A stretch of 64,000 nucleotides of DNA, taken from contig NZ_VFMM01000003.1 in assembly GCF_006715085.1 (NCBI RefSeq), positions 372,001-436,000 on the forward strand. Reading direction: 5' to 3'. Source of the DNA: Kribbella jejuensis (GTDB lineage Bacteria > Actinomycetota > Actinomycetes > Propionibacteriales > Kribbellaceae). Position numbers and translations under genes: made by a program. Below, piece by piece: positions 1-64,000 of the stretch (its first letter is position 1; each line of letters begins with the position of its first letter). The notes beneath the pieces are model-generated. The model ran no database searches. It had not been told where the DNA came from and saw nothing but the letters and a program-made list of their open reading frames with translations.

Positions 1-239
1 TTCGGATCGAGGTAGCTCTCGCCGAGCCGGCCGAACGCGTCGCTCAGGTGGTAGTGCGCGCCGCTGTGGTCCTGCTCGACGAACCCGACCTGGTGCAGCG
101 TCCGGAGGATCCCGTGCACGGTCGGTTTCGCCAGGCCGAGGGCGTTCGCGAGGTCGGCGACCCCCAGCCCGTCAGGCGCGGCGGCGAGCAGTCGCAGCAC
201 CGCCGCGGCCCGCTCGATCGACTGCACGGTCCCCGGCAC
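1..239 (-). CDS. IclR-family transcriptional regulator, N-terminal part (cut by window edge)
   Basis: The visible 79 codons form an IclR-type winged helix-turn-helix: an N-terminal SIERAAAVLRLLA helix, then GVADLANALGLAKPTVHGIL as the recognition region and the wing ending in HYHLSDAFGRLG. The effector-binding GAF-like domain lies beyond the edge. The GTG at 239 is the first possible start because an in-frame TAG lies four codons upstream. A TAGCCT hexamer (251-246 on the minus strand) ends 6 nt before it, so the mRNA is probably leaderless. It lies 51 nt downstream of the ABC permease on the same strand but probably has its own promoter. Its target cannot be told from this piece. Confidence 0.85.
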   Translation of the reverse strand, partial: MPGTVQSIERAAAVLRLLAAAPDGLGVADLANALGLAKPTVHGILRTLHQVGFVEQDHSGAHYHLSDAFGRLGESYLDP

Positions 240-290
240 ACCGGCAGGCTACCTGTGAATCACTGGTCTGGCTCCACCTCACGGGTCACG

Positions 291-2810
291 TCACTCAGCT
301 GCAATCGCACGCAACACGTCGAGCCGTGCGGCCCGCCGTGACGGCCAGACCGCAGCGAGTACGGCGAACAGGACCGCGACCCCGACCGCCAGCGCGAGCT
401 GCCCGACCGGAACCACCCGGACGCCGAGCCCACTGCCGGCCATCGCCGCCTGGATCGCGACCCCGAACACGACTCCGATCAGCAGCCCCAGCAACGCCCC
501 GAGCAACGTGATCGCGACCGACTCGATCCGCAGCATCCGCCGCAACTGGACCCGGTCCATCCCGATCGCCCGCAGCAGCCCGATCTCCCGGGTCCGCTCG
601 ATCACGCCGAGCGCCAGAGTGTTCACGATCCCGAGCAGCGCGATCAGGATCGCCATCGTGAGCAGGAACCCGACTGCGGCCAGGACCGCGTCCACCGGTT
701 GCATCGCGCCGGCGGCGTACGCCTTCTGGTCGCGGACCTGCAACGACGGGTAGTCCTTCAGCCTGTCCAGGACCGCGGCCCGGACCGTCGCGATCTCCTT
801 GCCGTCAGCAACATCGACGTACAGCAGGCTGTCGGCCGGCGGGCCGCCGAGCTGTTCGTACGTCGCGAGCGAAAGGACGACGGCGTTGAGCTGGCGGTTC
901 GGCGAAAGGATGCCGCCGACGGTCAGTCGGCGAACACCGCCCGTGGTCTTCAGGTCGAAGCTCGTGCCGACGGTCAGGCTGAGTGTCTTGGCGAGGTTGC
1001 GGGGGAGGACCGCCTGCCCGGCGGCCAGCGCCGCGGCCGACCCGCTGTCGAACTTGGTGACGATCGGGCCGTCCAGGGTGCCGTCACTGACTCCGGTGAC
1101 CTTGACGTCGGTGTCGCCGACTTGGCCGGTCTCCTGCCGGACCCGGTGTACGGACTGCACCCCCGGCACCTCGGCGGTCCGGTCGCCGACCTGGGCGCTG
1201 AAGTTCGGCGTGCCGTTGTTCGTGACGACGAGGTCCGACGTACCGAGCGCCTCGAGCACGGACTGGTTGATCGACGCCTTCGCGGACGCGCTGATCACCA
1301 TCAGGCCGCAGATCAGCGAGACCGAGATCATCAGCGCGGACGCGGTCGCCGCCGTACGCCGCGGGTTCCGCTCAGCGTTGCGGCGCCCGAGGGTGACCGG
1401 GGCGCGGCGTCCGAACGGGAACATCAGCACCCTGACGACGTACCGGCTGATCAGCGGGCTGAGCATCACCACGGCGAGGACCGCGAGGCCGGCGCCCATC
1501 CCGATCAGGACGGCTCCGGGCAGGTCGCCCGCGGCCACGCCGATCGCGACGAACAGCACGGTCATCAGCAGCATGAAGCCGCCGATCGACCCGCGGACGA
1601 GCAGCGAGCGTTCCGGGACCTGGACGTCGTCGCGCATCGCGGCGATCGGCGGGAGCTTCCCGGCCCGGCGGGCTGCCGGCGCGGCCGCCGCGACCGTGAC
1701 CCCGATGCCGATCACGTAGCAGGCGATGATCGTGCCCGCGCTGACCTCCAGGCCGGCGCTCGGGATCCGCAGGTTGAACCTCTGGTACATCAGCCGGACT
1801 CCGGCCGCGACCCCGATCCCGATCAGCAGCCCGAGGGTCGAGCCGAGGAAGCCGATGATGACGCTCTCGGTGAGGATCGTCCTGGTGACCTGACTCCGGG
1901 ACGCGCCGATCGCCCGCAGCATCGCGAGTTCCTTGCCGCGTTGCGCGACCACCATCGCGAACGTGTTGACGATCAGGAACGTACCGACGAACAGCGCGAG
2001 CCCGGCGAACAGCGCCAGCACCAGGCTGAAGCTTCCGAAGGTGGTGTCGAGGTCGCGCTTGCCGTCCGCCGCCACCTGCTGCGCGGTCCGGACCTTGACC
2101 TGGTCCCCGAGCGCCTTGCTGATCGCCTGACCGACGGTGTTCGGATCGGAGCCGGGCTTCAGGGCGACCGTGATCGAGGTCCAGCCCGCCTTGCCGAGCA
2201 GCAGGCGTTGTGCGGTCGCGCCGTCGAAGCTGACCAGCGGGGCACCCGCGGCGGGGCCGGCCGCCGCTGAGGTCGTGATCGCGGTGAGGGTGGCGGTGAC
2301 GGCCTTGGCCGGGGTGACGATCCGGACCGCGTCACCGACGCTGTACCCGGCCCGCGACGCGGTGGACTGGTCGAGCGCGAGCTGCTGCTCGCCCCACGGC
2401 GCGGTGCCGGTGATCACCCGGAACGGCGCGGCCCCGATGACGCGCGGCCAGGAGGCGCCGAACGTGGTCAGCCCGTAGTTCTCGACCTCCTTGCCGGCCG
2501 GGTCGAGGACCTGTACGTCGCCGACGAGCAGCTGCGGTATGGCGTCGGCGACGCCCGGTACGGCGAGGATCTGGTCGGCGAGGCTGTTCTGGAAGGTCGC
2601 GGGCGTGTCGTCGGCGGCCTTGATCGGGGACGTCGGCGTGACCGTGATGTCCGCCGTACTGACCTCGAAGTTCTTCTTCAGGGCTGTGGACAACGAGTCC
2701 GTGAACACCATCGCGCCGCTCGCGAACGAAATGCCGAGCGTGACGGCGACCGTGCACAGGACGAAACGCAGCCGGTGCGCGAGCACCGAGCGGAGGCCGA
2801 GCTTGAACAT
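291..2810 (-). CDS. ABC transporter permease, MacB/FtsX type
   Basis: This 839-residue membrane protein has an N-terminal transmembrane helix (about residues 13-37), a large extracytoplasmic MacB-PCD-like region, and two FtsX domains (about 260-385 and 710-830). Each FtsX domain carries the typical cytoplasmic signature (KELAMLRAIGASRSQV and REIGLLRAIGMDRVQLRR). This two-FtsX layout is common in actinobacterial permeases that work with a LolD/MacB-like ATPase to extract or export lipids, lipoproteins or peptides rather than import solutes. Its ATG shares one base with the TGA of the upstream ATPase gene, so the two are translationally coupled. The substrate is unknown. Confidence 0.9.
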   Translation of the reverse strand: MFKLGLRSVLAHRLRFVLCTVAVTLGISFASGAMVFTDSLSTALKKNFEVSTADITVTPTSPIKAADDTPATFQNSLADQILAVPGVADAIPQLLVGDVQVLDPAGKEVENYGLTTFGASWPRVIGAAPFRVITGTAPWGEQQLALDQSTASRAGYSVGDAVRIVTPAKAVTATLTAITTSAAAGPAAGAPLVSFDGATAQRLLLGKAGWTSITVALKPGSDPNTVGQAISKALGDQVKVRTAQQVAADGKRDLDTTFGSFSLVLALFAGLALFVGTFLIVNTFAMVVAQRGKELAMLRAIGASRSQVTRTILTESVIIGFLGSTLGLLIGIGVAAGVRLMYQRFNLRIPSAGLEVSAGTIIACYVIGIGVTVAAAAPAARRAGKLPPIAAMRDDVQVPERSLLVRGSIGGFMLLMTVLFVAIGVAAGDLPGAVLIGMGAGLAVLAVVMLSPLISRYVVRVLMFPFGRRAPVTLGRRNAERNPRRTAATASALMISVSLICGLMVISASAKASINQSVLEALGTSDLVVTNNGTPNFSAQVGDRTAEVPGVQSVHRVRQETGQVGDTDVKVTGVSDGTLDGPIVTKFDSGSAAALAAGQAVLPRNLAKTLSLTVGTSFDLKTTGGVRRLTVGGILSPNRQLNAVVLSLATYEQLGGPPADSLLYVDVADGKEIATVRAAVLDRLKDYPSLQVRDQKAYAAGAMQPVDAVLAAVGFLLTMAILIALLGIVNTLALGVIERTREIGLLRAIGMDRVQLRRMLRIESVAITLLGALLGLLIGVVFGVAIQAAMAGSGLGVRVVPVGQLALAVGVAVLFAVLAAVWPSRRAARLDVLRAIAAE

Positions 2811-3571
2811 CAGCGAACCGGCTCGCCGACGTTCGGCCCCGGGTCCAGCTGCTTCATCCGATCGAGCACGGACTCCGCGGTCGGATCGGTCAGCTCGGAC
2901 TGCAGCTCGCCGTCGGCCAGGAACAGGACGCGGTCCGCATATGACGCGGCGGTCGGGTCGTGGGTGACCATCACGACGGTCTGGTCGAACTCGCGGACCG
3001 AGCGATGCAGGAAGTCGAGGACATCGGCGGAGGAGCGGGAGTCCAGGTTGCCGGTCGGCTCGTCCGCGAACACCACCTCCGGGCGGGACGTCAACGCGCG
3101 GGCGCAGGCGACGCGCTGCTGCTGACCGCCGGACAGCTGCGACGGCCGGTGACCGAGGCGGTCTGACAGGCCGATCGCGTCGATGACCGTGGCCAGCCAG
3201 TCCTGGTCGGGTTTGCGGCCGGCGAGATCGAGGGGGAGCGTGATGTTCTCCAGCGCGGACAGCGTCGGGACCAGGTTGAACGCCTGGAACACGAACCCGA
3301 TCCGGTCCCGGCGCAGCTGCGTGAGCTGCTTGTCGGGCAGCCTGGCCAGGTCGACGTCGCCGAGCAGCACCGTGCCGTCGGACGGCCGGTCCAGACCGGC
3401 GAGGCAGTGCAGCAGCGTGGATTTGCCGGAGCCGGACGGGCCCATGATCGCGGTGAAACGTCCCTTGCCGAAGTCCGCGCTGACGCCGGCCAGCGCGTCG
3501 ACCTGCGTCGAGCCCTTGCCGTACCGCTTCCAGACCTCGACCGCCCGAACCGCAACGTCACCCGAACTCAT
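2810..3571 (-). CDS. ABC transporter ATP-binding protein, LolD/MacB type
   Basis: This is the ATPase partner of the downstream FtsX permease. With the ATG at 3571 it is 253 residues, the normal size for this family. Walker A is GPSGSGKST (44-52), the signature is LSGGQQQRVA and Walker B is VVFADEP followed by the TGNLD D-loop; a GFVFQAFNLVPTL Q-loop also fits the LolD/MacB group. A GTG six codons upstream (3589) is possible, but the ATG at 3571 has a TACGGT hexamer (3584-3579) ending 7 nt before it, which suggests a leaderless start there. The upstream hairpin at 3602-3659 separates it from the RecB-like gene. Confidence 0.9.
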   Translation of the reverse strand: MSSGDVAVRAVEVWKRYGKGSTQVDALAGVSADFGKGRFTAIMGPSGSGKSTLLHCLAGLDRPSDGTVLLGDVDLARLPDKQLTQLRRDRIGFVFQAFNLVPTLSALENITLPLDLAGRKPDQDWLATVIDAIGLSDRLGHRPSQLSGGQQQRVACARALTSRPEVVFADEPTGNLDSRSSADVLDFLHRSVREFDQTVVMVTHDPTAASYADRVLFLADGELQSELTDPTAESVLDRMKQLDPGPNVGEPVR

Positions 3572-3601
3572 GCGACGAACCGTATCCACCCAAGCGGTCC
3601 A

Positions 3602-3659
3602 AGAGGGTGTCTGAGAACCCTGCGCATACTGCGCGGCGCTGGGTTCTCAGACACCCTCT
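3602..3659. terminator. Long perfect inverted repeat (19-bp arms), probable terminator hairpin
   Basis: The arms 3602-3620 and 3641-3659 are perfect reverse complements, and a second GCGC/GCGC stem (3622-3625 with 3636-3639) lies inside the loop. The right arm overlaps the stop codon region of the RecB-like gene. The hairpin sits between that gene and the ABC ATPase gene on the same strand. No T-tract follows, as is usual in actinobacterial terminators. The length and perfection of the arms are more than a terminator needs, so a dispersed palindromic element is an alternative. Confidence 0.6.
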
Positions 3660-4542
3660 AGCCGTCGACGGAGACCAGGTCGATGCCGGCGGACTCGGCG
3701 ACGACCTCCTCGACCGAGCGGGTCGGCAGCGGCGGCGGGGTGCCGCCCCAGGCCGGGCAGAGCGCCTTGTGGTCGCACCAGTCGCAGAGCGGCCCGGGGC
3801 TCGGGCGCCAGTCGCCGGAGTCGAGCGCCCGGGTGATCGCGACCCAGAGCGCGGACACCTTCCGCTCGCAGGCACGCAGATCGGCCTCGTCGGGGATGTA
3901 CCGCACGATCTCGCCGTTGCCCAGGTAGACCAGCTGGAGCATGGCGGGGACCACGCCGCGCAGCTTCCACAGCACGAGCGCGTAGAACTTCATCTGGAAC
4001 AGCGCCTTCGCCTCGAAGAACTCCGACGGCGAACGGCCGGTCTTGTAGTCGACCACCCGGATCTCGCCCGTCGGCGCGACGTCGAGGCGGTCGACGTACC
4101 CCCGCAGCACCAGGCCGGAGTCGAGCGCGGTCTCGACGTACAGCTCGCGCTCGGCGGGCTCGAGGGCGTTGGGATCTTCGAGGGTGAAGTACTTGCCGAG
4201 CAGTTGGTGGGCCTCGGCGAGCCACTTGGCCAGCTCCTCGCCGTCCGCGTCCTCCGCGAACAGCTCGCCGATCTCGGGCTCCTCCGCGAGCAGCCGCTGC
4301 CATTGCGGCTCGAGCATCCCGGCCGCCTGCTCCAGCGTCCGCTGACCACGCGGAAGGTCGAACAAGCGCTCCAGCACGGCATGCACGACCGTCCCGCGGA
4401 CGGCCGCCGGTGAGGGCTTCTCCGGCAACCGGTCGACCACCCGGAACCGGTACTTCAGCGGGCAGCTCATGAAGTCCGCGGCCCGGGACGGCGACAAGGC
4501 ACCCCGCGGATGTGGATCCACCTCGACAACTGCGATGCTCAT
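3658..4542 (-). CDS. RecB-family PD-(D/E)XK exonuclease with predicted Fe-S cluster
   Basis: This 294-residue single-domain nuclease belongs to the Cas4/AddB/RecB-nuclease group. Visible motifs are the RGTVVHAVLERLF helix with His54, GYVDRLDV, and IRVVDYKTGRSPSE, which holds the catalytic D-x-K. Four cysteines fit a 4Fe-4S staple as in AddB and Cas4: Cys27 in SCPLKYRF, and Cys253, Cys256 and Cys262 in CDWCDHKALCPAW. No helicase is attached and no cas1 or cas2 is nearby, so it is a free-standing repair or recombination nuclease. Stand-alone proteins like this are common near the proteasome/trmI region of actinobacteria (recollection, not checked). Confidence 0.88.
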   Translation of the reverse strand: MSIAVVEVDPHPRGALSPSRAADFMSCPLKYRFRVVDRLPEKPSPAAVRGTVVHAVLERLFDLPRGQRTLEQAAGMLEPQWQRLLAEEPEIGELFAEDADGEELAKWLAEAHQLLGKYFTLEDPNALEPAERELYVETALDSGLVLRGYVDRLDVAPTGEIRVVDYKTGRSPSEFFEAKALFQMKFYALVLWKLRGVVPAMLQLVYLGNGEIVRYIPDEADLRACERKVSALWVAITRALDSGDWRPSPGPLCDWCDHKALCPAWGGTPPPLPTRSVEEVVAESAGIDLVSVDG

Positions 4543-4733
4543 CCGCGTCCGCGCTTCGCTCCGGGCGCGGACGAGGCACGAAGCGCTCTGTGTTGAATGA
4601 TGACCTCGCTCCGCTCGCTCATGGGTGAAACCCTAGGCACAACCACCGACAGTTCGCGCGCACCCCACCCCGGCCTGTGGAAAACCGAGGGTGTGTAGCA
4701 GCCGGTTACCGTCGGCCCAGTAGCGTTGGTCCG

Positions 4734-5888
4734 ATGGCTGACTCGCGCGACCCCGAGACTCCCGCCCCGCCGGCCGGTCCACCCCCGCCCGGCACGTGGG
4801 TGCTCGGGCGTGTCCGCGGGATCCGGCTGACCATGCGGTTCACCTGGCTGCCGGTGGCGATGCTGCTGGCGCTCGGGTTCGCGACGATCATCGGGCAGCA
4901 GTTCCCCGAGCTCGGCGGCTGGCGGTACGCGGCCGCCTTCGCGTTCGTGGTCGCGTTCACGGTCTCGATCCTGATCCACGAGCTGGCGCACGCGCTGATG
5001 GCCCTGCGGTTCGGCATCGGCGTCTCGGAGATCAACCTCGGCTTCTTCGCCGCCGGTACGCACATCGAGGGCGAGCGGAAGTCACCGCTGGAGGAGTTCG
5101 CGGTCTCGGTGGTCGGCCCGATCGCCTCGCTCGTCGTCGGCGGGCTGGCCTACCTCGCCTCCCGTCCGATCGGCGAGGGCGTCGGGTACGTCGCGCTGCT
5201 CGAGCTCGGCGTCGCGAACCTGATCGTCGGTGTCACGAACCTGCTGCCCGGCCTGCCGCTGGACGGCGGCTGGGTGCTGCGGGCGATCGTCTGGAAGCTC
5301 ACCGGCAACATGCACACCGGCACCGTGGTGGCCGCCTGGGCCGGTCGGCTGCTGGCGATCCTGGTGCTGGCACTGCCGGTGCTGGCCGAGCAGCTCTGGA
5401 ACTGGCAGGCCTCGATCATCGACTTCGTCATCGCGCTGCTCGTCGGGTTCTTCCTCTGGTCGGGCTCGACCGCGTCGCTGATGCAGGCCCAGCTGCGGCG
5501 CAAGCTGCCCGCCCTGCAGGTGCGGACGCTGGCCCGCCGCGCCATCGCCGTACATTCCGGTACGCCGATCTCCGAGGCCGTCCGGATGGCGGGTTCGGCG
5601 CAGGCCGGAGCGGTCGTGGTGATCGACGGCGACGGTAAGCCGCACGCGCTGGTGTCGGAGTCCGCGGTCGCCGCCGTCGCCCCGAACCAGCGGCCGTGGA
5701 CCACCGTCAGCGAGGTTTCCACCCGGATCGGCGCGGGCCACATCATCGGCGTCAACGACACCGGCGAGGAGATCCTGTCCACCCTGCGCGAACACCCCGC
5801 GTCGGAGTACCTGGTCCTCGACCCGGCCGGCGGCGTGTACGGCGTACTCGCCACCGCGGACGTGGAACGCGCGTTCCGGGGCCGCTGA
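4734..5888 (+). CDS. Site-2 protease family membrane metallopeptidase (M50) with CBS domains
   Basis: This 384-residue intramembrane zinc protease carries HELAH (His82, Glu83, His86) in the second hydrophobic segment and NLLPGLPLDGG as the third zinc-ligand motif. The C-terminal 120 residues resemble a CBS pair (about 265-380), which may sense nucleotides. About six membrane segments are visible. Such enzymes cleave membrane-bound anti-sigma factors or other single-pass proteins; the substrate here is unknown. An in-frame ATG lies at 4677, but TAGCGT (4721-4726) ends 7 nt before the ATG at 4734, supporting a leaderless start there. It is followed 40 nt later by trmI, as in many actinobacteria. 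Confidence 0.88.
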   Translation: MADSRDPETPAPPAGPPPPGTWVLGRVRGIRLTMRFTWLPVAMLLALGFATIIGQQFPELGGWRYAAAFAFVVAFTVSILIHELAHALMALRFGIGVSEINLGFFAAGTHIEGERKSPLEEFAVSVVGPIASLVVGGLAYLASRPIGEGVGYVALLELGVANLIVGVTNLLPGLPLDGGWVLRAIVWKLTGNMHTGTVVAAWAGRLLAILVLALPVLAEQLWNWQASIIDFVIALLVGFFLWSGSTASLMQAQLRRKLPALQVRTLARRAIAVHSGTPISEAVRMAGSAQAGAVVVIDGDGKPHALVSESAVAAVAPNQRPWTTVSEVSTRIGAGHIIGVNDTGEEILSTLREHPASEYLVLDPAGGVYGVLATADVERAFRGR

Positions 5889-5928
5889 TTACTCGCTTCC
5901 GGTGACCGAAAGTTAGGGTGAGCGCCTT

Positions 5929-6885
5929 ATGGCTGACTTGCGCGACTTCCCCGACCAGGCGTTCTCCGGCGTCCATCACGGACCGCTGCAGGAGGGCGAG
6001 TGGATCACCCTGCAGGACTCCAAGGGCCGCCGGCACTCGGTGAAGCTGGAGCGCGGGAAGATCTTCCACACCACCAAGGGCGGGATCGCGCACGACGACC
6101 TGATCGACGGCCCGGACGCGGTCACGATCCGTTCCAAGGGCAACGTCGAGTACCTCGCGCTGCGCCCGCTGATGGCCGACTACTCGGTGTCGATGCCGCG
6201 CGGCGCGGCGGTGATCTACCCGAAGGACACCGCCCAGATCGTCACCATGGCCGACATCTTCCCGGGCGCGAAGGTGGTCGAGGCCGGGGCCGGCTCGGGT
6301 GCGCTGACGACCGCGCTGCTGCGCGCGGTCGGTATCCACGGTCAGGTCATCTCGTTCGAGCGCCGCGAAGATTTCGCCGAAGTTGCGCGCAAGAACGTCA
6401 CCGGTTTCTTCGGCGGTGAGCACCCGGCGTGGCGGCTGGAGGTCGGCGACCTGGTCGAGAAGTTGAACGAGCAGGACGTCGACCGCGTCGTACTCGACAT
6501 GCTCGCGCCCTGGGAGTGCGTCGACGTGGTCGCGGAGGCACTGTCGCCCGGCGGCGTGTTCTGTGCCTACGTGGCCACCACGACGCAGCTGAGCCGGGTT
6601 GTGGAGACGCTGAGGGCACACGGCGAGTTCACTGAGCCGCGCGCGTGGGAGTCCCTCGTGCGAGACTGGCACGTAGAGGGTCTGGCCGTTCGTCCGGGGC
6701 ACCGGATGCAGGGGCACACGGCCTTCCTGGTCACTGCCCGACGAATGGCGCACGGGGTCCAGGCGCCCCGGAAGAAGCGCCGTCCCGCGCCTGGTGCGTA
6801 CGGCGACGACTACTCAGGTCCGCGCCGTGCCGAAACTTCTGACGACATGCCGAAGGCAACTGGTTCATCCGCAACCGACACGTGA
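5929..6885 (+). CDS. trmI: tRNA (adenine(58)-N1)-methyltransferase TrmI
   Basis: This 318-residue SAM-dependent methyltransferase makes m1A58 in the T-loop of tRNA and acts as a homotetramer. The N-terminal beta domain (about 1-85) precedes the Rossmann domain, with the SAM-binding VVEAGAGSGALTTALL at about residue 118 and DRVVLDMLAPWE as motif IV. It ends in a basic tail (RKKRRPAPG) like other actinobacterial members. A TAGGGT box at 5914-5919 lies 9 nt before the ATG, so the leader is very short. It immediately precedes the proteasome ATPase gene, a conserved actinobacterial arrangement. Confidence 0.93.
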   Translation: MADLRDFPDQAFSGVHHGPLQEGEWITLQDSKGRRHSVKLERGKIFHTTKGGIAHDDLIDGPDAVTIRSKGNVEYLALRPLMADYSVSMPRGAAVIYPKDTAQIVTMADIFPGAKVVEAGAGSGALTTALLRAVGIHGQVISFERREDFAEVARKNVTGFFGGEHPAWRLEVGDLVEKLNEQDVDRVVLDMLAPWECVDVVAEALSPGGVFCAYVATTTQLSRVVETLRAHGEFTEPRAWESLVRDWHVEGLAVRPGHRMQGHTAFLVTARRMAHGVQAPRKKRRPAPGAYGDDYSGPRRAETSDDMPKATGSSATDT

Positions 6886-6896
6886 TGGGATTCAGC

Positions 6897-6924
6897 TTGC
6901 CCGGCGAGGTTTTCTGGGTAAGGT
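6897..6924 (+). promoter_or_regulatory. Probable sigma-A-type promoter of the proteasome ATPase gene
   Basis: TTGCCC (6897-6902) and TAAGGT (6919-6924) are separated by 16 nt, with a leader of about 30 nt before the start codon. This would let the ATPase gene be transcribed independently of trmI. Confidence 0.4.
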
Positions 6925-6960
6925 CCATAGGGTCGAGCCCCACATGGTGAGGTGATGATC

Positions 6961-8700
6961 GTGGCTGGAGACGAGAGTCCTACCGCGGCAGAACTGCGTA
7001 ACCAGGTCCGGTACCTGGAGGCCGAGGTCGCGGCGTTGCGACGTCGGCTGCTCGAGCACCCGGCAGACAGCCGGTCGCTCGAGAGCAGGCTGTCCGAAAC
7101 ACAGGCTTCCCTGGCGAGTGTCACCGCTCAGAACGAGCGGCTGGCCGACACGCTGCGGGAGGCACGAGAGAAGATCATCGCCCTGAAGGAGGAGGTCGAC
7201 CGGCTGGCGCAACCGCCGTCCGGATTCGGCACCTTCCTCGGACGGAACGAAGACGACACGCTCGACGTGTTCACCGGCGGCCGGAAACTCCGGGTCGCGG
7301 CGAGCCCGTCGGTGGACCTGGACGAGCTCAAGCTCGGCCAGGAACTGATGCTGAACGAAGCACTCAACGTGGTCGAGGCCTGCGCGTACGAGGTCGTCGG
7401 CGACGTGGTGATGCTCAAGGAGCTGCTCGCCGACGGCGAGCGGGCGCTGGTGATCGCGCAGGCGGACGAGGAACGGGTGGTGCGGCTCGCGTCGCCACTG
7501 CTCGACACACCGCTGCGAGCCGGTGACTCGCTGCTGCTGGAGCCCCGCTCCGGATACGTGTACGAGAAGATCCCGAAGTCCGAGGTCGAGGAGCTGATCC
7601 TCGAAGAGGTCCCGGACATCGACTACACCCACATCGGTGGCCTGAGCGGCCAGATCGACCAGATCCGCGACGCGGTCGAGCTGCCGTACCTGCACAAGGA
7701 CCTGTTCCTCGAGCACGAGCTCAAGCCGCCGAAGGGCGTCCTGCTCTACGGCCCGCCGGGCTGCGGCAAGACGCTGATCGCGAAGGCAGTGGCGAACTCG
7801 CTGGCCAAGAAGGTCGCCGAGAAGACCGGTGCCGCCGGGCAGAAGTCGTTCTTCCTGAACATCAAGGGCCCGGAGCTGCTGAACAAGTACGTCGGCGAGA
7901 CCGAGCGGCACATCCGCCTGGTCTTCCAGCGCGCTCGGGAGAAGGCCTCCGAGGGCATGCCGGTGATCGTGTTCTTCGACGAGATGGACTCGCTGTTCCG
8001 GACCCGTGGCTCCGGTGTCTCCTCCGACGTCGAGAACACCATCGTTCCGCAGTTGCTGAGCGAGATCGACGGTGTCGAGGGCCTGGAGAACGTCATCGTC
8101 ATCGGTGCCTCGAACCGTGAGGACATGATCGACCCGGCGATCCTGCGACCCGGCCGGCTGGACGTGAAGATCAAGATCGAGCGCCCGGACGCGGAGGCGG
8201 CCCGGGACATCTTCTCGAAGTACCTGACCGCCGGACTGCCGCTGCACACCGACGACGTGAACGAGTTCGGTGGCGACAAGCAGGCCTGCGTGGACGGGAT
8301 GATCCAGCGCACCGTCGAGCGGATGTACACCGAGGCCGACGAGAACCGGTTCCTCGAGGTCACCTACGCGAACGGTGACAAGGAGGTCCTGTACTTCAAG
8401 GACTTCAACTCCGGCGCGATGATCCAGAACATCGTCGACCGGGCGAAGAAGATGGCGATCAAGGCGTTCCTGGACGAGAACCAGAAGGGTCTGCGGGTGC
8501 AGCACCTGCTGCAGGCCTGTGTGGACGAGTTCAAGGAGAACGAGGACCTGCCGAACACCACCAACCCGGACGACTGGGCCCGGATCTCCGGCAAGAAGGG
8601 CGAGCGGATCGTCTACATCCGGACGCTCATCTCCGGCAAGCAAGGCACCGAGCCTGGCCGGTCGATCGACACCGCGACCAACACGGGCCAGTACCTGTAA
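6961..8700 (+). CDS. arc: Proteasome-associated AAA ATPase (ARC/Mpa)
   Basis: This hexameric ATPase captures Pup-tagged proteins, unfolds them and feeds them into the 20S proteasome. From the GTG at 6961 it has 579 residues: an N-terminal coiled coil (about 8-75) that binds Pup, two OB-type segments, and the AAA module with GPPGCGKT (264-271), VIVFFDEMD and [19 protein letters not shown]. It ends in GQYL, the C-terminal Tyr-containing motif that docks into and opens the proteasome gate. GTG 6961 has GTGAGGTG 7 nt upstream; GTG 6952 and ATG 6955 are too close to it. dop-pup-prcBA lie about 5 kb downstream instead of immediately adjacent. Confidence 0.96.
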
Positions 8701-8709
8701 GGCACTCGG

Positions 8710-8746
8710 CGCAGCTCCCCGAACCGTCCGGTTCCGGGGAGCTGCG
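8710..8746. terminator. Bidirectional hairpin terminator between arc and the LysR gene
   Basis: Twelve-base arms (8710-8721 and 8735-8746) pair perfectly, extended by AACC/GGTT across one bulged base around a GTCC loop. It lies between two convergent genes and has no T-tract. Confidence 0.75.
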
Positions 8747-8761
8747 GCGTTATCCGGCCAG

Positions 8762-9643
8762 TTACGCGGCCAGTGCCTCGCGGACGGTGCTGATCAGGAC
8801 CTGGGCCGCCGGGCCGGCATCCGGCGGGGACCAGACCGCCTGCAGCTCGCAGGGCGGCAGTGCCTCGGTGAGTGAGAGTTGCCGTACGTCGGCGAGCCGG
8901 TCGGCGACCGGCTTGGGCAGCAGGGTGAAGCCGCCGTCGGGCTCCCGGAGCCGCAGGCTGCGCAGCCCGGGCGTCGGACTCTCCCAGATCGCGAAGGTCT
9001 CGCCGGTGCTGTGCAGGGCGGCCAGGACGGCGTCGTAGTACGTCGGGGCGAGCGCGCGCGGCATGAAGCGGAAGGTCTCGCCGCGGAGGTCGGCCAGCGA
9101 CGTACGCCGGTGGCGCGCGAGCGGGTGATCCGTCGCGAGCACCACGACGTACGGCTCGTACCGCAGGACCTCGCGCTGGAATCCGTCGGGACAGGGCAGG
9201 AACCGGCCGAGGCCGACGTCGAGATCGCCTGCTCGGAGAGCTGCCTCGAGGTCACGCCCCCACAGCTCGGTGCCGACGACCTCGACTCCGGGATGGTGCT
9301 CGCGCATGGCGCTGAGGGCGGCAGGCATGTCGTCGTACGCCGCCGAGACCGTGTAGCCGACGCGGACCGTACCGAGCTCGCCTGCTGCGGCCTGGCGGGT
9401 CCGGTCGAGGAGTTGCTCGGCGTCGGAGAGCAACCGGCGGGCGAGGTCGACGAAGGTCCGGCCGGGTTCGGTCAGCCGGGTCGGGCGGCGGTGGAACAGG
9501 GCGACGCCGAGCTCGCGTTCGAGGTCGCGGATCTGCCGCGACAGCGGCGGCTGCGCGATGTGCAGCCGGAGGGCCGCGGCCTGGAAGCTGCCCTCGTCGG
9601 CGATGGCGACGACGTACCGCAGGAGGCGAAGGTCAACCGGCAT
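8762..9643 (-). CDS. LysR-family transcriptional regulator
   Basis: This 293-residue LTTR has an N-terminal winged HTH (LRLLRYVVAIADEGSFQAAA to LGVALFHRRP, about residues 4-57), followed by a substrate-binding-protein-like effector domain (about 85-290). The ATG at 9643 aligns with the usual LTTR N-terminus (MPVDLRLLRYVV), and TACCCT (9655-9650) ends 6 nt before it, implying a leaderless message. It is divergent from the SDR gene at 9754 across about 110 nt, the standard arrangement in which an LTTR controls its neighbour. The inducer is unknown. Confidence 0.9.
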   Translation of the reverse strand: MPVDLRLLRYVVAIADEGSFQAAALRLHIAQPPLSRQIRDLERELGVALFHRRPTRLTEPGRTFVDLARRLLSDAEQLLDRTRQAAAGELGTVRVGYTVSAAYDDMPAALSAMREHHPGVEVVGTELWGRDLEAALRAGDLDVGLGRFLPCPDGFQREVLRYEPYVVVLATDHPLARHRRTSLADLRGETFRFMPRALAPTYYDAVLAALHSTGETFAIWESPTPGLRSLRLREPDGGFTLLPKPVADRLADVRQLSLTEALPPCELQAVWSPPDAGPAAQVLISTVREALAA

Positions 9644-9753
9644 ACCTGCAGGGTAATTCGCCGGACCGAACAGGTCTTTGCCGCCATCGGACCGCGCTGG
9701 TGAGGATGGGACGACCATCTCCCGTATCCCCCTGGACGTCCATGGAGGACCCT

Positions 9754-10503
9754 GTGACGGCTCCGCTCGACGGCAAGGTTGCCGTGCTCACCGGCTCGAC
9801 GCGCAACCTCGGCCTGGCCACCGCTCATCGACTGGCCGAGCTCGGTGCGGACGTGGTGATCAACTACCACTCGGCGGACCGTGCGGCCGAGGCAGCCGAG
9901 GCGGAGAAGGCGATCGCGACGCACGGCCGGCGGGTGCTGGCGGTCCAGGCCGACGTGACACAGGCGGAGGGCGCGGCGGCGCTCTTCGATCGGGCTGTGG
10001 AGGCGTTCGGCCGGGTCGACATCCTCGTCAACAACGCCGGCCTGGTGGTGAAGAAGCCGATCGCGGAGACCACCGAGGAGGACTTCGACCGCGCGTTCGC
10101 GGTGAATGCGAAGGCGCCGTTCCTGACCGTGCGCGAGGCCGCGCGGCGGATCGAGGACGGCGGCCGGATCGTCAACGTGATCACCTCGATCGTCGCGTTC
10201 ACGATCCCGTACTACGGCGTGTACGCCGGCAGCAAGGGTGCTGTCGAGCATCTGACCAAGGCGGTGGCCAAGGAGCTGGGCGCCCGCGGGATCACCGCGA
10301 ACTGTGTCGCGCCGGGGCCGCTGAACACCTCCTTCTACTACCCGGTGGAGACCGACGAGTCGATCGCCGGCGCCAAGTCCCGCTCGGTCGGCAACCGCCT
10401 CGGCGAGATCCACGACGTGGTCCCGCTGATCGCGTTCCTCTGCCTGCCGGAGCAGGAGTGGATCACCGCGCAGACCATCCGGGTGAACGGCGGGATGGCG
10501 TAG
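9754..10503 (+). CDS. Short-chain dehydrogenase/reductase (FabG-like)
   Basis: This 249-residue classical SDR has the cofactor motif TGSTRNLG (13-20), NNAG (93-96) and the catalytic Ser145, Tyr157 and Lys161 (VYAGSKGAVEHL). The Asn-Tyr-His (NYHS) after the second strand suggests NADP preference. It resembles 3-oxoacyl-ACP reductase-like enzymes acting on unidentified carbonyl substrates. GTG 9754 is chosen because GGAGG (9744-9748) lies 5 nt before it; the ATG at 9742 overlaps that Shine-Dalgarno sequence and would add only four residues. It is probably controlled by the divergent LysR regulator. Confidence 0.88.
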   Translation: MTAPLDGKVAVLTGSTRNLGLATAHRLAELGADVVINYHSADRAAEAAEAEKAIATHGRRVLAVQADVTQAEGAAALFDRAVEAFGRVDILVNNAGLVVKKPIAETTEEDFDRAFAVNAKAPFLTVREAARRIEDGGRIVNVITSIVAFTIPYYGVYAGSKGAVEHLTKAVAKELGARGITANCVAPGPLNTSFYYPVETDESIAGAKSRSVGNRLGEIHDVVPLIAFLCLPEQEWITAQTIRVNGGMA

Positions 10504-10532
10504 CCGCCGGGGTAGGGCTAAGCCCCGGTCGG

Positions 10533-10550
10533 ATCGGGGGTTACCCCGAT
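10533..10550. terminator. Short hairpin after the SDR gene
   Basis: The seven-base arms ATCGGGG and CCCCGAT pair across a 4-nt loop, 30 nt after the SDR stop codon. The position fits a weak terminator; the stem is short. Confidence 0.4.
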
Positions 10551-10584
10551 TGGCGGAGCCGATCCGCGGCCGTACCTTCCTGGT

Positions 10585-10935
10585 GTGGCGACGGACGATC
10601 TGCGCAAGGACCTGCGGGCCGCGGTGGCGGCGCGGCAGGAGCTCGGCCCGGAGTACGAGGCCGAGCTCATCGACAGCTTCCTCGACAAGCTCGACCAGCG
10701 CGACGCCCAACGCCGTGCCGGCCTGCTCCCCGAACCGGTCCCCAGTCGGCCGGTGCGTCGCCATCCGGGTCGGGAGACCGACCCGGGCGGACTCGCACTG
10801 GCGATCATCTCGATCATCGCGGCGATCCCGATCACCGCGATCGCCGGCGACATGATGGGCAAGACCGGCGTCCTGATCTGCTGGCTCGGCCTGGTCGGCA
10901 TCAACTACGCCCGCGCCATGACCCACCGCCGCTAG
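10585..10935 (+). CDS. Small membrane protein of unknown function
   Basis: This protein has 116 residues: a charged N-terminal half that could form a helix (DLRKDLRAAVAARQELG, then DSFLDKLDQRDAQRR), a proline/arginine linker, and a C-terminal hydrophobic hairpin of two helices (about 70-108). Proteins of this layout, with a coiled head and a two-helix membrane anchor, are common and uncharacterised in actinobacteria. TACCTT (10573-10578) ends 6 nt before the GTG, supporting a leaderless start. Its TAG stop interlocks with the TAG of the convergent downstream gene in a CTAG palindrome. Confidence 0.7.
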   Translation: MATDDLRKDLRAAVAARQELGPEYEAELIDSFLDKLDQRDAQRRAGLLPEPVPSRPVRRHPGRETDPGGLALAIISIIAAIPITAIAGDMMGKTGVLICWLGLVGINYARAMTHRR

Positions 10936-11828
10936 CCGACCGGGATCTGCCGGCCCTGGGCATCGAAGGCTCGGACCTCGGTCTTCAGACGCTGGCCGAC
11001 CTTGAACTTCCCGTGCGCCTGGACCTCGACGTAGGCGAAGCCGCCGTCCACGACGCCGCCCGTCCACGGTCCAGATTTGCCGTCCAGCAGGTACCGCGCC
11101 TCGACCTTGGCAACGTCCGGACGGGCCCGGTAGAGCCGCCACGCCTGCAGGGTGGTGAGGTCGTCGGTGAAGTCGCCGTCCGCGCTGCCGAGCGCCACCA
11201 AACCGCGCTGCGCCGTGGGCTGGGCCCGCCAGGCCTTGTCCTCGATCCGTCCGACCGTGCCGATCGCGCCGAGCTTGCCACTCGGTGGCGTCCGCGTGAG
11301 GCAGTAGCGGTAACCGAGCTTGGCAGTGGAGGGCGCCCCACCCTGCCCTGGCATGCGGCGGCCACGGGTCGCGGTGGGCGGCGGAGCGGAGGGCGGCGGA
11401 GCGGTCGACGTCTTCGTGTCGAGCGCCAGTCCCACCAGCGCGCTGCTGTCCTTGGTGATTCCCCGGACGTGACGGCTCCAGACGAGCTCGGCGGGACCCG
11501 CCTCGCCGGGAAACTGGCATTCCGCGATGACCTTGGTCAGGTCGCCCTTCGCCACTGCGCCGAGATCGACGCCGACCTTGGCTTCCGGCGACGCGAGCGA
11601 CGTACCGGCCACGCCGGGCGCGCCGGTGCCGTCGGGTGACTTCTGGGTGACGACCAGCGTGCCGGCGACCACGGCTCCGACGGTGGCGACACCGACCATC
11701 GGGGCGAGCCAGTGCCGGGCCGGGTGGTGGGTGACCGACCGGGTCCGCTCCATCAGCCGGCTGCGCATCCGGGAGCGCTCGGCGGCGCTCAGTGGTGGGA
11801 CACGCGGTGGTTCGAGATCGGTGGTCAT
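10932..11828 (-). CDS. Single-pass membrane protein, probable partner of the adjacent sigma factor
   Basis: This 298-residue protein has a short cytoplasmic segment (1-40), one transmembrane helix (about 41-62) and a roughly 235-residue extracytoplasmic domain with a proline-rich stretch near the middle. Its ATG overlaps the sigma gene stop in ATGA, so the two are coupled. Position and topology suggest an anti-sigma or signal-receiving role, but no zinc-anti-sigma HxxxCxxC motif is visible, so this is inference. The C-terminus (VRAFDAQGRQIPVG) resembles that of the membrane protein paired with the second sigma factor at 41879-43282. Confidence 0.65.
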   Translation of the reverse strand: MTTDLEPPRVPPLSAAERSRMRSRLMERTRSVTHHPARHWLAPMVGVATVGAVVAGTLVVTQKSPDGTGAPGVAGTSLASPEAKVGVDLGAVAKGDLTKVIAECQFPGEAGPAELVWSRHVRGITKDSSALVGLALDTKTSTAPPPSAPPPTATRGRRMPGQGGAPSTAKLGYRYCLTRTPPSGKLGAIGTVGRIEDKAWRAQPTAQRGLVALGSADGDFTDDLTTLQAWRLYRARPDVAKVEARYLLDGKSGPWTGGVVDGGFAYVEVQAHGKFKVGQRLKTEVRAFDAQGRQIPVG

Positions 11829-12517
11829 GAGAGCTCCTCGGTGAGGGCGACCCGGGTGAGCAGGTCGGGGAAACGCTGACGGGTGCGGTGCAGCCGGGCC
11901 TTGACCGTCCCGATCGGTACGCCGAGGGCTTCCGCCGCCTCGGCTGTGGTCAGCCCGGACCAGACGACGAGCTCGAGCGTCTCGCGTTCGTGCCGGGGAA
12001 GTTTCCCGACGGCGCGACGGATCGCCGACATCCGCAACTCGTCGTCGACGCGGCGGGCGACGTCCGACGCGTGGTCGGGCGCATGGCCGGATGCATGGTC
12101 GGGTGCATGGCCGGGCGAATGCACGTCTGCGGGCGGCGGGCCGGGCAGCCGGGCGAGCGCGTTCCGCAGCCGGCCCGCCGCCCGGGCCAGGGTCCGGCAC
12201 TCGTTGCCGGCCACCACGAGCAGCCAGCCGCGGGCGCTCGGTGCGGTCAGTGGACCCGGAGGGTTGCGCTCGAACCGCCGCCAGGTGCTCAGGAACGTCG
12301 CCTGGACCACGTCGTCGGCGGTGCTCCAGGAGGCGGTCCGGCGGAACGCGAACGCCCGGACGTCGTCGGCGTACCGGTCGAACAGCTCGCCGAGGGCGAA
12401 TTGGTCACCTGTGCGCAATCGCTCCCACAGCTCCTGGTCCGAGCCGTCGATCGGATCCGAACCACGCCCCGCGGATCCCATCGACGGCTCCGTATCGTCA
12501 GTCAGGGTGATCTTCAC
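11825..12517 (-). CDS. ECF/SigE-like RNA polymerase sigma factor
   Basis: This 230-residue sigma-70 factor has region 2 (about 31-105: FDRYADDVRAFAFRR, then DDVVQATFLSTWRRF) and region 4 (about 165-222: LPRHERETLELVVWSGLTTA and the HTH EALGVPIGTVKARLHRTR). The linker between them is unusually long and contains the peptide HAPDHAS twice, encoded by a tandem DNA repeat. It starts at GTG 12517; an in-frame ATG at 12481 is an alternative. It forms an operon with the following membrane protein. Its regulon is unknown. Confidence 0.87.
   Translation of the reverse strand: MKITLTDDTEPSMGSAGRGSDPIDGSDQELWERLRTGDQFALGELFDRYADDVRAFAFRRTASWSTADDVVQATFLSTWRRFERNPPGPLTAPSARGWLLVVAGNECRTLARAAGRLRNALARLPGPPPADVHSPGHAPDHASGHAPDHASDVARRVDDELRMSAIRRAVGKLPRHERETLELVVWSGLTTAEAAEALGVPIGTVKARLHRTRQRFPDLLTRVALTEELS
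12069..12116. repeat. Four copies of a 12-bp tandem repeat inside the sigma factor gene
   Basis: The unit GCATGGYCGGRT (plus-strand reading) occurs at 12069, 12081, 12093 and 12105 with few substitutions. It encodes the His-Ala-Pro-Asp/His-Ala-Ser/Gly alternation in the interdomain linker. Twelve bases equal four codons, so copy-number change would stay in frame. Confidence 0.85.
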
Positions 12518-12553
12518 ATCAGCTAGTGACCGCTCGCAGGCCCGATGGTTGCA

Positions 12554-13780
12554 TCACAGGGCGGTGATGATCTGCGCGAGTCCGGATTCCACGTCGCCTG
12601 GCAGGTCGAGGAGCAGGCCGCGGTGGACGCCGTACCAGGGGGAGAGGCGCGCCCAGTCCTTCGAGCGCTTGATCAGGTCCGGGCTCGGGCGGTAGACCTC
12701 GCGCACGCCGGCGGCGACGGGTTCCGGTGCGCCGTTGAGCGGCCAGCAGAGGTCGAGGGCCGGATCGCCGATGACCGCGTCGGTCCAGTCGATGATGCCG
12801 GTGATCCGGCCGTCCTGCATCAGGATGTGGTCCGGGCCGAAGTCGCAATGGATCAGGGAGGTCCGGACCAGCGCCACCCGATCGAGGAGGTCCAGGGCCT
12901 TGCCGTGTAGCTCGGCCGGCAGCAGCGGCACGATCTGGGTGCGGAACTCGGCGAGAGTGGCCGTCTTCTCGGCCGTAGCGGTCGCTGCGTCGAGTGCGCC
13001 GTACCTGACGGCCTCCGCAGAGTCGACGGCGTGCAAGGCCTTCAGAAAGCCGCCCAGCGCTCGTCCGGTTTCCTCGTCGCCGTCGGTGAACGGTTGTCCG
13101 GGAAGCCTCAGGTGACGTACGCCGTCCGCTGTCCGCTCGGGCACCGGGATCGGCAGGGGTAGCTGCGGAGCGAGCCAGGGGAGGAGGGTGGCCTCGGCGA
13201 GCAACCGCGGACGGACCTCTGGCCGACGCGGTGCGCGATGGATCCACGGGCCTTCGATCCACGCGCGGCTGTCCCATCCCTCGTCGATCGCCAGGCTCCG
13301 GACCCAGTCGCCGAGCAGCCCCACGCTGTCCGGCATGAACGACCACTCGTCGAACTTCGCCACCAGGTCCGCGGGCGACATCCACGCGCCCCACTCGACC
13401 TCCTCGGGCTGGTGCCGGACCGGGCCGTCCCAGACGCAGGTGTAGAGATACGCGTGGTACTGCGTGTTCTCGTCCGCGTAGTCGCCCTCCGGCAACCGGG
13501 TCAGCTCCACACCGGCGATCCCGAGTTCCTCCTCGAGCTCCCGTACGACGGCGTGGAACGGGTCCTCACCCGCCGCCACCACACCGCCCGCGGCGAAGTC
13601 GTACCGGCCCGGATAGACGTCCTTGGTCGACGTACGACGATGCACGTAGATGTCACCGGCCGGATTCCGGACGACCACGCCGGTCGCCGAGTGCCGCAGG
13701 TTGTCGCGCCGCATGACAGATCGCGGTACCGACCCGGTGACCTGGTTGTGCTCGTCCAGAATCGCCACCAGCTCGTCCAT
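12554..13780 (-). CDS. Nudix hydrolase fused to an APH-type kinase domain
   Basis: This 408-residue protein holds two enzymes. Residues 1-165 form a YfcD-like Nudix hydrolase with a complete Nudix box (66-88; G-x5-E-x7-REL-x-EE-x-GI). Residues 175-405 form an aminoglycoside phosphotransferase-like kinase with the catalytic loop HCDFGPDH (311-318) and the metal-binding IIDW (329-332). Both catalytic motifs look intact. The Nudix part would cleave a nucleoside-diphosphate-type substrate and the kinase part would phosphorylate a small hydroxylated molecule; whether the two act in sequence is unknown. The ATG at 13780 gives [10 protein letters not shown], the usual start of this Nudix subgroup. 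It is divergent from dop. Confidence 0.85.
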
Positions 13781-13853
13781 CCGGGCAGTCTCACATGTAA
13801 CCCTGTGGACACAGCAACCACTTTCGTCGGCGGTACCGCGTAGGCTCGGACGC

Positions 13854-15374
13854 ATGAGTGTTCGGCGGATCATGGGTACCGAGACCGAGTTCGGCATCTC
13901 GGTACCGGGCCAGCCCGGGGCCAACCCGATGCTGACCTCGAGCCAGGTGGTGAACGGCTACGCGCAGACGCAGCCACTCGCGCGCAAGACCCGGTGGGAC
14001 TTCGACGAGGAGCATCCACTGCGGGACGCCCGCGGGTTCGACCTGAGCCGGGAGGTGGCGGACTCCAGCCAGCTCACCGACGAGGAGACCGGCCTGGCGA
14101 ACGTGATCCTCACCAACGGCGCCCGGTTGTACGTCGACCACGCCCACCCGGAGTACTCGGCACCCGAGACCACCAACCCGCGGGACGCGGTGGTCTGGGA
14201 CAAGGCCGGCGAGCTGGTGATCATGGAAGGCGCGCGGCAGGCGCGGGTGATCCCGGGTGCGCCGCAGCTGAACCTCTACAAGAACAACGTCGACAACAAA
14301 GGCGCGTCGTACGGCGCCCACGAGAACTACCTGATGCGCCGGTCCACGCCGTTCGCGTCGATCGTGCGGCACCTGACGCCGTTCTTCGTCAGCCGCCAGG
14401 TGGTGACCGGGGCCGGCCGGGTCGGGATCGGCCAGGACGGCGCCACCCACGGGTTCCAGATCAGCCAGCGCGCGGACTACTTCGAGGTCGAGGTCGGCCT
14501 GGAGACGACGCTGAAGCGGCCGATCATCAACACCCGCGACGAGCCGCACGCGAACCCGGACCGGTACCGGCGGCTGCACGTGATCATCGGCGACGCGAAC
14601 CTGTCCGAGATCTCGACGTACCTCAAGGTCGGGACGACCTCGCTGGTGCTGGCGATGATCGAGGACGGCTGGCTGACCGACGACCTGGGCGTCGACCGTC
14701 CGGTGACCGCGCTGCACGAGGTCAGCCACGACCCGTCCTGCACGCATCTGCTGACGCTCAAGGACGGGCGCAAGATCACCGCCGTCCAGCTCCAGACGGA
14801 GTACCTCGAGCAGGCCCGGAAGTACGTCGAGGACAAGTACGGCGACGATGCGGACCGGCAGACGAAGGACGTGCTGCACCGCTGGGAGCAGATCCTCGAC
14901 CAGCTCGCGCTGGACCCGATGAAGCTGTCGGACCAGCTGGACTGGGTGGCGAAGTACAAACTGCTCCAGTCCTACCGCGACCGCGACGGCCTGGACTGGG
15001 ACGACCCCAAGCTGCACCTGGTCGACCTGCAGTACGCCGATCTCCGTCCGGACAAGGGCCTGTATTACAAGTTGGTGAAGTCGGGCCGGATGCAGCGGGT
15101 CGTCACCGACGAGGAGATCCGGATGGCGGTCGCGCACCCGCCGACCGACACCCGGGCGTACTTCCGCGGCCGCTGCATGCAGCAGTACGCGCCGCAGGTC
15201 GCGGCCGCCTCCTGGGACTCGGTGATCTTCGATCTGCCGGGCAAGGAGTCGCTGCAGCGGATCCCGACGCTCGATCCGTTGCGGGGCACGAAAGCGCACG
15301 TCGGCGCACTTCTTGACCAATGCGACACCGCCAGTGACCTGGTTCGCACCATTACTGGGGGTGCGGCCGGGTAG
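13854..15374 (+). CDS. dop: Pup deamidase/depupylase Dop
   Basis: This 506-residue enzyme has a carboxylate-amine ligase fold and acts in the pupylation pathway. Family enzymes deamidate the C-terminal Gln of Pup and remove Pup from substrates. The N-terminal [14 protein letters not shown] holds the catalytic metal-binding Glu region, followed by the long Dop-specific loop (about 38-80) that distinguishes it from the ligase PafA. The ATG at 13854 is preceded by TAGGCT (13841-13846) ending 7 nt upstream, so translation is probably leaderless. pup follows 57 nt later. Because Pup here already ends in Glu, only the depupylase activity should be needed. Confidence 0.95.
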
Positions 15375-15431
15375 GGTCGCTACTGAAGGCCGATTTGGGC
15401 GGTCTTCCCAGCGGTTCTAGGAGGTGGCCAC

Positions 15432-15641
15432 ATGGCGAAGGACGGCGGTCAGCAGCACAAGCAGCCGAAGCGTTCGTCGACCGAGGAAGAGGTCGAGCAG
15501 GTCGAGGCGTCCGAGGACGTCCAGGAACGCAAAGAACGGCTCGACGAGGACGTCGACTCGATCCTGGACGAGATCGACGAGGTGCTCGAGGAGAACGCCG
15601 AGGAGTTCGTCCGCGGATTCGTGCAAAAGGGTGGGGAGTGA
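15432..15641 (+). CDS. pup: Prokaryotic ubiquitin-like protein Pup, encoded with C-terminal Glu
   Basis: This is a 69-residue, mostly disordered acidic protein that is attached through its C-terminal Glu to lysines of target proteins, marking them for the proteasome. It has the typical [12 protein letters not shown] head and the [18 protein letters not shown] helix that binds ARC. The last residues are QKGGE followed by TGA, so the mature Glu form is encoded directly instead of the GGQ precursor found in mycobacteria. A strong AGGAGGT (15419-15425) lies 6 nt before the ATG. prcB begins within its stop codon. Confidence 0.97.
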
Positions 15642-16492
15642 ACCGCTCGATGACATCTGATGCCTCCGGCCGGCTGCCGGAAGCCTTCCTGACCCCGGGC
15701 GGCTCGTCGTTCATGGACTTCCTGGCCGGGCACGCGCCCGACCTGCTGCCCGGACGACGGTCGCTCGGTCAGGGTGACCTGTCCAGTGAAGTCCCGCACG
15801 GCACGACGATCGTGGCCGCCACCTTCCCCGGTGGCGTGATCATGGCCGGCGACCGGCGGGCCACGATGGGCAACATCATCGCCCAGCGTGACATCGAGAA
15901 GGTGTTCCCGGCCGACGAGTACTCGGCGGTCGCCTTCGCCGGCTCGGCCGGTTTCGGGATCGAGATGGTCCGGCTGTTCCAGGTCGAACTGGAGCACTAC
16001 GAGAAGCTCGAGGGCGCGACGCTGAGCCTGGACGGCAAGGCGAACCGGCTCAGCGCGCTGATCCGGGGCAACCTGCCGATGGCGATGCAGGGCCTCACCG
16101 TGGTGCCGCTGTTCGCGGGGTACGACGAGGACATCAAGGGCGGCCGGATCTTCTCCTACGACCCGACCGGCGGGCGGTACGAGGAGACCCACTTCTACAG
16201 TGTCGGTTCGGGCTCGCTGTTCGCCCGCGGCGCGCTGAAGAAGCTCTACCGCGAGGACCTGTCCGAGACCGACTGCGTGACGGTGGCGATCCAGTCCCTG
16301 ATCGACGCCGCCGACGACGACTCGGCGACCGGTGGCCCGGACATGCTGCGGCGGATCTTCCCGGTGGTCGGCGTGGTCACCGCGGACGGTTACCGGCGGC
16401 TGCCCGAGGACGAGGTCGCGGCGCTCGTCGACGCGGCCTGGGAGCAGCGGCACCGGCGTCCCGACGGTCCGGCCGCCCCCTCGCTGACCTGA
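15638..16492 (+). CDS. prcB: Proteasome beta subunit PrcB
   Basis: This 284-residue precursor is the catalytic subunit of the 20S core. Self-cleavage at Gly55/Thr56 ([10 protein letters not shown]) removes a 55-residue propeptide and exposes the N-terminal threonine nucleophile. Conserved [14 protein letters not shown] and [15 protein letters not shown] segments follow. GTG 15638 overlaps the pup TGA (GTGA), giving translational coupling. The ATG at 15650 is an alternative start that would shorten the propeptide by four residues. It forms an operon with pup and prcA. Confidence 0.96.
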
Positions 16493-16517
16493 TCACCCCG
16501 AACTGACAGAGGACTCG

Positions 16518-17369
16518 ATGAGCGTTCCCTTCTACGTCTCGCCCGAGCAGCTGATGCGGGACCGGGCGGACTTCGCCCGGAAAGGCATCGCCAAGGGCCG
16601 CAGCGCGATCGCGCTGCAATATGCCGACGGCATCCTGTTCGTCGCGGAGAACCGGTCACCCGCACTGCACAAGGTGGCCGAGATCTACGACCGGATGGCC
16701 TTCGCCGCCGTCGGCCGGTACAACGAGTTCGAGAACCTGCGGATCGCCGGCGTCCGGCTCGCCGACATGCGCGGGTACTCGTACGACCGTCGTGATGTCA
16801 CCGGCCGTGCGCTCGCCAACGCGTACGCGCAGACCCTCGGCGCGATCTTCTCCTCCGGTGGCGAGAAGCCGCTCGAGGTGGAGATCCTGGTCGCCGAGAT
16901 CGGCAACAGCGCGGCCGACGACCAGATCTACCGGCTCACGTACGACGGCTCGATCGCCGACGTCCGTGGGTACGCCGTGATGGGCGGCCCGGCGGAACAG
17001 GTCGCGGACTACATCGGCGAGCACTACCGCGACGGCATCTCACTGGCCGGCGCGCTGCGGCTCGCGGTGGACGCGCTCAGCCACGACGGCACCGAGGTCC
17101 GCGAACTCACTCCGGACCAGCTCGAGGTCGCGGTCCTGGACCGCACCCGCACCCAGGTCCGCAAGTTCAAGCGGATCACCGAGGAGACGGTCGCGCGGAT
17201 CCTGTCCGAGTCGCAGCCCGACACCTCGGAAGGCCCCGGCTCCGGGGACACCGCGGCCAAGCCCGAGGACACGACCTCACCGGCCGGTGAAACGACGGCG
17301 CCCCAGCCGGACGCCGACGACGCACCGGTGGCCCCACCGGAAGACCCCGTAGACGACCGTCCACTGTGA
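16518..17369 (+). CDS. prcA: Proteasome alpha subunit PrcA
   Basis: This 283-residue alpha subunit forms the outer rings of the 20S core and the gate opened by ARC. The N-terminal [20 protein letters not shown] is the gating segment, followed by the alpha-subunit core ([19 protein letters not shown], then [20 protein letters not shown]). A low-complexity Pro/Glu/Asp-rich tail (about 240-283) extends past the fold, as in other actinobacterial PrcA proteins. A GAGGA lies upstream of the ATG. Its stop overlaps the GTG of the following Nudix gene. Confidence 0.96.
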
Positions 17370-18043
17370 CGGATCAGTCCGAGTACTCAGCCGTCACCGA
17401 CCACGTGGCGGCTGAGTCGTCTCCGGGGCCCTCGACACCACGCGAGCCGGCGGGGCGCACCGAGCAACCGGACGCCGTGCCTGCCGACGGCAGGCCGGTT
17501 GATCCGGCCCCGTGGGAGTTGCTGGGGGAGGAGCTGGGGTTCGAGCGATTCCTGTCCGTGCGTCTGCGGCGGTACCGGATGCCCGACGGGCGCGAGGTCG
17601 AGTGGGACGTGTTCGGCCGTGAGGCCGGGATCAACGCCGGGGTAACCGTGCTGCCGCTGACGCCGGAGGGGCGGATCGTGACGGTTCGGATGTTCCGGGC
17701 CGGGCCGGACGCGGTGGTGACGAACCTTCCGGGCGGTCTCGTCGAGCCGGGGGAGGACGTCGCGGTGGCGGGGGCGCGGGAGCTCGAGGAGGAGACCGGG
17801 TACACCTGCGAGACGCTCGACGTGGTCGGCTGGCAGTGGTCGGGCGCGTCCTCGACGTTCCGTAAGTACGTCGCGATCGCCCGCGGCTGCCGCCCCGACG
17901 GCAAGCAGCAACTCGACGAGGCCGAGGACTGCGTCCCGGTCGAACTCACCGTCGACGCCTTCCGCGCCGAACTCCGCAACCCCGGCGCGATGACCGGCAT
18001 CGACGCCGCCTACCTCGCCCTCGACCACGCCGGCCTCCTCTGA
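17366..18043 (+). CDS. Nudix hydrolase, ADP-ribose pyrophosphatase-like
   Basis: This 225-residue protein has a disordered, proline-rich N-terminal extension (about 1-45) before the Nudix fold. The Nudix box lies at 124-146 (GLVEPGE, then RELEEETGY), and the upstream [10 protein letters not shown] context is typical of ADP-sugar pyrophosphatases. It probably hydrolyses ADP-ribose or another nucleotide sugar. It begins at a GTG overlapping the prcA stop codon (GTGA) and so belongs to the pup-prcBA transcript, but a functional link with the proteasome is not established. Confidence 0.85.
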
Positions 18044-18085
18044 CCGCCAGCTCGACGGCACGTACACCCCCGCCGCGGCGTTCGC

Positions 18086-18172
18086 TATTCTGAGACCGGG
18101 CCGCGACTGGCGTTGAGGTGGGATACCACCGGGGAACGGCCTGCCGACTGGCTTCGCCGCGCGCCTGGGCAT
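18086..18172 (+). promoter_or_regulatory. ZTP (pfl) riboswitch with its promoter, upstream of folD
   Basis: From about 18097 the leader matches the pfl/ZTP aptamer as I recall it: a GCCGCGACTGGCG segment opening the first paired region, the GGGATACCACCGGGGAACGG core (18120-18139), and the downstream GCGCCTGGGCA block (about 18161-18171) that forms the pseudoknot half. A TATTCT -10 box at 18086-18091 would start transcription almost exactly at the aptamer. ZTP/ZMP signals shortage of 10-formyl-tetrahydrofolate and turns on folate one-carbon genes such as folD, the next gene. No long terminator stem is visible in the 35 nt between aptamer and start codon, so control may act on translation. Confidence 0.88.
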
Positions 18173-18208
18173 CTTCGAGCGATGATTCGAATGCTGAGGA
18201 GTGCGCGC

Positions 18209-19069
18209 ATGAGTGCTGAGCTGATGATCGGAACCGACCTCGCCGCCGAGATGGTGGCCAAGGCGGCGGAGCGGGCGAGTGCCCTGCAGGAGCAGTACGG
18301 CGTCCAGCCGTGTCTCGCGACGGTACTGGTCGGCGACGACCCGGCGTCGGCGACGTACGTCCGGATGAAGCAGAACCGCTCGAAGAAGGCCGGGATCGCG
18401 TCGCGCAGCGTCGTACTCCCGGACTCGACGACCACCGAGGAACTGGTCGCGGAGATCACCAAGCTGTCCCAGGACCCCGCCGTGCACGGGATCCTGCTGC
18501 AGCACCCGGTGCCGCCGCAGATCGACGAGCGGGCCGCGTTCGAGGCGATCGACCCGGCCAAGGACGTCGACGGCGTGACCATGCGGTCCTTCGCCGCGAT
18601 GGCGTTCGGTGACCCCGGGTTCCGCTCCGCCACACCCGGCGGCATCATGCGGCTGCTGGCGGCGTACGACGTACCGCTGGAAGGTGCGCACGCCGTCGTG
18701 ATCGGCCGCAGCCCGATCCTCGGCAAGCCGGCCGGGATGTTGCTGCTGGCATCGAATGCGACCGTCACCTACGCGCACTCCCGGACCCGCGACCTGCCGG
18801 AGCTCGTCCGCACCGCCGACGTGGTGATCGCCGCCGTCGGCAAGGCGAACTTCGTCCGCGGCGACTGGCTGAAGCCGGGCGCGGTCGTCGTCGACGCCGG
18901 CTACAACGAGGGCAACGTCGGCGACGTGCACTTCGCCGAGGCGTCGGAGGTGGCGAGCCTGATCACGCCGGTCCCGGGCGGCGTCGGGCCGATGACGATC
19001 GCGCTGCTGCTCGAGCAGACGGTCGACGCTGCTGAGACGGCTGTCCACTCTTTGACTGGCCTGGCCTAG
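18209..19069 (+). CDS. folD: Bifunctional methylenetetrahydrofolate dehydrogenase/cyclohydrolase FolD
   Basis: This 286-residue cytosolic enzyme interconverts 5,10-methylene-, 5,10-methenyl- and 10-formyl-tetrahydrofolate with NADP. Catalytic Tyr50 and Lys54 lie in TYVRMKQNRSKKAGI; the GILLQHPVPPQ and TPVPGGVGPMT signatures and a cofactor segment AVVIGRSPILGKPAGMLL are all present. GAGGAG (18196-18201) lies 7 nt before the ATG at 18209; an upstream in-frame ATG would start inside the riboswitch. It is under the ZTP riboswitch, which links its expression to one-carbon supply. Confidence 0.96.
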   Translation: MSAELMIGTDLAAEMVAKAAERASALQEQYGVQPCLATVLVGDDPASATYVRMKQNRSKKAGIASRSVVLPDSTTTEELVAEITKLSQDPAVHGILLQHPVPPQIDERAAFEAIDPAKDVDGVTMRSFAAMAFGDPGFRSATPGGIMRLLAAYDVPLEGAHAVVIGRSPILGKPAGMLLLASNATVTYAHSRTRDLPELVRTADVVIAAVGKANFVRGDWLKPGAVVVDAGYNEGNVGDVHFAEASEVASLITPVPGGVGPMTIALLLEQTVDAAETAVHSLTGLA

Positions 19070-19099
19070 GGTTGGGGGACAAGACCTAAGGAGGCGGAC

Positions 19100-19468
19100 G
19101 TGGCGGTACGGGCGATCCGGGGTGCCACCCAGCTGGACGTGGACGAGCGCGAGCACCTGCTCGAGCGGTCCGCGGAGCTGGTGAAGGCGGTCCTGGAGGC
19201 GAACGATCTGGAGAACGAGGATCTGATCAGCATCCTGTTCACCGTCACGTCGGACCTCCGGTCGGAGTTCCCGGCCGTCGCCGGGCGGCAGATCGGGCTC
19301 ACCGACGTACCGCTGATGTGCATGCAGGAGATCCCGGTACCGCACGCGCTACCGCGGGTCGTCCGGCTGATGGTGCACACCGAGTCGCCACGCTCCCGCG
19401 ACAAGATCCAGCACGTCTACCTGCACGGCGCCGTCGCGCTCCGCCCGGACCTGACGGGCGCCCAGTGA
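19100..19468 (+). CDS. aroH: Chorismate mutase, AroH class
   Basis: This 122-residue trimeric enzyme converts chorismate to prephenate, the first step toward Phe and Tyr. Conserved features are VRAIRGATQLDVDERE (the active-site arginine near the N-terminus), SILFTVTSDLRSEFPA, and RLMVHTE with VYLHGAVALRPDL. AAGGAGG (19088-19094) precedes the GTG by 5 nt. tyrA starts inside its stop codon (GTGA), so the consecutive steps chorismate to prephenate to hydroxyphenylpyruvate are coupled. Confidence 0.94.
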   Translation: MAVRAIRGATQLDVDEREHLLERSAELVKAVLEANDLENEDLISILFTVTSDLRSEFPAVAGRQIGLTDVPLMCMQEIPVPHALPRVVRLMVHTESPRSRDKIQHVYLHGAVALRPDLTGAQ

Positions 19469-20529
19469 CCGAGTTGCGGGGGCCGGTTCGCATCGTCGGT
19501 ACCGGGCTGATCGGTACGTCGATCGGTCTCGCGCTCGCCCGGCTCGGCGTGGTGGTGGAGCTCGTCGACGGGAACCCGGACAACGCGCTGATGGCCGAGC
19601 GGATCGGCGCCGGCTCACGGCTGGTCGAGATCGAGCCGCAGCTGGTCGTGGTCGCCGTACCGCCTGATCACGTCGGCGCGGTCGTCGCCGAACAGCTCGA
19701 GCAGACGGATGCGGTCGTCACCGACGCGGCCAGCGTGAAGTCGAAGCCGCTCGCGGACGCGCGCAGCCTGGTGCCGGACGTCAGCCGGTACGTCGGCAGT
19801 CACCCGATGGCCGGCTCCGAACGGAACGGGCCGCTGGCCGCGCGCGCCGACCTGTTCGACGGCGCGACCTGGGCGATCACCCCGCACGCGACCAGCGATC
19901 CGGACGCCGTCGACCTGGTACGGCGACTCGCGGAGGCCTGTGGCGCCCGGACCGTCGAGCTGTCGGTGGAGGACCATGACTTGGGCGTCGCGCGGGTCTC
20001 CCATCTCCCGCACCTGATGTCGGCGCTCGCCGCGGGCACGCTGGCCGACGCGCCGGCCTCCCACCTGGAGCTGTCCGGGCAGGGTGTCCGCGACGTCACC
20101 CGGATCGCGGCCGGTGATCCACGGCTCTGGACTCAGATCGTGTCCGCGAACTCGACCGCGCTGACCGGCCTGCTGGAGCAGATCCGCGGCGAGCTCGACC
20201 GGCTACTCGTTGCCCTCGGCAAGGAAGAGGCGAACGACGAACTGACCGCGATCCTCGGCCAGGGCGTGTCCGGCGCCGTCCGGGTGCCGGGCAAGCACGG
20301 TACGCCGCACATCGACCTGGTCACGGTCCTGGTCACGATCCCGGACCGCCCCGGTCAGCTGGCGAAGCTGTTCGCCGACGCCGCCGAGTCCGGCGCCAAC
20401 GTCGAGGACCTCCGCATCGACCACAGCCCCGGCCGCCCGGTCGGCGAGGTAGAACTCGCCGTCAAGCCAGGCTCGGTCGACCAGCTGGTCGACGTACTCA
20501 CCGACCGCGGGTGGGTAGTCCACACGTAG
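19465..20529 (+). CDS. tyrA: Prephenate dehydrogenase with C-terminal ACT domain
   Basis: This 354-residue enzyme oxidatively decarboxylates prephenate to 4-hydroxyphenylpyruvate with NAD(P). The Rossmann motif VGTGLIGTSIG (Gly12, 14, 17) opens the protein, followed by VTDAASVKS and GSHPMAGSERNG, the active-site histidine loop. The last 70 residues (about 285-354: VTIPDRPGQLAKLFADAA) form an ACT domain, expected to give tyrosine feedback control. The start is the GTG overlapping the aroH stop. The longer open frame upstream lies inside aroH and is not translated. Confidence 0.94.
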   Translation: MTELRGPVRIVGTGLIGTSIGLALARLGVVVELVDGNPDNALMAERIGAGSRLVEIEPQLVVVAVPPDHVGAVVAEQLEQTDAVVTDAASVKSKPLADARSLVPDVSRYVGSHPMAGSERNGPLAARADLFDGATWAITPHATSDPDAVDLVRRLAEACGARTVELSVEDHDLGVARVSHLPHLMSALAAGTLADAPASHLELSGQGVRDVTRIAAGDPRLWTQIVSANSTALTGLLEQIRGELDRLLVALGKEEANDELTAILGQGVSGAVRVPGKHGTPHIDLVTVLVTIPDRPGQLAKLFADAAESGANVEDLRIDHSPGRPVGEVELAVKPGSVDQLVDVLTDRGWVVHT

Positions 20530-20560
20530 ACTGTCCCTCTGCGAAGGTAATCTTCGGGGC

Positions 20561-21241
20561 ATGATCATCGCTGTGGACGGGCCGAGCGGCTCCGGTAAGT
20601 CGAGCACCGCCCGCGGAGTGGCCAACCGGCTCGGACTGCGGTACCTGGACACCGGGGCGACGTACCGTGCGGTGACCTGGTCCGCCGTCGAACGCGGGCT
20701 GGACCTGGACGACACCGCGGCGGTCGCGCAGCGCGCCCGGGAGCTGGTGCTCGAGATCAGCACCGACCCGGACGACCAGTTCGTGATCGCCGACGGGACC
20801 GACATCACGGCCGCGATCCGGGAGCCGCGGATCAGCGAGGTGGTGTCGAAGATCGCCACCAACCTGGACGTCCGTAAGGAGCTGATCCGGCGCCAGCGGG
20901 CGATCATCGACAAAGCCCAGACCGACGGCGGGATCGTCGTCGAGGGCCGCGACATCGCCACCGTGGTCGCGACCGACGCCGAGCTGAAGGTGCTGCTGAC
21001 CGCCGACCAGGAGGCCCGGATGGCGCGCCGCGGCGCCGAGCTCGCGGCCGGATCCGTGACCGCGGCCGAGCTCCGCGACCAGATCGTCCGCCGCGATGCC
21101 GACGACTCGACGGTGTCGGAGTTCCAGGTCGCCTCCGACGGTGCCGTCACGATCGACTCGACCGACCTGACCCTGGAGGAGGTCGTCGACGTGATCAGCC
21201 GGCTCGCCACCGAGACCGTCCCCCGGAGCCAGGAGCTATGA
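20561..21241 (+). CDS. cmk: Cytidylate kinase
   Basis: This 226-residue kinase phosphorylates CMP and dCMP to the diphosphates using ATP. Motifs are the P-loop DGPSGSGKSS (6-15), YLDTGATYRAVTW for nucleotide binding, and the conserved VVEGRDIATVVATDAELKV followed by a lid region. Its TGA overlaps the ATG of plsC in ATGA, and the cmk-plsC-der order is a common actinobacterial arrangement. Confidence 0.96.
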   Translation: MIIAVDGPSGSGKSSTARGVANRLGLRYLDTGATYRAVTWSAVERGLDLDDTAAVAQRARELVLEISTDPDDQFVIADGTDITAAIREPRISEVVSKIATNLDVRKELIRRQRAIIDKAQTDGGIVVEGRDIATVVATDAELKVLLTADQEARMARRGAELAAGSVTAAELRDQIVRRDADDSTVSEFQVASDGAVTIDSTDLTLEEVVDVISRLATETVPRSQEL

Positions 21242-21966
21242 CGGCAGAACTCACCAGGCACGAGGACCTGCCGCGCACCGACGACCTGCCGCCCCTGCCG
21301 TACCGCCTCGCGCTGCCGATGCGGTACATCGCCCGGCCGTACTTCCGGCACAAGTACAACCTGACCATCCACCACGAGGACCGGTTCCCGCGGACCGGTC
21401 CGTTGCTGATGACACCGAACCACCTGAGCCTGCTGGACGCCCCGCTGCTCGGCGCGATGGCGCCGCGGATGCTGCACCAGCTCGGCAAGGTCGAGGTGTT
21501 CGGCGGCGTACAGGGCAAGTTCCTGCACCGGATCGGCCAGATCCCGGTCGACCGGTCGTCGTACGACATGCTCGCGGTCCGGAAGTCGATCAAGGTACTG
21601 CGGGACGGACGGGTGCTGAACATCTACCCCGAGGGCACCCGCGGGCCGGGCGATTTCAGCCGGATCCGGATCGGGGTGGCCTACCTGGCGATGGTCACCG
21701 GCGCGCCGATCCTGCCGGTGGCGCTGATGGGAACCCGCTTGCCGGCCGGTAGTGTGGAGGGTCATCCACCGGCCGGGAGCCGGATCGACATCGTGTACGG
21801 CGAGCCGTTCTCCGTGGACCGCGTACCCTTTCCCAGGAGACATACCGACGTACAGGCGGTCGCCGACCACATCGGCGACGTGCTGCGCGCCCACGTGAAG
21901 GCGGCCGTCGAAGAAACCGGCCACCCACTTCCGGGCTGGCGAGACCAGAAGGACCCTGATGACTGA
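21238..21966 (+). CDS. 1-acyl-glycerol-3-phosphate acyltransferase family protein (PlsC-like)
   Basis: This 242-residue membrane-associated acyltransferase has the catalytic NHLSLLD (His62, Asp67; the NHx4D motif) and EGTR (131-134), which binds the phosphate of the acceptor. It probably acylates lysophosphatidate or a related glycerolipid in phospholipid synthesis. The N-terminus lacks a long hydrophobic anchor, so association may be peripheral. It overlaps cmk by 4 nt and der by 8 nt, indicating tight coupling. The exact acceptor is not determined by sequence. Confidence 0.9.
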
Positions 21967-23326
21967 CCTGCCCACCGAACTACCGACGCACGACCGTGAG
22001 GACACCGGGCCGCTGCCCGTGCTCGCGATCGTCGGCCGGCCGAACGTGGGCAAGTCCACGCTGGTCAACCGGATCATCGGCCGCCGCGAGGCGGTCGTCG
22101 AGGACACCCCGGGCGTCACCCGCGACCGCGTCTCGTACGACGCCAACTGGGCCGGCCGCGAGTTCACCGTCGTCGACACCGGCGGCTGGGACCCGGACGC
22201 GGTCGGGATGGCCGCTCTGGTCGCGGCGCAGGCCGAGGTCGCGATCAACGCCGCCGACGCGGTGCTGTTCGTGGTCGATGCGGTGGTCGGCATCACCGAC
22301 GCCGACGAGGCCGTCGTCCGGGTGCTGCGGAAGTCCGGCAAGCCCGTCGTACTGGCCGCCAACAAGGTCGACGACCAGCGGATCGAGTCCGAGGCGATGA
22401 ACCTGTGGAGCCTTGGGATCGGCGAGCCGTTCCCGGTGTCCGCGATGCACGGGCGCGGCACCGGCGACATGCTGGACGCCGTACTCGCGGCCCTCCCGGA
22501 GGCGCCCGCGGAGCGCGACGGCGAGGTCGGGGGACCGCGCCGGATCGCGATCGTCGGCAAGCCGAACGTGGGCAAGTCGTCGCTGCTGAACAAGGTCGCC
22601 AAGGAGGACCGGGTCGTCGTCAGCGACGTCGCCGGGACGACGGTCGACCCGGTCGACGAGCTGATCACGCTGAGCGGCAAGGAGTACCGGTTCATCGACA
22701 CCGCCGGGATCCGGCGCAAGGTCAAGAACGCCTCCGGCCACGAGTACTACGCGTCGCTGCGGACCAACGCCGCGATCGAGCGGGCCGAGGTCGTCGTGGT
22801 GGTGATCGACTCGTCCGAATCGATCACCGAGCAGGACCTGCGGATCATGAACGCGGTCGAGGAAGCCGGCAAGGCGCTGGTGATCGCGTACAACAAGTGG
22901 GACCTGATGGACGACGAGCGCCGCTACTACCTGGAGCGCGAGATCGACCGCGACCTGGTCCAGTTCCGCTGGGCCCCGCGGGTCAACATCAGCGCACTCA
23001 CCGGCTGGCACATGGACAAGCTCGTCCCGGCCATCGAAGCCGCGCTGGAGGGCTGGCAGACCCGCGTCCCGACCGGCCAGCTGAACGCCTTCCTGGGCCG
23101 CCTGGTCGCCGCCCACCCGCACCCGGTCCGCTCCGGAAAGCAACCGAAGATCCTGTTCGGCACCCAGGCCACCACCATGCCGCCGACCTTCGCGATCTTC
23201 ACCTCCGGCCAGATCGAACCCTCCTACCAACGCTTCATAGAACGCCGCCTCCGCGAAGACTTCGGCTTCGTCGGCAGCCCCGTCCACGTCCAGATCCGCC
23301 CCCGCCAAAAGAACAAGAAACGCTGA
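21959..23326 (+). CDS. der: Ribosome biogenesis GTPase Der (EngA)
   Basis: This 455-residue protein has two consecutive GTPase domains and a KH-like C-terminal domain and acts in 50S subunit maturation. The first P-loop is GRPNVGKS (26-33) with DTGG and NKVD; the second is GKPNVGKSS (about 200) with DTAG and NKWD. The C-terminal segment (about 375-455) ends in RPRQKNKKR, as expected. It is the last gene of the cmk operon, 70 nt before tRNA-Pro. Confidence 0.97.
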
Positions 23327-23396
23327 CCCAGCCCGGTGAGAACCACTCCCCGGAATGCTGTAAGGTTTACCCCGGTTCGCTGTTGGGGCGGACCAT

Positions 23397-23470
23397 CGGG
23401 CTGTGGCGTAGTTTGGTAACGCGTTCGGCTGGGGGCCGAAAGATCGCAGGTTCAAATCCTGTCAGCCCGA
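23397..23470 (+). tRNA. tRNA-Pro (anticodon GGG)
   Basis: A complete 74-nt cloverleaf. The acceptor CGGGCTG (23397-23403) pairs with CAGCCCG (23463-23469) and A23470 is the discriminator base. The anticodon stem TTCGG/CCGAA encloses CTGGGGG, with GGG at positions 34-36. The T-arm GCAGG/CCTGT carries TTCAAAT. There is no intron and no encoded CCA. TAAGGT (23361-23366) may be its -10 box. Confidence 0.96.
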
Positions 23471-23476
23471 CCCTTC

Positions 23477-23507
23477 AGAGGGACACCGAAACTGTCGGTG
23501 TCCCTCT
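23477..23507 (+). terminator. Intrinsic terminator of tRNA-Pro
   Basis: A perfect 13-bp stem (23477-23489 with 23495-23507) with a 5-nt loop, followed by TTTACGTTT. It begins 6 nt after the tRNA. It is the only terminator in this window with a T-rich tail. Confidence 0.88.
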
Positions 23508-23520
23508 TTACGTTTCTCCC

Positions 23521-24417
23521 ATGAGTACACCTGGGGATCGACGGAGCTGGAACGACGACCAACTGCGGCAGGCGGTGGAGAGCAGCCCGTCGTGGCGTGC
23601 GGTCGCTCGCGCACTGGGGTTGAAGAACACCTCCACGGGACCGATCAGGCGGCACGCAGCGCGGCTCGAGCTGGACACGTCGCACTTCACAGGACAGCGT
23701 CGGTGGTCCGATCAGCAGTTGCGTGAAGCTGTGGCAGCGGCCAGTTGCTGGGCGAACGTGCTGGCCAGCCTGCGCATTGTCGATACCGGAGAAGAGCGGG
23801 TCAGGATCAAGGGCCACGCCGTCCGACTGGGCTTGGACTGCAGTCATCTGAAGTCGCCACTGGCCCAGCCGACGCCGACCGAGGTATTCGACGAGCCGGT
23901 TAGGCCCGAGATGCTTCGCTACTCGGCCACAGCGTTGGCGATGGCCTGGTTCACGTTGCGCGGATGTGCGGTTGCGCTGCCGATCGAACCACAGGAGTAC
24001 GACCTGTTGGTGACGACGTCGAAGGGCATCCAACGAGTCCAGGTGAAGTCGTGCGCGTCTCGCAACAAGCGCGGCTATTGGGAAGTTGGCATCGGCCGAC
24101 GTCCCTACGTTCTCGACAAGTCCGCGAGCAAGATGCCGTACGACCCCGACACGATCGACGCGTTCTTCATCCTTCTCGGCGATGGCGGAATCTACGTGAT
24201 CCCCAGCTCGGTGTTGGCCGGCCGGGTCCGCATCTCGGCGGAGAGCTACACCCCGTACCGCGTGGGTGATGCGTCCAGCCTGCTCGGTGGGGCGCCGGTG
24301 GAGACCGGCGCCCCGCGGCGGGTGTCAGCGTACGCCGGTGAGTTCGTCGGTCCGAGGTTCCTCCGGGATCCTCAGGGTTTCGCCTTCGATGTCTACTCGG
24401 GGGGTGAGGCGGTCTAG
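23521..24417 (+). CDS. PD-(D/E)XK protein resembling I-Ssp6803I-type endonucleases, with two DNA-binding repeats
   Basis: This 298-residue protein has two tandem repeats of about 50 residues (9-56 and 61-110) of the kind often fused to homing nucleases: SWNDDQLRQAV, then LGL, then LELDTSHF, and RWSDQQLREAV, then LGLDCSHL. Residues 130-235 carry EYDLLVTTSKGIQRVQVKS, a PD-(D/E)XK core with Asp161 and Gln174-x-Lys176. That QxK variant is the form I recall for I-Ssp6803I (group I intron-type PDDEXK family). The gene starts 50 nt after tRNA-Pro, is less GC-biased than its neighbours, and overlaps the 3' end of the convergent MMPL gene by 93 nt. The longer upstream open frame lies within der and is not coding. 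Function (homing, defence or repair) is inferred only. Confidence 0.75.
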   Translation: MSTPGDRRSWNDDQLRQAVESSPSWRAVARALGLKNTSTGPIRRHAARLELDTSHFTGQRRWSDQQLREAVAAASCWANVLASLRIVDTGEERVRIKGHAVRLGLDCSHLKSPLAQPTPTEVFDEPVRPEMLRYSATALAMAWFTLRGCAVALPIEPQEYDLLVTTSKGIQRVQVKSCASRNKRGYWEVGIGRRPYVLDKSASKMPYDPDTIDAFFILLGDGGIYVIPSSVLAGRVRISAESYTPYRVGDASSLLGGAPVETGAPRRVSAYAGEFVGPRFLRDPQGFAFDVYSGGEAV

Positions 24418-26499
24418 CCACTTCGGGAACCACCACGCTCGGTCGCCGAGGAGGCTGAGGATGGCGGGGACGAGCGTCATCCGGACGACGAACGCGTCGA
24501 TCAGCACGCCGATCGTGAGACCGAAGCCGATCGCCTTGATGATCGGGTCGTGGACGAGGATGAAGCCGGCGAAGACCGACGCCATGATCAGCGCGGCGGC
24601 GGTGACGACGCGCGCCCCGTGGCCGAGGCCTTGGACGGTGGCGTCGTTCGCGTGCTTGCCGTGTACGAACTCCTCGCGGACGCGCGACACGATGAACACC
24701 TCGTAGTCCATCGCGAGCCCGAACAGGATGCCCATCATGATGATCGGCAGGAAGCTCACCAGCGGACCGGGGGAGTCGACGCCGACGAGCTTCGCCAGGT
24801 GACCCTGCTGGAAGACCGCGACCGTGATCCCGAACGTCGCCCCGATCGTCAGCACGAACCCGAGCGTCGCCTTCAACGGCACGAGCACGGACCGGAACGC
24901 CAGCAGGAGCAGCAGGAACGACAACCCGATCACCACGAACAGGTACGTCGGCAACGCGTCGGACAGCTTGTTCGACACGTCCACCCCGACGGCGGTGTTA
25001 CCGGTCACCGAGATCTCGGTGCTGCCGGTGGCGAGCGGCTTGATCGCCGACCGCAGGTTCTTGACGAGCTCAGCGGTCTGCTCGCTGGCCGGCCCGCTCT
25101 TGGGAATCACCTGCACCAACCGCGTCGTACCGTCCTGACTGGCCGCGGCCGGCTGCGCCGCAACCACATCGGTCAGCCCCTGCGTCTTGCCCAGCACCTG
25201 CTGCGCCACACCATTGGCCGTCGCCGCGTCGTTGCTCTTCACAACGACCACGAGCGGCCCGTTGGCGCCCGGCCCGAAGGCCGCCGCGGTCAGGTCGTAC
25301 GCGACCCGCTGGTTCGTACCGGCCGCCGCCGACGCACCGTCCGGCAAGGCCAGCTGCATGTCCTTCGCCGGAATCGCGAGCAGCCCGAGCCCGATGATGC
25401 CGACCGCAACGATCGGCACCCGCAACCGGGTCACCAACCGGCCCCACCGGAAACCGAACCCTTCCAGCGGTACGACAGCGGTCGGCGCCTTGCGCAACTT
25501 CCGCGGCAGCACCCGGTTCCCGACGAACCCGAGCAGCGCCGGCAGCAACGTCAACGCGACCAGCACGGCGGTCAGCACCGTCGCCGCCGCGGCCAGCCCC
25601 ATCGCGGTCAGGAACGGTACGCCGACCACCGACAGCCCCGCGAGCGCGATCACCACGGTGGCCCCCGCGAACAACACCGCCGACCCGGCCGTCGCCGTCG
25701 CCCGCGCGACCGACTCCTCCGGATCCATGCCCTCGCTGAGCTGCGACCGGTGCCGCGAGCTGATGAACAGCGAGTAGTCGATCCCGACCGCGAGCCCCAG
25801 CATCAACGCGAGGATCGGAGCCGTCGACGACACGTCGGTGAACGCGGTCACGATGAACAACCCAGCCATGCCGGCGAGGACGCCGAGCAGCGCCGTCACG
25901 AGCGTCATTCCGGCGGCGACCAACGATCCGAACGTGACGACCAGTACGACGGCCGCGACCGCGACGCCGATCACCTCGGTCGCACCGATCTCCGGGACTC
26001 CGGCCTTGATCTGCCCGCCCGGTACCACCTTGAGGTCACCGTTGCTCAGTCCGCTGAGTCCGTCGTACCCGTCGCTGCTCGCGTGCGAGAGTTCGTCGGC
26101 CGGCTTGTCGAACTGGACGCTGATCAGTCCGGTCCGGCCGTCCGGGCTGATCGCCTTGCTCATGAACGGGTCGATCGCCGCGATCACCTCCGGCACCTTC
26201 GCGACCTTGGCGACGGTGACACCGACGGCGGCCTTCACCGTCGGATCGGCGAGCGTCTTGCCCTCCGGAGCCTGTACGACGACCGTCGCGGACGCACCGC
26301 TGGCAGCGGGCAGCTCCTGCTTGAGGGCGTCGAGTGCCCGCTGCGACTCGGTACCCGGGATCGAGAACGTGTTCGCGGTCTTGCCGCCCAGCGTCAGCGC
26401 GCCGACTCCGAGCACCACCAGGAACAGCGCCCACAGCGCGGCGACGAGGCGCCTGCGCTGGTAGGAGAACCGGCCGAGCCGGTAGAGCAGATTGGCCAT
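24325..26499 (-). CDS. MMPL/RND-family exporter
   Basis: This 724-residue membrane protein has about 12 transmembrane helices in two halves, each with a large extracytoplasmic loop after the first helix (about 45-185 and 395-530). It matches MmpL/YdfJ-like lipid or drug exporters: GIDYSLFISSRHRSQL and FGLAMDYEVFIVSRVREEF are the paired proton-relay helices, and WWFPKWLDRLTPRVDIEGE is the typical tail. It lies 76 nt downstream of a TetR gene on the same strand and is presumably repressed by that protein. The last 93 nt overlap the convergent nuclease-like gene. The substrate is unknown. Confidence 0.92.
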   Translation of the reverse strand: MANLLYRLGRFSYQRRRLVAALWALFLVVLGVGALTLGGKTANTFSIPGTESQRALDALKQELPAASGASATVVVQAPEGKTLADPTVKAAVGVTVAKVAKVPEVIAAIDPFMSKAISPDGRTGLISVQFDKPADELSHASSDGYDGLSGLSNGDLKVVPGGQIKAGVPEIGATEVIGVAVAAVVLVVTFGSLVAAGMTLVTALLGVLAGMAGLFIVTAFTDVSSTAPILALMLGLAVGIDYSLFISSRHRSQLSEGMDPEESVARATATAGSAVLFAGATVVIALAGLSVVGVPFLTAMGLAAAATVLTAVLVALTLLPALLGFVGNRVLPRKLRKAPTAVVPLEGFGFRWGRLVTRLRVPIVAVGIIGLGLLAIPAKDMQLALPDGASAAAGTNQRVAYDLTAAAFGPGANGPLVVVVKSNDAATANGVAQQVLGKTQGLTDVVAAQPAAASQDGTTRLVQVIPKSGPASEQTAELVKNLRSAIKPLATGSTEISVTGNTAVGVDVSNKLSDALPTYLFVVIGLSFLLLLLAFRSVLVPLKATLGFVLTIGATFGITVAVFQQGHLAKLVGVDSPGPLVSFLPIIMMGILFGLAMDYEVFIVSRVREEFVHGKHANDATVQGLGHGARVVTAAALIMASVFAGFILVHDPIIKAIGFGLTIGVLIDAFVVRMTLVPAILSLLGDRAWWFPKWLDRLTPRVDIEGETLRIPEEPRTDELTGVR

Positions 26500-26575
26500 C
26501 GGGATGTGCGTCCGTTTCGGGTCGGCGGGCAGAAGTGATCGCCCCGCGGCGGCGGGGTGTTTCAGGTGTTGCTCG

Positions 26576-27124
26576 TCAGCTGCGGAGGAGAAGTCTTCGC
26601 AGTGCGGTGTCGCAGAGTCTTCGGAGTTCGTCGTCGGTGCGGTCGCCCGGGTAGCGGCACTCGCCGAGCAGGCCGTTGACGGCGAACTTGGCGAGGTCGT
26701 GGGCGAGTGGATCGTCGGAGCCGGCCAGGAAGCCGGTGAGTTCCAGGCCGTCGCCCACCAGACCGGCGATCTCCGGCATGGTGTCGATCACCGGAATCAC
26801 GTCCTGGATCACGTCCATCACGCCCCGGTGCTGGACCGCCAGCTCGGTGAACCGCCGGATCGCGACCTCCTGCGCCCCGGACTGCGAGAGCTCCCGCAGG
26901 TGCCGCACCAGTTCGGCCACGTCCGCGGCGGCGGGCTCGAGGACGGCGGCGAGTACGGCGGGCTTGCCGCTGAAGTGGTAGAGCACCGTCGCCTTCGAGC
27001 AGCCGGCCGCGGTGGCGATGTCCTGCAGCGACGTCGCGTTGTAGCCGGCCGCCTGGAACAGGTCCATCGCCCGGCGCACGATCTCGCGCCTGGTCCGTTC
27101 CCGGGCGGGGGTGGTGACTGCCAT
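26576..27124 (-). CDS. TetR-family repressor, probable regulator of the MMPL exporter
   Basis: This 182-residue protein has a TetR HTH (about 10-56: RREIVRRAMDLFQAAGYNAT, then IATAAGCSKATVLYHF) and a helical ligand-binding domain. The ATG at 27124 gives MAVTTPARERTRREI; a longer frame upstream would run through the operator. The promoter is TTGAAA (27160-27155), 18 nt, CAAGAT (27136-27131), then 6 nt to the ATG, so the mRNA is leaderless. The palindrome 27138-27153 fills the spacer, indicating autoregulation. The MMPL exporter follows in the same operon. Confidence 0.9.
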   Translation of the reverse strand: MAVTTPARERTRREIVRRAMDLFQAAGYNATSLQDIATAAGCSKATVLYHFSGKPAVLAAVLEPAAADVAELVRHLRELSQSGAQEVAIRRFTELAVQHRGVMDVIQDVIPVIDTMPEIAGLVGDGLELTGFLAGSDDPLAHDLAKFAVNGLLGECRYPGDRTDDELRRLCDTALRRLLLRS

Positions 27125-27130
27125 GACAGC

Positions 27131-27173
27131 ATCTTGACTGACCGATCGGCCAGTTTTCAACCGATCGGTCAGG
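27131..27173 (-). promoter_or_regulatory. TetR operator/promoter: two ACCGATCGG palindromes
   Basis: CTGACCGATCGGCCAG (27138-27153) is a near-perfect palindrome lying between the -35 and -10 boxes of the TetR gene, and AACCGATCGGTCAGG (27159-27173) repeats the core 21 nt away. Two copies on about the same helical face suit binding of two TetR dimers. Confidence 0.75.
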
Positions 27174-27266
27174 TTTGTGGTCCGCTTCACCCTGTGCCTT
27201 GCACTGTAATGTTGTAATTCAGGTCCCTCGCTTCGCTCGGGGGCGGGAAGTGGAGAGGTGAGGCCG

Positions 27267-28196
27267 ATGCCCGAGGACGATGTACTGGACGCTTACTCCC
27301 GGGTGGTCTCGGGGGTGGCCGAACACCTGATCCCGCGGGTCGCCAGCCTGCGGATCCACAGCCGGCGCGGCGACTCGTCCGGCTCCGCGGTCGTGCTCAC
27401 CGGCGACGGGCACCTGCTCACCAACGCCCACGTGGTCGGCGACGGCACCGAGGCCTCGGCCGACTTCGCGGACGGTACGCAGGCACAGGCACGGGTCGTC
27501 GGCGTCGACCGGTTGTCCGATCTCGCCGTACTCCGGGCCGACCGGGCGATCCCCGACCCACCCGAGTACGGCGACGCCGATCACCTGAAGGTCGGGAACC
27601 TGGTCGTTGCGGTGGGCAACCCGCTCGGTCTGGCCGGGAGTGTGACGGCGGGCGTGGTGAGTGCGCTCGGGCGGGCGTTGCCGGTCCGCAGCGGTTCCGG
27701 CAACCGGATCATCGAGGACGTGATCCAGACCGACGCCGCACTGAACCCGGGCAACTCCGGCGGTGCACTGGCCGATGGCAACGGACGGGTGGTCGGCATC
27801 AACACTGCGGTCGCGGGCATCGGGCTCGGGCTGGCGGTACCGGTCAATCCGACGACGCGCCGGATCATCTACTCGCTACTGCACGACGGCCGGGTGCGCC
27901 GCGCGTACCTCGGTCTGGTGAGCACTCCGGCACCGCTGCATCCGGCGTTGGCTGAGCGATTCGATCAACGGACGGCGCTCCGCGTGGTGGAGGTGATCCC
28001 GGCGAGCCCGGCCGCCGCCGCGGGTTTGCGTCAGGGCGATCTGGTACTCGCGGTGGACGGCGTACCGCTCCGCGACGCGCAGTCGCTGCAGCGGCAACTG
28101 TTCGAGGACGCGATCGCCCGCCGTACCGAGATCACCGCGATCCGGAACAACGCGCTCGTCGACGTGATCGCGTACCCGGCCGAGCTCAGCGACTGA
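27267..28196 (+). CDS. Trypsin-like serine protease with PDZ domain (HtrA-like), no signal peptide
   Basis: This 309-residue protein has an S1C protease domain with His55 (LLTNAHVV), Asp85 (LSDLAVLRAD) and Ser164 (NPGNSGGAL), followed by a PDZ domain (about 205-295: VVEVIPASPAAAAGLRQGDLV). HtrA/DegP proteases degrade damaged proteins in the envelope, but no signal peptide or membrane anchor is visible before residue 30, so it appears cytosolic. The ATG at 27267 has GGAGAGG 8 nt upstream. Its TGA and the TGA of the convergent GNAT gene lie in one TGAGCTCA palindrome. Confidence 0.88.
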   Translation: MPEDDVLDAYSRVVSGVAEHLIPRVASLRIHSRRGDSSGSAVVLTGDGHLLTNAHVVGDGTEASADFADGTQAQARVVGVDRLSDLAVLRADRAIPDPPEYGDADHLKVGNLVVAVGNPLGLAGSVTAGVVSALGRALPVRSGSGNRIIEDVIQTDAALNPGNSGGALADGNGRVVGINTAVAGIGLGLAVPVNPTTRRIIYSLLHDGRVRRAYLGLVSTPAPLHPALAERFDQRTALRVVEVIPASPAAAAGLRQGDLVLAVDGVPLRDAQSLQRQLFEDAIARRTEITAIRNNALVDVIAYPAELSD

Positions 28197-28198
28197 GC

Positions 28199-28627
28199 TC
28201 AGCGATTGAGCGGGGCCCGGAGGAGTACGCAGGTGCCAGGCTTGAGTGGAGCGTTCGGGAAGGTGAACTCGCGGGTGACCTCGGTGAACCCGAACCTCTG
28301 GTGGAGGTCGAGGGTTGCGCCGTTCTGCAGGTTCGCGAAGTAGTAGACCTCGTAGGCGCGCTCGGCCACCCACCGCATCCGCTCGATCGTCAGCAGGTCC
28401 CCGATCCCGCGCCGCCGCCACTTCGGTGCGACGATCAGCCCGATCAGGTAGTACCCGTCGGGCGCCGTCGTCGGCGGGTCATCGGGCGACACCTTGTGCC
28501 CGAGCACGAGCGCGTACCCGGCAATCTCCCCACCGACCTCCGCGACCACCGTGTACTTCTCTGGATCCTGCAGATCCGCCACCAACCGCCCCCGCCGAGC
28601 CTCCACGGACCCACCCGTCCGACTCAC
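28199..28627 (-). CDS. GNAT-family N-acetyltransferase (start uncertain)
   Basis: From the first canonical start, GTG 28627, this is 142 residues. It contains the acetyl-CoA-binding motif A (YYLIGLIVAPKWRRRGIGDLL) and motif B (LYxRFGF-like TLDLHQRFGFTE). The frame stays open upstream and encodes LVRPAVDADLTTCAELI just before the GTG, which looks like the missing first strand and helix of the GNAT fold. However, no ATG, GTG or TTG occurs there; CTG at 28678 is the only plausible start. Substrate unknown. Confidence 0.8.
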   Translation of the reverse strand: MSRTGGSVEARRGRLVADLQDPEKYTVVAEVGGEIAGYALVLGHKVSPDDPPTTAPDGYYLIGLIVAPKWRRRGIGDLLTIERMRWVAERAYEVYYFANLQNGATLDLHQRFGFTEVTREFTFPNAPLKPGTCVLLRAPLNR

Positions 28628-28727
28628 GATTAGTTCGGCACACGTGGTCAGGTCCGCGTCGACGGCAGGGCGTACCAGAACATCGAAGCCTGCCGGACGA
28701 CCCCGGGCTGATAGTCGGCGAAACCGC

Positions 28728-29387
28728 TCACCAGCCGCGCTCGCGCCATTCGGACAGATGCGGGCGTTCGGTGCCGAGGGTGGTGTCGGAGCCGTGGCCG
28801 GGGTAGACCCAGGTCTCGTCGGGGAGCTCGTTGAAGAGTTTGGCCTCGACGTCGTTGATCAGCGACGTGAAGCGTTCCTTGTCGCCCTGGGTGTTGCCGA
28901 CGCCGCCCGGGAACAGCGAGTCGCCGGTGAACAGGTGGGGTGGGCCGTCCGGGTCGTCGTACACCAGGGCGATCGAGCCGGGGGTGTGGCCGACGAGGTG
29001 GATAACGCGCAGGCTGCACTGGCCGACGGCGATGTGGTCGCCGTCGTCGACGAGCTGATCGGTCGGCACCGGGATGCCCTCCGCATCGTACCGCCCGGCG
29101 ACCGTGGTGGCGCCCGTCCGGGCGACGACCTCGGCCAGCGCCTCCCAATGGTCCTGGTGGCGGTGTGTGGTGATGACGCGCGCGAGGCCCGCGTCGCCGA
29201 CCAGGCGGAGCAGCGTGCCGGCCTCGTTCGCGGCGTCGATCAGCACCTGCTCGTCGGTCTGCCGGCAGCGCAGCAGGTACGCGTTGTTGTCCATCGGCCC
29301 GACCGCGACCTTGGTGATCATCAGCTGGGCCAGCTCATGGGTCTGCGCCGGCCCGCCGACCTTGACGTTCCCGTGGTACTCCGTCAT
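28728..29387 (-). CDS. Metallo-beta-lactamase-fold hydrolase (glyoxalase II-like)
   Basis: This 219-residue enzyme carries the binuclear zinc motif THRHQDH (74-80), then GHTPGS, the bridging Asp in FTGDSLFPGG, and YPGHGSDT near the C-terminus. Glyoxalase II-type enzymes hydrolyse thioesters; in actinobacteria the substrate is often unknown and may be a mycothiol conjugate. The ATG at 29387 has GGAGA 8 nt upstream and gives a normal-length protein; the longer frame to 29432 has no better start signal. Confidence 0.87.
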   Translation of the reverse strand: MTEYHGNVKVGGPAQTHELAQLMITKVAVGPMDNNAYLLRCRQTDEQVLIDAANEAGTLLRLVGDAGLARVITTHRHQDHWEALAEVVARTGATTVAGRYDAEGIPVPTDQLVDDGDHIAVGQCSLRVIHLVGHTPGSIALVYDDPDGPPHLFTGDSLFPGGVGNTQGDKERFTSLINDVEAKLFNELPDETWVYPGHGSDTTLGTERPHLSEWRERGW

Positions 29388-29461
29388 CGCTGCGTTCTCC
29401 CTGAAAGTCGGTGACAGCGACGATCCTTTCACCTCCGGCGACTCATGGGGAGCGCGACCGG

Positions 29462-30382
29462 TCAGAGCGTGACCACGACCTTCCCGTGGACGTGACCGGT
29501 CGCCTGGTACGCGACGGCATCCTGAATCTTCTCGATCGGGAACGACGCCGCGATCGGTACCGTCAGCTCGCCCGCCACGATCGCGTCGAGAATCCGCGGT
29601 ACGGCGTCCGGCCCGCCGTTGACGCCACCGGTCGCCCGGACGCCGCCAGGCGGATTCGGGCCAGCTGCGATGGTCGCGATCCGCTCCGCCGGCACCCCGA
29701 GCGCGAGTGCGGCCTCGGCCACCTCGGTCCCGATCAGATCGATCGCCGCTGTCACTCCGCCGGAGCGCACCCGCTCCGCGAGGCCATCGCCGTAGGCGAC
29801 CGGCTCAGCGCCCAACCGGTGGAGGAAGTCGAAGGTGCTTGCCGAGGCGGTTCCGATGACCCGTGCACCGGCCAGCTTCGCGAGCTGGAGCGCAAAGATC
29901 CCGACTCCGCCGGCAGCCCCACCGACCAGCACCGTGTCACCGGACCTCACGCCCGTCGCCGCCAACGCGGCAACCGCGGTCGACCCGGCGATCGGAATCG
30001 TCGCGGCCACCTCGTCGCTCACGCCGTCCGGCGTTCGGAACAGCCCGTCAGGTAACGAGGTCGGTACCGGCAGCACCACGAAATCGGCCACCGCGCGTGC
30101 CAACGCCCCACCGAAGACCCGGTCGCCGATCGCGAACCCCGCGACCCCGGCGCCCACCTCGTCCACCGTGCCGGCGAAGTCGTAGCCGAAGCCGGCCGGG
30201 GGAGTGAGGCCGAACCTGGCCGCCGTCTCGGGCTGGGCGGCGATCCGCCAGTCCATCGGGTTCAGTCCGGCGACGGTGACCCGGATGCGGACCTGCCCCG
30301 CGCCGGCGTGCGGCTCGGGTACGTCGCGGACCTCCAGGACGTCCGGACCTCCGAAGGTCTCGTACTCGACGGCGCGGCTCAT
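29462..30382 (-). CDS. Zinc-independent MDR-family NADPH:quinone reductase-like oxidoreductase
   Basis: This 306-residue protein matches the quinone oxidoreductase branch of the medium-chain dehydrogenases: GPDVLEVRDVPEP, AGLNPMDWRI, GYDFAGTVDEVG, and a cofactor-binding VLVGGAAGGVGIFALQLAK segment (about 143-161). No catalytic zinc cysteines are present. It probably reduces quinones or conjugated enones. The ATG at 30382 follows GGAGG by about 5 nt. It is divergent from a TetR gene across a long inverted repeat, so it is likely the regulated target. Confidence 0.9.
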   Translation of the reverse strand: MSRAVEYETFGGPDVLEVRDVPEPHAGAGQVRIRVTVAGLNPMDWRIAAQPETAARFGLTPPAGFGYDFAGTVDEVGAGVAGFAIGDRVFGGALARAVADFVVLPVPTSLPDGLFRTPDGVSDEVAATIPIAGSTAVAALAATGVRSGDTVLVGGAAGGVGIFALQLAKLAGARVIGTASASTFDFLHRLGAEPVAYGDGLAERVRSGGVTAAIDLIGTEVAEAALALGVPAERIATIAAGPNPPGGVRATGGVNGGPDAVPRILDAIVAGELTVPIAASFPIEKIQDAVAYQATGHVHGKVVVTL

Positions 30383-30400
30383 GGCGACCTCCAGAATGAT

Positions 30401-30445
30401 GGGACTTGGTGCCGTCACGATACCGCAGTGACGGGACCAAGTCCC
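30401..30445. promoter_or_regulatory. TetR operator: 18-bp inverted repeat between divergent genes
   Basis: GGGACTTGGTGCCGTCAC (30401-30418) and GTGACGGGACCAAGTCCC (30428-30445) are reverse complements at 17 of 18 positions, separated by 9 nt. The right arm ends 2 nt before the TAGACT -10 box of the TetR gene and the left arm ends 19 nt from the oxidoreductase start codon, so one bound repressor could block both. Confidence 0.78.
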
Positions 30446-30459
30446 GCTAGACTGTGACC

Positions 30460-31023
30460 ATGGGCCGCTGGGAACCGAACGCGACCGATCGCCTGGTCGT
30501 CGCCGCGCTCGAACTGTTCGAGACGAACGGGTACGAGAACACGACGGTGATCGGCATCGCGGAGCGGGCCGGCCTGACCAAGAGCACGTTCTTCCGGCAT
30601 TTCCAGGACAAGCGCGAAGTCCTGTTCGGCCGGAGTTCCCTCGCCGATGTGCTCGCCGAGGGAATCGCGAAGGCGCCGGCCGACGCCGAACCGCTCGAGG
30701 CAGTGGCCTGCGCGCTGGAACTGCTCGCCCAGGACGTCTTCACTCCGGAGCGCCGCGACTTCATCGCTCGGCGGCAGGCTGTCGTCGCGACCCATCCCGA
30801 ACTGCGGGAACGCGAAGCGCTCAAGGGCCTCGGCCTGATCGCGGCGATGACCGGCGCGCTCGAGCGACGCGGCCTTCCGGCCCTCACCGCGCGGGTGACG
30901 GCGGAGTTGGGCGCGCTGGCACTGGAGCTCGCCTATACCCGCTGGGGCTCCGCTTCCCGGGACTTCACCGAGGTGGCCCGGGAGGCGCTGGACGAGGTCC
31001 GGTCCGCGGCGCCTGCGCGTTGA
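30460..31023 (+). CDS. TetR-family regulator divergent from the MDR oxidoreductase
   Basis: This 187-residue protein has an N-terminal HTH (TDRLVVAALELFETNGYENT, then IAERAGLTKSTFFRHFQDK, about 8-55) and a helical ligand domain. TAGACT (30448-30453) ends 6 nt before the ATG, so it is probably leaderless; a GTG two codons upstream overlaps the -10 box. The adjacent inverted repeat suggests it represses both itself and the divergent oxidoreductase, released by an electrophile or quinone-like ligand (inference). Confidence 0.88.
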   Translation: MGRWEPNATDRLVVAALELFETNGYENTTVIGIAERAGLTKSTFFRHFQDKREVLFGRSSLADVLAEGIAKAPADAEPLEAVACALELLAQDVFTPERRDFIARRQAVVATHPELREREALKGLGLIAAMTGALERRGLPALTARVTAELGALALELAYTRWGSASRDFTEVAREALDEVRSAAPAR

Positions 31024-31048
31024 CACCTGGGTACTGCGAGGAGGCCGG

Positions 31049-31082
31049 TTCGACCGGTGCCACGGATCGAATATACTTTCGA
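31049..31082 (+). promoter_or_regulatory. uvrA promoter overlapped by a LexA-type SOS box
   Basis: TTCGAC (31049-31054), 17 nt, TATACT (31072-31077) form a good promoter. TCGAATATACTTTCGA (31067-31082) covers the -10 box and matches the actinobacterial LexA consensus TCGAAC-N4-GTTCGA at 10 of 12 defined positions. LexA bound here would block uvrA until DNA damage. The leader to the uvrA GTG is about 110 nt. Confidence 0.72.
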
Positions 31083-31193
31083 AGCCGGGCGGCACCTCCG
31101 GCGGCGGAAGTTTTTGTCGGTGGGCCTCGTTAGCATGACCGGGCAGGCCGGAGAACCGTCCGGAAACCCTCGAGAACGGCTGAGAGTGAGCTT

Positions 31194-34217
<3,024 letters not shown>

Positions 34218-34240
34218 GCCCCGCCGAACGCACCACCGGA

Positions 34241-34269
34241 CCGTCGGACTACTCGTAAGCACCCGACGG
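34241..34269. terminator. Possible hairpin after uvrA
   Basis: CCGTCGG (34241-34247) and CCGACGG (34263-34269) can pair across a 15-nt loop, between the convergent uvrA and the next gene. The stem is short, so the call is weak. Confidence 0.35.
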
Positions 34270-34298
34270 CCACGGTCAGCGGCGGTCGGGGTGGGGGG

Positions 34299-35195
34299 TC
34301 AGCGGCGGAAGAGTTGTTGCCAGAGGTGGCGTAGCCAGGTGCGGCGGGGGGTTGGTAGGAGGGCTGCCGGCAGTACGACGGACGGTGGTGTGGCGAGGGT
34401 GACCGGGACCTGGACCATGCGGTCGCCCTGTAACCAGTAGAGGTCCTGGCTGCACTGGTCGGCGGCGCCCTGGTAGGTCTCGGCCACGTACGCGGCCAAC
34501 CGGTCCGCGACCTCCTGTCCCACGTCCGCCGGGCAGAACGCGACCGTGCTCAACCGCGGTACGCCGACCAGCACGCCCATCCCGATCGACGCCTGCGGCA
34601 TGAGTTTCTCCCGGTCGACGATCGCCATCGACACCAGCGGATCGTCCTCCCGGGCGAGCACCGAGAAGCCGTCGTGCGCGACCGGCCGCAGGTCGGCGAT
34701 CTGGTCCAGCGTCAGCTGCACCGGCGACGGTACGTCGGGGTCGCCGAGCCCGAGCATCGATCGCCGGACGACTGTCAGCCGCCGGTAGTCGTTCCCGGTA
34801 CAGATGAACACCACGACCTCGAAGTGGTCGCCGAACGGGATCAACGCATCCGCGACCGGCCCGGCGGTCCGCGCGGACCAGCCGCGCTGCAGCAACATCG
34901 CCCGCTGCCGGTCCGCGACATCCCCGAACCGGTGCTCCTCGGTGGCGAGCTCGCCCTCCGCGACCACCGCCCGCAACCACGCCTCGATCTGGTCGGCCCA
35001 CAACTGCTGCGGCAACTGCAGGCACCGGTCGATGATCTCGCCGAGCCCGACGACCGCGGACATCTGCAGCGACCCACGCCCCCAGCCGACCTCGACGGTC
35101 CGGTCGGCGGTGTCGACGACGCACCCCGGCATCCACAGCGGCGCGAGGTCCGCGATCGCCTTCAGCACGGTCGAGTCGTTCGTCGTACCAGTCAT
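34299..35195 (-). CDS. Protein of unknown function (actinobacterial, 298 residues)
   Basis: I do not recognise this family. The protein is soluble and acidic, with no signal peptide or membrane helix, and ends in an aromatic/basic patch (RRTWLRHLWQQLFRR) that could contact membrane or nucleic acid. The ATG at 35195 has GGGAGAG just upstream; a further ATG 5 nt before it is out of frame. The longer frame to 35336 encodes an Arg/Pro-rich leader unlike a real N-terminus. It is convergent with uvrA. It is distantly reminiscent of type III secretion-chaperone-like YbjN sensory folds, but I cannot support that. Confidence 0.7.
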   Translation of the reverse strand: MTGTTNDSTVLKAIADLAPLWMPGCVVDTADRTVEVGWGRGSLQMSAVVGLGEIIDRCLQLPQQLWADQIEAWLRAVVAEGELATEEHRFGDVADRQRAMLLQRGWSARTAGPVADALIPFGDHFEVVVFICTGNDYRRLTVVRRSMLGLGDPDVPSPVQLTLDQIADLRPVAHDGFSVLAREDDPLVSMAIVDREKLMPQASIGMGVLVGVPRLSTVAFCPADVGQEVADRLAAYVAETYQGAADQCSQDLYWLQGDRMVQVPVTLATPPSVVLPAALLPTPRRTWLRHLWQQLFRR

Positions 35196-35431
35196 CTCAT
35201 GCCTCTCCCACCACCACAGTGTGCCGGGCCGGGCTCGCGGCGGACCGGTCAGCGGGAGAAACCTTAGTTGCCGACCGGTCGAACCGGGCCGGCGGCTCCC
35301 AGCTGATTCACAGCGAACCTTCAAACCGCGGTTCAAGCAGATTCCGGTGAACCGATCCGGTGGGCGGGTCGTTTGAGTAGATGGATAGCGTTCAACTACT
35401 TCGATCAGCAGGCTCTTGGAGGTCCAGGTTC

Positions 35432-35989
35432 ATGAGCGATGACACGACGGCATCGGCCACCAACTCGGCGGCAGCCGCAGCAGGCGGTCTCCGCGACCGC
35501 AGGACGGTGCTGCGCTGCGCCGCGATGGTCGCCCTGGCAGGTGCCGGCGCGCCGCTCCTCGCGGCCTGTGGCGGCAGCGACAACGGCAGCACAGGCAGCG
35601 CAGGCAGTACGGGCAGCGCAAGCGGCACCGGTACGTCGCCCTCGGCGACCGGCTCCGCACCGACCACCGGGACGTCGTCGAGCGCGCCGGCCGCCGGCGG
35701 GAAGGTCCTCGGCCCGGTGTCCGACGTACCGGTCGGTGGCGGGAAGGTGTTCACCGACGCGAAGGTCGTCGTGACGCAGCCGACCGCGGGTACGTACAAG
35801 GGCTTCTCCGCGGTCTGCACGCATCAGGGGAACCCGGTCGGCTCGGTGGAAGGTGGCCAGATCGTCTGCCCGTTCCACAACAGCCACTTCAGCATCACCG
35901 ACGGCAGCGTGGTCAGCGGACCGGCGCCGGCCCCGCTCCCCGCGGTGAACGTGAAGGTCCAGGGCGGCAACATCGTCGAATCGGCCTGA
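35432..35989 (+). CDS. Rieske [2Fe-2S] lipoprotein, Tat-exported
   Basis: This 185-residue protein has a twin-arginine signal (DRRTVLR, Arg23-Arg24), a hydrophobic core and a lipobox ending in LLAAC (Cys46), so it should be a folded, lipid-anchored extracytoplasmic protein. A Gly/Ser/Thr-rich linker (about 47-90) leads to a Rieske domain with ligands Cys129 and His131 (CTHQG) and Cys146 and His149 (CPFHNSHFS). It probably carries electrons for an unidentified partner. The ATG at 35432 has TTGGAGG about 9 nt upstream; the extended frame from 35381 lacks such a site. A terminator hairpin follows. Confidence 0.9.
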   Translation: MSDDTTASATNSAAAAAGGLRDRRTVLRCAAMVALAGAGAPLLAACGGSDNGSTGSAGSTGSASGTGTSPSATGSAPTTGTSSSAPAAGGKVLGPVSDVPVGGGKVFTDAKVVVTQPTAGTYKGFSAVCTHQGNPVGSVEGGQIVCPFHNSHFSITDGSVVSGPAPAPLPAVNVKVQGGNIVESA

Positions 35990-35996
35990 CCGAACA

Positions 35997-36041
35997 CAGC
36001 GACCGCGGACCGGGCCAGGTGGGCCGGGTCCGCGGTCGCTG
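35997..36041. terminator. Bidirectional terminator hairpin between the Rieske and subtilase genes
   Basis: Perfect 15-bp arms (35997-36011 and 36027-36041), then one mismatch and four more pairs around an AGGTG loop. It lies between two convergent genes. Confidence 0.85.
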
Positions 36042-36043
36042 AA

Positions 36044-37270
36044 TCAGGACTGGTCCGGAGCCCCGACGTACAGCAGTTTGTTCGGTGAGCCGGTGCCCGG
36101 GTCGCCGACCTTGTCCGCGGTCGAGCTGCCGACCAGCGCCGTGGCGACGTCGGCCGGGGTCGCATCCGGGTGGTCGGCCAGGTAGAGCGCGATCGCGCCC
36201 GCAACGTGCGGTGTCGCCATCGACGTACCACTCATCTTCGCGGTGGCGTCCGGGCCGGTGATGCCGACCGAGGTGATGTCGACCCCCGGCGCGAACAGGT
36301 CCACGCACTTGCCGTAGTTCGAGAACGCGGCACGCTGGTCCTTGTCGTCGGTGGCGCCGACCGTGATCGCCGACGGCTCCCTGGCCGGGGAGGTCAGGCA
36401 GGCGTCGGCGCTGTCGTTGCCCGCGGCAACGGCGTAGGTGATGCCGGAGCCGATGGACGCCTTCAACGCGGCGTCCAGCGCGTCGTCCGCGCCGCCACCG
36501 AGGCTCATGTTCGCGACCGCCGGCTTCTTCGCGTTCTTGGTCACCCAATCGATACCGGCCACAACGGATTCGGTCGAGCCGGAGCCCTGGCAATCCAGCA
36601 CCCGGACCGCGATCAGCTTCGCCGCCTTGGCCATGCCGTACGTCGTACCGCCGATGGTGCCGGCCACGTGGCTGCCGTGGCCCATGCAGTCGACGCCGTT
36701 CTGGCCGTCGCCGACCGTGTCGGTGCCGACCGACGCGCGGTCGCCGAAGTCCTGGTGCTTGGCGTAGATACCGGTGTCGATGATGTACACGTTGACGTTC
36801 TTGGCGTCGGTCGACGGCAGGTACTTCTTGTCCAGCGGCAGGGCGTGCTGGTCGACCCGGTCGAGGCCCCACGGCGGGTTGTCCTGGGCGACTGTGATCT
36901 TCTGGTTCTGCTCGACGTACGCGACCCGGGGATCGGTGGCAACCTTCTTCGCCTGGTCGTCGGACATGTTCGCCGAGAAGCCCTTGATCGACGCGTCGTA
37001 CTGGTCCTTGACCTCGACGTCGTAGCTCGCCGCCAGGCTCTGCGTCGCGACCCGGGTCTGTGCCTGCGAGCGCTGGCCCGCCAGGACGACGATGTAGCTG
37101 CCGGGGATCGCGTTCGGGTTGCCGGCGCCGCGGATCGTCACCGGCGCGGCCTGCCCAGGGGCGTCGGCAGCGCTGCTACCGGGTGCGGTGGCGACGATTC
37201 CGGTCACGGACAGCGCGGCGACTGCCACCGCACCGAACGCTGCGCGTGATCCGCGGAGTGAAGGGGACAT
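36044..37270 (-). CDS. Secreted subtilisin-like serine protease (S8) with I9 propeptide
   Basis: This 408-residue precursor has a signal peptide (about 1-35, ending ATAPGSSAADA), an inhibitor_I9 propeptide (about 57-125: GSYIVVLAGQRS, then DPRVAYVEQNQ), and a proteinase K-like domain with Asp165 (YIIDTGI), His198 (GHGSHVAGT) and Ser350 (GTSMATPHVAG). The mature enzyme should start near residue 127 and be released outside the cell. No C-terminal binding domain is present. It ends 2 nt from a strong terminator hairpin. Confidence 0.93.
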   Translation of the reverse strand: MSPSLRGSRAAFGAVAVAALSVTGIVATAPGSSAADAPGQAAPVTIRGAGNPNAIPGSYIVVLAGQRSQAQTRVATQSLAASYDVEVKDQYDASIKGFSANMSDDQAKKVATDPRVAYVEQNQKITVAQDNPPWGLDRVDQHALPLDKKYLPSTDAKNVNVYIIDTGIYAKHQDFGDRASVGTDTVGDGQNGVDCMGHGSHVAGTIGGTTYGMAKAAKLIAVRVLDCQGSGSTESVVAGIDWVTKNAKKPAVANMSLGGGADDALDAALKASIGSGITYAVAAGNDSADACLTSPAREPSAITVGATDDKDQRAAFSNYGKCVDLFAPGVDITSVGITGPDATAKMSGTSMATPHVAGAIALYLADHPDATPADVATALVGSSTADKVGDPGTGSPNKLLYVGAPDQS

Positions 37271-37418
37271 GGGCGGAACTCCCTCGAGTCAGCGCGAGGC
37301 CTTGTTGCCTCACGCAAGGACCTGCGCATCTACCCTTGTGCACAAGTAACGCAGGTCGCCCATCCCAGCAGGGGATAAATCTCGACTTATGAGTCAACCC
37401 GCAACAGGAACGCAATCT

Positions 37419-37874
37419 TCACCGCGTTTGCCTGGCTTCGTGGTTGGCGTACTTGCGGGCCGCAAAGCTGTACGCCTCGTCGATCAACGGCAGTAACCGG
37501 TCCGGTTCGGTCGGATTCACGATCGCGACCCAGTACTGCGAGGCGTAGAACGGGTGCGGCATCAGGACGTCCCGGGCCGCGTAGTCGTGGCCGGAGTCGA
37601 GCACCCAGTCGGCATCGCGTTCGGTCGGCACCGGGCCGAGGAGTTCGCCGTACGTCGCCTTGGTGAGGCCGAGGTTCAGCCGCCAGGCGCCGGGCTCGTC
37701 GAGGTTCGACACCTTCTCGTAGTGGTCGCCGGTGACAATGGTGGCGAAGGGTTGCTGCCGTTCCGGTGGCAGGTCGCCGGCCGGGTCGTACAGGTAGAAG
37801 AGGTCGTCCTGGGCCTCGAGCACCCGGACGCCGGCGTACGCACGGATCGTCCGATCACATTCCTGGTATCTCAT
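37419..37874 (-). CDS. DUF6194-like protein
   Basis: A 151-residue soluble protein with the pattern FYLYDPAGDLPPERQQPFAT, then VSNLDEPGAWRLNLGL and DVLMPHPFYASQYWVAIVNP, which I recall as typical of DUF6194, common in actinobacteria and often annotated as a luciferase-family or unknown protein. No catalytic residues can be named. It has no signal peptide and stands alone, divergent from uvrC. Confidence 0.65.
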   Translation of the reverse strand: MRYQECDRTIRAYAGVRVLEAQDDLFYLYDPAGDLPPERQQPFATIVTGDHYEKVSNLDEPGAWRLNLGLTKATYGELLGPVPTERDADWVLDSGHDYAARDVLMPHPFYASQYWVAIVNPTEPDRLLPLIDEAYSFAARKYANHEARQTR

Positions 37875-37956
37875 GCCTTCAAGTCTGTCATTGAAGCAGC
37901 GGTGGAGACTTTTCCCCGATTCCGGATTTGTCCGTGGGCCGAACTAGGGTGGTTGG

Positions 37957-39987
37957 GTGGCTGATCCGTCCTCCTACCGTCCCGCTCCGGGATCGATTCC
38001 CGACTCACCCGGCGTCTACCGCTTCAGCGACTCCGCCGGGCGGGTGATCTACGTCGGCAAGGCGAAGAACCTGCGCGCCCGGTTGTCGTCGTACTTCCAG
38101 GACCTGGTGAACCTGCACCCGCGGACGCAGGCGATGGTGACGACGGCCTCGAAGGTCGAGTGGACGGTGGTCGCCAGCGAGGTCGAGTCGCTGCAGCTGG
38201 AGTACTCCTGGATCAAGGAGTACGACCCGCGCTTCAACGTGAAGTACCGCGACGACAAGTCGTACCCGTGGCTCGCGATCACCCTCAACGAGGACTACCC
38301 GCGGGTGATGGTCGGCCGCGGCCAGAAGAAGAAGGGCGTGAAGTACTTCGGTCCGTACAGTCACGCCTGGGCGATCCGCGAGACCGTCGACCTGCTGCTC
38401 CGGGTGTTCCCGATGCGCTCGTGCAGCAAGGGCGTGTTCAACCGGCACCGCCAGATCGGCCGGCCCTGCCTGCTCGGGTACATCGGCAAGTGCGCCGCCC
38501 CGTGCACCGGTCAGGTGACGCAGGAGGAGCACCGCCAGATCGTCGACGACTTCGCCGCGTTCCTGTCCGGCCAGACCGCGACGTACGTGCGCCGCCTGCA
38601 GAAGGAGATGCAGGCCGCGGCCGCCGAGCTGGAGTACGAGCGGGCCGCCAAGATCCGCGACGACCTGGCCGCGCTGGAGAAGGCGCTGGCCAAGAACGCG
38701 GTGGTCCTCGGCGACGGCACGGACACCGACGTGATCGCGCTCAGCGAGGACCCGCTCGAGGTCGCGGTGCAGATCTTCTACGTCCGCGGCGGCCGGATCC
38801 GCGGTGAGCGCGGCTGGATCGCCGACAAGGCCGACGGTACGGCGACGACCGCCGACCTGGTCTCGCAGTTCATCCAGCAGACGTACGCCGGGGACTCCGG
38901 CGACACGATTCCGCGGGAGATCCTGGTCCCGACGATGCCTGAGGACGCCGCGGCGCTGACCGAATGGCTCGAGGGGATCCGCGGCGCGCGGGTGTCGATC
39001 CGGGTCCCTCAGCGCGGTGACAAGAAGGCGCTGATGGAGACCGTCGAGCGGAACGCGCTGCAGACGCTGACCATGCACAAGACCAAGCGGGCCAGCGATC
39101 TGACCACCCGCAACCAGGCGCTGGAGGAGATCCAGACCGCGCTCGACCTGCCCGAGGCGCCGCTGCGGCTGGAGTGCTACGACATCTCGAACCTGCAGGG
39201 CACCGAGGTGGTCGCGTCGATGGTCGTCTTCGAGGACGGCCTGCCGCGCAAGAGCGAGTACCGGCGGTTCGTGATCAAGGGCGTCGACGGCCAGAACGAC
39301 GTCGCCTCGATCGCCGAGGTCCTCACCCGCCGCTTCAAACGCCTCCTCGACGAACGCGCCACGATCGCCGCCGAGGAAGATCCGAACGCCGCCCTGATCG
39401 ACCCCGAGACCGGTCGCGCGAAGAAGTTCGCGTATGCGCCAGGACTCGTGGTCGTCGATGGTGGTCCACCCCAGGTAGCGGCAGCCCGCCAGGCGATGGA
39501 CGAGCTGGGCGTCGGCGACATCCCCGTGGTCGGCCTCGCGAAGCGGCTGGAAGAGGTGTGGGTCCCGGACGAGGAAGACCCCGTCATCTTCTCCCGCACC
39601 AGCGAAGGTCTGTATCTGCTGCAGCGCCTGCGCGACGAGGCGCACCGCTTCGCCATCACCCACCACCGCAACAGGCGATCGAAGTCGATGGTCGAGAGCA
39701 CCCTCGACGACGTCGCGGGCCTGGGCGACGTCCGGCGGAAGACCTTGCTGCGGCACTTCGGGTCGCTGAAGAAGTTGCGCGGCGCGACGGTCGACGAGGT
39801 GGCCGCGCTGCCCGGTTTCGGGCCGCGGCTGGCGGAGTCCGTCGTACTCGCGGTTAACGCTGCTGCAACGAAGGCGGAAACCGGCCGGGCTCCGTCGGTC
39901 AACACCGCGACAGGCGAGATACTGGGCGACGACGTTCCGGCGCCGGCCGGGACGCCTGACGGGGACCCAGGGAGAACTGAGAACTGA
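37957..39987 (+). CDS. uvrC: Excinuclease ABC subunit C (UvrC)
   Basis: This 676-residue dual-incision nuclease of nucleotide excision repair has an N-terminal GIY-YIG domain (about 15-95: [22 protein letters not shown]) for the 3' cut, a UVR motif (about 205-240) that contacts UvrB, an RNase H-like domain (about 395-540: [21 protein letters not shown], then VVDGGPPQV) for the 5' cut, and a double HhH at the C-terminus ([15 protein letters not shown]). TAGGGT (37945-37950) ends 6 nt before the GTG, indicating a leaderless mRNA. It heads the conserved uvrC-rapZ-yvcK-whiA order; its TGA overlaps the rapZ ATG. Confidence 0.97.
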
Positions 39988-40853
39988 TGGACGACACGGG
40001 CGGCAACCTGATCATCGTGTCCGGGATGTCCGGCGCGGGCCGCAGCTCGGTCGCGGACGTGCTGGAGGACCTCGGCTGGTTCGTGGTGGACAACCTGCCG
40101 CCGATGTTCCTGACCACGATCGTCGAGCAGGTGGTCGGTACCGGCGCGGCGCCGCGGCTCGCGGTCGTCGTCGACGTCCGGACCGGGTTGTTCTTCGACG
40201 AGCTGAGCTCGGCGATCCACGACCTGCGGCTGAAGGGGTACCGGCCGCTGACGCTGTTCCTTGAGGCGTCGGACGACGTGATCGTGCGCCGGCAGGAGAG
40301 CGTCCGCCGGCCGCACCCGCTGCAGGGCGAGGGCCGGCTGCTCGACGGCATCCAGCGCGAACGCGAGCTGCTCGGCGACATCCGGGCCGGCGCCGACCTG
40401 GTGATCGACACCTCCAGCCTCAACATCCACCAGCTGGCCGCGAAGATCGTGAACGCGTTCGGCGACGAGGAGAACGCCGAGCTGCGCGCGACCGTGGTGT
40501 CGTTCGGCTTCAAGTACGGCATCCCGGTGGACGCCGACGTGGTCGCCGACATGCGCTTCATCCCCAACCCGTACTGGCAGCCCGATCTGCGGCCGATGAC
40601 CGGGCAGGACAAGCCTGTGTCAGACTTCGTGCTCGGCCATCCGCTGGCCCAGCAGTTCCTCGAGAACTACGTGGACGTGCTGGACACCCTGCGGACCGGC
40701 TACCTGAACGAGGGCAAGCGCTTCGTCACCGTCGCGATCGGCTGCACCGGGGGTAAGCACCGCAGCGTCGCGATGGCCGAGGAGATCGCCCGCCGGCTGC
40801 GCGAGAAGGGCTCACCGACGTTGGTAGTGCACCGGGACCTGGGCCGCGAGTGA
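39987..40853 (+). CDS. rapZ: RNase adapter protein RapZ
   Basis: This 288-residue P-loop protein (YvcJ/RapZ family) binds nucleotides and, in enterobacteria, directs RNase E to small RNAs controlling glucosamine-6-phosphate synthase. The actinobacterial role is less defined. The Walker A variant is GMSGAGRSS (13-21), with VVDNLPP and FGFKYGIP, and the C-terminal IGCTGGKHRSV metabolite-binding segment. It overlaps uvrC by one base and yvcK by four. Confidence 0.95.
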   Translation: MDDTGGNLIIVSGMSGAGRSSVADVLEDLGWFVVDNLPPMFLTTIVEQVVGTGAAPRLAVVVDVRTGLFFDELSSAIHDLRLKGYRPLTLFLEASDDVIVRRQESVRRPHPLQGEGRLLDGIQRERELLGDIRAGADLVIDTSSLNIHQLAAKIVNAFGDEENAELRATVVSFGFKYGIPVDADVVADMRFIPNPYWQPDLRPMTGQDKPVSDFVLGHPLAQQFLENYVDVLDTLRTGYLNEGKRFVTVAIGCTGGKHRSVAMAEEIARRLREKGSPTLVVHRDLGRE

Positions 40854-41878
40854 GCCAGAGCGACTGGGACAGGCCTGCCCGCGGACAGCGCGGGCAGGGG
40901 CACTCTGGTGCGTTGTCAGGGGGGCGACCCCCGGGCCCCCGGGTGGCTCCACGCGTCGTCGCGTTGGGTGGGGGACACGGTCTGGCCGCGTCCCTGTCCG
41001 CGTTGCGGCATGTCACCGACCAGCTGACCGCGGTCGTCACGGTCGCCGACAACGGCGGCTCGTCCGGGCGGCTGCGCAAGGAGCTCGGCGTACTGCCTCC
41101 GGGGGACCTGCGGATGGCGCTGGCGGCGTTGTGCCGCGACGACGAGTGGGGCCGGACGTGGGCCGACGTACTGCAGCATCGGTTCCGCAGCAACGGTGAA
41201 CTGCACGACCACGCGGTCGGCAACCTGTTGATCGTGGCGCTGTGGGAGCTGCTCGGCGAAGCGGTCGACGGGCTCGACTGGGTCGCCCGGCTGCTCGGTG
41301 CGCAGGGCCGGGTGCTGCCGATGTCCGCCGTACCGCTGGACATCACCGCGCGGGTCCTCGGGCTGGATCCGGCGCGTCCGGACGCGATCACCGAGATCCG
41401 CGGTCAGGCCGAGGTCGCGTCGACGGAGGGCCATGTGGTCGACGTCGCGCTCGATCCCGCCGACCCGCCGGCTTGTCCCGAGGCCCTCGTCGCGATCGCG
41501 GAAGCGGACTGGGTCGTGGTCGGACCGGGGTCGTGGTTCACGTCCGTGATCCCCAACCTGCTGGTGCCGGAGCTGTGCCGCGGCCTGGAGCAGACCAGCG
41601 CCCGCCGGCTCCTGACGCTGAACCTGGGGGAGCAGAAGGGGGAGACCGACGGGTTCTCACCCGAGACGCACCTGGAGGTGCTGGCCGGCCACGCCCCGGA
41701 TCTGCGCATCGACGTCGTGCTCGCCGACGTCGGTCACGTGCCCGACCCCGAGTCCCTCCGCCGCACCGCGGAGTCCCTCGGAGCCGAGCTCGTGATCGCC
41801 GACATCGCCGACGACGACCGCGACCTGCACCACGCCCCCGACAAACTCGCCAAGATCTACCGCGAGATCTTCAGCTAG
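40850..41878 (+). CDS. yvcK: YvcK/CuvA-family protein (gluconeogenesis factor, UDP-GlcNAc-binding)
   Basis: This 342-residue cytosolic protein has the CofD-like fold, with ALGGGHGLAASLSALR (about 38-53), VTVADNGGSSGRLR, PPGDLRMAL and NLLIVALWELLGEAV. Family members bind UDP-sugars and are needed for normal cell-wall growth on gluconeogenic carbon. The N-terminal 34 residues are a disordered Gly/Arg/Pro extension. It starts at a GTG in the rapZ stop (GTGA). whiA normally follows at once, but here a reversed sigma-factor pair lies between, and the stop codon of yvcK touches the end of that pair. Confidence 0.94.
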   Translation: MSQSDWDRPARGQRGQGHSGALSGGRPPGPRVAPRVVALGGGHGLAASLSALRHVTDQLTAVVTVADNGGSSGRLRKELGVLPPGDLRMALAALCRDDEWGRTWADVLQHRFRSNGELHDHAVGNLLIVALWELLGEAVDGLDWVARLLGAQGRVLPMSAVPLDITARVLGLDPARPDAITEIRGQAEVASTEGHVVDVALDPADPPACPEALVAIAEADWVVVGPGSWFTSVIPNLLVPELCRGLEQTSARRLLTLNLGEQKGETDGFSPETHLEVLAGHAPDLRIDVVLADVGHVPDPESLRRTAESLGAELVIADIADDDRDLHHAPDKLAKIYREIFS

Positions 41879-43282
41879 TCAGTCGAAGTCGGCGTCGACG
41901 TCCTTCCTGATGTCGTAGATCTGCTTGCCGTGTGCGTCGTACCCGCGCACCCGGACCTTCTGGATGTCCGAGTTCCCACCGGTCAGCCCCCAGATGTAGA
42001 AGCCGTTGGAGATCAGCGCTCGGGTCGGGCCTTGCTTCGGCAGATCGACGACGAGCTGCGCGACGCCGTCCGGCACCATGCCGAAGTCGAACGTCTCCGC
42101 GAACTTCCCGTCCGCCTGGACGGCGCCACGCGTGTAGTCGTAGGCGCCCTTCGCGGTGACGCCGAGCATGTGGCACCACGCGTAGACCCTGCGATCCGGC
42201 GAGATCAGTACCGCGGTCAGCTTGTTGCCGGTGCCGGTCTTGAGTGCGACCGCCCAGTTCTTGTCGACCGGCCCGGCGGCATCGATGACCGGATCGGGCT
42301 GATGGCCCTTGCCGAAGTAGATCGCGTCCACCTCGGCGCATCGGGTACGGACCTGGTCGTCGGTCAACGGGCTGACCGGCGGCGCCGGCACCAGTGCCTT
42401 CCCGGTGAGCGGATCCTTTGTCATCACAGCGTCCGGCGTGATCGGCTCGGCCGTCTTGACCGTGACGTTCGACGGCAGGGACGGCCTTGCGGTCGCCGCA
42501 GTCGGGAGTGTCGGCTGCGTGTACTCGTAGACCTTGCGGCCGTCCGCGTCGTACCCGCGAACCCGACGGACGTTCTTATTCTGCGCGTCCAAGCCGAGCG
42601 TGTAGAACCCGTCCGCTCCGAGGAGCGCTTGCCGCGGCTGCGTTTCGCCGTCGAGGTCGACGAGCACTTCGCGGACACGTGGCGGGACCCGGGTGCCAAC
42701 GATCGAGCCTTCCGAGTTCTTCATGCCTTCGGTGCTGATCCGGCCGTACGACTGCGCCTGGCCGACACCTGTCAGCGTGCAGGTGCTGACGATGGACCGG
42801 TCGGGCGACAGGAACAGCGCCTGCACACGGGTACCTGTGCCGGCCTTGACCTCGAGTTTCCAGGCCGGTCCGAGCGGCACGCCCTTGTCGTCGGAGTTCG
42901 CGACGCGCTCGCGGAGGAAGTCGAGGTACTCCTGGTCGGCCGGCTTGCACTGGTCGCGCAGGTTCGCGTCGCTGAGTTGGCTGACCGGTGGTGGCGGCAG
43001 GACCGCCCGGCCGGTTTCGTCGCCGGTGATGGTGCCGGTCTTCGGGTCGATCGTCACCGTCGGGCCGTTCGCCGGACCGGTGCTCTCGTGGCGGGCCGCG
43101 GACCAGGTGGCGGCGCCGGCGATGATGACGGCGGTGGTGAGCACAGCGGTCGAGACCGTCGCGATGCGCGTCTTCCGAACCGAGCGCCGGGCGCGGATCA
43201 GCAGTTCGTCGACGTCCGTACTCAACGGATGGTCGGTGTCGTCGGCGGCCGCGGCCAACAGGCGTTCGATGTCGCTGTTCAT
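41879..43282 (-). CDS. Membrane-anchored partner of the adjacent sigma factor, with duplicated extracytoplasmic domain
   Basis: This 467-residue protein has a cytoplasmic N-terminus (1-40), one transmembrane helix (about 41-60) and two homologous extracytoplasmic repeats (about 76-254 and 286-460). Matching blocks are DPKTGTITG/DPLTGKAL, PPVSQLSD/PPVSPLTD plus one Cys, LFLSPDRSIVSTC/VLISPDRRVYAWC, GFYTLGL/GFYIWGL and VRGYDADGRKVY/VRGYDAHGKQIY. The paired cysteines may form a disulfide in each repeat. Its ATG overlaps the sigma gene stop (ATGA), so it is likely a sensor or anti-sigma, although no known anti-sigma motif is visible. The domain family is not one I recognise. Confidence 0.7.
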   Translation of the reverse strand: MNSDIERLLAAAADDTDHPLSTDVDELLIRARRSVRKTRIATVSTAVLTTAVIIAGAATWSAARHESTGPANGPTVTIDPKTGTITGDETGRAVLPPPPVSQLSDANLRDQCKPADQEYLDFLRERVANSDDKGVPLGPAWKLEVKAGTGTRVQALFLSPDRSIVSTCTLTGVGQAQSYGRISTEGMKNSEGSIVGTRVPPRVREVLVDLDGETQPRQALLGADGFYTLGLDAQNKNVRRVRGYDADGRKVYEYTQPTLPTAATARPSLPSNVTVKTAEPITPDAVMTKDPLTGKALVPAPPVSPLTDDQVRTRCAEVDAIYFGKGHQPDPVIDAAGPVDKNWAVALKTGTGNKLTAVLISPDRRVYAWCHMLGVTAKGAYDYTRGAVQADGKFAETFDFGMVPDGVAQLVVDLPKQGPTRALISNGFYIWGLTGGNSDIQKVRVRGYDAHGKQIYDIRKDVDADFD

Positions 43283-43785
43283 GAGGCGCTCCTTTCGGTC
43301 TGGTCGAGAAGTTCGCGCAGCCGGGTCAGACCGCGCGACGTCTGGCTCTTCACGCCGCCGGTCCCGATGCCGAGGATGTCCGCGGTCTGTTCGAGGCTGA
43401 GGTCGGCGTAATGACGGAGCACGACGCACGCGCGTTGGCTCGGCGGGAGCGCAGCCAGCGCCTGTACGACGAGCAGGCGGTCGTCGACCGCGCCGCCGGG
43501 ATCGGGGAGTGCTGCGACCGGGTCCTCGGCATCCACGAGGCGTTCGCGGCGCCACGGGCGGCGGGACTGTTCGAGGACGGAAGTGACGAGGCACTTGTGC
43601 GCGTAGGAGTTCAGACCTTGGGTGCGGTCGATCCGGTGCCAGCGCCGGTACACCTTCACCAGCGCGTCCTGGGCAGCGTCCTCGGCCCGGTGCCAGTCGC
43701 CGCACATCAGGTACGCCGTACGCCGCAGCCGGCGGATCGCCGACGCGGCGAACTCGGTGAACTCGGATTCGTCCGGTGCCTTCAT
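43279..43785 (-). CDS. SigE-family ECF RNA polymerase sigma factor
   Basis: This 168-residue sigma-70 factor belongs to the compact SigE group of actinobacteria: region 2 (about 8-70: FAASAIRRLRRTAYLMCGDWHRAEDAAQDALVKVY) and region 4 (about 105-158: ALPPSQRACVVLRHYADLSL, then ILGIGTGGVKSQTSRGLTRLR). The ATG at 43785 has GAGGAGGGG just upstream. The adjoining membrane protein probably controls it. The pair faces against the yvcK-whiA direction, so it must be transcribed separately from the region before whiA. Confidence 0.9.
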   Translation of the reverse strand: MKAPDESEFTEFAASAIRRLRRTAYLMCGDWHRAEDAAQDALVKVYRRWHRIDRTQGLNSYAHKCLVTSVLEQSRRPWRRERLVDAEDPVAALPDPGGAVDDRLLVVQALAALPPSQRACVVLRHYADLSLEQTADILGIGTGGVKSQTSRGLTRLRELLDQTERSAS

Positions 43786-43972
43786 GCCCCTCCTCTCAGG
43801 CCCTCTCACGATGTCGGGGAGGTAATGCGGCCACCCACACGAAAGGTTGCAACGTAACCGCGGCGATCACAGTCCGTTGGTCTGATGACACTCCATCCGG
43901 CCCCTGGCGGAGGGGAGCGCAGAGCCGAAGGCCGGCCCGAGGGTCTTTGACATGGGTGGGAGGATGCTTTCT

Positions 43973-44956
43973 ATGGCGATGACAGCACAGGTGAAGTCCG
44001 AGCTGACCAGTATTCAGGTGACGAAACCGTGTTGCCGCAAGGCCGAGGTCTCGTCGATCCTGCGGTTCGCCGGCGGGCTGCACCTGGTGTCGGGGCGGAT
44101 CGTCGTGGAGGCCGAGCTGGACAGTGGTGCCGCGGCGCGGCGGCTGCGCAAGGACATCGCCGAGATCTTCGGTCACCCGTCGGACGTCGTGGTGATCTCC
44201 CCGTCGGGCATTCGCAAGCAGACGAAGTACGTCGTCCGCGTGGTCCGCGACGGTGACGCGCTCGCGCGCCAGACCGGTCTCGTGGACAACCGTGGTCGTC
44301 CGGTGCGCGGCCTGCCGCCGGCGGTCGTGTCGGGTGCGTCCTGTGACGCGGTGGCGGCCTGGCGAGGTGCGTTCCTCGCGCACGGTTCGCTGACCGAACC
44401 GGGGCGGTCCTCGTCGCTCGAGGTGACGTGCCCCGGTCCGGAGGCGGCGCTGGCGCTGGTCGGTGCGGCCCGGCGGCTCGGGATCGGTTCGAAGGCGCGC
44501 GAGGTACGCAACGTCGACCGCGTGGTGATCCGCGACGGTGACGCGATCGGCGCGCTGCTGACCCGGCTCGGTGCGCACGAGTCGGTGCTCGCGTGGGAGG
44601 AGCGCCGGATGCGCCGCGAGGTCCGCGCCACCGCGAACCGGCTCGCGAACTTCGACGACGCCAACCTGCGCCGCTCCGCCCGCGCCGCGGTCGCCGCCGG
44701 CGCCCGGGTCGAACGCGCCCTCGAGATCCTCGGCGACGATGTACCCGACCACCTGCAGGTGGCGGGCAAACTCCGCCTCGAACACAAGCAGGCCAGCCTC
44801 GAAGAGCTCGGCCAGCTGCACGAACCGGCCCTCACCAAGGACGCCGTCGCCGGCCGCATCCGCCGCCTGCTCGCGATGGCCGACAAACGAGCCTCCGACC
44901 TCGGCATCCCCAACACCGAAGCCAACCTCACCCCCGAAATGCTCGACCCAGCCTGA
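43973..44956 (+). CDS. whiA: DNA-binding protein WhiA
   Basis: This 327-residue regulator has an N-terminal LAGLIDADG-like homing-endonuclease fold without catalytic activity (about 10-215) and a C-terminal HTH (about 250-320: [21 protein letters not shown]-type segment). In Streptomyces it acts with WhiB at sporulation and cell-division genes; in other actinobacteria it affects chromosome segregation. The start [12 protein letters not shown] at 43973 matches the family, with GGGAGG 9 nt upstream. It is separated from yvcK by the inserted sigma pair. Confidence 0.95.
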
Positions 44957-45051
44957 CCGAATCGTTACCTTCTCCGGCCCACAGCGCGCTTGCCCCGTTG
45001 GTTGGATTCCCTCACGGGGGTTGCCATTCGACGAACATGTGAGGACAAGCG

Positions 45052-45444
45052 ATGGGTGACGCAGCGGACGAAGCACGGGCTCTTCAAGAGCTGGAGCAGC
45101 GCAGGACCGCAGAGCTGCTGAGGATCGAGGCGGAGAAGGAAGCTGCTCGTCAGCGAGCGGCCGAGGAGGCCGCGAAGAAGAGTAGTATGGTCGCGGATCC
45201 GGAGCAGGCAGCGCCCAACTGGCCGGACGACGGGTTTCAGGCCGAGGCGCCCGGACGGCTGCAGGCCGTGCAGGGCGCCCTGGGTGTCGGGCATGCGGGC
45301 GACGTGGCCTTCGCGCAGAAGCTGTTGAACAGCGGGCAGGCGCCGCTGGGAAGTGTCAGCGCACCGGAGCAGTCGGCTGCCGGCTCGAAAGAGGGTTCGG
45401 CCGGAGCACGGACCGGGGCGAAGCCTGCTCTCGGTCTCGGCTGA
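45052..45444 (+). CDS. Small protein of unknown function with a coiled-coil head
   Basis: The product has 130 residues. Residues 5-45 are strongly helical and charged (EARALQELEQRRTAELLRIE, then KEAARQRAAEEAAKK), as in a coiled coil; the rest is Gly/Ala/Ser/Pro-rich and probably disordered. GAGGACAAG lies before the ATG. I do not recognise the family. Its place between whiA and gap suggests only local co-transcription. Confidence 0.6.
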   Translation: MGDAADEARALQELEQRRTAELLRIEAEKEAARQRAAEEAAKKSSMVADPEQAAPNWPDDGFQAEAPGRLQAVQGALGVGHAGDVAFAQKLLNSGQAPLGSVSAPEQSAAGSKEGSAGARTGAKPALGLG

Positions 45445-45629
45445 GGCACCAGCCTGCGGGCGTCGGCCTGAGACGAACCTGGTGCGCCCGGTCGGTGAAC
45501 GGCGCGTGGCCGGCAGTGCGAGCGGCGGTTTCCGGAGGGACGTTCTGGAAATCGCCGCTTGGCGTACCAGTCAGTGGTCTGGTCTGAAGCCGTCGGAAAG
45601 TGGCGGTGGTCTTATCTGGACGCTACCAG

Positions 45630-45657
45630 TTGATCGAGTGGGCTGTTGGGCTAGTGT
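45630..45657 (+). promoter_or_regulatory. Probable gap promoter
   Basis: TTGATC (45630-45635) and TAGTGT (45652-45657) with a 16-nt spacer, giving a leader of about 45 nt before the gap GTG. The 263-nt gap between 45444 and 45708 holds no other gene that I can see. Confidence 0.45.
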
Positions 45658-45668
45658 TCGGGCTGTAG

Positions 45669-46712
<1,044 letters not shown>

Positions 46713-46770
46713 CGCATTCCCTGCTTGCGTCCGGAGAGCTGGTGTCGTCTCCGGGCGCAAGCTCGTTCAC

Positions 46771-46809
46771 CCGAGGAAGCTGACCGAGGAAACTGACCGA
46801 GGAAACTGA
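46771..46809 (+). repeat. Three 13-bp direct repeats, each with an SD-like GAGGAA, in the gap-pgk gap
   Basis: CCGAGGAARCTGA occurs at 46771, 46784 and 46797 with a single G/A difference. The last GAGGAA (46799-46804) lies 8 nt before the pgk GTG and is the working Shine-Dalgarno; the other two are spare copies. Confidence 0.85.
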
Positions 46810-46812
46810 ACT

Positions 46813-48006
46813 GTGAAGACCATCGAAGATCTCGGCGACCTGGCCGGCCAGCGGGTGCTGGTCCGGTCCGACCTGAACGTGCCGATCAAGAACGAGGTGA
46901 TCGGCGACGACGGCCGGATCCGCGCCTCGCTGCCCACGCTGGTGAAGCTGGCCAAGGCCGGCGCGAAGGTGATCGTCACCGCGCACCTCGGCCGGCCGAA
47001 GGGCACGCCGAACCCGCAGTTCACCCTGGCGCCGGTGGCCAAGCGGCTCGGCGAGCTGCTGCAGCCCGAGGGCATCACGGTGCACTTCGCCACCGACGTC
47101 ACCGGTGACGCGGCGCAGTCCGCCGTCCAGGACCTGGATGAGGGCGAGGTTCTGCTGCTGGAGAACGTGCGCTACGACCCGCGCGAGGAGAGCAAGGACG
47201 AGGACGAGCGGGCCGCTCTGGCCGACGAGCTCGCCGCGCTCGCGGACGTTTTCGTCAGCGACGGCTTCGGTGTCGTGCACCGCAAGCAGGCCAGCGTGTA
47301 CGACGTGGCGCGCAAGCTCCCGCACGCCGCCGGCGGCCTGGTGCTCGCCGAGGTCGACGTACTGAAGAAGCTCACCGAGGACCCGGCCCGGCCGTACGTC
47401 GTCGTCCTCGGCGGCGCGAAGGTGTCGGACAAGCTCGCGGTGATCGACAACCTGCTCGCCAAGGCCGACAAGCTGCTGATCGGCGGCGGCATGGTCTTCA
47501 CGTTCCTGAAGGCGCAGGGCCACGAGGTCGGCAAGAGCCTGCTCGAGGAAGACCAGCTGGACGTCGTCCGCGGCTACCTGAAGGAGGCCGGCGACAAGAT
47601 CGTGCTGCCGACCGACATCGTGGTCGCTCCCGAGTTCAAGGCCGACTCCCCGGCGACCGTGGTCGCGGCCGACGCGATCCCGGCCGACCAGCTCGGCCTG
47701 GACATCGGCCCGGAGTCGGGCAAGGCTTTCGCGGCCGAGGTCGCGCAGGCGAAGACCGTGTTCTGGAACGGTCCGATGGGCGTCTTCGAGATGGCGGCGT
47801 TCGCCGGCGGAACCAAGGCCGTCGCGCAGGCGTTGACCGAGGTGGACGGCCTGAGTGTCGTCGGTGGCGGTGACTCCGCGGCCGCCGTCCGGCAGCTAGG
47901 CTTCGCCGACGACGCGTTCGGCCACATCTCCACCGGTGGTGGCGCGTCGCTCGAATACCTGGAGGGCAAGGAGCTCCCGGGTCTCGCCGTACTGGAAGAG
48001 GACTGA
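46813..48006 (+). CDS. pgk: Phosphoglycerate kinase
   Basis: This 397-residue two-domain enzyme transfers phosphate from 1,3-bisphosphoglycerate to ADP. Conserved segments are VRSDLNVPI (21-30 region), [44 protein letters not shown] and the GGGDSAAAV nucleotide loop. It starts at GTG 46813 after a triplicated Shine-Dalgarno unit. It is followed 5 nt later by tpiA. Confidence 0.98.
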
Positions 48007-48011
48007 CACCG

Positions 48012-48824
48012 ATGGCCGACCCCACAGCTGCCCGTACGCCGTTGATGGCGGGCAACTGGAAGATGAACCTCAACCATGTCGAGGCCGTGCACCTGCTGCA
48101 GAAGCTGAGCTGGACGCTGCAGGACAAGAAGCACGACTTCGACCGGGTCGAGGTGGCGGTGCTGCCGCCGTTCACTGACATCCGCAGCGTGCAGACGCTG
48201 GTCGACGGTGACCGGATGAAGATCAAGTACGGCGCCCAGGACGTGTCCACGAAGGACTCCGGGGCGTACACCGGCGAGATCTCGGCGTCGATGCTCACCA
48301 AGCTCGGCTGCACCTACGTGCTGACCGGGCACTCGGAGCGCCGGCAGTACCACAACGAGACCGACGAGATCGTCAACGCCAAGACGGCGAAGGCGCTCGA
48401 GGCCGGCCTGACCCCGATCATGTGTGTCGGCGAGGGCCTGGAGATCCGGAAGGCCGACGGTCACGTCGCGCACTGCCTGGGTCAGATCGACGCGGGGCTG
48501 GCAGGTCTGAAGCCGGACGACGTCCGCAAGCTCGTGATCGCGTACGAGCCGGTCTGGGCGATCGGCACCGGCGAGGTGGCGACTCCGGAGGACGCGCAGG
48601 AGGTGATCGCCGCGATCCGGGGCCGGATCGAGGAGACGATTTCACCCTCGGTCGCCGACTCGGTACGGATTCTTTACGGCGGATCGGTGAAGATGGCCAG
48701 TGCAGGTGGCATCATGGCCCAACCGGATGTCGACGGCTGCCTGGTCGGAGGTGCGAGCCTTCAGGTGGAGGAGTTCGCCGGCATCTGCCGTTACCTGGAC
48801 CTTCAGTTAGGCTACTCCTCGTGA
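48012..48824 (+). CDS. tpiA: Triosephosphate isomerase
   Basis: This 270-residue TIM-barrel enzyme interconverts dihydroxyacetone phosphate and glyceraldehyde-3-phosphate. Visible catalytic parts are GNWKMN (Asn and Lys), TGHSERR (His), [11 protein letters not shown] (Glu plus the mobile lid) and LYGGSVKM for phosphate binding. The last base of its stop codon is shared with the secG start (GTGA). Confidence 0.98.
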
Positions 48825-49054
48825 AACTCGCTTTCTCGATCGTCGTGATCGTCTGCAGCCTCTTCCTGACGCTGCTGGTGCTGCTGCACAAGGGCCGCGG
48901 TGGCGGCCTGTCGGACCTCTTCGGTGGCGGGGTGTCGTCCAGCCTCGGCGGCTCGTCGGTCGCCGAGCGGAACCTGGACCGGATCACCATCGGTGTCGGT
49001 CTGATCTGGTTCGCCGCCATCGTCGCGCTCGGCCTGCTCTACAAGCTCGGCTGA
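48821..49054 (+). CDS. secG: Preprotein translocase subunit SecG
   Basis: This 77-residue accessory subunit of the SecYEG channel has two hydrophobic helices (about 3-22 and 56-75) separated by the [13 protein letters not shown] loop typical of the family. It begins at the GTG overlapping the tpiA TGA. The tpiA-secG-rbpA order is conserved in actinobacteria. Confidence 0.95.
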
Positions 49055-49069
49055 GGGGAGTAGGTTCCC

Positions 49070-49429
49070 GTGGCTGGTGGTGGCAGTGCGATTCGTGGCA
49101 GCCGGGTCGGTGCCGGGCCGATGGGCGAGGCCGAGCGCGGCGACACCGCGCCCCGGCAGCGCATCGTGTTCTTCTGTGCGAACGGGCACGAGACCGCGAC
49201 CTGGTTCGCGGTCGAGGCGGCCATCCCGGAGGAGTGGGACTGTCCACGGTGCGGTCTGCCGACCAGCACCGATGTGAACAACCCGCCTCCGCCGCCGAAG
49301 ATCGAGCCCTACAAGACCCACCTGGCCTATGTGAAGGAGCGCCGCTCCGAACAGGAGGCCCAGGAGATCCTGGACGAGGCCCTCGAGAAGCTTCGGGCGC
49401 GACGCGCTCGTGGCGAGGTCATCTACTAG
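49070..49429 (+). CDS. rbpA: RNA polymerase-binding protein RbpA
   Basis: This 119-residue actinobacterial transcription activator binds sigma-A and the beta subunit and stabilises open complexes. The zinc-binding core is FFCANGHETATWFA with EEWDCPRCGLP, a linker carries PPPPPKIEPYKTHL, and the C-terminal helix (about 85-112) is the sigma-interaction domain. GAGGGGAG precedes the GTG. Confidence 0.96.
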   Translation: MAGGGSAIRGSRVGAGPMGEAERGDTAPRQRIVFFCANGHETATWFAVEAAIPEEWDCPRCGLPTSTDVNNPPPPPKIEPYKTHLAYVKERRSEQEAQEILDEALEKLRARRARGEVIY

Positions 49430-49443
49430 CACGCACGACAGCT

Positions 49444-49470
49444 ACAGCCCGGTCACGTCGGCCGGGCTGT
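49444..49470. terminator. Hairpin terminator after rbpA
   Basis: ACAGCCCGG (49444-49452) pairs perfectly with CCGGGCTGT (49462-49470) around a 9-nt loop, 15 nt after the rbpA stop. An alternative pairing with flanking CGACAG/CTGTCG is also possible. Confidence 0.7.
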
Positions 49471-49524
49471 CGCCGTTCGGTGGCCGTTTGTGGCCGGGCC
49501 GGTGCAGCGCGCTAGGGTCTGGTC

Positions 49525-50514
49525 ATGAAGTCGTCGATCGCCCCGGTCCGCTGGACTCCGCCGCCCGCGTCGCCGGTGCGGCATCCGAAGAACGTCGACG
49601 TCGAGCTGGTCGCGCTGCCGGGCGCCGGCCCCGAGGACACGTTGATCGACGACGACGGCAGCGTGCTCACCGGTCTGTACGACGGCCGCATCCTGCGCGT
49701 CTCCGCCGACGGGAAGACGATCAGCACGCTGGCCGACACCGGCGGCCGTCCCCTCGGCCTGGAGTGGCTGCCCGACGGCAAGGTGCTGATCTGCGACGCG
49801 AACCGCGGCCTGCTGACCCTGGACCCACGTCGTGGCGCCGATCACCGGATCGCGACGCTGCTGTCCGAGATCGACGGCCGGCCGATGCGGTTCTGCAACA
49901 ACGCCGACGTCACCGAGGACGGCACGATCTACTTCACCGACTCCTCCACCCGGTTCGGCATCGACGAGTGGATGGCCGACCTGCTCGAACACTCCGCGAC
50001 CGGCAGCGTGTACCGCCGTACGCCCGACGGCGAGGTGACCCGGCTGGCCACCGGACGCGCCTTCCCGAACGGCGTCGCACTGAGCAGCGACCGGACGGCG
50101 CTGTTCTGGGCCGAGACCGCGACGTACGGCCTGTACAAGCTCGACCTGACGACAGACGGCGCCGAGCCGGTGCAGATCGCCACGATCCCCGGGCTGCCCG
50201 ACAACATCGCCCGCGGCTCGGACGGGCTGATCTGGGTCGCGGTCGGCTCGCCGCGCAACGCCGTACTCGACCTGCTGCTGCCGAAGCATCCGGTCTTCCG
50301 CAAGGTCGTCTGGTCGCTGCCGGACGCCCTCAAGCCGAAGGCCGCCGACATCATCGAGATCCAGGCGTACGACGAGAACGGCGACCTCGTCCACGACCTA
50401 CGCGCCAAACACCCGGACTTCCACATGCCCACCGGCGTCCGCGAGCGAGACGGCAGGGTCTGGCTGGGCAGCATCGGCACCAGCTCGCTCGCGACGTTCG
50501 CGACACCCAGCTGA
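49525..50514 (+). CDS. SMP-30/strictosidine synthase-like beta-propeller protein
   Basis: This 329-residue cytosolic six-bladed propeller matches the strictosidine synthase-like group: GPEDTLIDDDGSVLTGLYDG, RPLGLEWLPDGKVLICDA, DVTEDGTIYFTDSS and RAFPNGVALS. Such proteins are usually lactonases or ester hydrolases; plant strictosidine synthase chemistry is not implied. TAGGGT (49513-49518) ends 6 nt before the ATG, so it is leaderless. It ends one base from the convergent Uma2 gene (TGACTCA). Confidence 0.85.
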   Translation: MKSSIAPVRWTPPPASPVRHPKNVDVELVALPGAGPEDTLIDDDGSVLTGLYDGRILRVSADGKTISTLADTGGRPLGLEWLPDGKVLICDANRGLLTLDPRRGADHRIATLLSEIDGRPMRFCNNADVTEDGTIYFTDSSTRFGIDEWMADLLEHSATGSVYRRTPDGEVTRLATGRAFPNGVALSSDRTALFWAETATYGLYKLDLTTDGAEPVQIATIPGLPDNIARGSDGLIWVAVGSPRNAVLDLLLPKHPVFRKVVWSLPDALKPKAADIIEIQAYDENGDLVHDLRAKHPDFHMPTGVRERDGRVWLGSIGTSSLATFATPS

Positions 50515-50515
50515 C

Positions 50516-51112
50516 TCAGCGGGGTTCGAGAAGTTCCGCCGGGTCGAACGAGAAGCTGAACGGCTCATCGGCCGCGAAGGTCTGTCCGGAGCGCGCCTGT
50601 GCCTGCAGAACATACTCGCCGCCGGTGAGCCGGAGCAGCTCGATCAAAACGTCGTTAGGGCGGATCTCGACGTGCATGTAGTACGGGATGCCCAGAGCTG
50701 CGCAGACGGCAGGCTTGTCGATGCGATCGCGATGGAACGATGACGGCGAGATGATCTCGATCGGGCACAGCACCTGCTCGGCCTCGATCCAGGTCTGCTG
50801 GCGCACCGGCTGATGCAGCAGCACGAGATCAGGCTCGATCCAGCCGCTGAGTCCGGTGCGGACGTTCAGCGCGGTGTACAACGCGTGTCCTGCAACTCGC
50901 GCCGGCGACCGGAGCAGCGCGACAAGCTCGGCCGCGGCCCAGCTGTTTGCACTGCCCTCCCGTGGGCTCATTCTGAGTCTTCCCTCCGCAGCCTCGTACC
51001 GCGCCGGCGGCATACCTTCGATGGGCAGGTAGCGCTGTGCCAGCTCGACCGTCCACAGACCGTCGAGGTCGATCAGCGGGTCGAACGGGTACTCGGGTGC
51101 GGGTGCGGCCAT
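50516..51112 (-). CDS. Uma2-family endonuclease-fold protein (DUF820)
   Basis: This 198-residue restriction-like PD-(D/E)XK protein has IEPDLVLLHQPV (the Asp), then CPIEIISPSSF, the ExI/S strand of Uma2 proteins, and RIDKPAVCAALGIPYYMHVE. The family is abundant in cyanobacteria and actinobacteria and its biological role is not established. The ATG at 51112 has AGGAGG upstream; the longer frame to 51319 would run back through the divergent promoter and lacks a better start. Confidence 0.83.
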   Translation of the reverse strand: MAAPAPEYPFDPLIDLDGLWTVELAQRYLPIEGMPPARYEAAEGRLRMSPREGSANSWAAAELVALLRSPARVAGHALYTALNVRTGLSGWIEPDLVLLHQPVRQQTWIEAEQVLCPIEIISPSSFHRDRIDKPAVCAALGIPYYMHVEIRPNDVLIELLRLTGGEYVLQAQARSGQTFAADEPFSFSFDPAELLEPR

Positions 51113-51163
51113 GCCTACCTCCTTTTCCGGCTCCAGCTTAGGCCACGTACTGCTGCGCAAGTT

Positions 51164-51177
51164 CTTACGCGTAAGGT
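51164..51177 (+). promoter_or_regulatory. Promoter of the LLM oxidoreductase, overlapped by a 12-bp palindrome
   Basis: TAAGGT (51172-51177) ends 6 nt before the ATG at 51184. CTTACGCGTAAG (51164-51175) is a perfect palindrome covering the start of the -10 box, so it may be an operator; the divergent Uma2 gene starts 50 nt away. Confidence 0.5.
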
Positions 51178-51183
51178 TCCGGC

Positions 51184-52044
51184 ATGCGTTTCGGGATTGC
51201 GATTCTGCCGGAGTACCGGTGGCGCGACGCCGCGCCGCGGTGGCGGCGGGCTGAGGAGTACGGGTTCGATCATGCGTGGACGTACGACCATCTGACCTGG
51301 GGCGGCCTCCAGGACTCACCGTGGTACGGGACGACGCCGACGCTGACGGCGGCCGCGACCGTGACGTCGAGGATCAAGCTCGGTACGTTCGTCACCTCGC
51401 CGAACTTCCGCCACCCACTCGCACTGACCCGGGACATCCTCGCGATCGACGACGTCTCCAACGGCCGCTTCGTCTGCGGGATCGGCGCCGGCGGCAGCCT
51501 GGACGCGACGATCCAGGGCGGCCCGGACCTGACTCCGCGCCAGCGGCAGGACCGGTACGAAGAGTTCGTGAAGCTGCTCGACATCCTGCTGACGACCGAC
51601 GGCGTGGACTTCAAGGGCGAGTACTTCGAGACCCGCAACGGCCGCACGTTACCTGGTTGCGTGCAGCAACCGCGAGTACCGCTCGTCCTCGCCGGCAACG
51701 GCCCACGCTCGCTGCGGTTCGCCGCCGAGCACGGGGACGGCTGGATGACGACCGGGGGAGACAAGACCACGCTCGACACCTGGTTCGCGTCGCTCGCCGA
51801 CCTGAGCCGCCGCCTCGACGACCGCCTCGAAGGCCGCCACCTGGACCGCTACCTGTCGATCGACAACGCGCTCTACGCCCTCTCCAGCCCCGCAGCCTTC
51901 GAAGACATCGCCGGCCGGGCCGCAGCCCTGGGCTTCACCGACCTGATCACCCACTGGCCCCGAGCCGAAGGCGTGTACGGCGGCTCCGAGGACGTCCTGG
52001 AGACCGTCGCCACCGACCTGATCCCACGTTTGCGCCGAGCATGA
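51184..52044 (+). CDS. LLM-class oxidoreductase (luciferase-like, probably F420-dependent)
   Basis: This 286-residue TIM-barrel flavin or F420 monooxygenase/reductase has RFGIAILPEYRWRD at the start, FDHAWTYDHLTWG, LGTFVTSPNFRHPLALTRDI, GRFVCGIGAGGSLDAT and a conserved GNGPRSLRFAAEHGDGWM near the end. These match the F420-binding LLM group common in actinobacteria, but cofactor and substrate are not proven. It is leaderless, and a 12-bp palindrome overlaps its promoter. Confidence 0.87.
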   Translation: MRFGIAILPEYRWRDAAPRWRRAEEYGFDHAWTYDHLTWGGLQDSPWYGTTPTLTAAATVTSRIKLGTFVTSPNFRHPLALTRDILAIDDVSNGRFVCGIGAGGSLDATIQGGPDLTPRQRQDRYEEFVKLLDILLTTDGVDFKGEYFETRNGRTLPGCVQQPRVPLVLAGNGPRSLRFAAEHGDGWMTTGGDKTTLDTWFASLADLSRRLDDRLEGRHLDRYLSIDNALYALSSPAAFEDIAGRAAALGFTDLITHWPRAEGVYGGSEDVLETVATDLIPRLRRA

Positions 52045-52063
52045 CCAAACTGAGCCGGGCATG

Positions 52064-52103
52064 ACGAAGGGGCCGCACGCCGGTCGGTGTACGGCCCCTT
52101 CGT
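52064..52103. terminator. Bidirectional terminator hairpin between the LLM gene and the cold-shock gene
   Basis: Perfect 12-bp arms (52064-52075 and 52092-52103) around a 16-nt loop, between convergent genes. No T-tract. Confidence 0.78.
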
Positions 52104-52121
52104 GGTGTGCTGGAAGGGCGA

Positions 52122-52325
52122 TCAGATCGCGCGGATGTTCTCCGCCTGCAGGCCCTTCTGGCCCTGGGTGATCTCGAACTCGACGCGCTGGTTCTCGTCC
52201 AGCGAGCGGAAGCCCGACATCTGGATGGCGGAGTAGTGCGCGAACACGTCCGCGCCACCGTCATCCGGGGTGATGAAGCCGAAGCCCTTGTCAGCGTTGA
52301 ACCACTTGACAGTACCGACAGCCAT
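52122..52325 (-). CDS. cspA: Cold-shock protein (CspA family)
   Basis: This 67-residue OB-fold single-stranded nucleic acid-binding protein carries RNP1 KGFGFI and RNP2 VFAHYSAI, with the usual N-terminal [16 protein letters not shown]. The ATG at 52325 follows GAGGAGATAGACAA. The upstream region (about 190 nt or more) is long enough for the structured leader typical of csp mRNAs; TTGACG at 52523-52518 may be a -35 box but no good -10 follows. Confidence 0.95.
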
Positions 52326-52748
52326 TTGTCTATCTCCTCGATGGCTATTAACAATCCGTGGCCCACACCTCATGGACCACGCGTCGCCGAAAGGCCCCAG
52401 ACGACAGACCGGCCATGCAGCACAGCAAAGTCAGGGAGTCCAAAACTGCAACGCCATAACTGTAGCCGTTCTGCGCCGCGATGGTAGGGGTGACCACAAA
52501 CACGTGTCGCTGATTGTCGTCAACCGCTACTCTCCGTACGCGGTCGATTCGGGCTGTGCGAGGCCTTGCCCGGAACCGGAAATCCGGCGCCTACCTGCTG
52601 TTTCGCGGGCGCGGGAGGGTACGGGAGATTGGCAACGAAAGACAATTGATCGGTACGCCGGGTGATGGGCGCATGATCCTGATCGAATTTCCCGGCGTGT
52701 CGCGCGGCTGTGGACAGTTGCACGAGGCGCAACAGCAAGGAGACGGAA
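52326..52748. other. 423-nt intergenic region between divergent cspA and the emfourin-like gene
   Basis: It should hold the cspA promoter and long leader on the minus strand and the promoter of the next gene on the plus strand. AAGGAGA at 52737-52743 is the Shine-Dalgarno for the gene at 52749. I see no coding frame with codon bias and no clear structured RNA. Confidence 0.5.
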
Positions 52749-53024
52749 ATGATCCTGACGGTGACCCGGACCGGCGGTTTCGCGGGCCTGACCAAACAAG
52801 GCGAGCTCGACACGACCGATCATCCGGACGCCGACCGGCTCGAGGCGGCGGCCCGCGCGCTGGCCACGAAGGACCTCGGCTCGGGCCGGCCCCAGCCGGA
52901 CCGGTACGTGTACCGGCTGGAGGTGCGTGACGCCCACGACGCGGACGCCACGCAGCACACGGTCGCCGAGCAGGACGTGGACCCGACCACCGCGTGGCTG
53001 TTCGACCAGGTCCTCAGCCGTTAA
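52749..53024 (+). CDS. Emfourin-like putative protease inhibitor
   Basis: This 91-residue soluble protein starts MILTVTRTGGFAGLTKQGEL, the hallmark start of the emfourin (protealysin inhibitor, M4-peptidase inhibitor) family as I recall it, and continues with a DRYVYRLEVRDAH strand pair. Emfourins bind M4 metalloproteases of the protealysin type, but no such protease gene lies in this window. The start at 52749 has AAGGAGA 5 nt upstream. Its TAA interlocks with the TAA of the convergent hexosaminidase gene in TTAA. Confidence 0.62.
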   Translation: MILTVTRTGGFAGLTKQGELDTTDHPDADRLEAAARALATKDLGSGRPQPDRYVYRLEVRDAHDADATQHTVAEQDVDPTTAWLFDQVLSR

Positions 53025-54466
53025 CGCCAGTCAATCTCCGGCGCCCGGTAGAAGTTGACCCCCAGGACCTCCCAGCGCGGCGCCTGCTCGGCCAGCCGGT
53101 CCTTGTACGCGGTCCAGTCGAGCGCGTCCTCCGCGGACCACCCGAGCTCGGCGATCCCGGGCAGCCGCGGGAACACCATGAACTCCACCTTGGCGAGGTC
53201 GTCGAGCGTCTCGGTCCACAGCGGCGCCTCGACGCCGTCGATCGCAGCGGCGGGCACGTCCGGAATCAGCGTAGCCGGGTTCCAGGTGTAGGACTGCTCG
53301 ACGCTCACCAGCCCCGCCCAGTCGAGCCCGAGCGGCGTCTCTGCGTCGTACTTCATGTCCAGGTACGCGCGGTTGGCGGGGGAGAGCACCAGCGTCGCGC
53401 CCTGCTCCACCGCCTTCTGCGCCAGCACCTGGGCCTTCGCGTCCTCGGTGCCCCAGTACTGAACGACCGTGCCGGCGGGCAGCGGTGCGTCGGCGATCTC
53501 GTGCCAGCCCATCACCCGCTTGCCGTGCTTCACGACGAGCTCGGCGGCCTTGGGCACGAAGTCGAGGTACTCCGAATGCGGTGTCGAGTGGGCCTCGTCG
53601 CCGCCGAGGTGCAGGACCTCACCGGGCGTCTGCTCGGCCACCTCCCGGAACACGTCGTCGAGGAACTCGTACGTCACGTCCTTGTCGATCGCGAACGAGC
53701 TGAAGCCGACCTCGGTCTCGGTGTACAGGTCAGGCGCCTGGTCGCCCTTGTTCAGCTCGGCGTACGACGCCAGCGCCGCGTTGGTGTGGCCCGGGGTGTC
53801 GATCTCCGGTACGACGGTGATGTAGTGCTCAGCGGCGTACTGGACGAGGTCGGCGTACTCCGCCTTCGTGTAGTAGCCGCCCGCGCCACCGCCCACCTGC
53901 AGGCTTCCGCCGTACTCCGTGAGCCGCGGCCAGGAGTCCACCTGGATCCGCCAGCCCTGGTCGTCGGACAGGTGCAGGTGCAGGCGGTTGAGCTTGTACA
54001 GCGACACGAGGTCGATGAAGTGCTTGACCTGGTCGACGGTGAAGAAGTGCCGCGTCACGTCGAGCATGACGCCGCGGTACCCGTACCGCGGGGCGTCGGA
54101 GATCGTCGTACCGGCGACGTCCCACGGGCCGTCCTGTTGCGTCGCGGCCTCGGCCTTCGCGGGCAGGAGCTGGCGCAGCGTGGTGACGCCACGGAACACG
54201 CCCTCGGCGGTCCCGGCCGTGATCGTCACGCCGTCCGCAGCCACGCGGAGCTCGTACGCCTCGCCCTGCTGGTTGCCGTCAGCGGACAGCGTGATCGTGC
54301 CGGCGCCGTCCTGCACCGGGAGTGCGAACCCGGTTGAGCGCCGGAGCTGTTCGGCGAGCCGGTCGGCGATCGTACGGGTCGCGGAGTCGGCGCCGATGGT
54401 GGCGTCGGGCTGCAGCGTGAAGGTCTGGTCAGGAAGCGCCTGCTGCGCCGTGGGCTGCGGAATCAT
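53021..54466 (-). CDS. Beta-N-acetylhexosaminidase, glycoside hydrolase family 20
   Basis: This 481-residue enzyme cleaves terminal GlcNAc/GalNAc. A GH20b domain (about 1-125) is followed by the TIM barrel (about 126-460) with RGVMLDVTRHFF, LHLHLSDDQGWRIQV, VVPEIDTPGH and the catalytic Asp-Glu in VLHLGGDEAHST. No signal peptide is visible, so it is predicted to be cytoplasmic, acting on imported chito-oligomers or cell-wall fragments. The start MIPQPTAQQALPDQTFTL fits typical intracellular actinobacterial members. Confidence 0.93.
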   Translation of the reverse strand: MIPQPTAQQALPDQTFTLQPDATIGADSATRTIADRLAEQLRRSTGFALPVQDGAGTITLSADGNQQGEAYELRVAADGVTITAGTAEGVFRGVTTLRQLLPAKAEAATQQDGPWDVAGTTISDAPRYGYRGVMLDVTRHFFTVDQVKHFIDLVSLYKLNRLHLHLSDDQGWRIQVDSWPRLTEYGGSLQVGGGAGGYYTKAEYADLVQYAAEHYITVVPEIDTPGHTNAALASYAELNKGDQAPDLYTETEVGFSSFAIDKDVTYEFLDDVFREVAEQTPGEVLHLGGDEAHSTPHSEYLDFVPKAAELVVKHGKRVMGWHEIADAPLPAGTVVQYWGTEDAKAQVLAQKAVEQGATLVLSPANRAYLDMKYDAETPLGLDWAGLVSVEQSYTWNPATLIPDVPAAAIDGVEAPLWTETLDDLAKVEFMVFPRLPGIAELGWSAEDALDWTAYKDRLAEQAPRWEVLGVNFYRAPEIDWR

Positions 54467-54508
54467 GATCGAAAGTGTTCGCGGCCGGGCTGGTTACGTC
54501 AAGAGGCT

Positions 54509-55177
54509 TCAATATCGCCGGGCGACGTTGAGCGCCTGAGACACGTACCCGCCACCGAACAGTTCCGCGTGGACCAGCAGCGGGTGCACCTCGTTGTACG
54601 CCCGCAGCACACGCTCAAGGTGCGGGAGACCGAAGAGCGCCAGCATCGCCAGGTCAGTCTCCCGGTGGCCGCCGTGTGCGGCAGGGTCGATCAAGTGCAC
54701 GCCCTGCGGTGTCCAGAGCACGTTGCCGGACCACAGGTCGCCGTGGATCCGGGCAGGTCGTTCAGACGGGTCGTCGTACATCCCCGCTTCCAGCCGCTCA
54801 CAGAGGCGTTCCAGGCCGGGTAGCAAGTACGGCCGGATCCGCAGGCTTGCGTAGAAGGCGCCCCACGAGTCTGTGGGCTCCTGAGCATGCGGCAACGGCA
54901 GAGTGCCGATGTAGCCGTCGCCGTCCCAACCGTCAGGCGGTACGCCGAAGTAGCGAGCGCCGGCGTCATGCGTGACAGCCAGCCGCCGCCCGAACTCCTC
55001 TGCAGCCGCCGCTGTCGCAGGCGCGTACTCCAGCCTGGCTGTCGTCAGCTGGGTGGGGGAGACGTCGAGTGGCTCGGCCACCGGTACTCCGCCCGGTACC
55101 GCGAGCCACCGCAGCCCCGCAGCCTCGACCTCGAAGAACCCGCTGGGTGCGTCAGGCCGGGTCTTCACAAAGGTCAT
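54509..55177 (-). CDS. Fructosamine kinase-like protein (APH fold), short
   Basis: A 222-residue kinase-fold protein of the fructosamine/ketosamine-3-kinase family, which phosphorylates Amadori adducts so they break down. Motifs are RIHGDLWSGNVLW (catalytic loop) and VHLIDPAAHGGHRETDLAML (metal-binding D). Typical members are about 290 residues; here the N-terminal lobe looks shortened, with the normal FVKTRPDAPSGFFEVEAAGL start but fewer residues after it. Its start overlaps the end of the MFS gene upstream by 26 nt, so the two are one operon. Confidence 0.85.
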   Translation of the reverse strand: MTFVKTRPDAPSGFFEVEAAGLRWLAVPGGVPVAEPLDVSPTQLTTARLEYAPATAAAAEEFGRRLAVTHDAGARYFGVPPDGWDGDGYIGTLPLPHAQEPTDSWGAFYASLRIRPYLLPGLERLCERLEAGMYDDPSERPARIHGDLWSGNVLWTPQGVHLIDPAAHGGHRETDLAMLALFGLPHLERVLRAYNEVHPLLVHAELFGGGYVSQALNVARRY

Positions 55178-56354
55178 GCTCCGACTCTGGCACGCCGGAG
55201 CGGCGTCGGGCCACCAGGGGCTCGCTCAGCATCACGAGTGCGGCAGCCGCGGTGAGCAGGGCACCGACGAGTGCTACCGCGCGCACGCTTGTGTGGTCGA
55301 TCAGTGCGCCGCCGACGAACGCGCCGGCCGCGATCCCGACGTTGAACGCCGAGCTCGTCCCGGCCGACGCCAGGTCGGTGCTGCCCGGGGCCACCTGCAA
55401 TGTCCTGCTCTGGGTGGCGACCGCGAGGCCGCTGAACGCGAGGCCGATGAGTCCGATCAGCACGACCGTCACAACCTTCAGTTGGCCCAGCGCGAACAGC
55501 CCGAACAGGCCGACCGTGATCAGCCCCAGCGGAACGACCGTCGCGCCCCACGGGTACCGATCGAGCACCCGCCCGACGATCAACGTCCCGGCCAGGCCGC
55601 CCGCGCCACTCGCGAGCAGCATCGGGCCGAGCGCGTCGGACGAGAACTTGCTGATGTCCAGCAGGAACGGCGTGACGTAGGTGTTGAACGTGAGGAACCC
55701 GGTCACGCCGACCGCCGACGTGATCAGCAGGACGACGTACCGCCGGAGATCGGGGGAGCTGCCCCGGCGCGACGGACTGTCCTGGACCTCGGTCCGCGGC
55801 AGCAGCACGGCGGTCCCCGCGCAGGCGGCCGCCCCGAGCACGGTCATCACCAGGAACGGAACCCGCCAGCCCGCCTGCTCACCGAGCCAGGTGCCGAGCG
55901 GGATGCCGAGGATCGGCGCGAGCGCGGTGCCGATGGCGAGCCGCGCCACCACCCGCCCGCGGAACTCTGGCGGGAACAGGCTGGTCGCGATCGGCGGCGC
56001 GATCGACCAGAACAGCGCCTGGGACAGGGCAACCGCCAGCCGCGCGGCGAAGAGCAGTTCGTACGACGGGGCGGCTGCGGACAGCGCGGTGGCGACGGTG
56101 AGGACCCCGAGCGTGCCGGACAGCACGAGGCGCCGGGGGAGACGCTGGGTCAGCCGGGCCAGCGGGAGCGAGGCGAGCACGACGACGGCGGCGTATCCGG
56201 TGACGAGGAGACCGACCTGTGAGCGGGAGCGCTGGAGATCGCCGGCGATCACGGTCAGCAGACCGATCGGGAGCACCTCGATCGTCACGAAGGAGAACGT
56301 CGAAACGCCGAGGAACACCAGTGCGGCGTTGGCTCGGCGGGACGAGAGCTGCAT
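55152..56354 (-). CDS. Major facilitator superfamily exporter
   Basis: This 400-residue protein has 12 predicted transmembrane helices of the DHA1 drug-exporter type: GYAAVVVLASLPLARLTQRL after helix 2 is the loop A signature region, and RLAVALSQALFWSIAPPIAT is typical of the Bcr/CmlA/AraJ-like group. It probably pumps out sugars or drugs with proton antiport. It is divergent from a CGNR-type regulator, with the shared intergenic repeat, and the fructosamine kinase-like gene follows in the same operon. Confidence 0.88.
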   Translation of the reverse strand: MQLSSRRANAALVFLGVSTFSFVTIEVLPIGLLTVIAGDLQRSRSQVGLLVTGYAAVVVLASLPLARLTQRLPRRLVLSGTLGVLTVATALSAAAPSYELLFAARLAVALSQALFWSIAPPIATSLFPPEFRGRVVARLAIGTALAPILGIPLGTWLGEQAGWRVPFLVMTVLGAAACAGTAVLLPRTEVQDSPSRRGSSPDLRRYVVLLITSAVGVTGFLTFNTYVTPFLLDISKFSSDALGPMLLASGAGGLAGTLIVGRVLDRYPWGATVVPLGLITVGLFGLFALGQLKVVTVVLIGLIGLAFSGLAVATQSRTLQVAPGSTDLASAGTSSAFNVGIAAGAFVGGALIDHTSVRAVALVGALLTAAAALVMLSEPLVARRRSGVPESEHDLCEDPA

Positions 56355-56371
56355 GGGCCACCTGATTCCGG

Positions 56372-56399
56372 TGAGAAGTCGGACAGTGGTAGCTTCTCA
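56372..56399. promoter_or_regulatory. Inverted repeat TGAGAAG/CTTCTCA in the MFS-CGNR divergent promoter
   Basis: TGAGAAG (56372-56378) and CTTCTCA (56393-56399) flank a 14-nt centre. The right arm overlaps TAGCTT (56390-56395), the -10 box of the CGNR gene, which ends 7 nt before its ATG. Confidence 0.55.
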
Positions 56400-56402
56400 T
56401 CC

Positions 56403-57080
56403 ATGTCCGACAGTTTTCACGGGGATTTCCGGATAGTGGGCGGTCACCCCGTCCTCGACCTGGTGAACACGGTCACTCCGCGGCTGCGAGGCGGTGTGCC
56501 GGAGCGCGACTACCTCACGTCGCCCGCCGACCTGGTCGCCTGGGCGCGCCGCGCCGGGCTGATCGACCTGCGTGACTACAGCTCGGTCGAGGGCACCTGG
56601 CGGTCGATGCCCGAACTGGCCACGAAGGCGCTGAACGCGACCCTCGAGATCCGCGAGGCGGCGTACGACGTGTTCGCGCCGCGGGCGCCCGGCTCGGGGG
56701 TCGCGCCTGAGGGCGTGCAGCACAGCGAGGGTTCTGCCTTCGAGCGCTTGATGTTGCGCTGGTCGGCGGCGGCCGCGCGGTCGATGCTGATCCCGGACTT
56801 CAGCCGCGAGCGCGGAATCGCCGGGCTGGTCGTCGGTACGTCGCCGGCGCAGCTGATCCCGGACCGCCTGGTGGTCGCGGCGGTCGAACTGGTCCGCACG
56901 GTCGACCTGCGGCAGTTGAAGGCCTGCCCGGTCGCCGACGGAGGCTGCGGCTGGTTGTTCCTGGACCGCAGCCGGAACGGCTCGCGGCGCTGGTGCGCGA
57001 TGGAGGACTGCGGCACGCGGGCCAAGATCCGCAAGCTCGGCGAGCGCCGACGAGCTACCACCGTACCGGTGGTTCAGTAG
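56403..57080 (+). CDS. CGNR zinc-finger (ABATE-domain) transcription factor
   Basis: This 225-residue regulator has an N-terminal ABATE domain (about 8-150: GGHPVLDLVNTVTPRLRGG, the likely ligand-sensing part) and a C-terminal zinc finger with LKACPVADGGCGWLFLDRSR, RRWCAMEDCGTRAKIRKL. The family's usual CGNR core is CGTR here. Four cysteines are present in the expected spacing. Leaderless promoter with an inverted repeat suggests autoregulation and control of the divergent MFS exporter. Confidence 0.88.
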   Translation: MSDSFHGDFRIVGGHPVLDLVNTVTPRLRGGVPERDYLTSPADLVAWARRAGLIDLRDYSSVEGTWRSMPELATKALNATLEIREAAYDVFAPRAPGSGVAPEGVQHSEGSAFERLMLRWSAAAARSMLIPDFSRERGIAGLVVGTSPAQLIPDRLVVAAVELVRTVDLRQLKACPVADGGCGWLFLDRSRNGSRRWCAMEDCGTRAKIRKLGERRRATTVPVVQ

Positions 57081-57247
57081 TTATTGTCACTGTCAGCGAC
57101 CGGATCAGCACGCGAGATTGCGTGTCGAAAGGTGCGAAGTGTCCCCGGGACCTGTCATCGTAGGCGGCCGGGCCTTCCGACAAGTGGGCCTTGCCCCTAT
57201 CTGCCCCGGACCAGGAGCAGGTTGATGAAACAGAATGTGGAGGACAG

Positions 57248-57664
57248 ATGACGCAGGTGGCAGAGCAGCCGGGCACTACTGCCGGGCGGCTCGGCTCGGT
57301 GGTGCTGGACTGCCCGGACCCACTCGAGCTCGCCCAGTTCTACTCGGCGCTGCTGGGCCTGGACATCGACGAGAACGGTGACGACGACTGGCGGAGCCTG
57401 ACCGGCCCCGGGTCCTCGTTGGGCTTCTCGTCGCTGGCCTTCCGGCGCTCGGAGGAGTACGTGCCGGCCACGTGGCCCGGCACCGAAGCGCAGGACCTTC
57501 ACCTCGACCTGATCGTCGAGGACCTCTCCAGTGGTCACGCGACCGTGGTCGCGCTCGGGGCCGAGCCCCTCGACCCGCTGGACCCACCACCGGCGGAGAA
57601 CGCGCGCGGCTGGCGGATCTACGCCGACCCCGCGGGCCATCCGTTCCGGATCTGCCTCGAGTGA
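57248..57664 (+). CDS. VOC-family (glyoxalase-like) protein
   Basis: This 138-residue protein of two beta-alpha-beta-beta-beta modules has GRLGSVVLDCPDPLELAQFYSALLG at the start and LHLDLIVEDLSSGHA, then YADPAGHPFRICLE, typical of glyoxalase-like dioxygenase-fold proteins with unassigned function. GGAGG (57239-57243) precedes the ATG. A strong terminator hairpin follows. Confidence 0.85.
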   Translation: MTQVAEQPGTTAGRLGSVVLDCPDPLELAQFYSALLGLDIDENGDDDWRSLTGPGSSLGFSSLAFRRSEEYVPATWPGTEAQDLHLDLIVEDLSSGHATVVALGAEPLDPLDPPPAENARGWRIYADPAGHPFRICLE

Positions 57665-57669
57665 GTCAC

Positions 57670-57701
57670 CGAAGGGCCCGTCGCAGGAGACGGGCCCTTC
57701 G
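57670..57701. terminator. Strong bidirectional terminator hairpin
   Basis: A perfect 13-bp stem (57670-57682 with 57689-57701) with a 6-nt GCAGGA loop, between the convergent VOC and DinB-ankyrin genes. Confidence 0.88.
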
Positions 57702-57717
57702 CCCTGTCCGGGCCGAG

Positions 57718-58563
57718 TCAGGCATCGCGCGTCCGTGCCGACAGGTAGTCGGTGACCGCTGTCTGCTCTGCCCATGCGGCCCAACCGGCCACGTCGGCGT
57801 CGAACTGCGTGTCCTTCACGGACAGGTCGGCGCCGCGATCGATCAGCAGGCGCAGAATGTCGAGCCTGCCCGTCGCGGCGGCCAGATGGGCGGCTGTCAT
57901 GCCGCCCGACGTCCGTGCGTTGACATCGAAGCCGCGATCGGCGAGTTGCTCGATCAGCTCCCACTTCTGGGCCGCGGCTGCCTCGGCGAGCAGTGCGGGA
58001 CGCTCCGCCGGGGTGACTTCACCGGTGAACGGGTCCTCCGCGCGGAGACCCTGGTAGAAGTCGCGAACCGTCCCGACCTCGGCGCCGTGGTGGATCAGCT
58101 CGTCGAGGATGTGCAGCGCGAACGATGCGCCGTCGTGGTCGGCGTACGCGCCCGCGGGCTCACCCATCGGCCGGCTGAGCTCCTCGGGACTGACCTCCGC
58201 GAGCCGCCGGCGCCAGACGGCGTACGCGTGATCGAGCGCAGCCAGTGCGTCCGCCGCTGACCCGGGCGTGGGCGGCTGCCCGTCCTCCGCGAGCGGCTGG
58301 TGCCCGAACCAGGTCGCGGTCCGGTCCTCTTGCAGAATGTCGACGATGTGCGTGATCCGCCACGCGAGGGTGGTGAACGGCGCCGGCGCGGGCGGGATTC
58401 GCGACGCGTCGGTGACGTACCCCTCCGCGGTCTTCCGCACCGTCCAGCAGCCGTCGAACGGCTCCCAGAAATACTCCTCGTCAGTGAGGCCCTCCACCCG
58501 GTGCCGTAGGCGCTGCCACGCGAAGTCCGACAGGTCCAGAAGGTTCTGCGAAAGCGTCGTCAT
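57718..58563 (-). CDS. DinB-like domain protein fused to ankyrin repeats
   Basis: This 281-residue protein has a DinB/YfiT-like four-helix bundle (about 1-175: FAWQRLRHRVEGLTDEEYFW, then TLAWRITHIVDIL and DELIHHGAEVGTVRD with candidate metal-binding histidines), followed by ankyrin repeats (about 195-270: DVNARTSGGMTAAHLAAATG, then LLIDRGADLSV). DinB-fold proteins are often thiol-dependent transferases; ankyrin repeats bind protein. The ATG at 58563 has TACGGT (58575-58570) ending 6 nt upstream, so it is leaderless. Divergent from a WYL regulator across a 10-bp inverted repeat. Confidence 0.82.
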   Translation of the reverse strand: MTTLSQNLLDLSDFAWQRLRHRVEGLTDEEYFWEPFDGCWTVRKTAEGYVTDASRIPPAPAPFTTLAWRITHIVDILQEDRTATWFGHQPLAEDGQPPTPGSAADALAALDHAYAVWRRRLAEVSPEELSRPMGEPAGAYADHDGASFALHILDELIHHGAEVGTVRDFYQGLRAEDPFTGEVTPAERPALLAEAAAAQKWELIEQLADRGFDVNARTSGGMTAAHLAAATGRLDILRLLIDRGADLSVKDTQFDADVAGWAAWAEQTAVTDYLSARTRDA

Positions 58564-58580
58564 GTCCTCACCGTAGGGTG

Positions 58581-58607
58581 ACCTGCGGACAGGATCGGTC
58601 CGCAGGT
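58581..58607. promoter_or_regulatory. 10-bp inverted repeat between the DinB-ankyrin and WYL genes
   Basis: ACCTGCGGAC (58581-58590) and GTCCGCAGGT (58598-58607) are perfect reverse complements around a 7-nt spacer. They lie just upstream of the -10 box of the minus-strand gene and 7 nt before the plus-strand start codon, the place expected for an operator. Confidence 0.72.
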
Positions 58608-58613
58608 TGCAGA

Positions 58614-59564
58614 ATGGTGCCGATGGACACCGCAACCCGGCTCCTGCGTCTGTTGTCGTTGCTGCACTCGCGGCCGCAGTGGGACGGCGCCGAGTTGGCC
58701 GCCAGACTCGAGATCACGCCGCGGACCGTACGGCGCGACGTCGCGCGGCTGCGGTCGCTCGGCTACCCGATCGACGCGGCGGCCGGGATCGGCGGCGGCT
58801 ACCGGCTCGGACCGGGCGGCCGCCTCCCGCCGCTACTGCTGGAAGACGCTGAGGCGGTAGCGATCGCGGTCGGTCTGCGGGTCGCGACGACCACGACGGT
58901 GTCGGGCGTCGAGGAAGCCGCGATCTCCGCGCTGGCCAAGCTCCACCAAGTCCTACCGGTCCGCCTGCGCGAACAGGTCGACGCGATCAGCGCCCACACC
59001 ACCCAACTCCCACAGGGCGAACTGCCCGCGATCGACGGCGGCGTACTGGTCACCCTCGCGGCCGGTTGCCGCCATACCGAAGGCATCCGCTTCGGCTACC
59101 GCACCCACGACGGAACGGAGTCCGAGCGCAGCGTCGAACCGTTGCAGATCGTCCACACCGGCCGACGCTGGTACCTGGTGGCCCGCGACCGCGACCGGCA
59201 GGCGTGGAGAACCTTCCGCGTCGACCGGATCAGCCACCCGGAGCTGACCGGCTCCCGCTACCGCTTCGAGGACCCGCCGGACCCGGTCGAGCTCGTTGCC
59301 GAAGGCACCGGAGTGGCACCGTGGGACATCGTCGGCCGGGTCCGCGTTCACGCCCCGGCAGACACGGTCAAGAAGCTGATCCCACCGAGCCAAGGCATGG
59401 TCGATGCGGTCGACGCCACCACATGCGAGGTCCGCTTCGCCGCCAACGACCTCGGACCGCTCGTATCCGGCGTGATCCGCATCCACTGGCCGTTCGAAAT
59501 CCTCGACCCACCCGAACTCCGAGCCGCCGTCCACGAACACGCCCGCCGGCTACTCGACAGCTAG
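58614..59564 (+). CDS. WYL-domain transcriptional regulator (YafY-like)
   Basis: This 316-residue regulator has a DeoR-type HTH (about 5-60: TATRLLRLLSLLHSRPQWDG, then LEITPRTVRRDVARLRSLG) and a WYL domain (about 135-220; here RRWYLVARDRDRQAWRTFRVDRI). WYL proteins sense nucleic acid or nucleotide-like ligands. Two starts are possible, ATG 58614 and ATG 58623, with little to choose between them. It is convergent with the SARP gene (3 nt between stop codons). Confidence 0.87.
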   Translation: MVPMDTATRLLRLLSLLHSRPQWDGAELAARLEITPRTVRRDVARLRSLGYPIDAAAGIGGGYRLGPGGRLPPLLLEDAEAVAIAVGLRVATTTTVSGVEEAAISALAKLHQVLPVRLREQVDAISAHTTQLPQGELPAIDGGVLVTLAAGCRHTEGIRFGYRTHDGTESERSVEPLQIVHTGRRWYLVARDRDRQAWRTFRVDRISHPELTGSRYRFEDPPDPVELVAEGTGVAPWDIVGRVRVHAPADTVKKLIPPSQGMVDAVDATTCEVRFAANDLGPLVSGVIRIHWPFEILDPPELRAAVHEHARRLLDS

Positions 59565-59567
59565 CTC

Positions 59568-62500
59568 TCAACCGCTGAGGTCGCCGAGGAGCAGCTCGGC
59601 GCGCTGCACGAACAGGTATGCCTCCTGTCGCCCAGCCACAAACCGTGCCTGCCCGGCCAGGCGTACGGCGGTGACCGGGTCGCCGACCACCTTCGCCAGC
59701 CGGGCCCGGACGAGCAGAAGCAGACCGTCCGCCGACCGCTGCCCGTAGCGGTCCCGGAAGCCGTCGGCCTGGTCGAGCGCAACAGCAGCGGCGTCCGGAG
59801 TACCTGCTGCCAGACGCATCTCCGCGAGGAGCGCATACCAAGTGGAGACGCAGGATCGGACGGGATTCGTCAGGTTGGCCACGATCAGCCGCTCCGCGGC
59901 GTCCGCGGCTGCACCAGGATCGCGACCGGTCAGCGCCAGCGCCCAGCATCGCGCCAGGCGGTGGTAGGTGCCGATAAAGCCGAACGAGAACTGAGGATCC
60001 GCTGCGATTCCACGGTCCGCGACCTGCAGCGCCCACTCCGGGTCGCCGACAACCGAGGCGGTCCGTGCAGCCATGCACGTCGCCACGGCGGTCGCATAGG
60101 CATCGTCTCCGGCGTCCGTTACGAGCCTGTCCAAGGCCTCCCGGGCACGAGCGGACTTTCCGTGGTACGCGGAGATCTCGGCCAGCGTCGCTGCGATCAG
60201 CAGCCGGAGGCCGTCCCACACCGGGTCGGGGTGGTGATCGTCAGGTAGCCCGGGGGACGCTGTCGCAGTCAGGTGGCGGTACGACGCTCCGACGTGTCCG
60301 AGATGCCATTGCTGGATCCCCCACGCGGCGTCCCCATAGCCACGGACGACCGGATCGCTGGAGGTCGATCCCTGCTCCAGCAGGCGGTCCGCCAGGACGC
60401 CGCTGCGTTCGTACTCGAGGCCTTGTACGTGGGCGGCCCACCTGGAGAAGAGGAAGCTCGCGGCCTGGCGCTCCTGGCCGAGCGTCTTCGCCACTGATTC
60501 CGCTCGTTCCAGCAGGTCGACGGACGCGGCGCGGTACAGGGATCGCATCCCGGCCACCGCGATCAGGCGGGACAGCGCCTCCAGTTCGACCTCGAGCAGG
60601 GCCGCACCGCGGGCTCGCTCGACGGCGCGGGTGAGGTGACGCTCGGCATCCCGGAGTGCGGTCTTCGCGGTGGCCAGCGCGCCGGCCCGGAGCAGGGCCG
60701 AGACGGTGCGCGCCGGGTCGATGAGCGGACCGGCCTCCCAGAGGTGGTACGCCGCTCGCTCGGCGAGTGAATCGTCACCCAGGCCGGTGGCCTCGATCGC
60801 GTCGGCGATACCTCGATGCAGCGACGCAGCCCGTCCGGGCGGGACGGACTCACAGACCGCCTCGCGGACGAGGTCGTGGGCGAAGCAGTACGTGAAGGGA
60901 TCTCCCGGGGCGGGACCGGCGAGACCGAGGTCGCGGACCGGCTCCAGCCGCTCGAGACAACTCGCCACATCGGTCGCCACGACCCGTGCGAGCAGCGCCA
61001 CCTCGACACTCCGGCCGGCGAGCGCGGCCACCTGCAGAAGCTCCTGAGTGCCGGGATCCAGCGCGGCCATACGGCCGCGAACCACGTCTCGCACGGTCAG
61101 CGGGACGCCACTGCGCACCACCGACTCCTCGGTCAGAGCGCTGCCGTCGGCGAGGAGCCGCGCCACCTCTTGGGCGAAGAACGGGTTGCCGGCGGTTCGC
61201 GTATGCACAGCACGCGAGATCTCCGGAGCGGGCAGGTCGCCCGTCTCGCGTCGGATCAGTTCGGCAACGCCTGCTTCGGCGAGCGGCCCGACGAGGATCC
61301 GGCGGTGGCCGGGAAGCCGGCTCGCAGCGGCAAGGACCCGGGACAGCTCGAGGCTGAGCGACGGATCCCGGTTACGCAGCGCCGCAACCACGGCGGTACC
61401 GGCGGGCAGTCGCGTGACGACATGGTCGAGCAGGTGTAACGAGGCAGGGTCAGCCCACTGGAGGTCATCGATGACGATCACCAAGGCGCGCTCGGACGTG
61501 GCCTCGGAGATGATCCCGACGACCTCCTCGAACAGCCGGAAGCGGGTGCTGTCGTCCGGCACCGGTGGTGCTGCGCCGGCGTCGCGAGACCCGATGAGGC
61601 GGCTCAGGTCGCCCGCGAGCCACTTCGCGCGACGAGTCGCCGGCCGACTCTCGAGGAGGGTCCGGACGACCTCGACCCACGGCCACATGGTGGGAGTGCC
61701 GCCACCCTGCAGGCCATGTCCCCACACCACCCGCGCGGCCCGATCCTTGGCGTGCCGGGCAACCTCTTGGAGGAGACGCGTCTTGCCGATGCCGGGCTCG
61801 CCCTCGAGCAGGACGACAGCCGTACCGGTCCCCAGCGCCGGCTCGACGGCGCTGCGGAGGATGCCGAATTCCTCCGTTCGGCCCACGAGACCGGTCGGCA
61901 GGGGACGGGGAGAAGACGGAGGAGTCTGCTCGAGCACGTACCGCCGGGCGGAACGCAACGCCGCGCCGGGGTCGATTCCGAGATCGTCAGCGAGCCGGCG
62001 GCGGATCACGTCGTACGCCGTCAGCGCCGCTGCCTGCTGGCCGGCGGCGCACAGCGAGCGGACCAGGGCAGCGTGCACCGGCTCGTGCAGCGGAGCCATG
62101 GTCGAGGCGAGGTGGAGAGCCGACAGCACCCGGTCGGGCTGGTTCAGCGAGATCGCAAGCTCCGCCGCTTCGACGCAGGCGTCGAAGAACTCGGCGTCGA
62201 GACCCGCGAAGATCGGGAGCGCAGAGGGACTCTGAGCGACGCCCTCTCCGGCCGGGCCGCTCCACAACTCCAGCGCGGCGGCGTACTGGTCGAGCGCGGC
62301 GGCGTCGCTGTTCTGGTCCCGGGCCGTGCCGACGAGTTGCCGGAAGCACGCGAGATCCAGGACGTCCGGTCCGGCGGTGCAGAGGTATCCGTTGGTGCTT
62401 CGCGCGATGAAGGTGCCCGGTTGCCGAGGGCGCAGGGCGGGCTCGAGGAGACGGCGGAGCGATCCGACGTACTTGTGGATCACGTTCAATGCGCTGGCCG

Positions 62501-62723
62501 GCTCGTTCTCGCCCCAGATCAGGTCGATCAGTTCGCCGGCGCCGATCGGTCTCCCGGCGCGTGCCAGCAACAGTGCGAGCAAGTAGGACTGCTGGCGTGG
62601 ACCGGTGTCGACCTCGACGCCGCCGTGCCAGACGCGCAGCGGACCCAGGACCTGGAGCCTCAGCGATCCGGCGTCGCCGACAGGCTGCGCGTCGACGCTT
62701 CGAGATATCAGCGTCTCCGTCAT
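59568..62723 (-). CDS. SARP-type regulator with AAA ATPase and TPR-like domains (AfsR-like)
   Basis: This 1051-residue protein carries an OmpR-type winged helix (about 21-115: LQVLGPLRVWHGGVEVDTG, then LIDLIWGENEPASALNVIH), a BTAD (about 122-266), an AAA_16/NB-ARC-type ATPase with GEPGIGKT (308-315) and LVIVIDDLQWADPASL, and a long C-terminal TPR-like helical array (about 620-1051). This layout is that of large SARP activators of secondary metabolism. The ATG at 62723 gives MTETLISRSV with GAGGGG 8 nt upstream; M at 62738 is an alternative. The alpha/beta hydrolase is divergent. Confidence 0.92.
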   Translation of the reverse strand: MTETLISRSVDAQPVGDAGSLRLQVLGPLRVWHGGVEVDTGPRQQSYLLALLLARAGRPIGAGELIDLIWGENEPASALNVIHKYVGSLRRLLEPALRPRQPGTFIARSTNGYLCTAGPDVLDLACFRQLVGTARDQNSDAAALDQYAAALELWSGPAGEGVAQSPSALPIFAGLDAEFFDACVEAAELAISLNQPDRVLSALHLASTMAPLHEPVHAALVRSLCAAGQQAAALTAYDVIRRRLADDLGIDPGAALRSARRYVLEQTPPSSPRPLPTGLVGRTEEFGILRSAVEPALGTGTAVVLLEGEPGIGKTRLLQEVARHAKDRAARVVWGHGLQGGGTPTMWPWVEVVRTLLESRPATRRAKWLAGDLSRLIGSRDAGAAPPVPDDSTRFRLFEEVVGIISEATSERALVIVIDDLQWADPASLHLLDHVVTRLPAGTAVVAALRNRDPSLSLELSRVLAAASRLPGHRRILVGPLAEAGVAELIRRETGDLPAPEISRAVHTRTAGNPFFAQEVARLLADGSALTEESVVRSGVPLTVRDVVRGRMAALDPGTQELLQVAALAGRSVEVALLARVVATDVASCLERLEPVRDLGLAGPAPGDPFTYCFAHDLVREAVCESVPPGRAASLHRGIADAIEATGLGDDSLAERAAYHLWEAGPLIDPARTVSALLRAGALATAKTALRDAERHLTRAVERARGAALLEVELEALSRLIAVAGMRSLYRAASVDLLERAESVAKTLGQERQAASFLFSRWAAHVQGLEYERSGVLADRLLEQGSTSSDPVVRGYGDAAWGIQQWHLGHVGASYRHLTATASPGLPDDHHPDPVWDGLRLLIAATLAEISAYHGKSARAREALDRLVTDAGDDAYATAVATCMAARTASVVGDPEWALQVADRGIAADPQFSFGFIGTYHRLARCWALALTGRDPGAAADAAERLIVANLTNPVRSCVSTWYALLAEMRLAAGTPDAAAVALDQADGFRDRYGQRSADGLLLLVRARLAKVVGDPVTAVRLAGQARFVAGRQEAYLFVQRAELLLGDLSG

Positions 62724-62797
62724 GTCCGGCCCCCTCATCGACGGTCCGGCCTCCGCAGCACCCGGCGTCACGCGCTTCGGTCAAGTCGAACTCTAGA

Positions 62798-62818
62798 GGC
62801 TGGAGTCAGGCTCCAGCC
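62798..62818. promoter_or_regulatory. Short inverted repeat in the SARP-hydrolase intergenic region
   Basis: GGCTGGAG (62798-62805) and CTCCAGCC (62811-62818) pair perfectly around a 5-nt TCAGG loop, 75 nt upstream of the SARP start and 122 nt before the hydrolase. It may be an operator or a hairpin in the leader. Confidence 0.4.
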
Positions 62819-62939
62819 AGCGATTCACTGCAAATCCACTGGCTGTCAACTGCGCTCTCCTACGGTCGACCGTGGCGTGCACGCTCTCGCCCCGGAGCGA
62901 CTCCCCGCAGCCCAGGTCGAACGAGAAGGCGAGAACACC

Positions 62940-63764
62940 ATGGCGACGATCACGACCCCCGACGGGGTGGAGCTGTTCTACAAGGACTGGGGATCGGGCC
63001 GCCCGATCGTCTTCAGTCACGGCTGGCCGCTGTCGGCCGACGACTGGGACAACCAGATGCTGTTCTTCCTCGGCCAGGGCTTCCGGGTCATCGCGCACGA
63101 CCGCCGGGGACACGGAAGGTCCGCCCAGGTCTCCGACGGCCACGACATGAACCACTACGCCGACGACCTCGCGGCGCTCGTGACCCACCTCGATCTTCAC
63201 GACGCCGTGCACGTCGGTCACTCGGCCGGCGGCGGCGAAGTGGTGCGCTACCTCGGGCGGCACGGCGAGGGACGCGTGGCGAAGGCCGTGCTGATCAGCT
63301 CCGTCGTACCGTCGCAGCAGCTCACCGACGCGAACCCTGACGGTCAGCCGCCCGAGGCCTTCGCTGGTCTCAAGCAGGGCATCGCGGCGAACCGGTCGGA
63401 GTTCTTCCGCGAGGTGGCCGCTGGGCCGTTCTACGGGTACAACCGGCCAGGAGCCGAACCGTCCGAGGCAGTCATCCAGAACTGGTGGCGCCAGGGCATG
63501 ATGGGCTCGGCGAAGGCTCAGTACGACTGCGTCGACGCGTTCGCCCAGGAGGACTACACCGACGACCTGAAGAAGATCAGCGTGCCCGTCCTGGTCATGC
63601 AAGGCGACGACGACCAGATCGTTCCGTACCGCAGTACCGCGCCGCGGGCCGTCGAGATCCTCGCGAACGGAACGCTCAAGACCTACCCCGGCTGGCCGCA
63701 CGGCATCCCGACCACGAACGCCGACGTCATCAACGCAGACATCCTCGAGTTCATCAAGTCCTGA
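62940..63764 (+). CDS. Alpha/beta hydrolase, non-heme chloroperoxidase/arylesterase type
   Basis: This 274-residue enzyme has the family start TTPDGVELFYKDWGSGRPIV and the oxyanion segment FSHGWPLSADDW. The nucleophile elbow GHSAGGG (Ser95), the acid in MQGDDDQIVP (Asp225) and the His in WPHGIPTT (His254) complete the triad. Such enzymes hydrolyse esters and can form peracids that halogenate non-specifically. It is divergent from the SARP gene and followed 6 nt later by a TetR gene. The longer upstream open frame is antisense to the SARP gene. Confidence 0.9.
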   Translation: MATITTPDGVELFYKDWGSGRPIVFSHGWPLSADDWDNQMLFFLGQGFRVIAHDRRGHGRSAQVSDGHDMNHYADDLAALVTHLDLHDAVHVGHSAGGGEVVRYLGRHGEGRVAKAVLISSVVPSQQLTDANPDGQPPEAFAGLKQGIAANRSEFFREVAAGPFYGYNRPGAEPSEAVIQNWWRQGMMGSAKAQYDCVDAFAQEDYTDDLKKISVPVLVMQGDDDQIVPYRSTAPRAVEILANGTLKTYPGWPHGIPTTNADVINADILEFIKS

Positions 63765-63770
63765 AGGCCG

Positions 63771-64000
63771 GTGCCGGAACAGTCGGGGAGTCGGCGCGCG
63801 CTGTACGCCGAGCTGACCCGCCGCGAGGTGGTGCGCTCGGCGCGGAAGTTGTTCGGCCGGTACGGGTATGCGCAGACCACCGTCGAGAGCATCGCCCGGG
63901 ATGCCGGGGTGTCAGCGGCGACGGTGTACGCGCAGTGCGGCGGCAAGGAGGGCCTGCTGCAGACGCTGATGGACATGTGGACCACCAGTCACCTGGTGCC
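63771..64000 (+). CDS. TetR-family regulator, N-terminal part (cut by window edge)
   Basis: The 76 visible codons from GTG 63771 read VPEQSGSRRALYAELTRREV, then ARKLFGRYGYAQTTVESIAR and DAGVSAATVYAQCGGKEGLL, a complete TetR HTH. It starts 6 nt after the hydrolase stop codon, so the two are probably one transcript. The ligand domain lies outside. Confidence 0.86.
   Translation, partial: MPEQSGSRRALYAELTRREVVRSARKLFGRYGYAQTTVESIARDAGVSAATVYAQCGGKEGLLQTLMDMWTTSHLV

Follow-up and report, generated by a model that had tools for sequence, protein, structure and literature searches.

The closest described enzyme is I-Ssp6803I, which, in the available part of the source, is encoded in an intron of the tRNA-fMet gene of Synechocystis (PMC1995217); a study of its specificity cited there names the anticodon region in its title. 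Phages provide known examples of free-standing endonucleases and of intronless homing, according to the excerpts available (PMC2988022, PMC13096335, PMC3984707). Two of these excerpts place segB of phage T4 between tRNA genes, list a tRNA intergenic region as its target and describe intronless homing with co-conversion (PMC2988022, PMC13096335). HNH genes found within mycobacterial tRNA clusters are thought to be phage-derived, as stated in the excerpted parts of two further papers (PMC6582537, PMC9569102).

The Kribbella nuclease considered here resembles each of these in part. I-Ssp6803I is its best fold match and, on the excerpted account, both belong to a tRNA gene context. Unlike I-Ssp6803I, the Kribbella gene has no intron and lies outside the tRNA, its product has two added N-terminal repeats, its partner is tRNA-Pro(GGG), and a recoded tRNA stands where the other system has an interrupted site. 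With SegB it shares the free-standing state and, from the excerpts, the neighborhood of tRNA genes. SegB, however, is a GIY-YIG enzyme and phage-borne, whereas the Kribbella enzyme is of the PD-(D/E)XK type and chromosomal; the excerpts mention no recoded tRNA for SegB. The mycobacterial arrays likewise keep nuclease genes among tRNAs, and a phage HNH family, phrog_10822, matches the Kribbella repeats, but those arrays are accessory clusters as far as the excerpts describe them, whereas in Kribbella one nuclease adjoins a core chromosomal tRNA that is recoded. Searches of the literature outside most subscription journals, partly in excerpt, found nothing on chromosomal PD-(D/E)XK genes that pair with a recoded core tRNA.

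The nuclease gene behind tRNA-Pro(GGG)

The locus lies in the window (the whole 64-kb stretch of DNA that was analyzed) and comprises the following features:

21959-23326, upstream of tRNA-Pro: der, a two-domain GTPase with an EngA KH-like domain
23396-23473, plus strand: intact, intron-less tRNA-Pro(GGG) (ARAGORN; Rfam tRNA at 23397-23470, 66 bits), a recoded allele and the proposed target
23477-23507, plus strand: 13-bp hairpin followed by a T-rich stretch, the probable tRNA terminator (fold -24.9 kcal/mol)
23509-23514, plus strand: TANNNT -10-like box starting 12 nt 5' of the ATG, a probable leaderless promoter of the nuclease
23521-24417, plus strand: free-standing PD-(D/E)XK nuclease gene, 298 aa, ATG start (ORF, Pfam, fold match)
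23545-23694, plus strand: putative DNA-binding repeat 1, about residues 9-58 (phrog_10822; modeled helices)
23695-23856, plus strand: putative DNA-binding repeat 2, about residues 59-112 (alignment, model, phrog_10822)
23911-24270, plus strand: PD-(D/E)XK core, about residues 131-250, D161...Q174xK176 (PF11645; 2OST; invariant columns)
24295-24417, plus strand: C-terminal extension, pLDDT below 50 from residue 256; 24325-24417 is antisense to the end of the MMPL gene
24325-26499, minus strand: MMPL transporter gene, convergent, downstream of the nuclease

The tRNA is the only one that ARAGORN finds in the window, and the nuclease ORF starts 47 nt behind its end as given by ARAGORN, or 50 nt behind that given by Rfam. 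Rfam gave no group I intron match between 20000 and 28000 at E up to 1. The first-pass annotation had placed the gene directly 3' of an intact, intron-less tRNA-Pro, and this description holds. Since the tRNA is intact and no intron is matched, the nuclease is not classed with the group I intron-encoded PD-(D/E)XK enzymes; it is a gene of its own beside a conserved gene, in neither an intron nor an intein. Elsewhere in the same genome, the segment G000:C1:2639737-2642570 has dense tRNA matches, some of them weak, and looks like an accessory tRNA array.

Hairpins comparable to the probable terminator were seen by eye at other Kribbella loci, with and without the nuclease. A TANNNT box stands at -12/-13 from the ATG in 19 of the 20 Kribbella nuclease loci and a Shine-Dalgarno-like motif is absent, so that expression is probably leaderless. 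The box was found in none of the 18 nuclease-free Kribbella loci when a 35-nt segment 3' of the tRNA was searched.

From the letters alone the protein had been described as two DNA-binding repeats joined to a PD-(D/E)XK core of the QxK variant, and structure prediction and HMM searches bear this out. PF11645 (PDDEXK_5) matches residues 137-229 (E 5.1e-7, 30.2 bits against a cut-off of 26.1) and is matched by all 16 aligned members, among which D161, Q174 and K176 are invariant; the core with its D...QxK residues is that of I-Ssp6803I-type enzymes. An AlphaFold2 model (mean pLDDT 76.8, pTM 0.48) has helical N-terminal repeats and an alpha/beta core. The top solved structure returned for it by Foldseek is 2OST, I-Ssp6803I (E 3.6e-6), and VIA-align superposes the two with Z 13.7 and rmsd 3.2 over 123 residues, the next entry reaching Z 10.1. 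A search of PDB proteins by sequence returned nothing at E up to 10. The repeats match the phage HNH endonuclease family phrog_10822 in two stretches (E 3e-17), and the core matches a second phage protein family.

The ORF usually ends near residue 255-262, and an extension is found in 8 of the 20 Kribbella copies. The copy in the window has about 40 added C-terminal residues, largely antisense to the end of the MMPL gene.

Distribution and turnover of the nuclease

Comparison of the der-tRNA-MMPL region among relatives revealed a patchy gene. The nuclease is present in 20 of 38 Kribbella genomes and all 21 loci are at tRNA-Pro(GGG); a DNA query spanning the der end and the tRNA matches all 38 genomes, some in the tRNA part only. 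Eighteen of the 20 copies are uninterrupted through the core, one has an internal deletion (G005) and one is a remnant (G036). On the der tree, presence of the nuclease requires 7 changes, against 12.9 with shuffled labels.

The linkage to tRNA genes extends beyond the genus. In a class-wide sample PF11645 was found in 16 of 394 genomes, and each of the 15 other loci scanned has a tRNA within its 1.5-kb flank (8 Pro-GGG, 6 Arg-UCU, 1 Val-GAC), L107, the second piece of the L096 gene, having been left out of the scan. Rfam matched no group I intron in 15 related loci. The PF11645 hit L104, which is below the family cut-off and about 0.8 kb from a tRNA-Val, looks unrelated. Among named genome records, all 33 nuclease relatives returned, together with one viral contig, are at tRNA-Pro(GGG). 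The tRNA is within 665 nt of the match in 34 of 34 loci, within 60 nt in 21 and on the same strand in 32; for a random gene in the window's genome, the expectation within 500 bp is about 1.4%. The hosts are Kribbella, Phytoactinopolyspora, Mycobacterium/Mycolicibacterium, Gordonia, Nocardioides, Arthrobacter, Demequina, Tessaracoccus, Krasilnikoviella, Cellulosimicrobium, Aeromicrobium, an Acidobacteria MAG, a Streptosporangiaceae MAG and a record titled Streptomyces. A search for a plasmid vector of the nuclease gave no match.

Relatives of the parts are found beside other tRNAs. In Nocardioides, 16 single-repeat proteins (L368-L383) all lie beside tRNA-Leu(UAG) or tRNA-Leu(UAA), directly upstream, and the four UAA cases overlap the start of the tRNA. 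Seven were tested against Pfam, and six of these match an HNH model (E up to 0.001), four of them above its cut-off; the genome of one single-repeat protein also carries the full nuclease. The anticodon stems of the adjoining tRNA-Leu(UAG) genes vary among the Nocardioides loci. Short PDDEXK_5 proteins without repeats stand beside tRNA-Arg(UCU), mostly divergent (L092-L097, L316, L327, L329, L330, L340, L354), and several such copies in the Mycobacterium set are decayed. Phage matches are partial: the core in phages Wilder and Kahlid, the repeat in an uncultured phage. In Wilder the PDDEXK_5-like ‘hypothetical protein’ (L454 3965-4375) is directly flanked by tRNA-Gly and tRNA-Lys within a tRNA array, and in the uncultured 485-kb phage the repeat protein (L455 3001-3315) adjoins five tRNA-Leu genes with different anticodons. 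On the viral contig at tRNA-Pro(GGG) (L239 176-2557), a phage integrase (Pfam), the tRNA and the nuclease follow in a row at the end of 109 kb. Given the Nocardioides and phage cases, tRNA adjacency seems to go with the repeat and core families as a whole rather than with one gene.

The protein is maintained, as the median dN/dS is 0.20 (128 of 153 pairs with usable dS; the other 25, with dS above 1.5 or undefined, were dropped) and 0.16 in the core. The gene is also far more diverged than its flanks. Median dS is 1.21 for the nuclease, 0.50 for MMPL and 0.32 for der, and nuclease dS exceeds MMPL dS in 78 of 78 pairs, drawn from the 13 genomes in which MMPL is the downstream gene. GC3 is 0.80 in the nuclease, 0.95 in der and 0.92 in MMPL. 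Weaker codon bias could account for part of the excess in dS. The ratio is not constant (nuclease against MMPL dS is 0.15 and 0.13 for G023/G025, 0.93 and 0.14 for G023/G029), which points to replacement of the nuclease rather than to codon bias alone. The replacement was probably horizontal, to judge from dS. Nuclease and der distances correlate (r 0.41; 0.66 without G033).

These comparisons bear on the age of the element. The first-pass annotation took low GC bias and the overlap with the next gene as signs of a recent arrival. The lower GC3 stands, and the overlap is real (24325-24417), but the latter says little about age because it falls in the extension with pLDDT below 50 and that extension is found in only 8 of the 20 copies. 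Across Kribbella the tRNA-Pro locus appears from sequence comparison to have been occupied, replaced and lost repeatedly, and a recent arrival is supported only in part. Patchiness at one site, with decay and replacement outpacing the flanks, is the pattern of free-standing homing genes. A PDDEXK match is present, the gene is absent from many relatives and it has diverged beyond its neighbors; the lack of such a match, or conservation in all relatives at the divergence of the neighbors, would have told against a homing nuclease.

Could the enzyme instead be a domesticated host nuclease with a cellular role, lost in some lineages, for which the tRNA is a convenient site of transcription? Purifying selection, the correlation with der and the conserved -10 box are in keeping with such a role, but it sits badly with presence in 20 of 38 genomes, with the decayed copies in G005 and G036, with divergence far above the flanks and with the same tRNA partner across many genera, and it leaves the tRNA recoding unexplained. 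We regard domestication as improbable, and as less likely than a homing element.

Recoding of tRNA-Pro(GGG)

Genes for tRNAs are among the most constrained genes. Across 38 Kribbella genomes, however, tRNA-Pro(GGG) varies in 34 of 73 columns, with 22 haplotypes and 13.7 differences on average, against 3 variable columns, 3 haplotypes and 1.1 differences for the control tRNA-Pro(CGG) (the CGG locus of G003 was excluded from the GGG set). In further controls, tRNA-Phe and tRNA-Glu have no variable column and tRNA-Asp has 1 (29 of 30 loci, one having no in-range tRNA); tRNA-Pro(GGG) in the 30 genomes of that comparison varies in 32 of 72.

The changes preserve the fold. Twelve of 21 cloverleaf pairs have changed on both sides, 99.8% of cells remain paired (shuffled mean 83.1%) and the covariation score is 0.49, against 0.16 when shuffled, a value as high being reached in 0 of 500 shuffles; further pair types are no more numerous than in the shuffles. 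Changes affect 5 of 5 pairs in the anticodon stem, 4 of 5 in the T-stem, 2 of 4 in the D-stem and 1 of 7 in the acceptor stem. The altered region runs from the D-arm through the T-arm and is centered on the anticodon, which is also what the title of the I-Ssp6803I specificity study names.

Recoding is associated with carriage of the nuclease among close relatives. Where der nucleotide identity exceeds 0.95, the tRNAs are identical in 7 of 7 nuclease-free pairs and in 0 of 11 pairs with a carrier, although the pairs overlap and so are dependent, and a single clade of four supplies six of the seven that are identical. The mean number of tRNA differences in these pairs is 17.7 with one carrier (n = 3) and 11.5 with two (n = 8). 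Much less contrast remains at der identity of 0.93-0.95. There the mean number of differences is 9.0 for nuclease-free pairs, 15.0 with one carrier and 11.8 with two, and the tRNAs are identical in 2 of 11, 2 of 11 and 0 of 9 pairs, respectively. Nuclease-free lineages with differing tRNAs may be past carriers.

A nuclease and a tRNA allele traveling together within Kribbella, in contrast, are not supported. With der removed, tRNA and nuclease distances are unrelated (partial Mantel r 0.06, p 0.25; without G033, r -0.06, p 0.73). The tRNA distance follows der weakly (r 0.24, p 0.016), and distant lineages can have the same tRNA allele. Between G023 and G025 the nuclease is near-vertical (dS 0.15), but the tRNAs are 11 changes apart. 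Exact recoded segments of the two alleles searched were not found in viral contigs.

The association reappears in a Mycobacterium set of 148 genomes, the genus being assigned from G445, whose nuclease matches that of M. pinniadriaticum at 100% identity over 234 residues. A rare anticodon-stem allele of tRNA-Pro(GGG) (C30-G40) is present in 14 of the 148. Protein searches gave nuclease matches in nine genomes, seven of them strong, and six of the seven are in rare-allele genomes (Fisher p 1.5e-6, kinship ignored); the seventh is a 61-residue remnant at a common-allele tRNA (G251). Weak single-repeat matches near tRNA-Leu(UAA) in G555 and G459 were excluded from the count. Eight rare-allele genomes lack a strong match: one retains an N-terminal remnant (E 8e-10), three have the spacer of the element, recognized by eye, and weak C-terminal matches (E 5e-5 to 5e-3), and four have no credible nuclease trace. 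Eighteen other loci were checked, two of which end at contig ends; in the remaining 16 no match fell below E 0.001, and the top one, repeat-like and 36 residues long, lies 1.2 kb away in G514.

Two further comparisons carry less weight. For tRNA-Arg(UCU) in the Mycobacterium set, nuclease genes or remnants occur at 9 of 49 loci, all nine with a CCGCC-type anticodon stem; as an independent replicate this counts for little because that stem is also present at most of the other tRNA-Arg loci, without the nuclease, and kinship is ignored. In a Nocardioides set, so assigned because G631 has the N. litoris tRNA allele and a strong match to the nuclease query set, which includes the N. litoris protein, a profile search marked 18 of 147 genomes, three with full nucleases at tRNA-Pro(GGG). 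Two of these three have alleles that are singletons among 72 loci, which were chosen by similarity and by hand and so are not random, and the third has an allele common to nine nuclease-free loci. Nocardioides is thus a weak replicate of the link between carriage and allele.

It could be argued that tRNA-Pro(GGG) diversifies by some other route, such as a tRNA-cleaving toxin or exchange with phage tRNAs, and that the nuclease is a passenger that prefers tRNA flanks. The tRNA type does not track the nuclease type in Kribbella, Mycobacterium has recoded alleles without the nuclease, and beyond the closest pairs nuclease-free genomes differ as well. The passenger explanation fails to account for the closest pairs, identical in tRNA when nuclease-free and not when a carrier is involved, and for the nuclease-allele association in Mycobacterium, and we give it little credence.

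Probable homing at the tRNA gene

We prefer, and think likely, a free-standing homing endonuclease that targets the tRNA-Pro(GGG) gene, in a host with a resistant, recoded tRNA of its own. Of the two options raised at first pass, this is the homing element that is directed at the tRNA locus and needs no intron. It best accommodates the fold, the linkage to tRNA-Pro(GGG), the patchiness and the recoding.

Homing might proceed as follows. The repeats and the PD-(D/E)XK core would most likely recognize and cut the tRNA-Pro(GGG) gene of alleles that have no nuclease gene, most likely in the stretch from D-arm to T-arm that surrounds the anticodon. Repair of the break by recombination with a carrier locus would introduce the nuclease and sometimes also the tRNA. 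Carriers would survive because their own tRNA is recoded: exchange of stem pairs alters the DNA site, and the RNA would still fold and keep its acceptor stem and anticodon. Once the recoded allele is common, the nuclease would decay and be lost, leaving the recoded tRNA as a scar. The lack of a Mantel link, the G023/G025 pair, the ordinary allele of one Nocardioides carrier and the recoded alleles with no nuclease trace lead us to prefer, over a fixed nuclease-tRNA cassette, a model in which pressure from the nuclease speeds turnover of the tRNA by recombination.

Genes for tRNAs are also frequent att sites, and the nuclease might guard the one at tRNA-Pro(GGG) by cutting incoming integrative elements with a copy of the tRNA as their att site, recoding being an escape from both the elements and the nuclease. 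The integrase directly before tRNA-Pro and the nuclease on the viral contig L239 suits such a guard. The recoding, however, extends to the D-arm; this belongs to the 5' half and would be untouched by att exchange at the 3' half. In addition, none of the 16 members matches a defense model. We therefore judge a guarding role to be unlikely. A known anti-phage defense system was rejected, as none of the PADLOC-DB 2023 models matched any of the 16 nuclease members at E up to 0.01.

Homing at tRNA-Pro(GGG) may be one case of something wider. We put forward, with somewhat less than even confidence, that swappable PD-(D/E)XK and HNH nucleases with one common DNA-binding repeat constitute a natural cleave-and-rescue drive in bacterial chromosomes. 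Each would target a particular core tRNA (Pro-GGG, Leu-UAG, Leu-UAA and, for the short form without repeats, Arg-UCU) and would spread with, or select for, resistant recoded tRNAs, with fast tRNA evolution and scars after loss as the outcome.

In closing, a locus kept in an arms race by a nuclease would, if the proposal is true, explain how a tRNA gene can be hypervariable within a genus. It would also exemplify intronless homing at a core gene in bacteria and provide a natural series of tRNA alleles from which target specificity could be read out. The finding bears on how I-Ssp6803I-like enzymes live without an intron.
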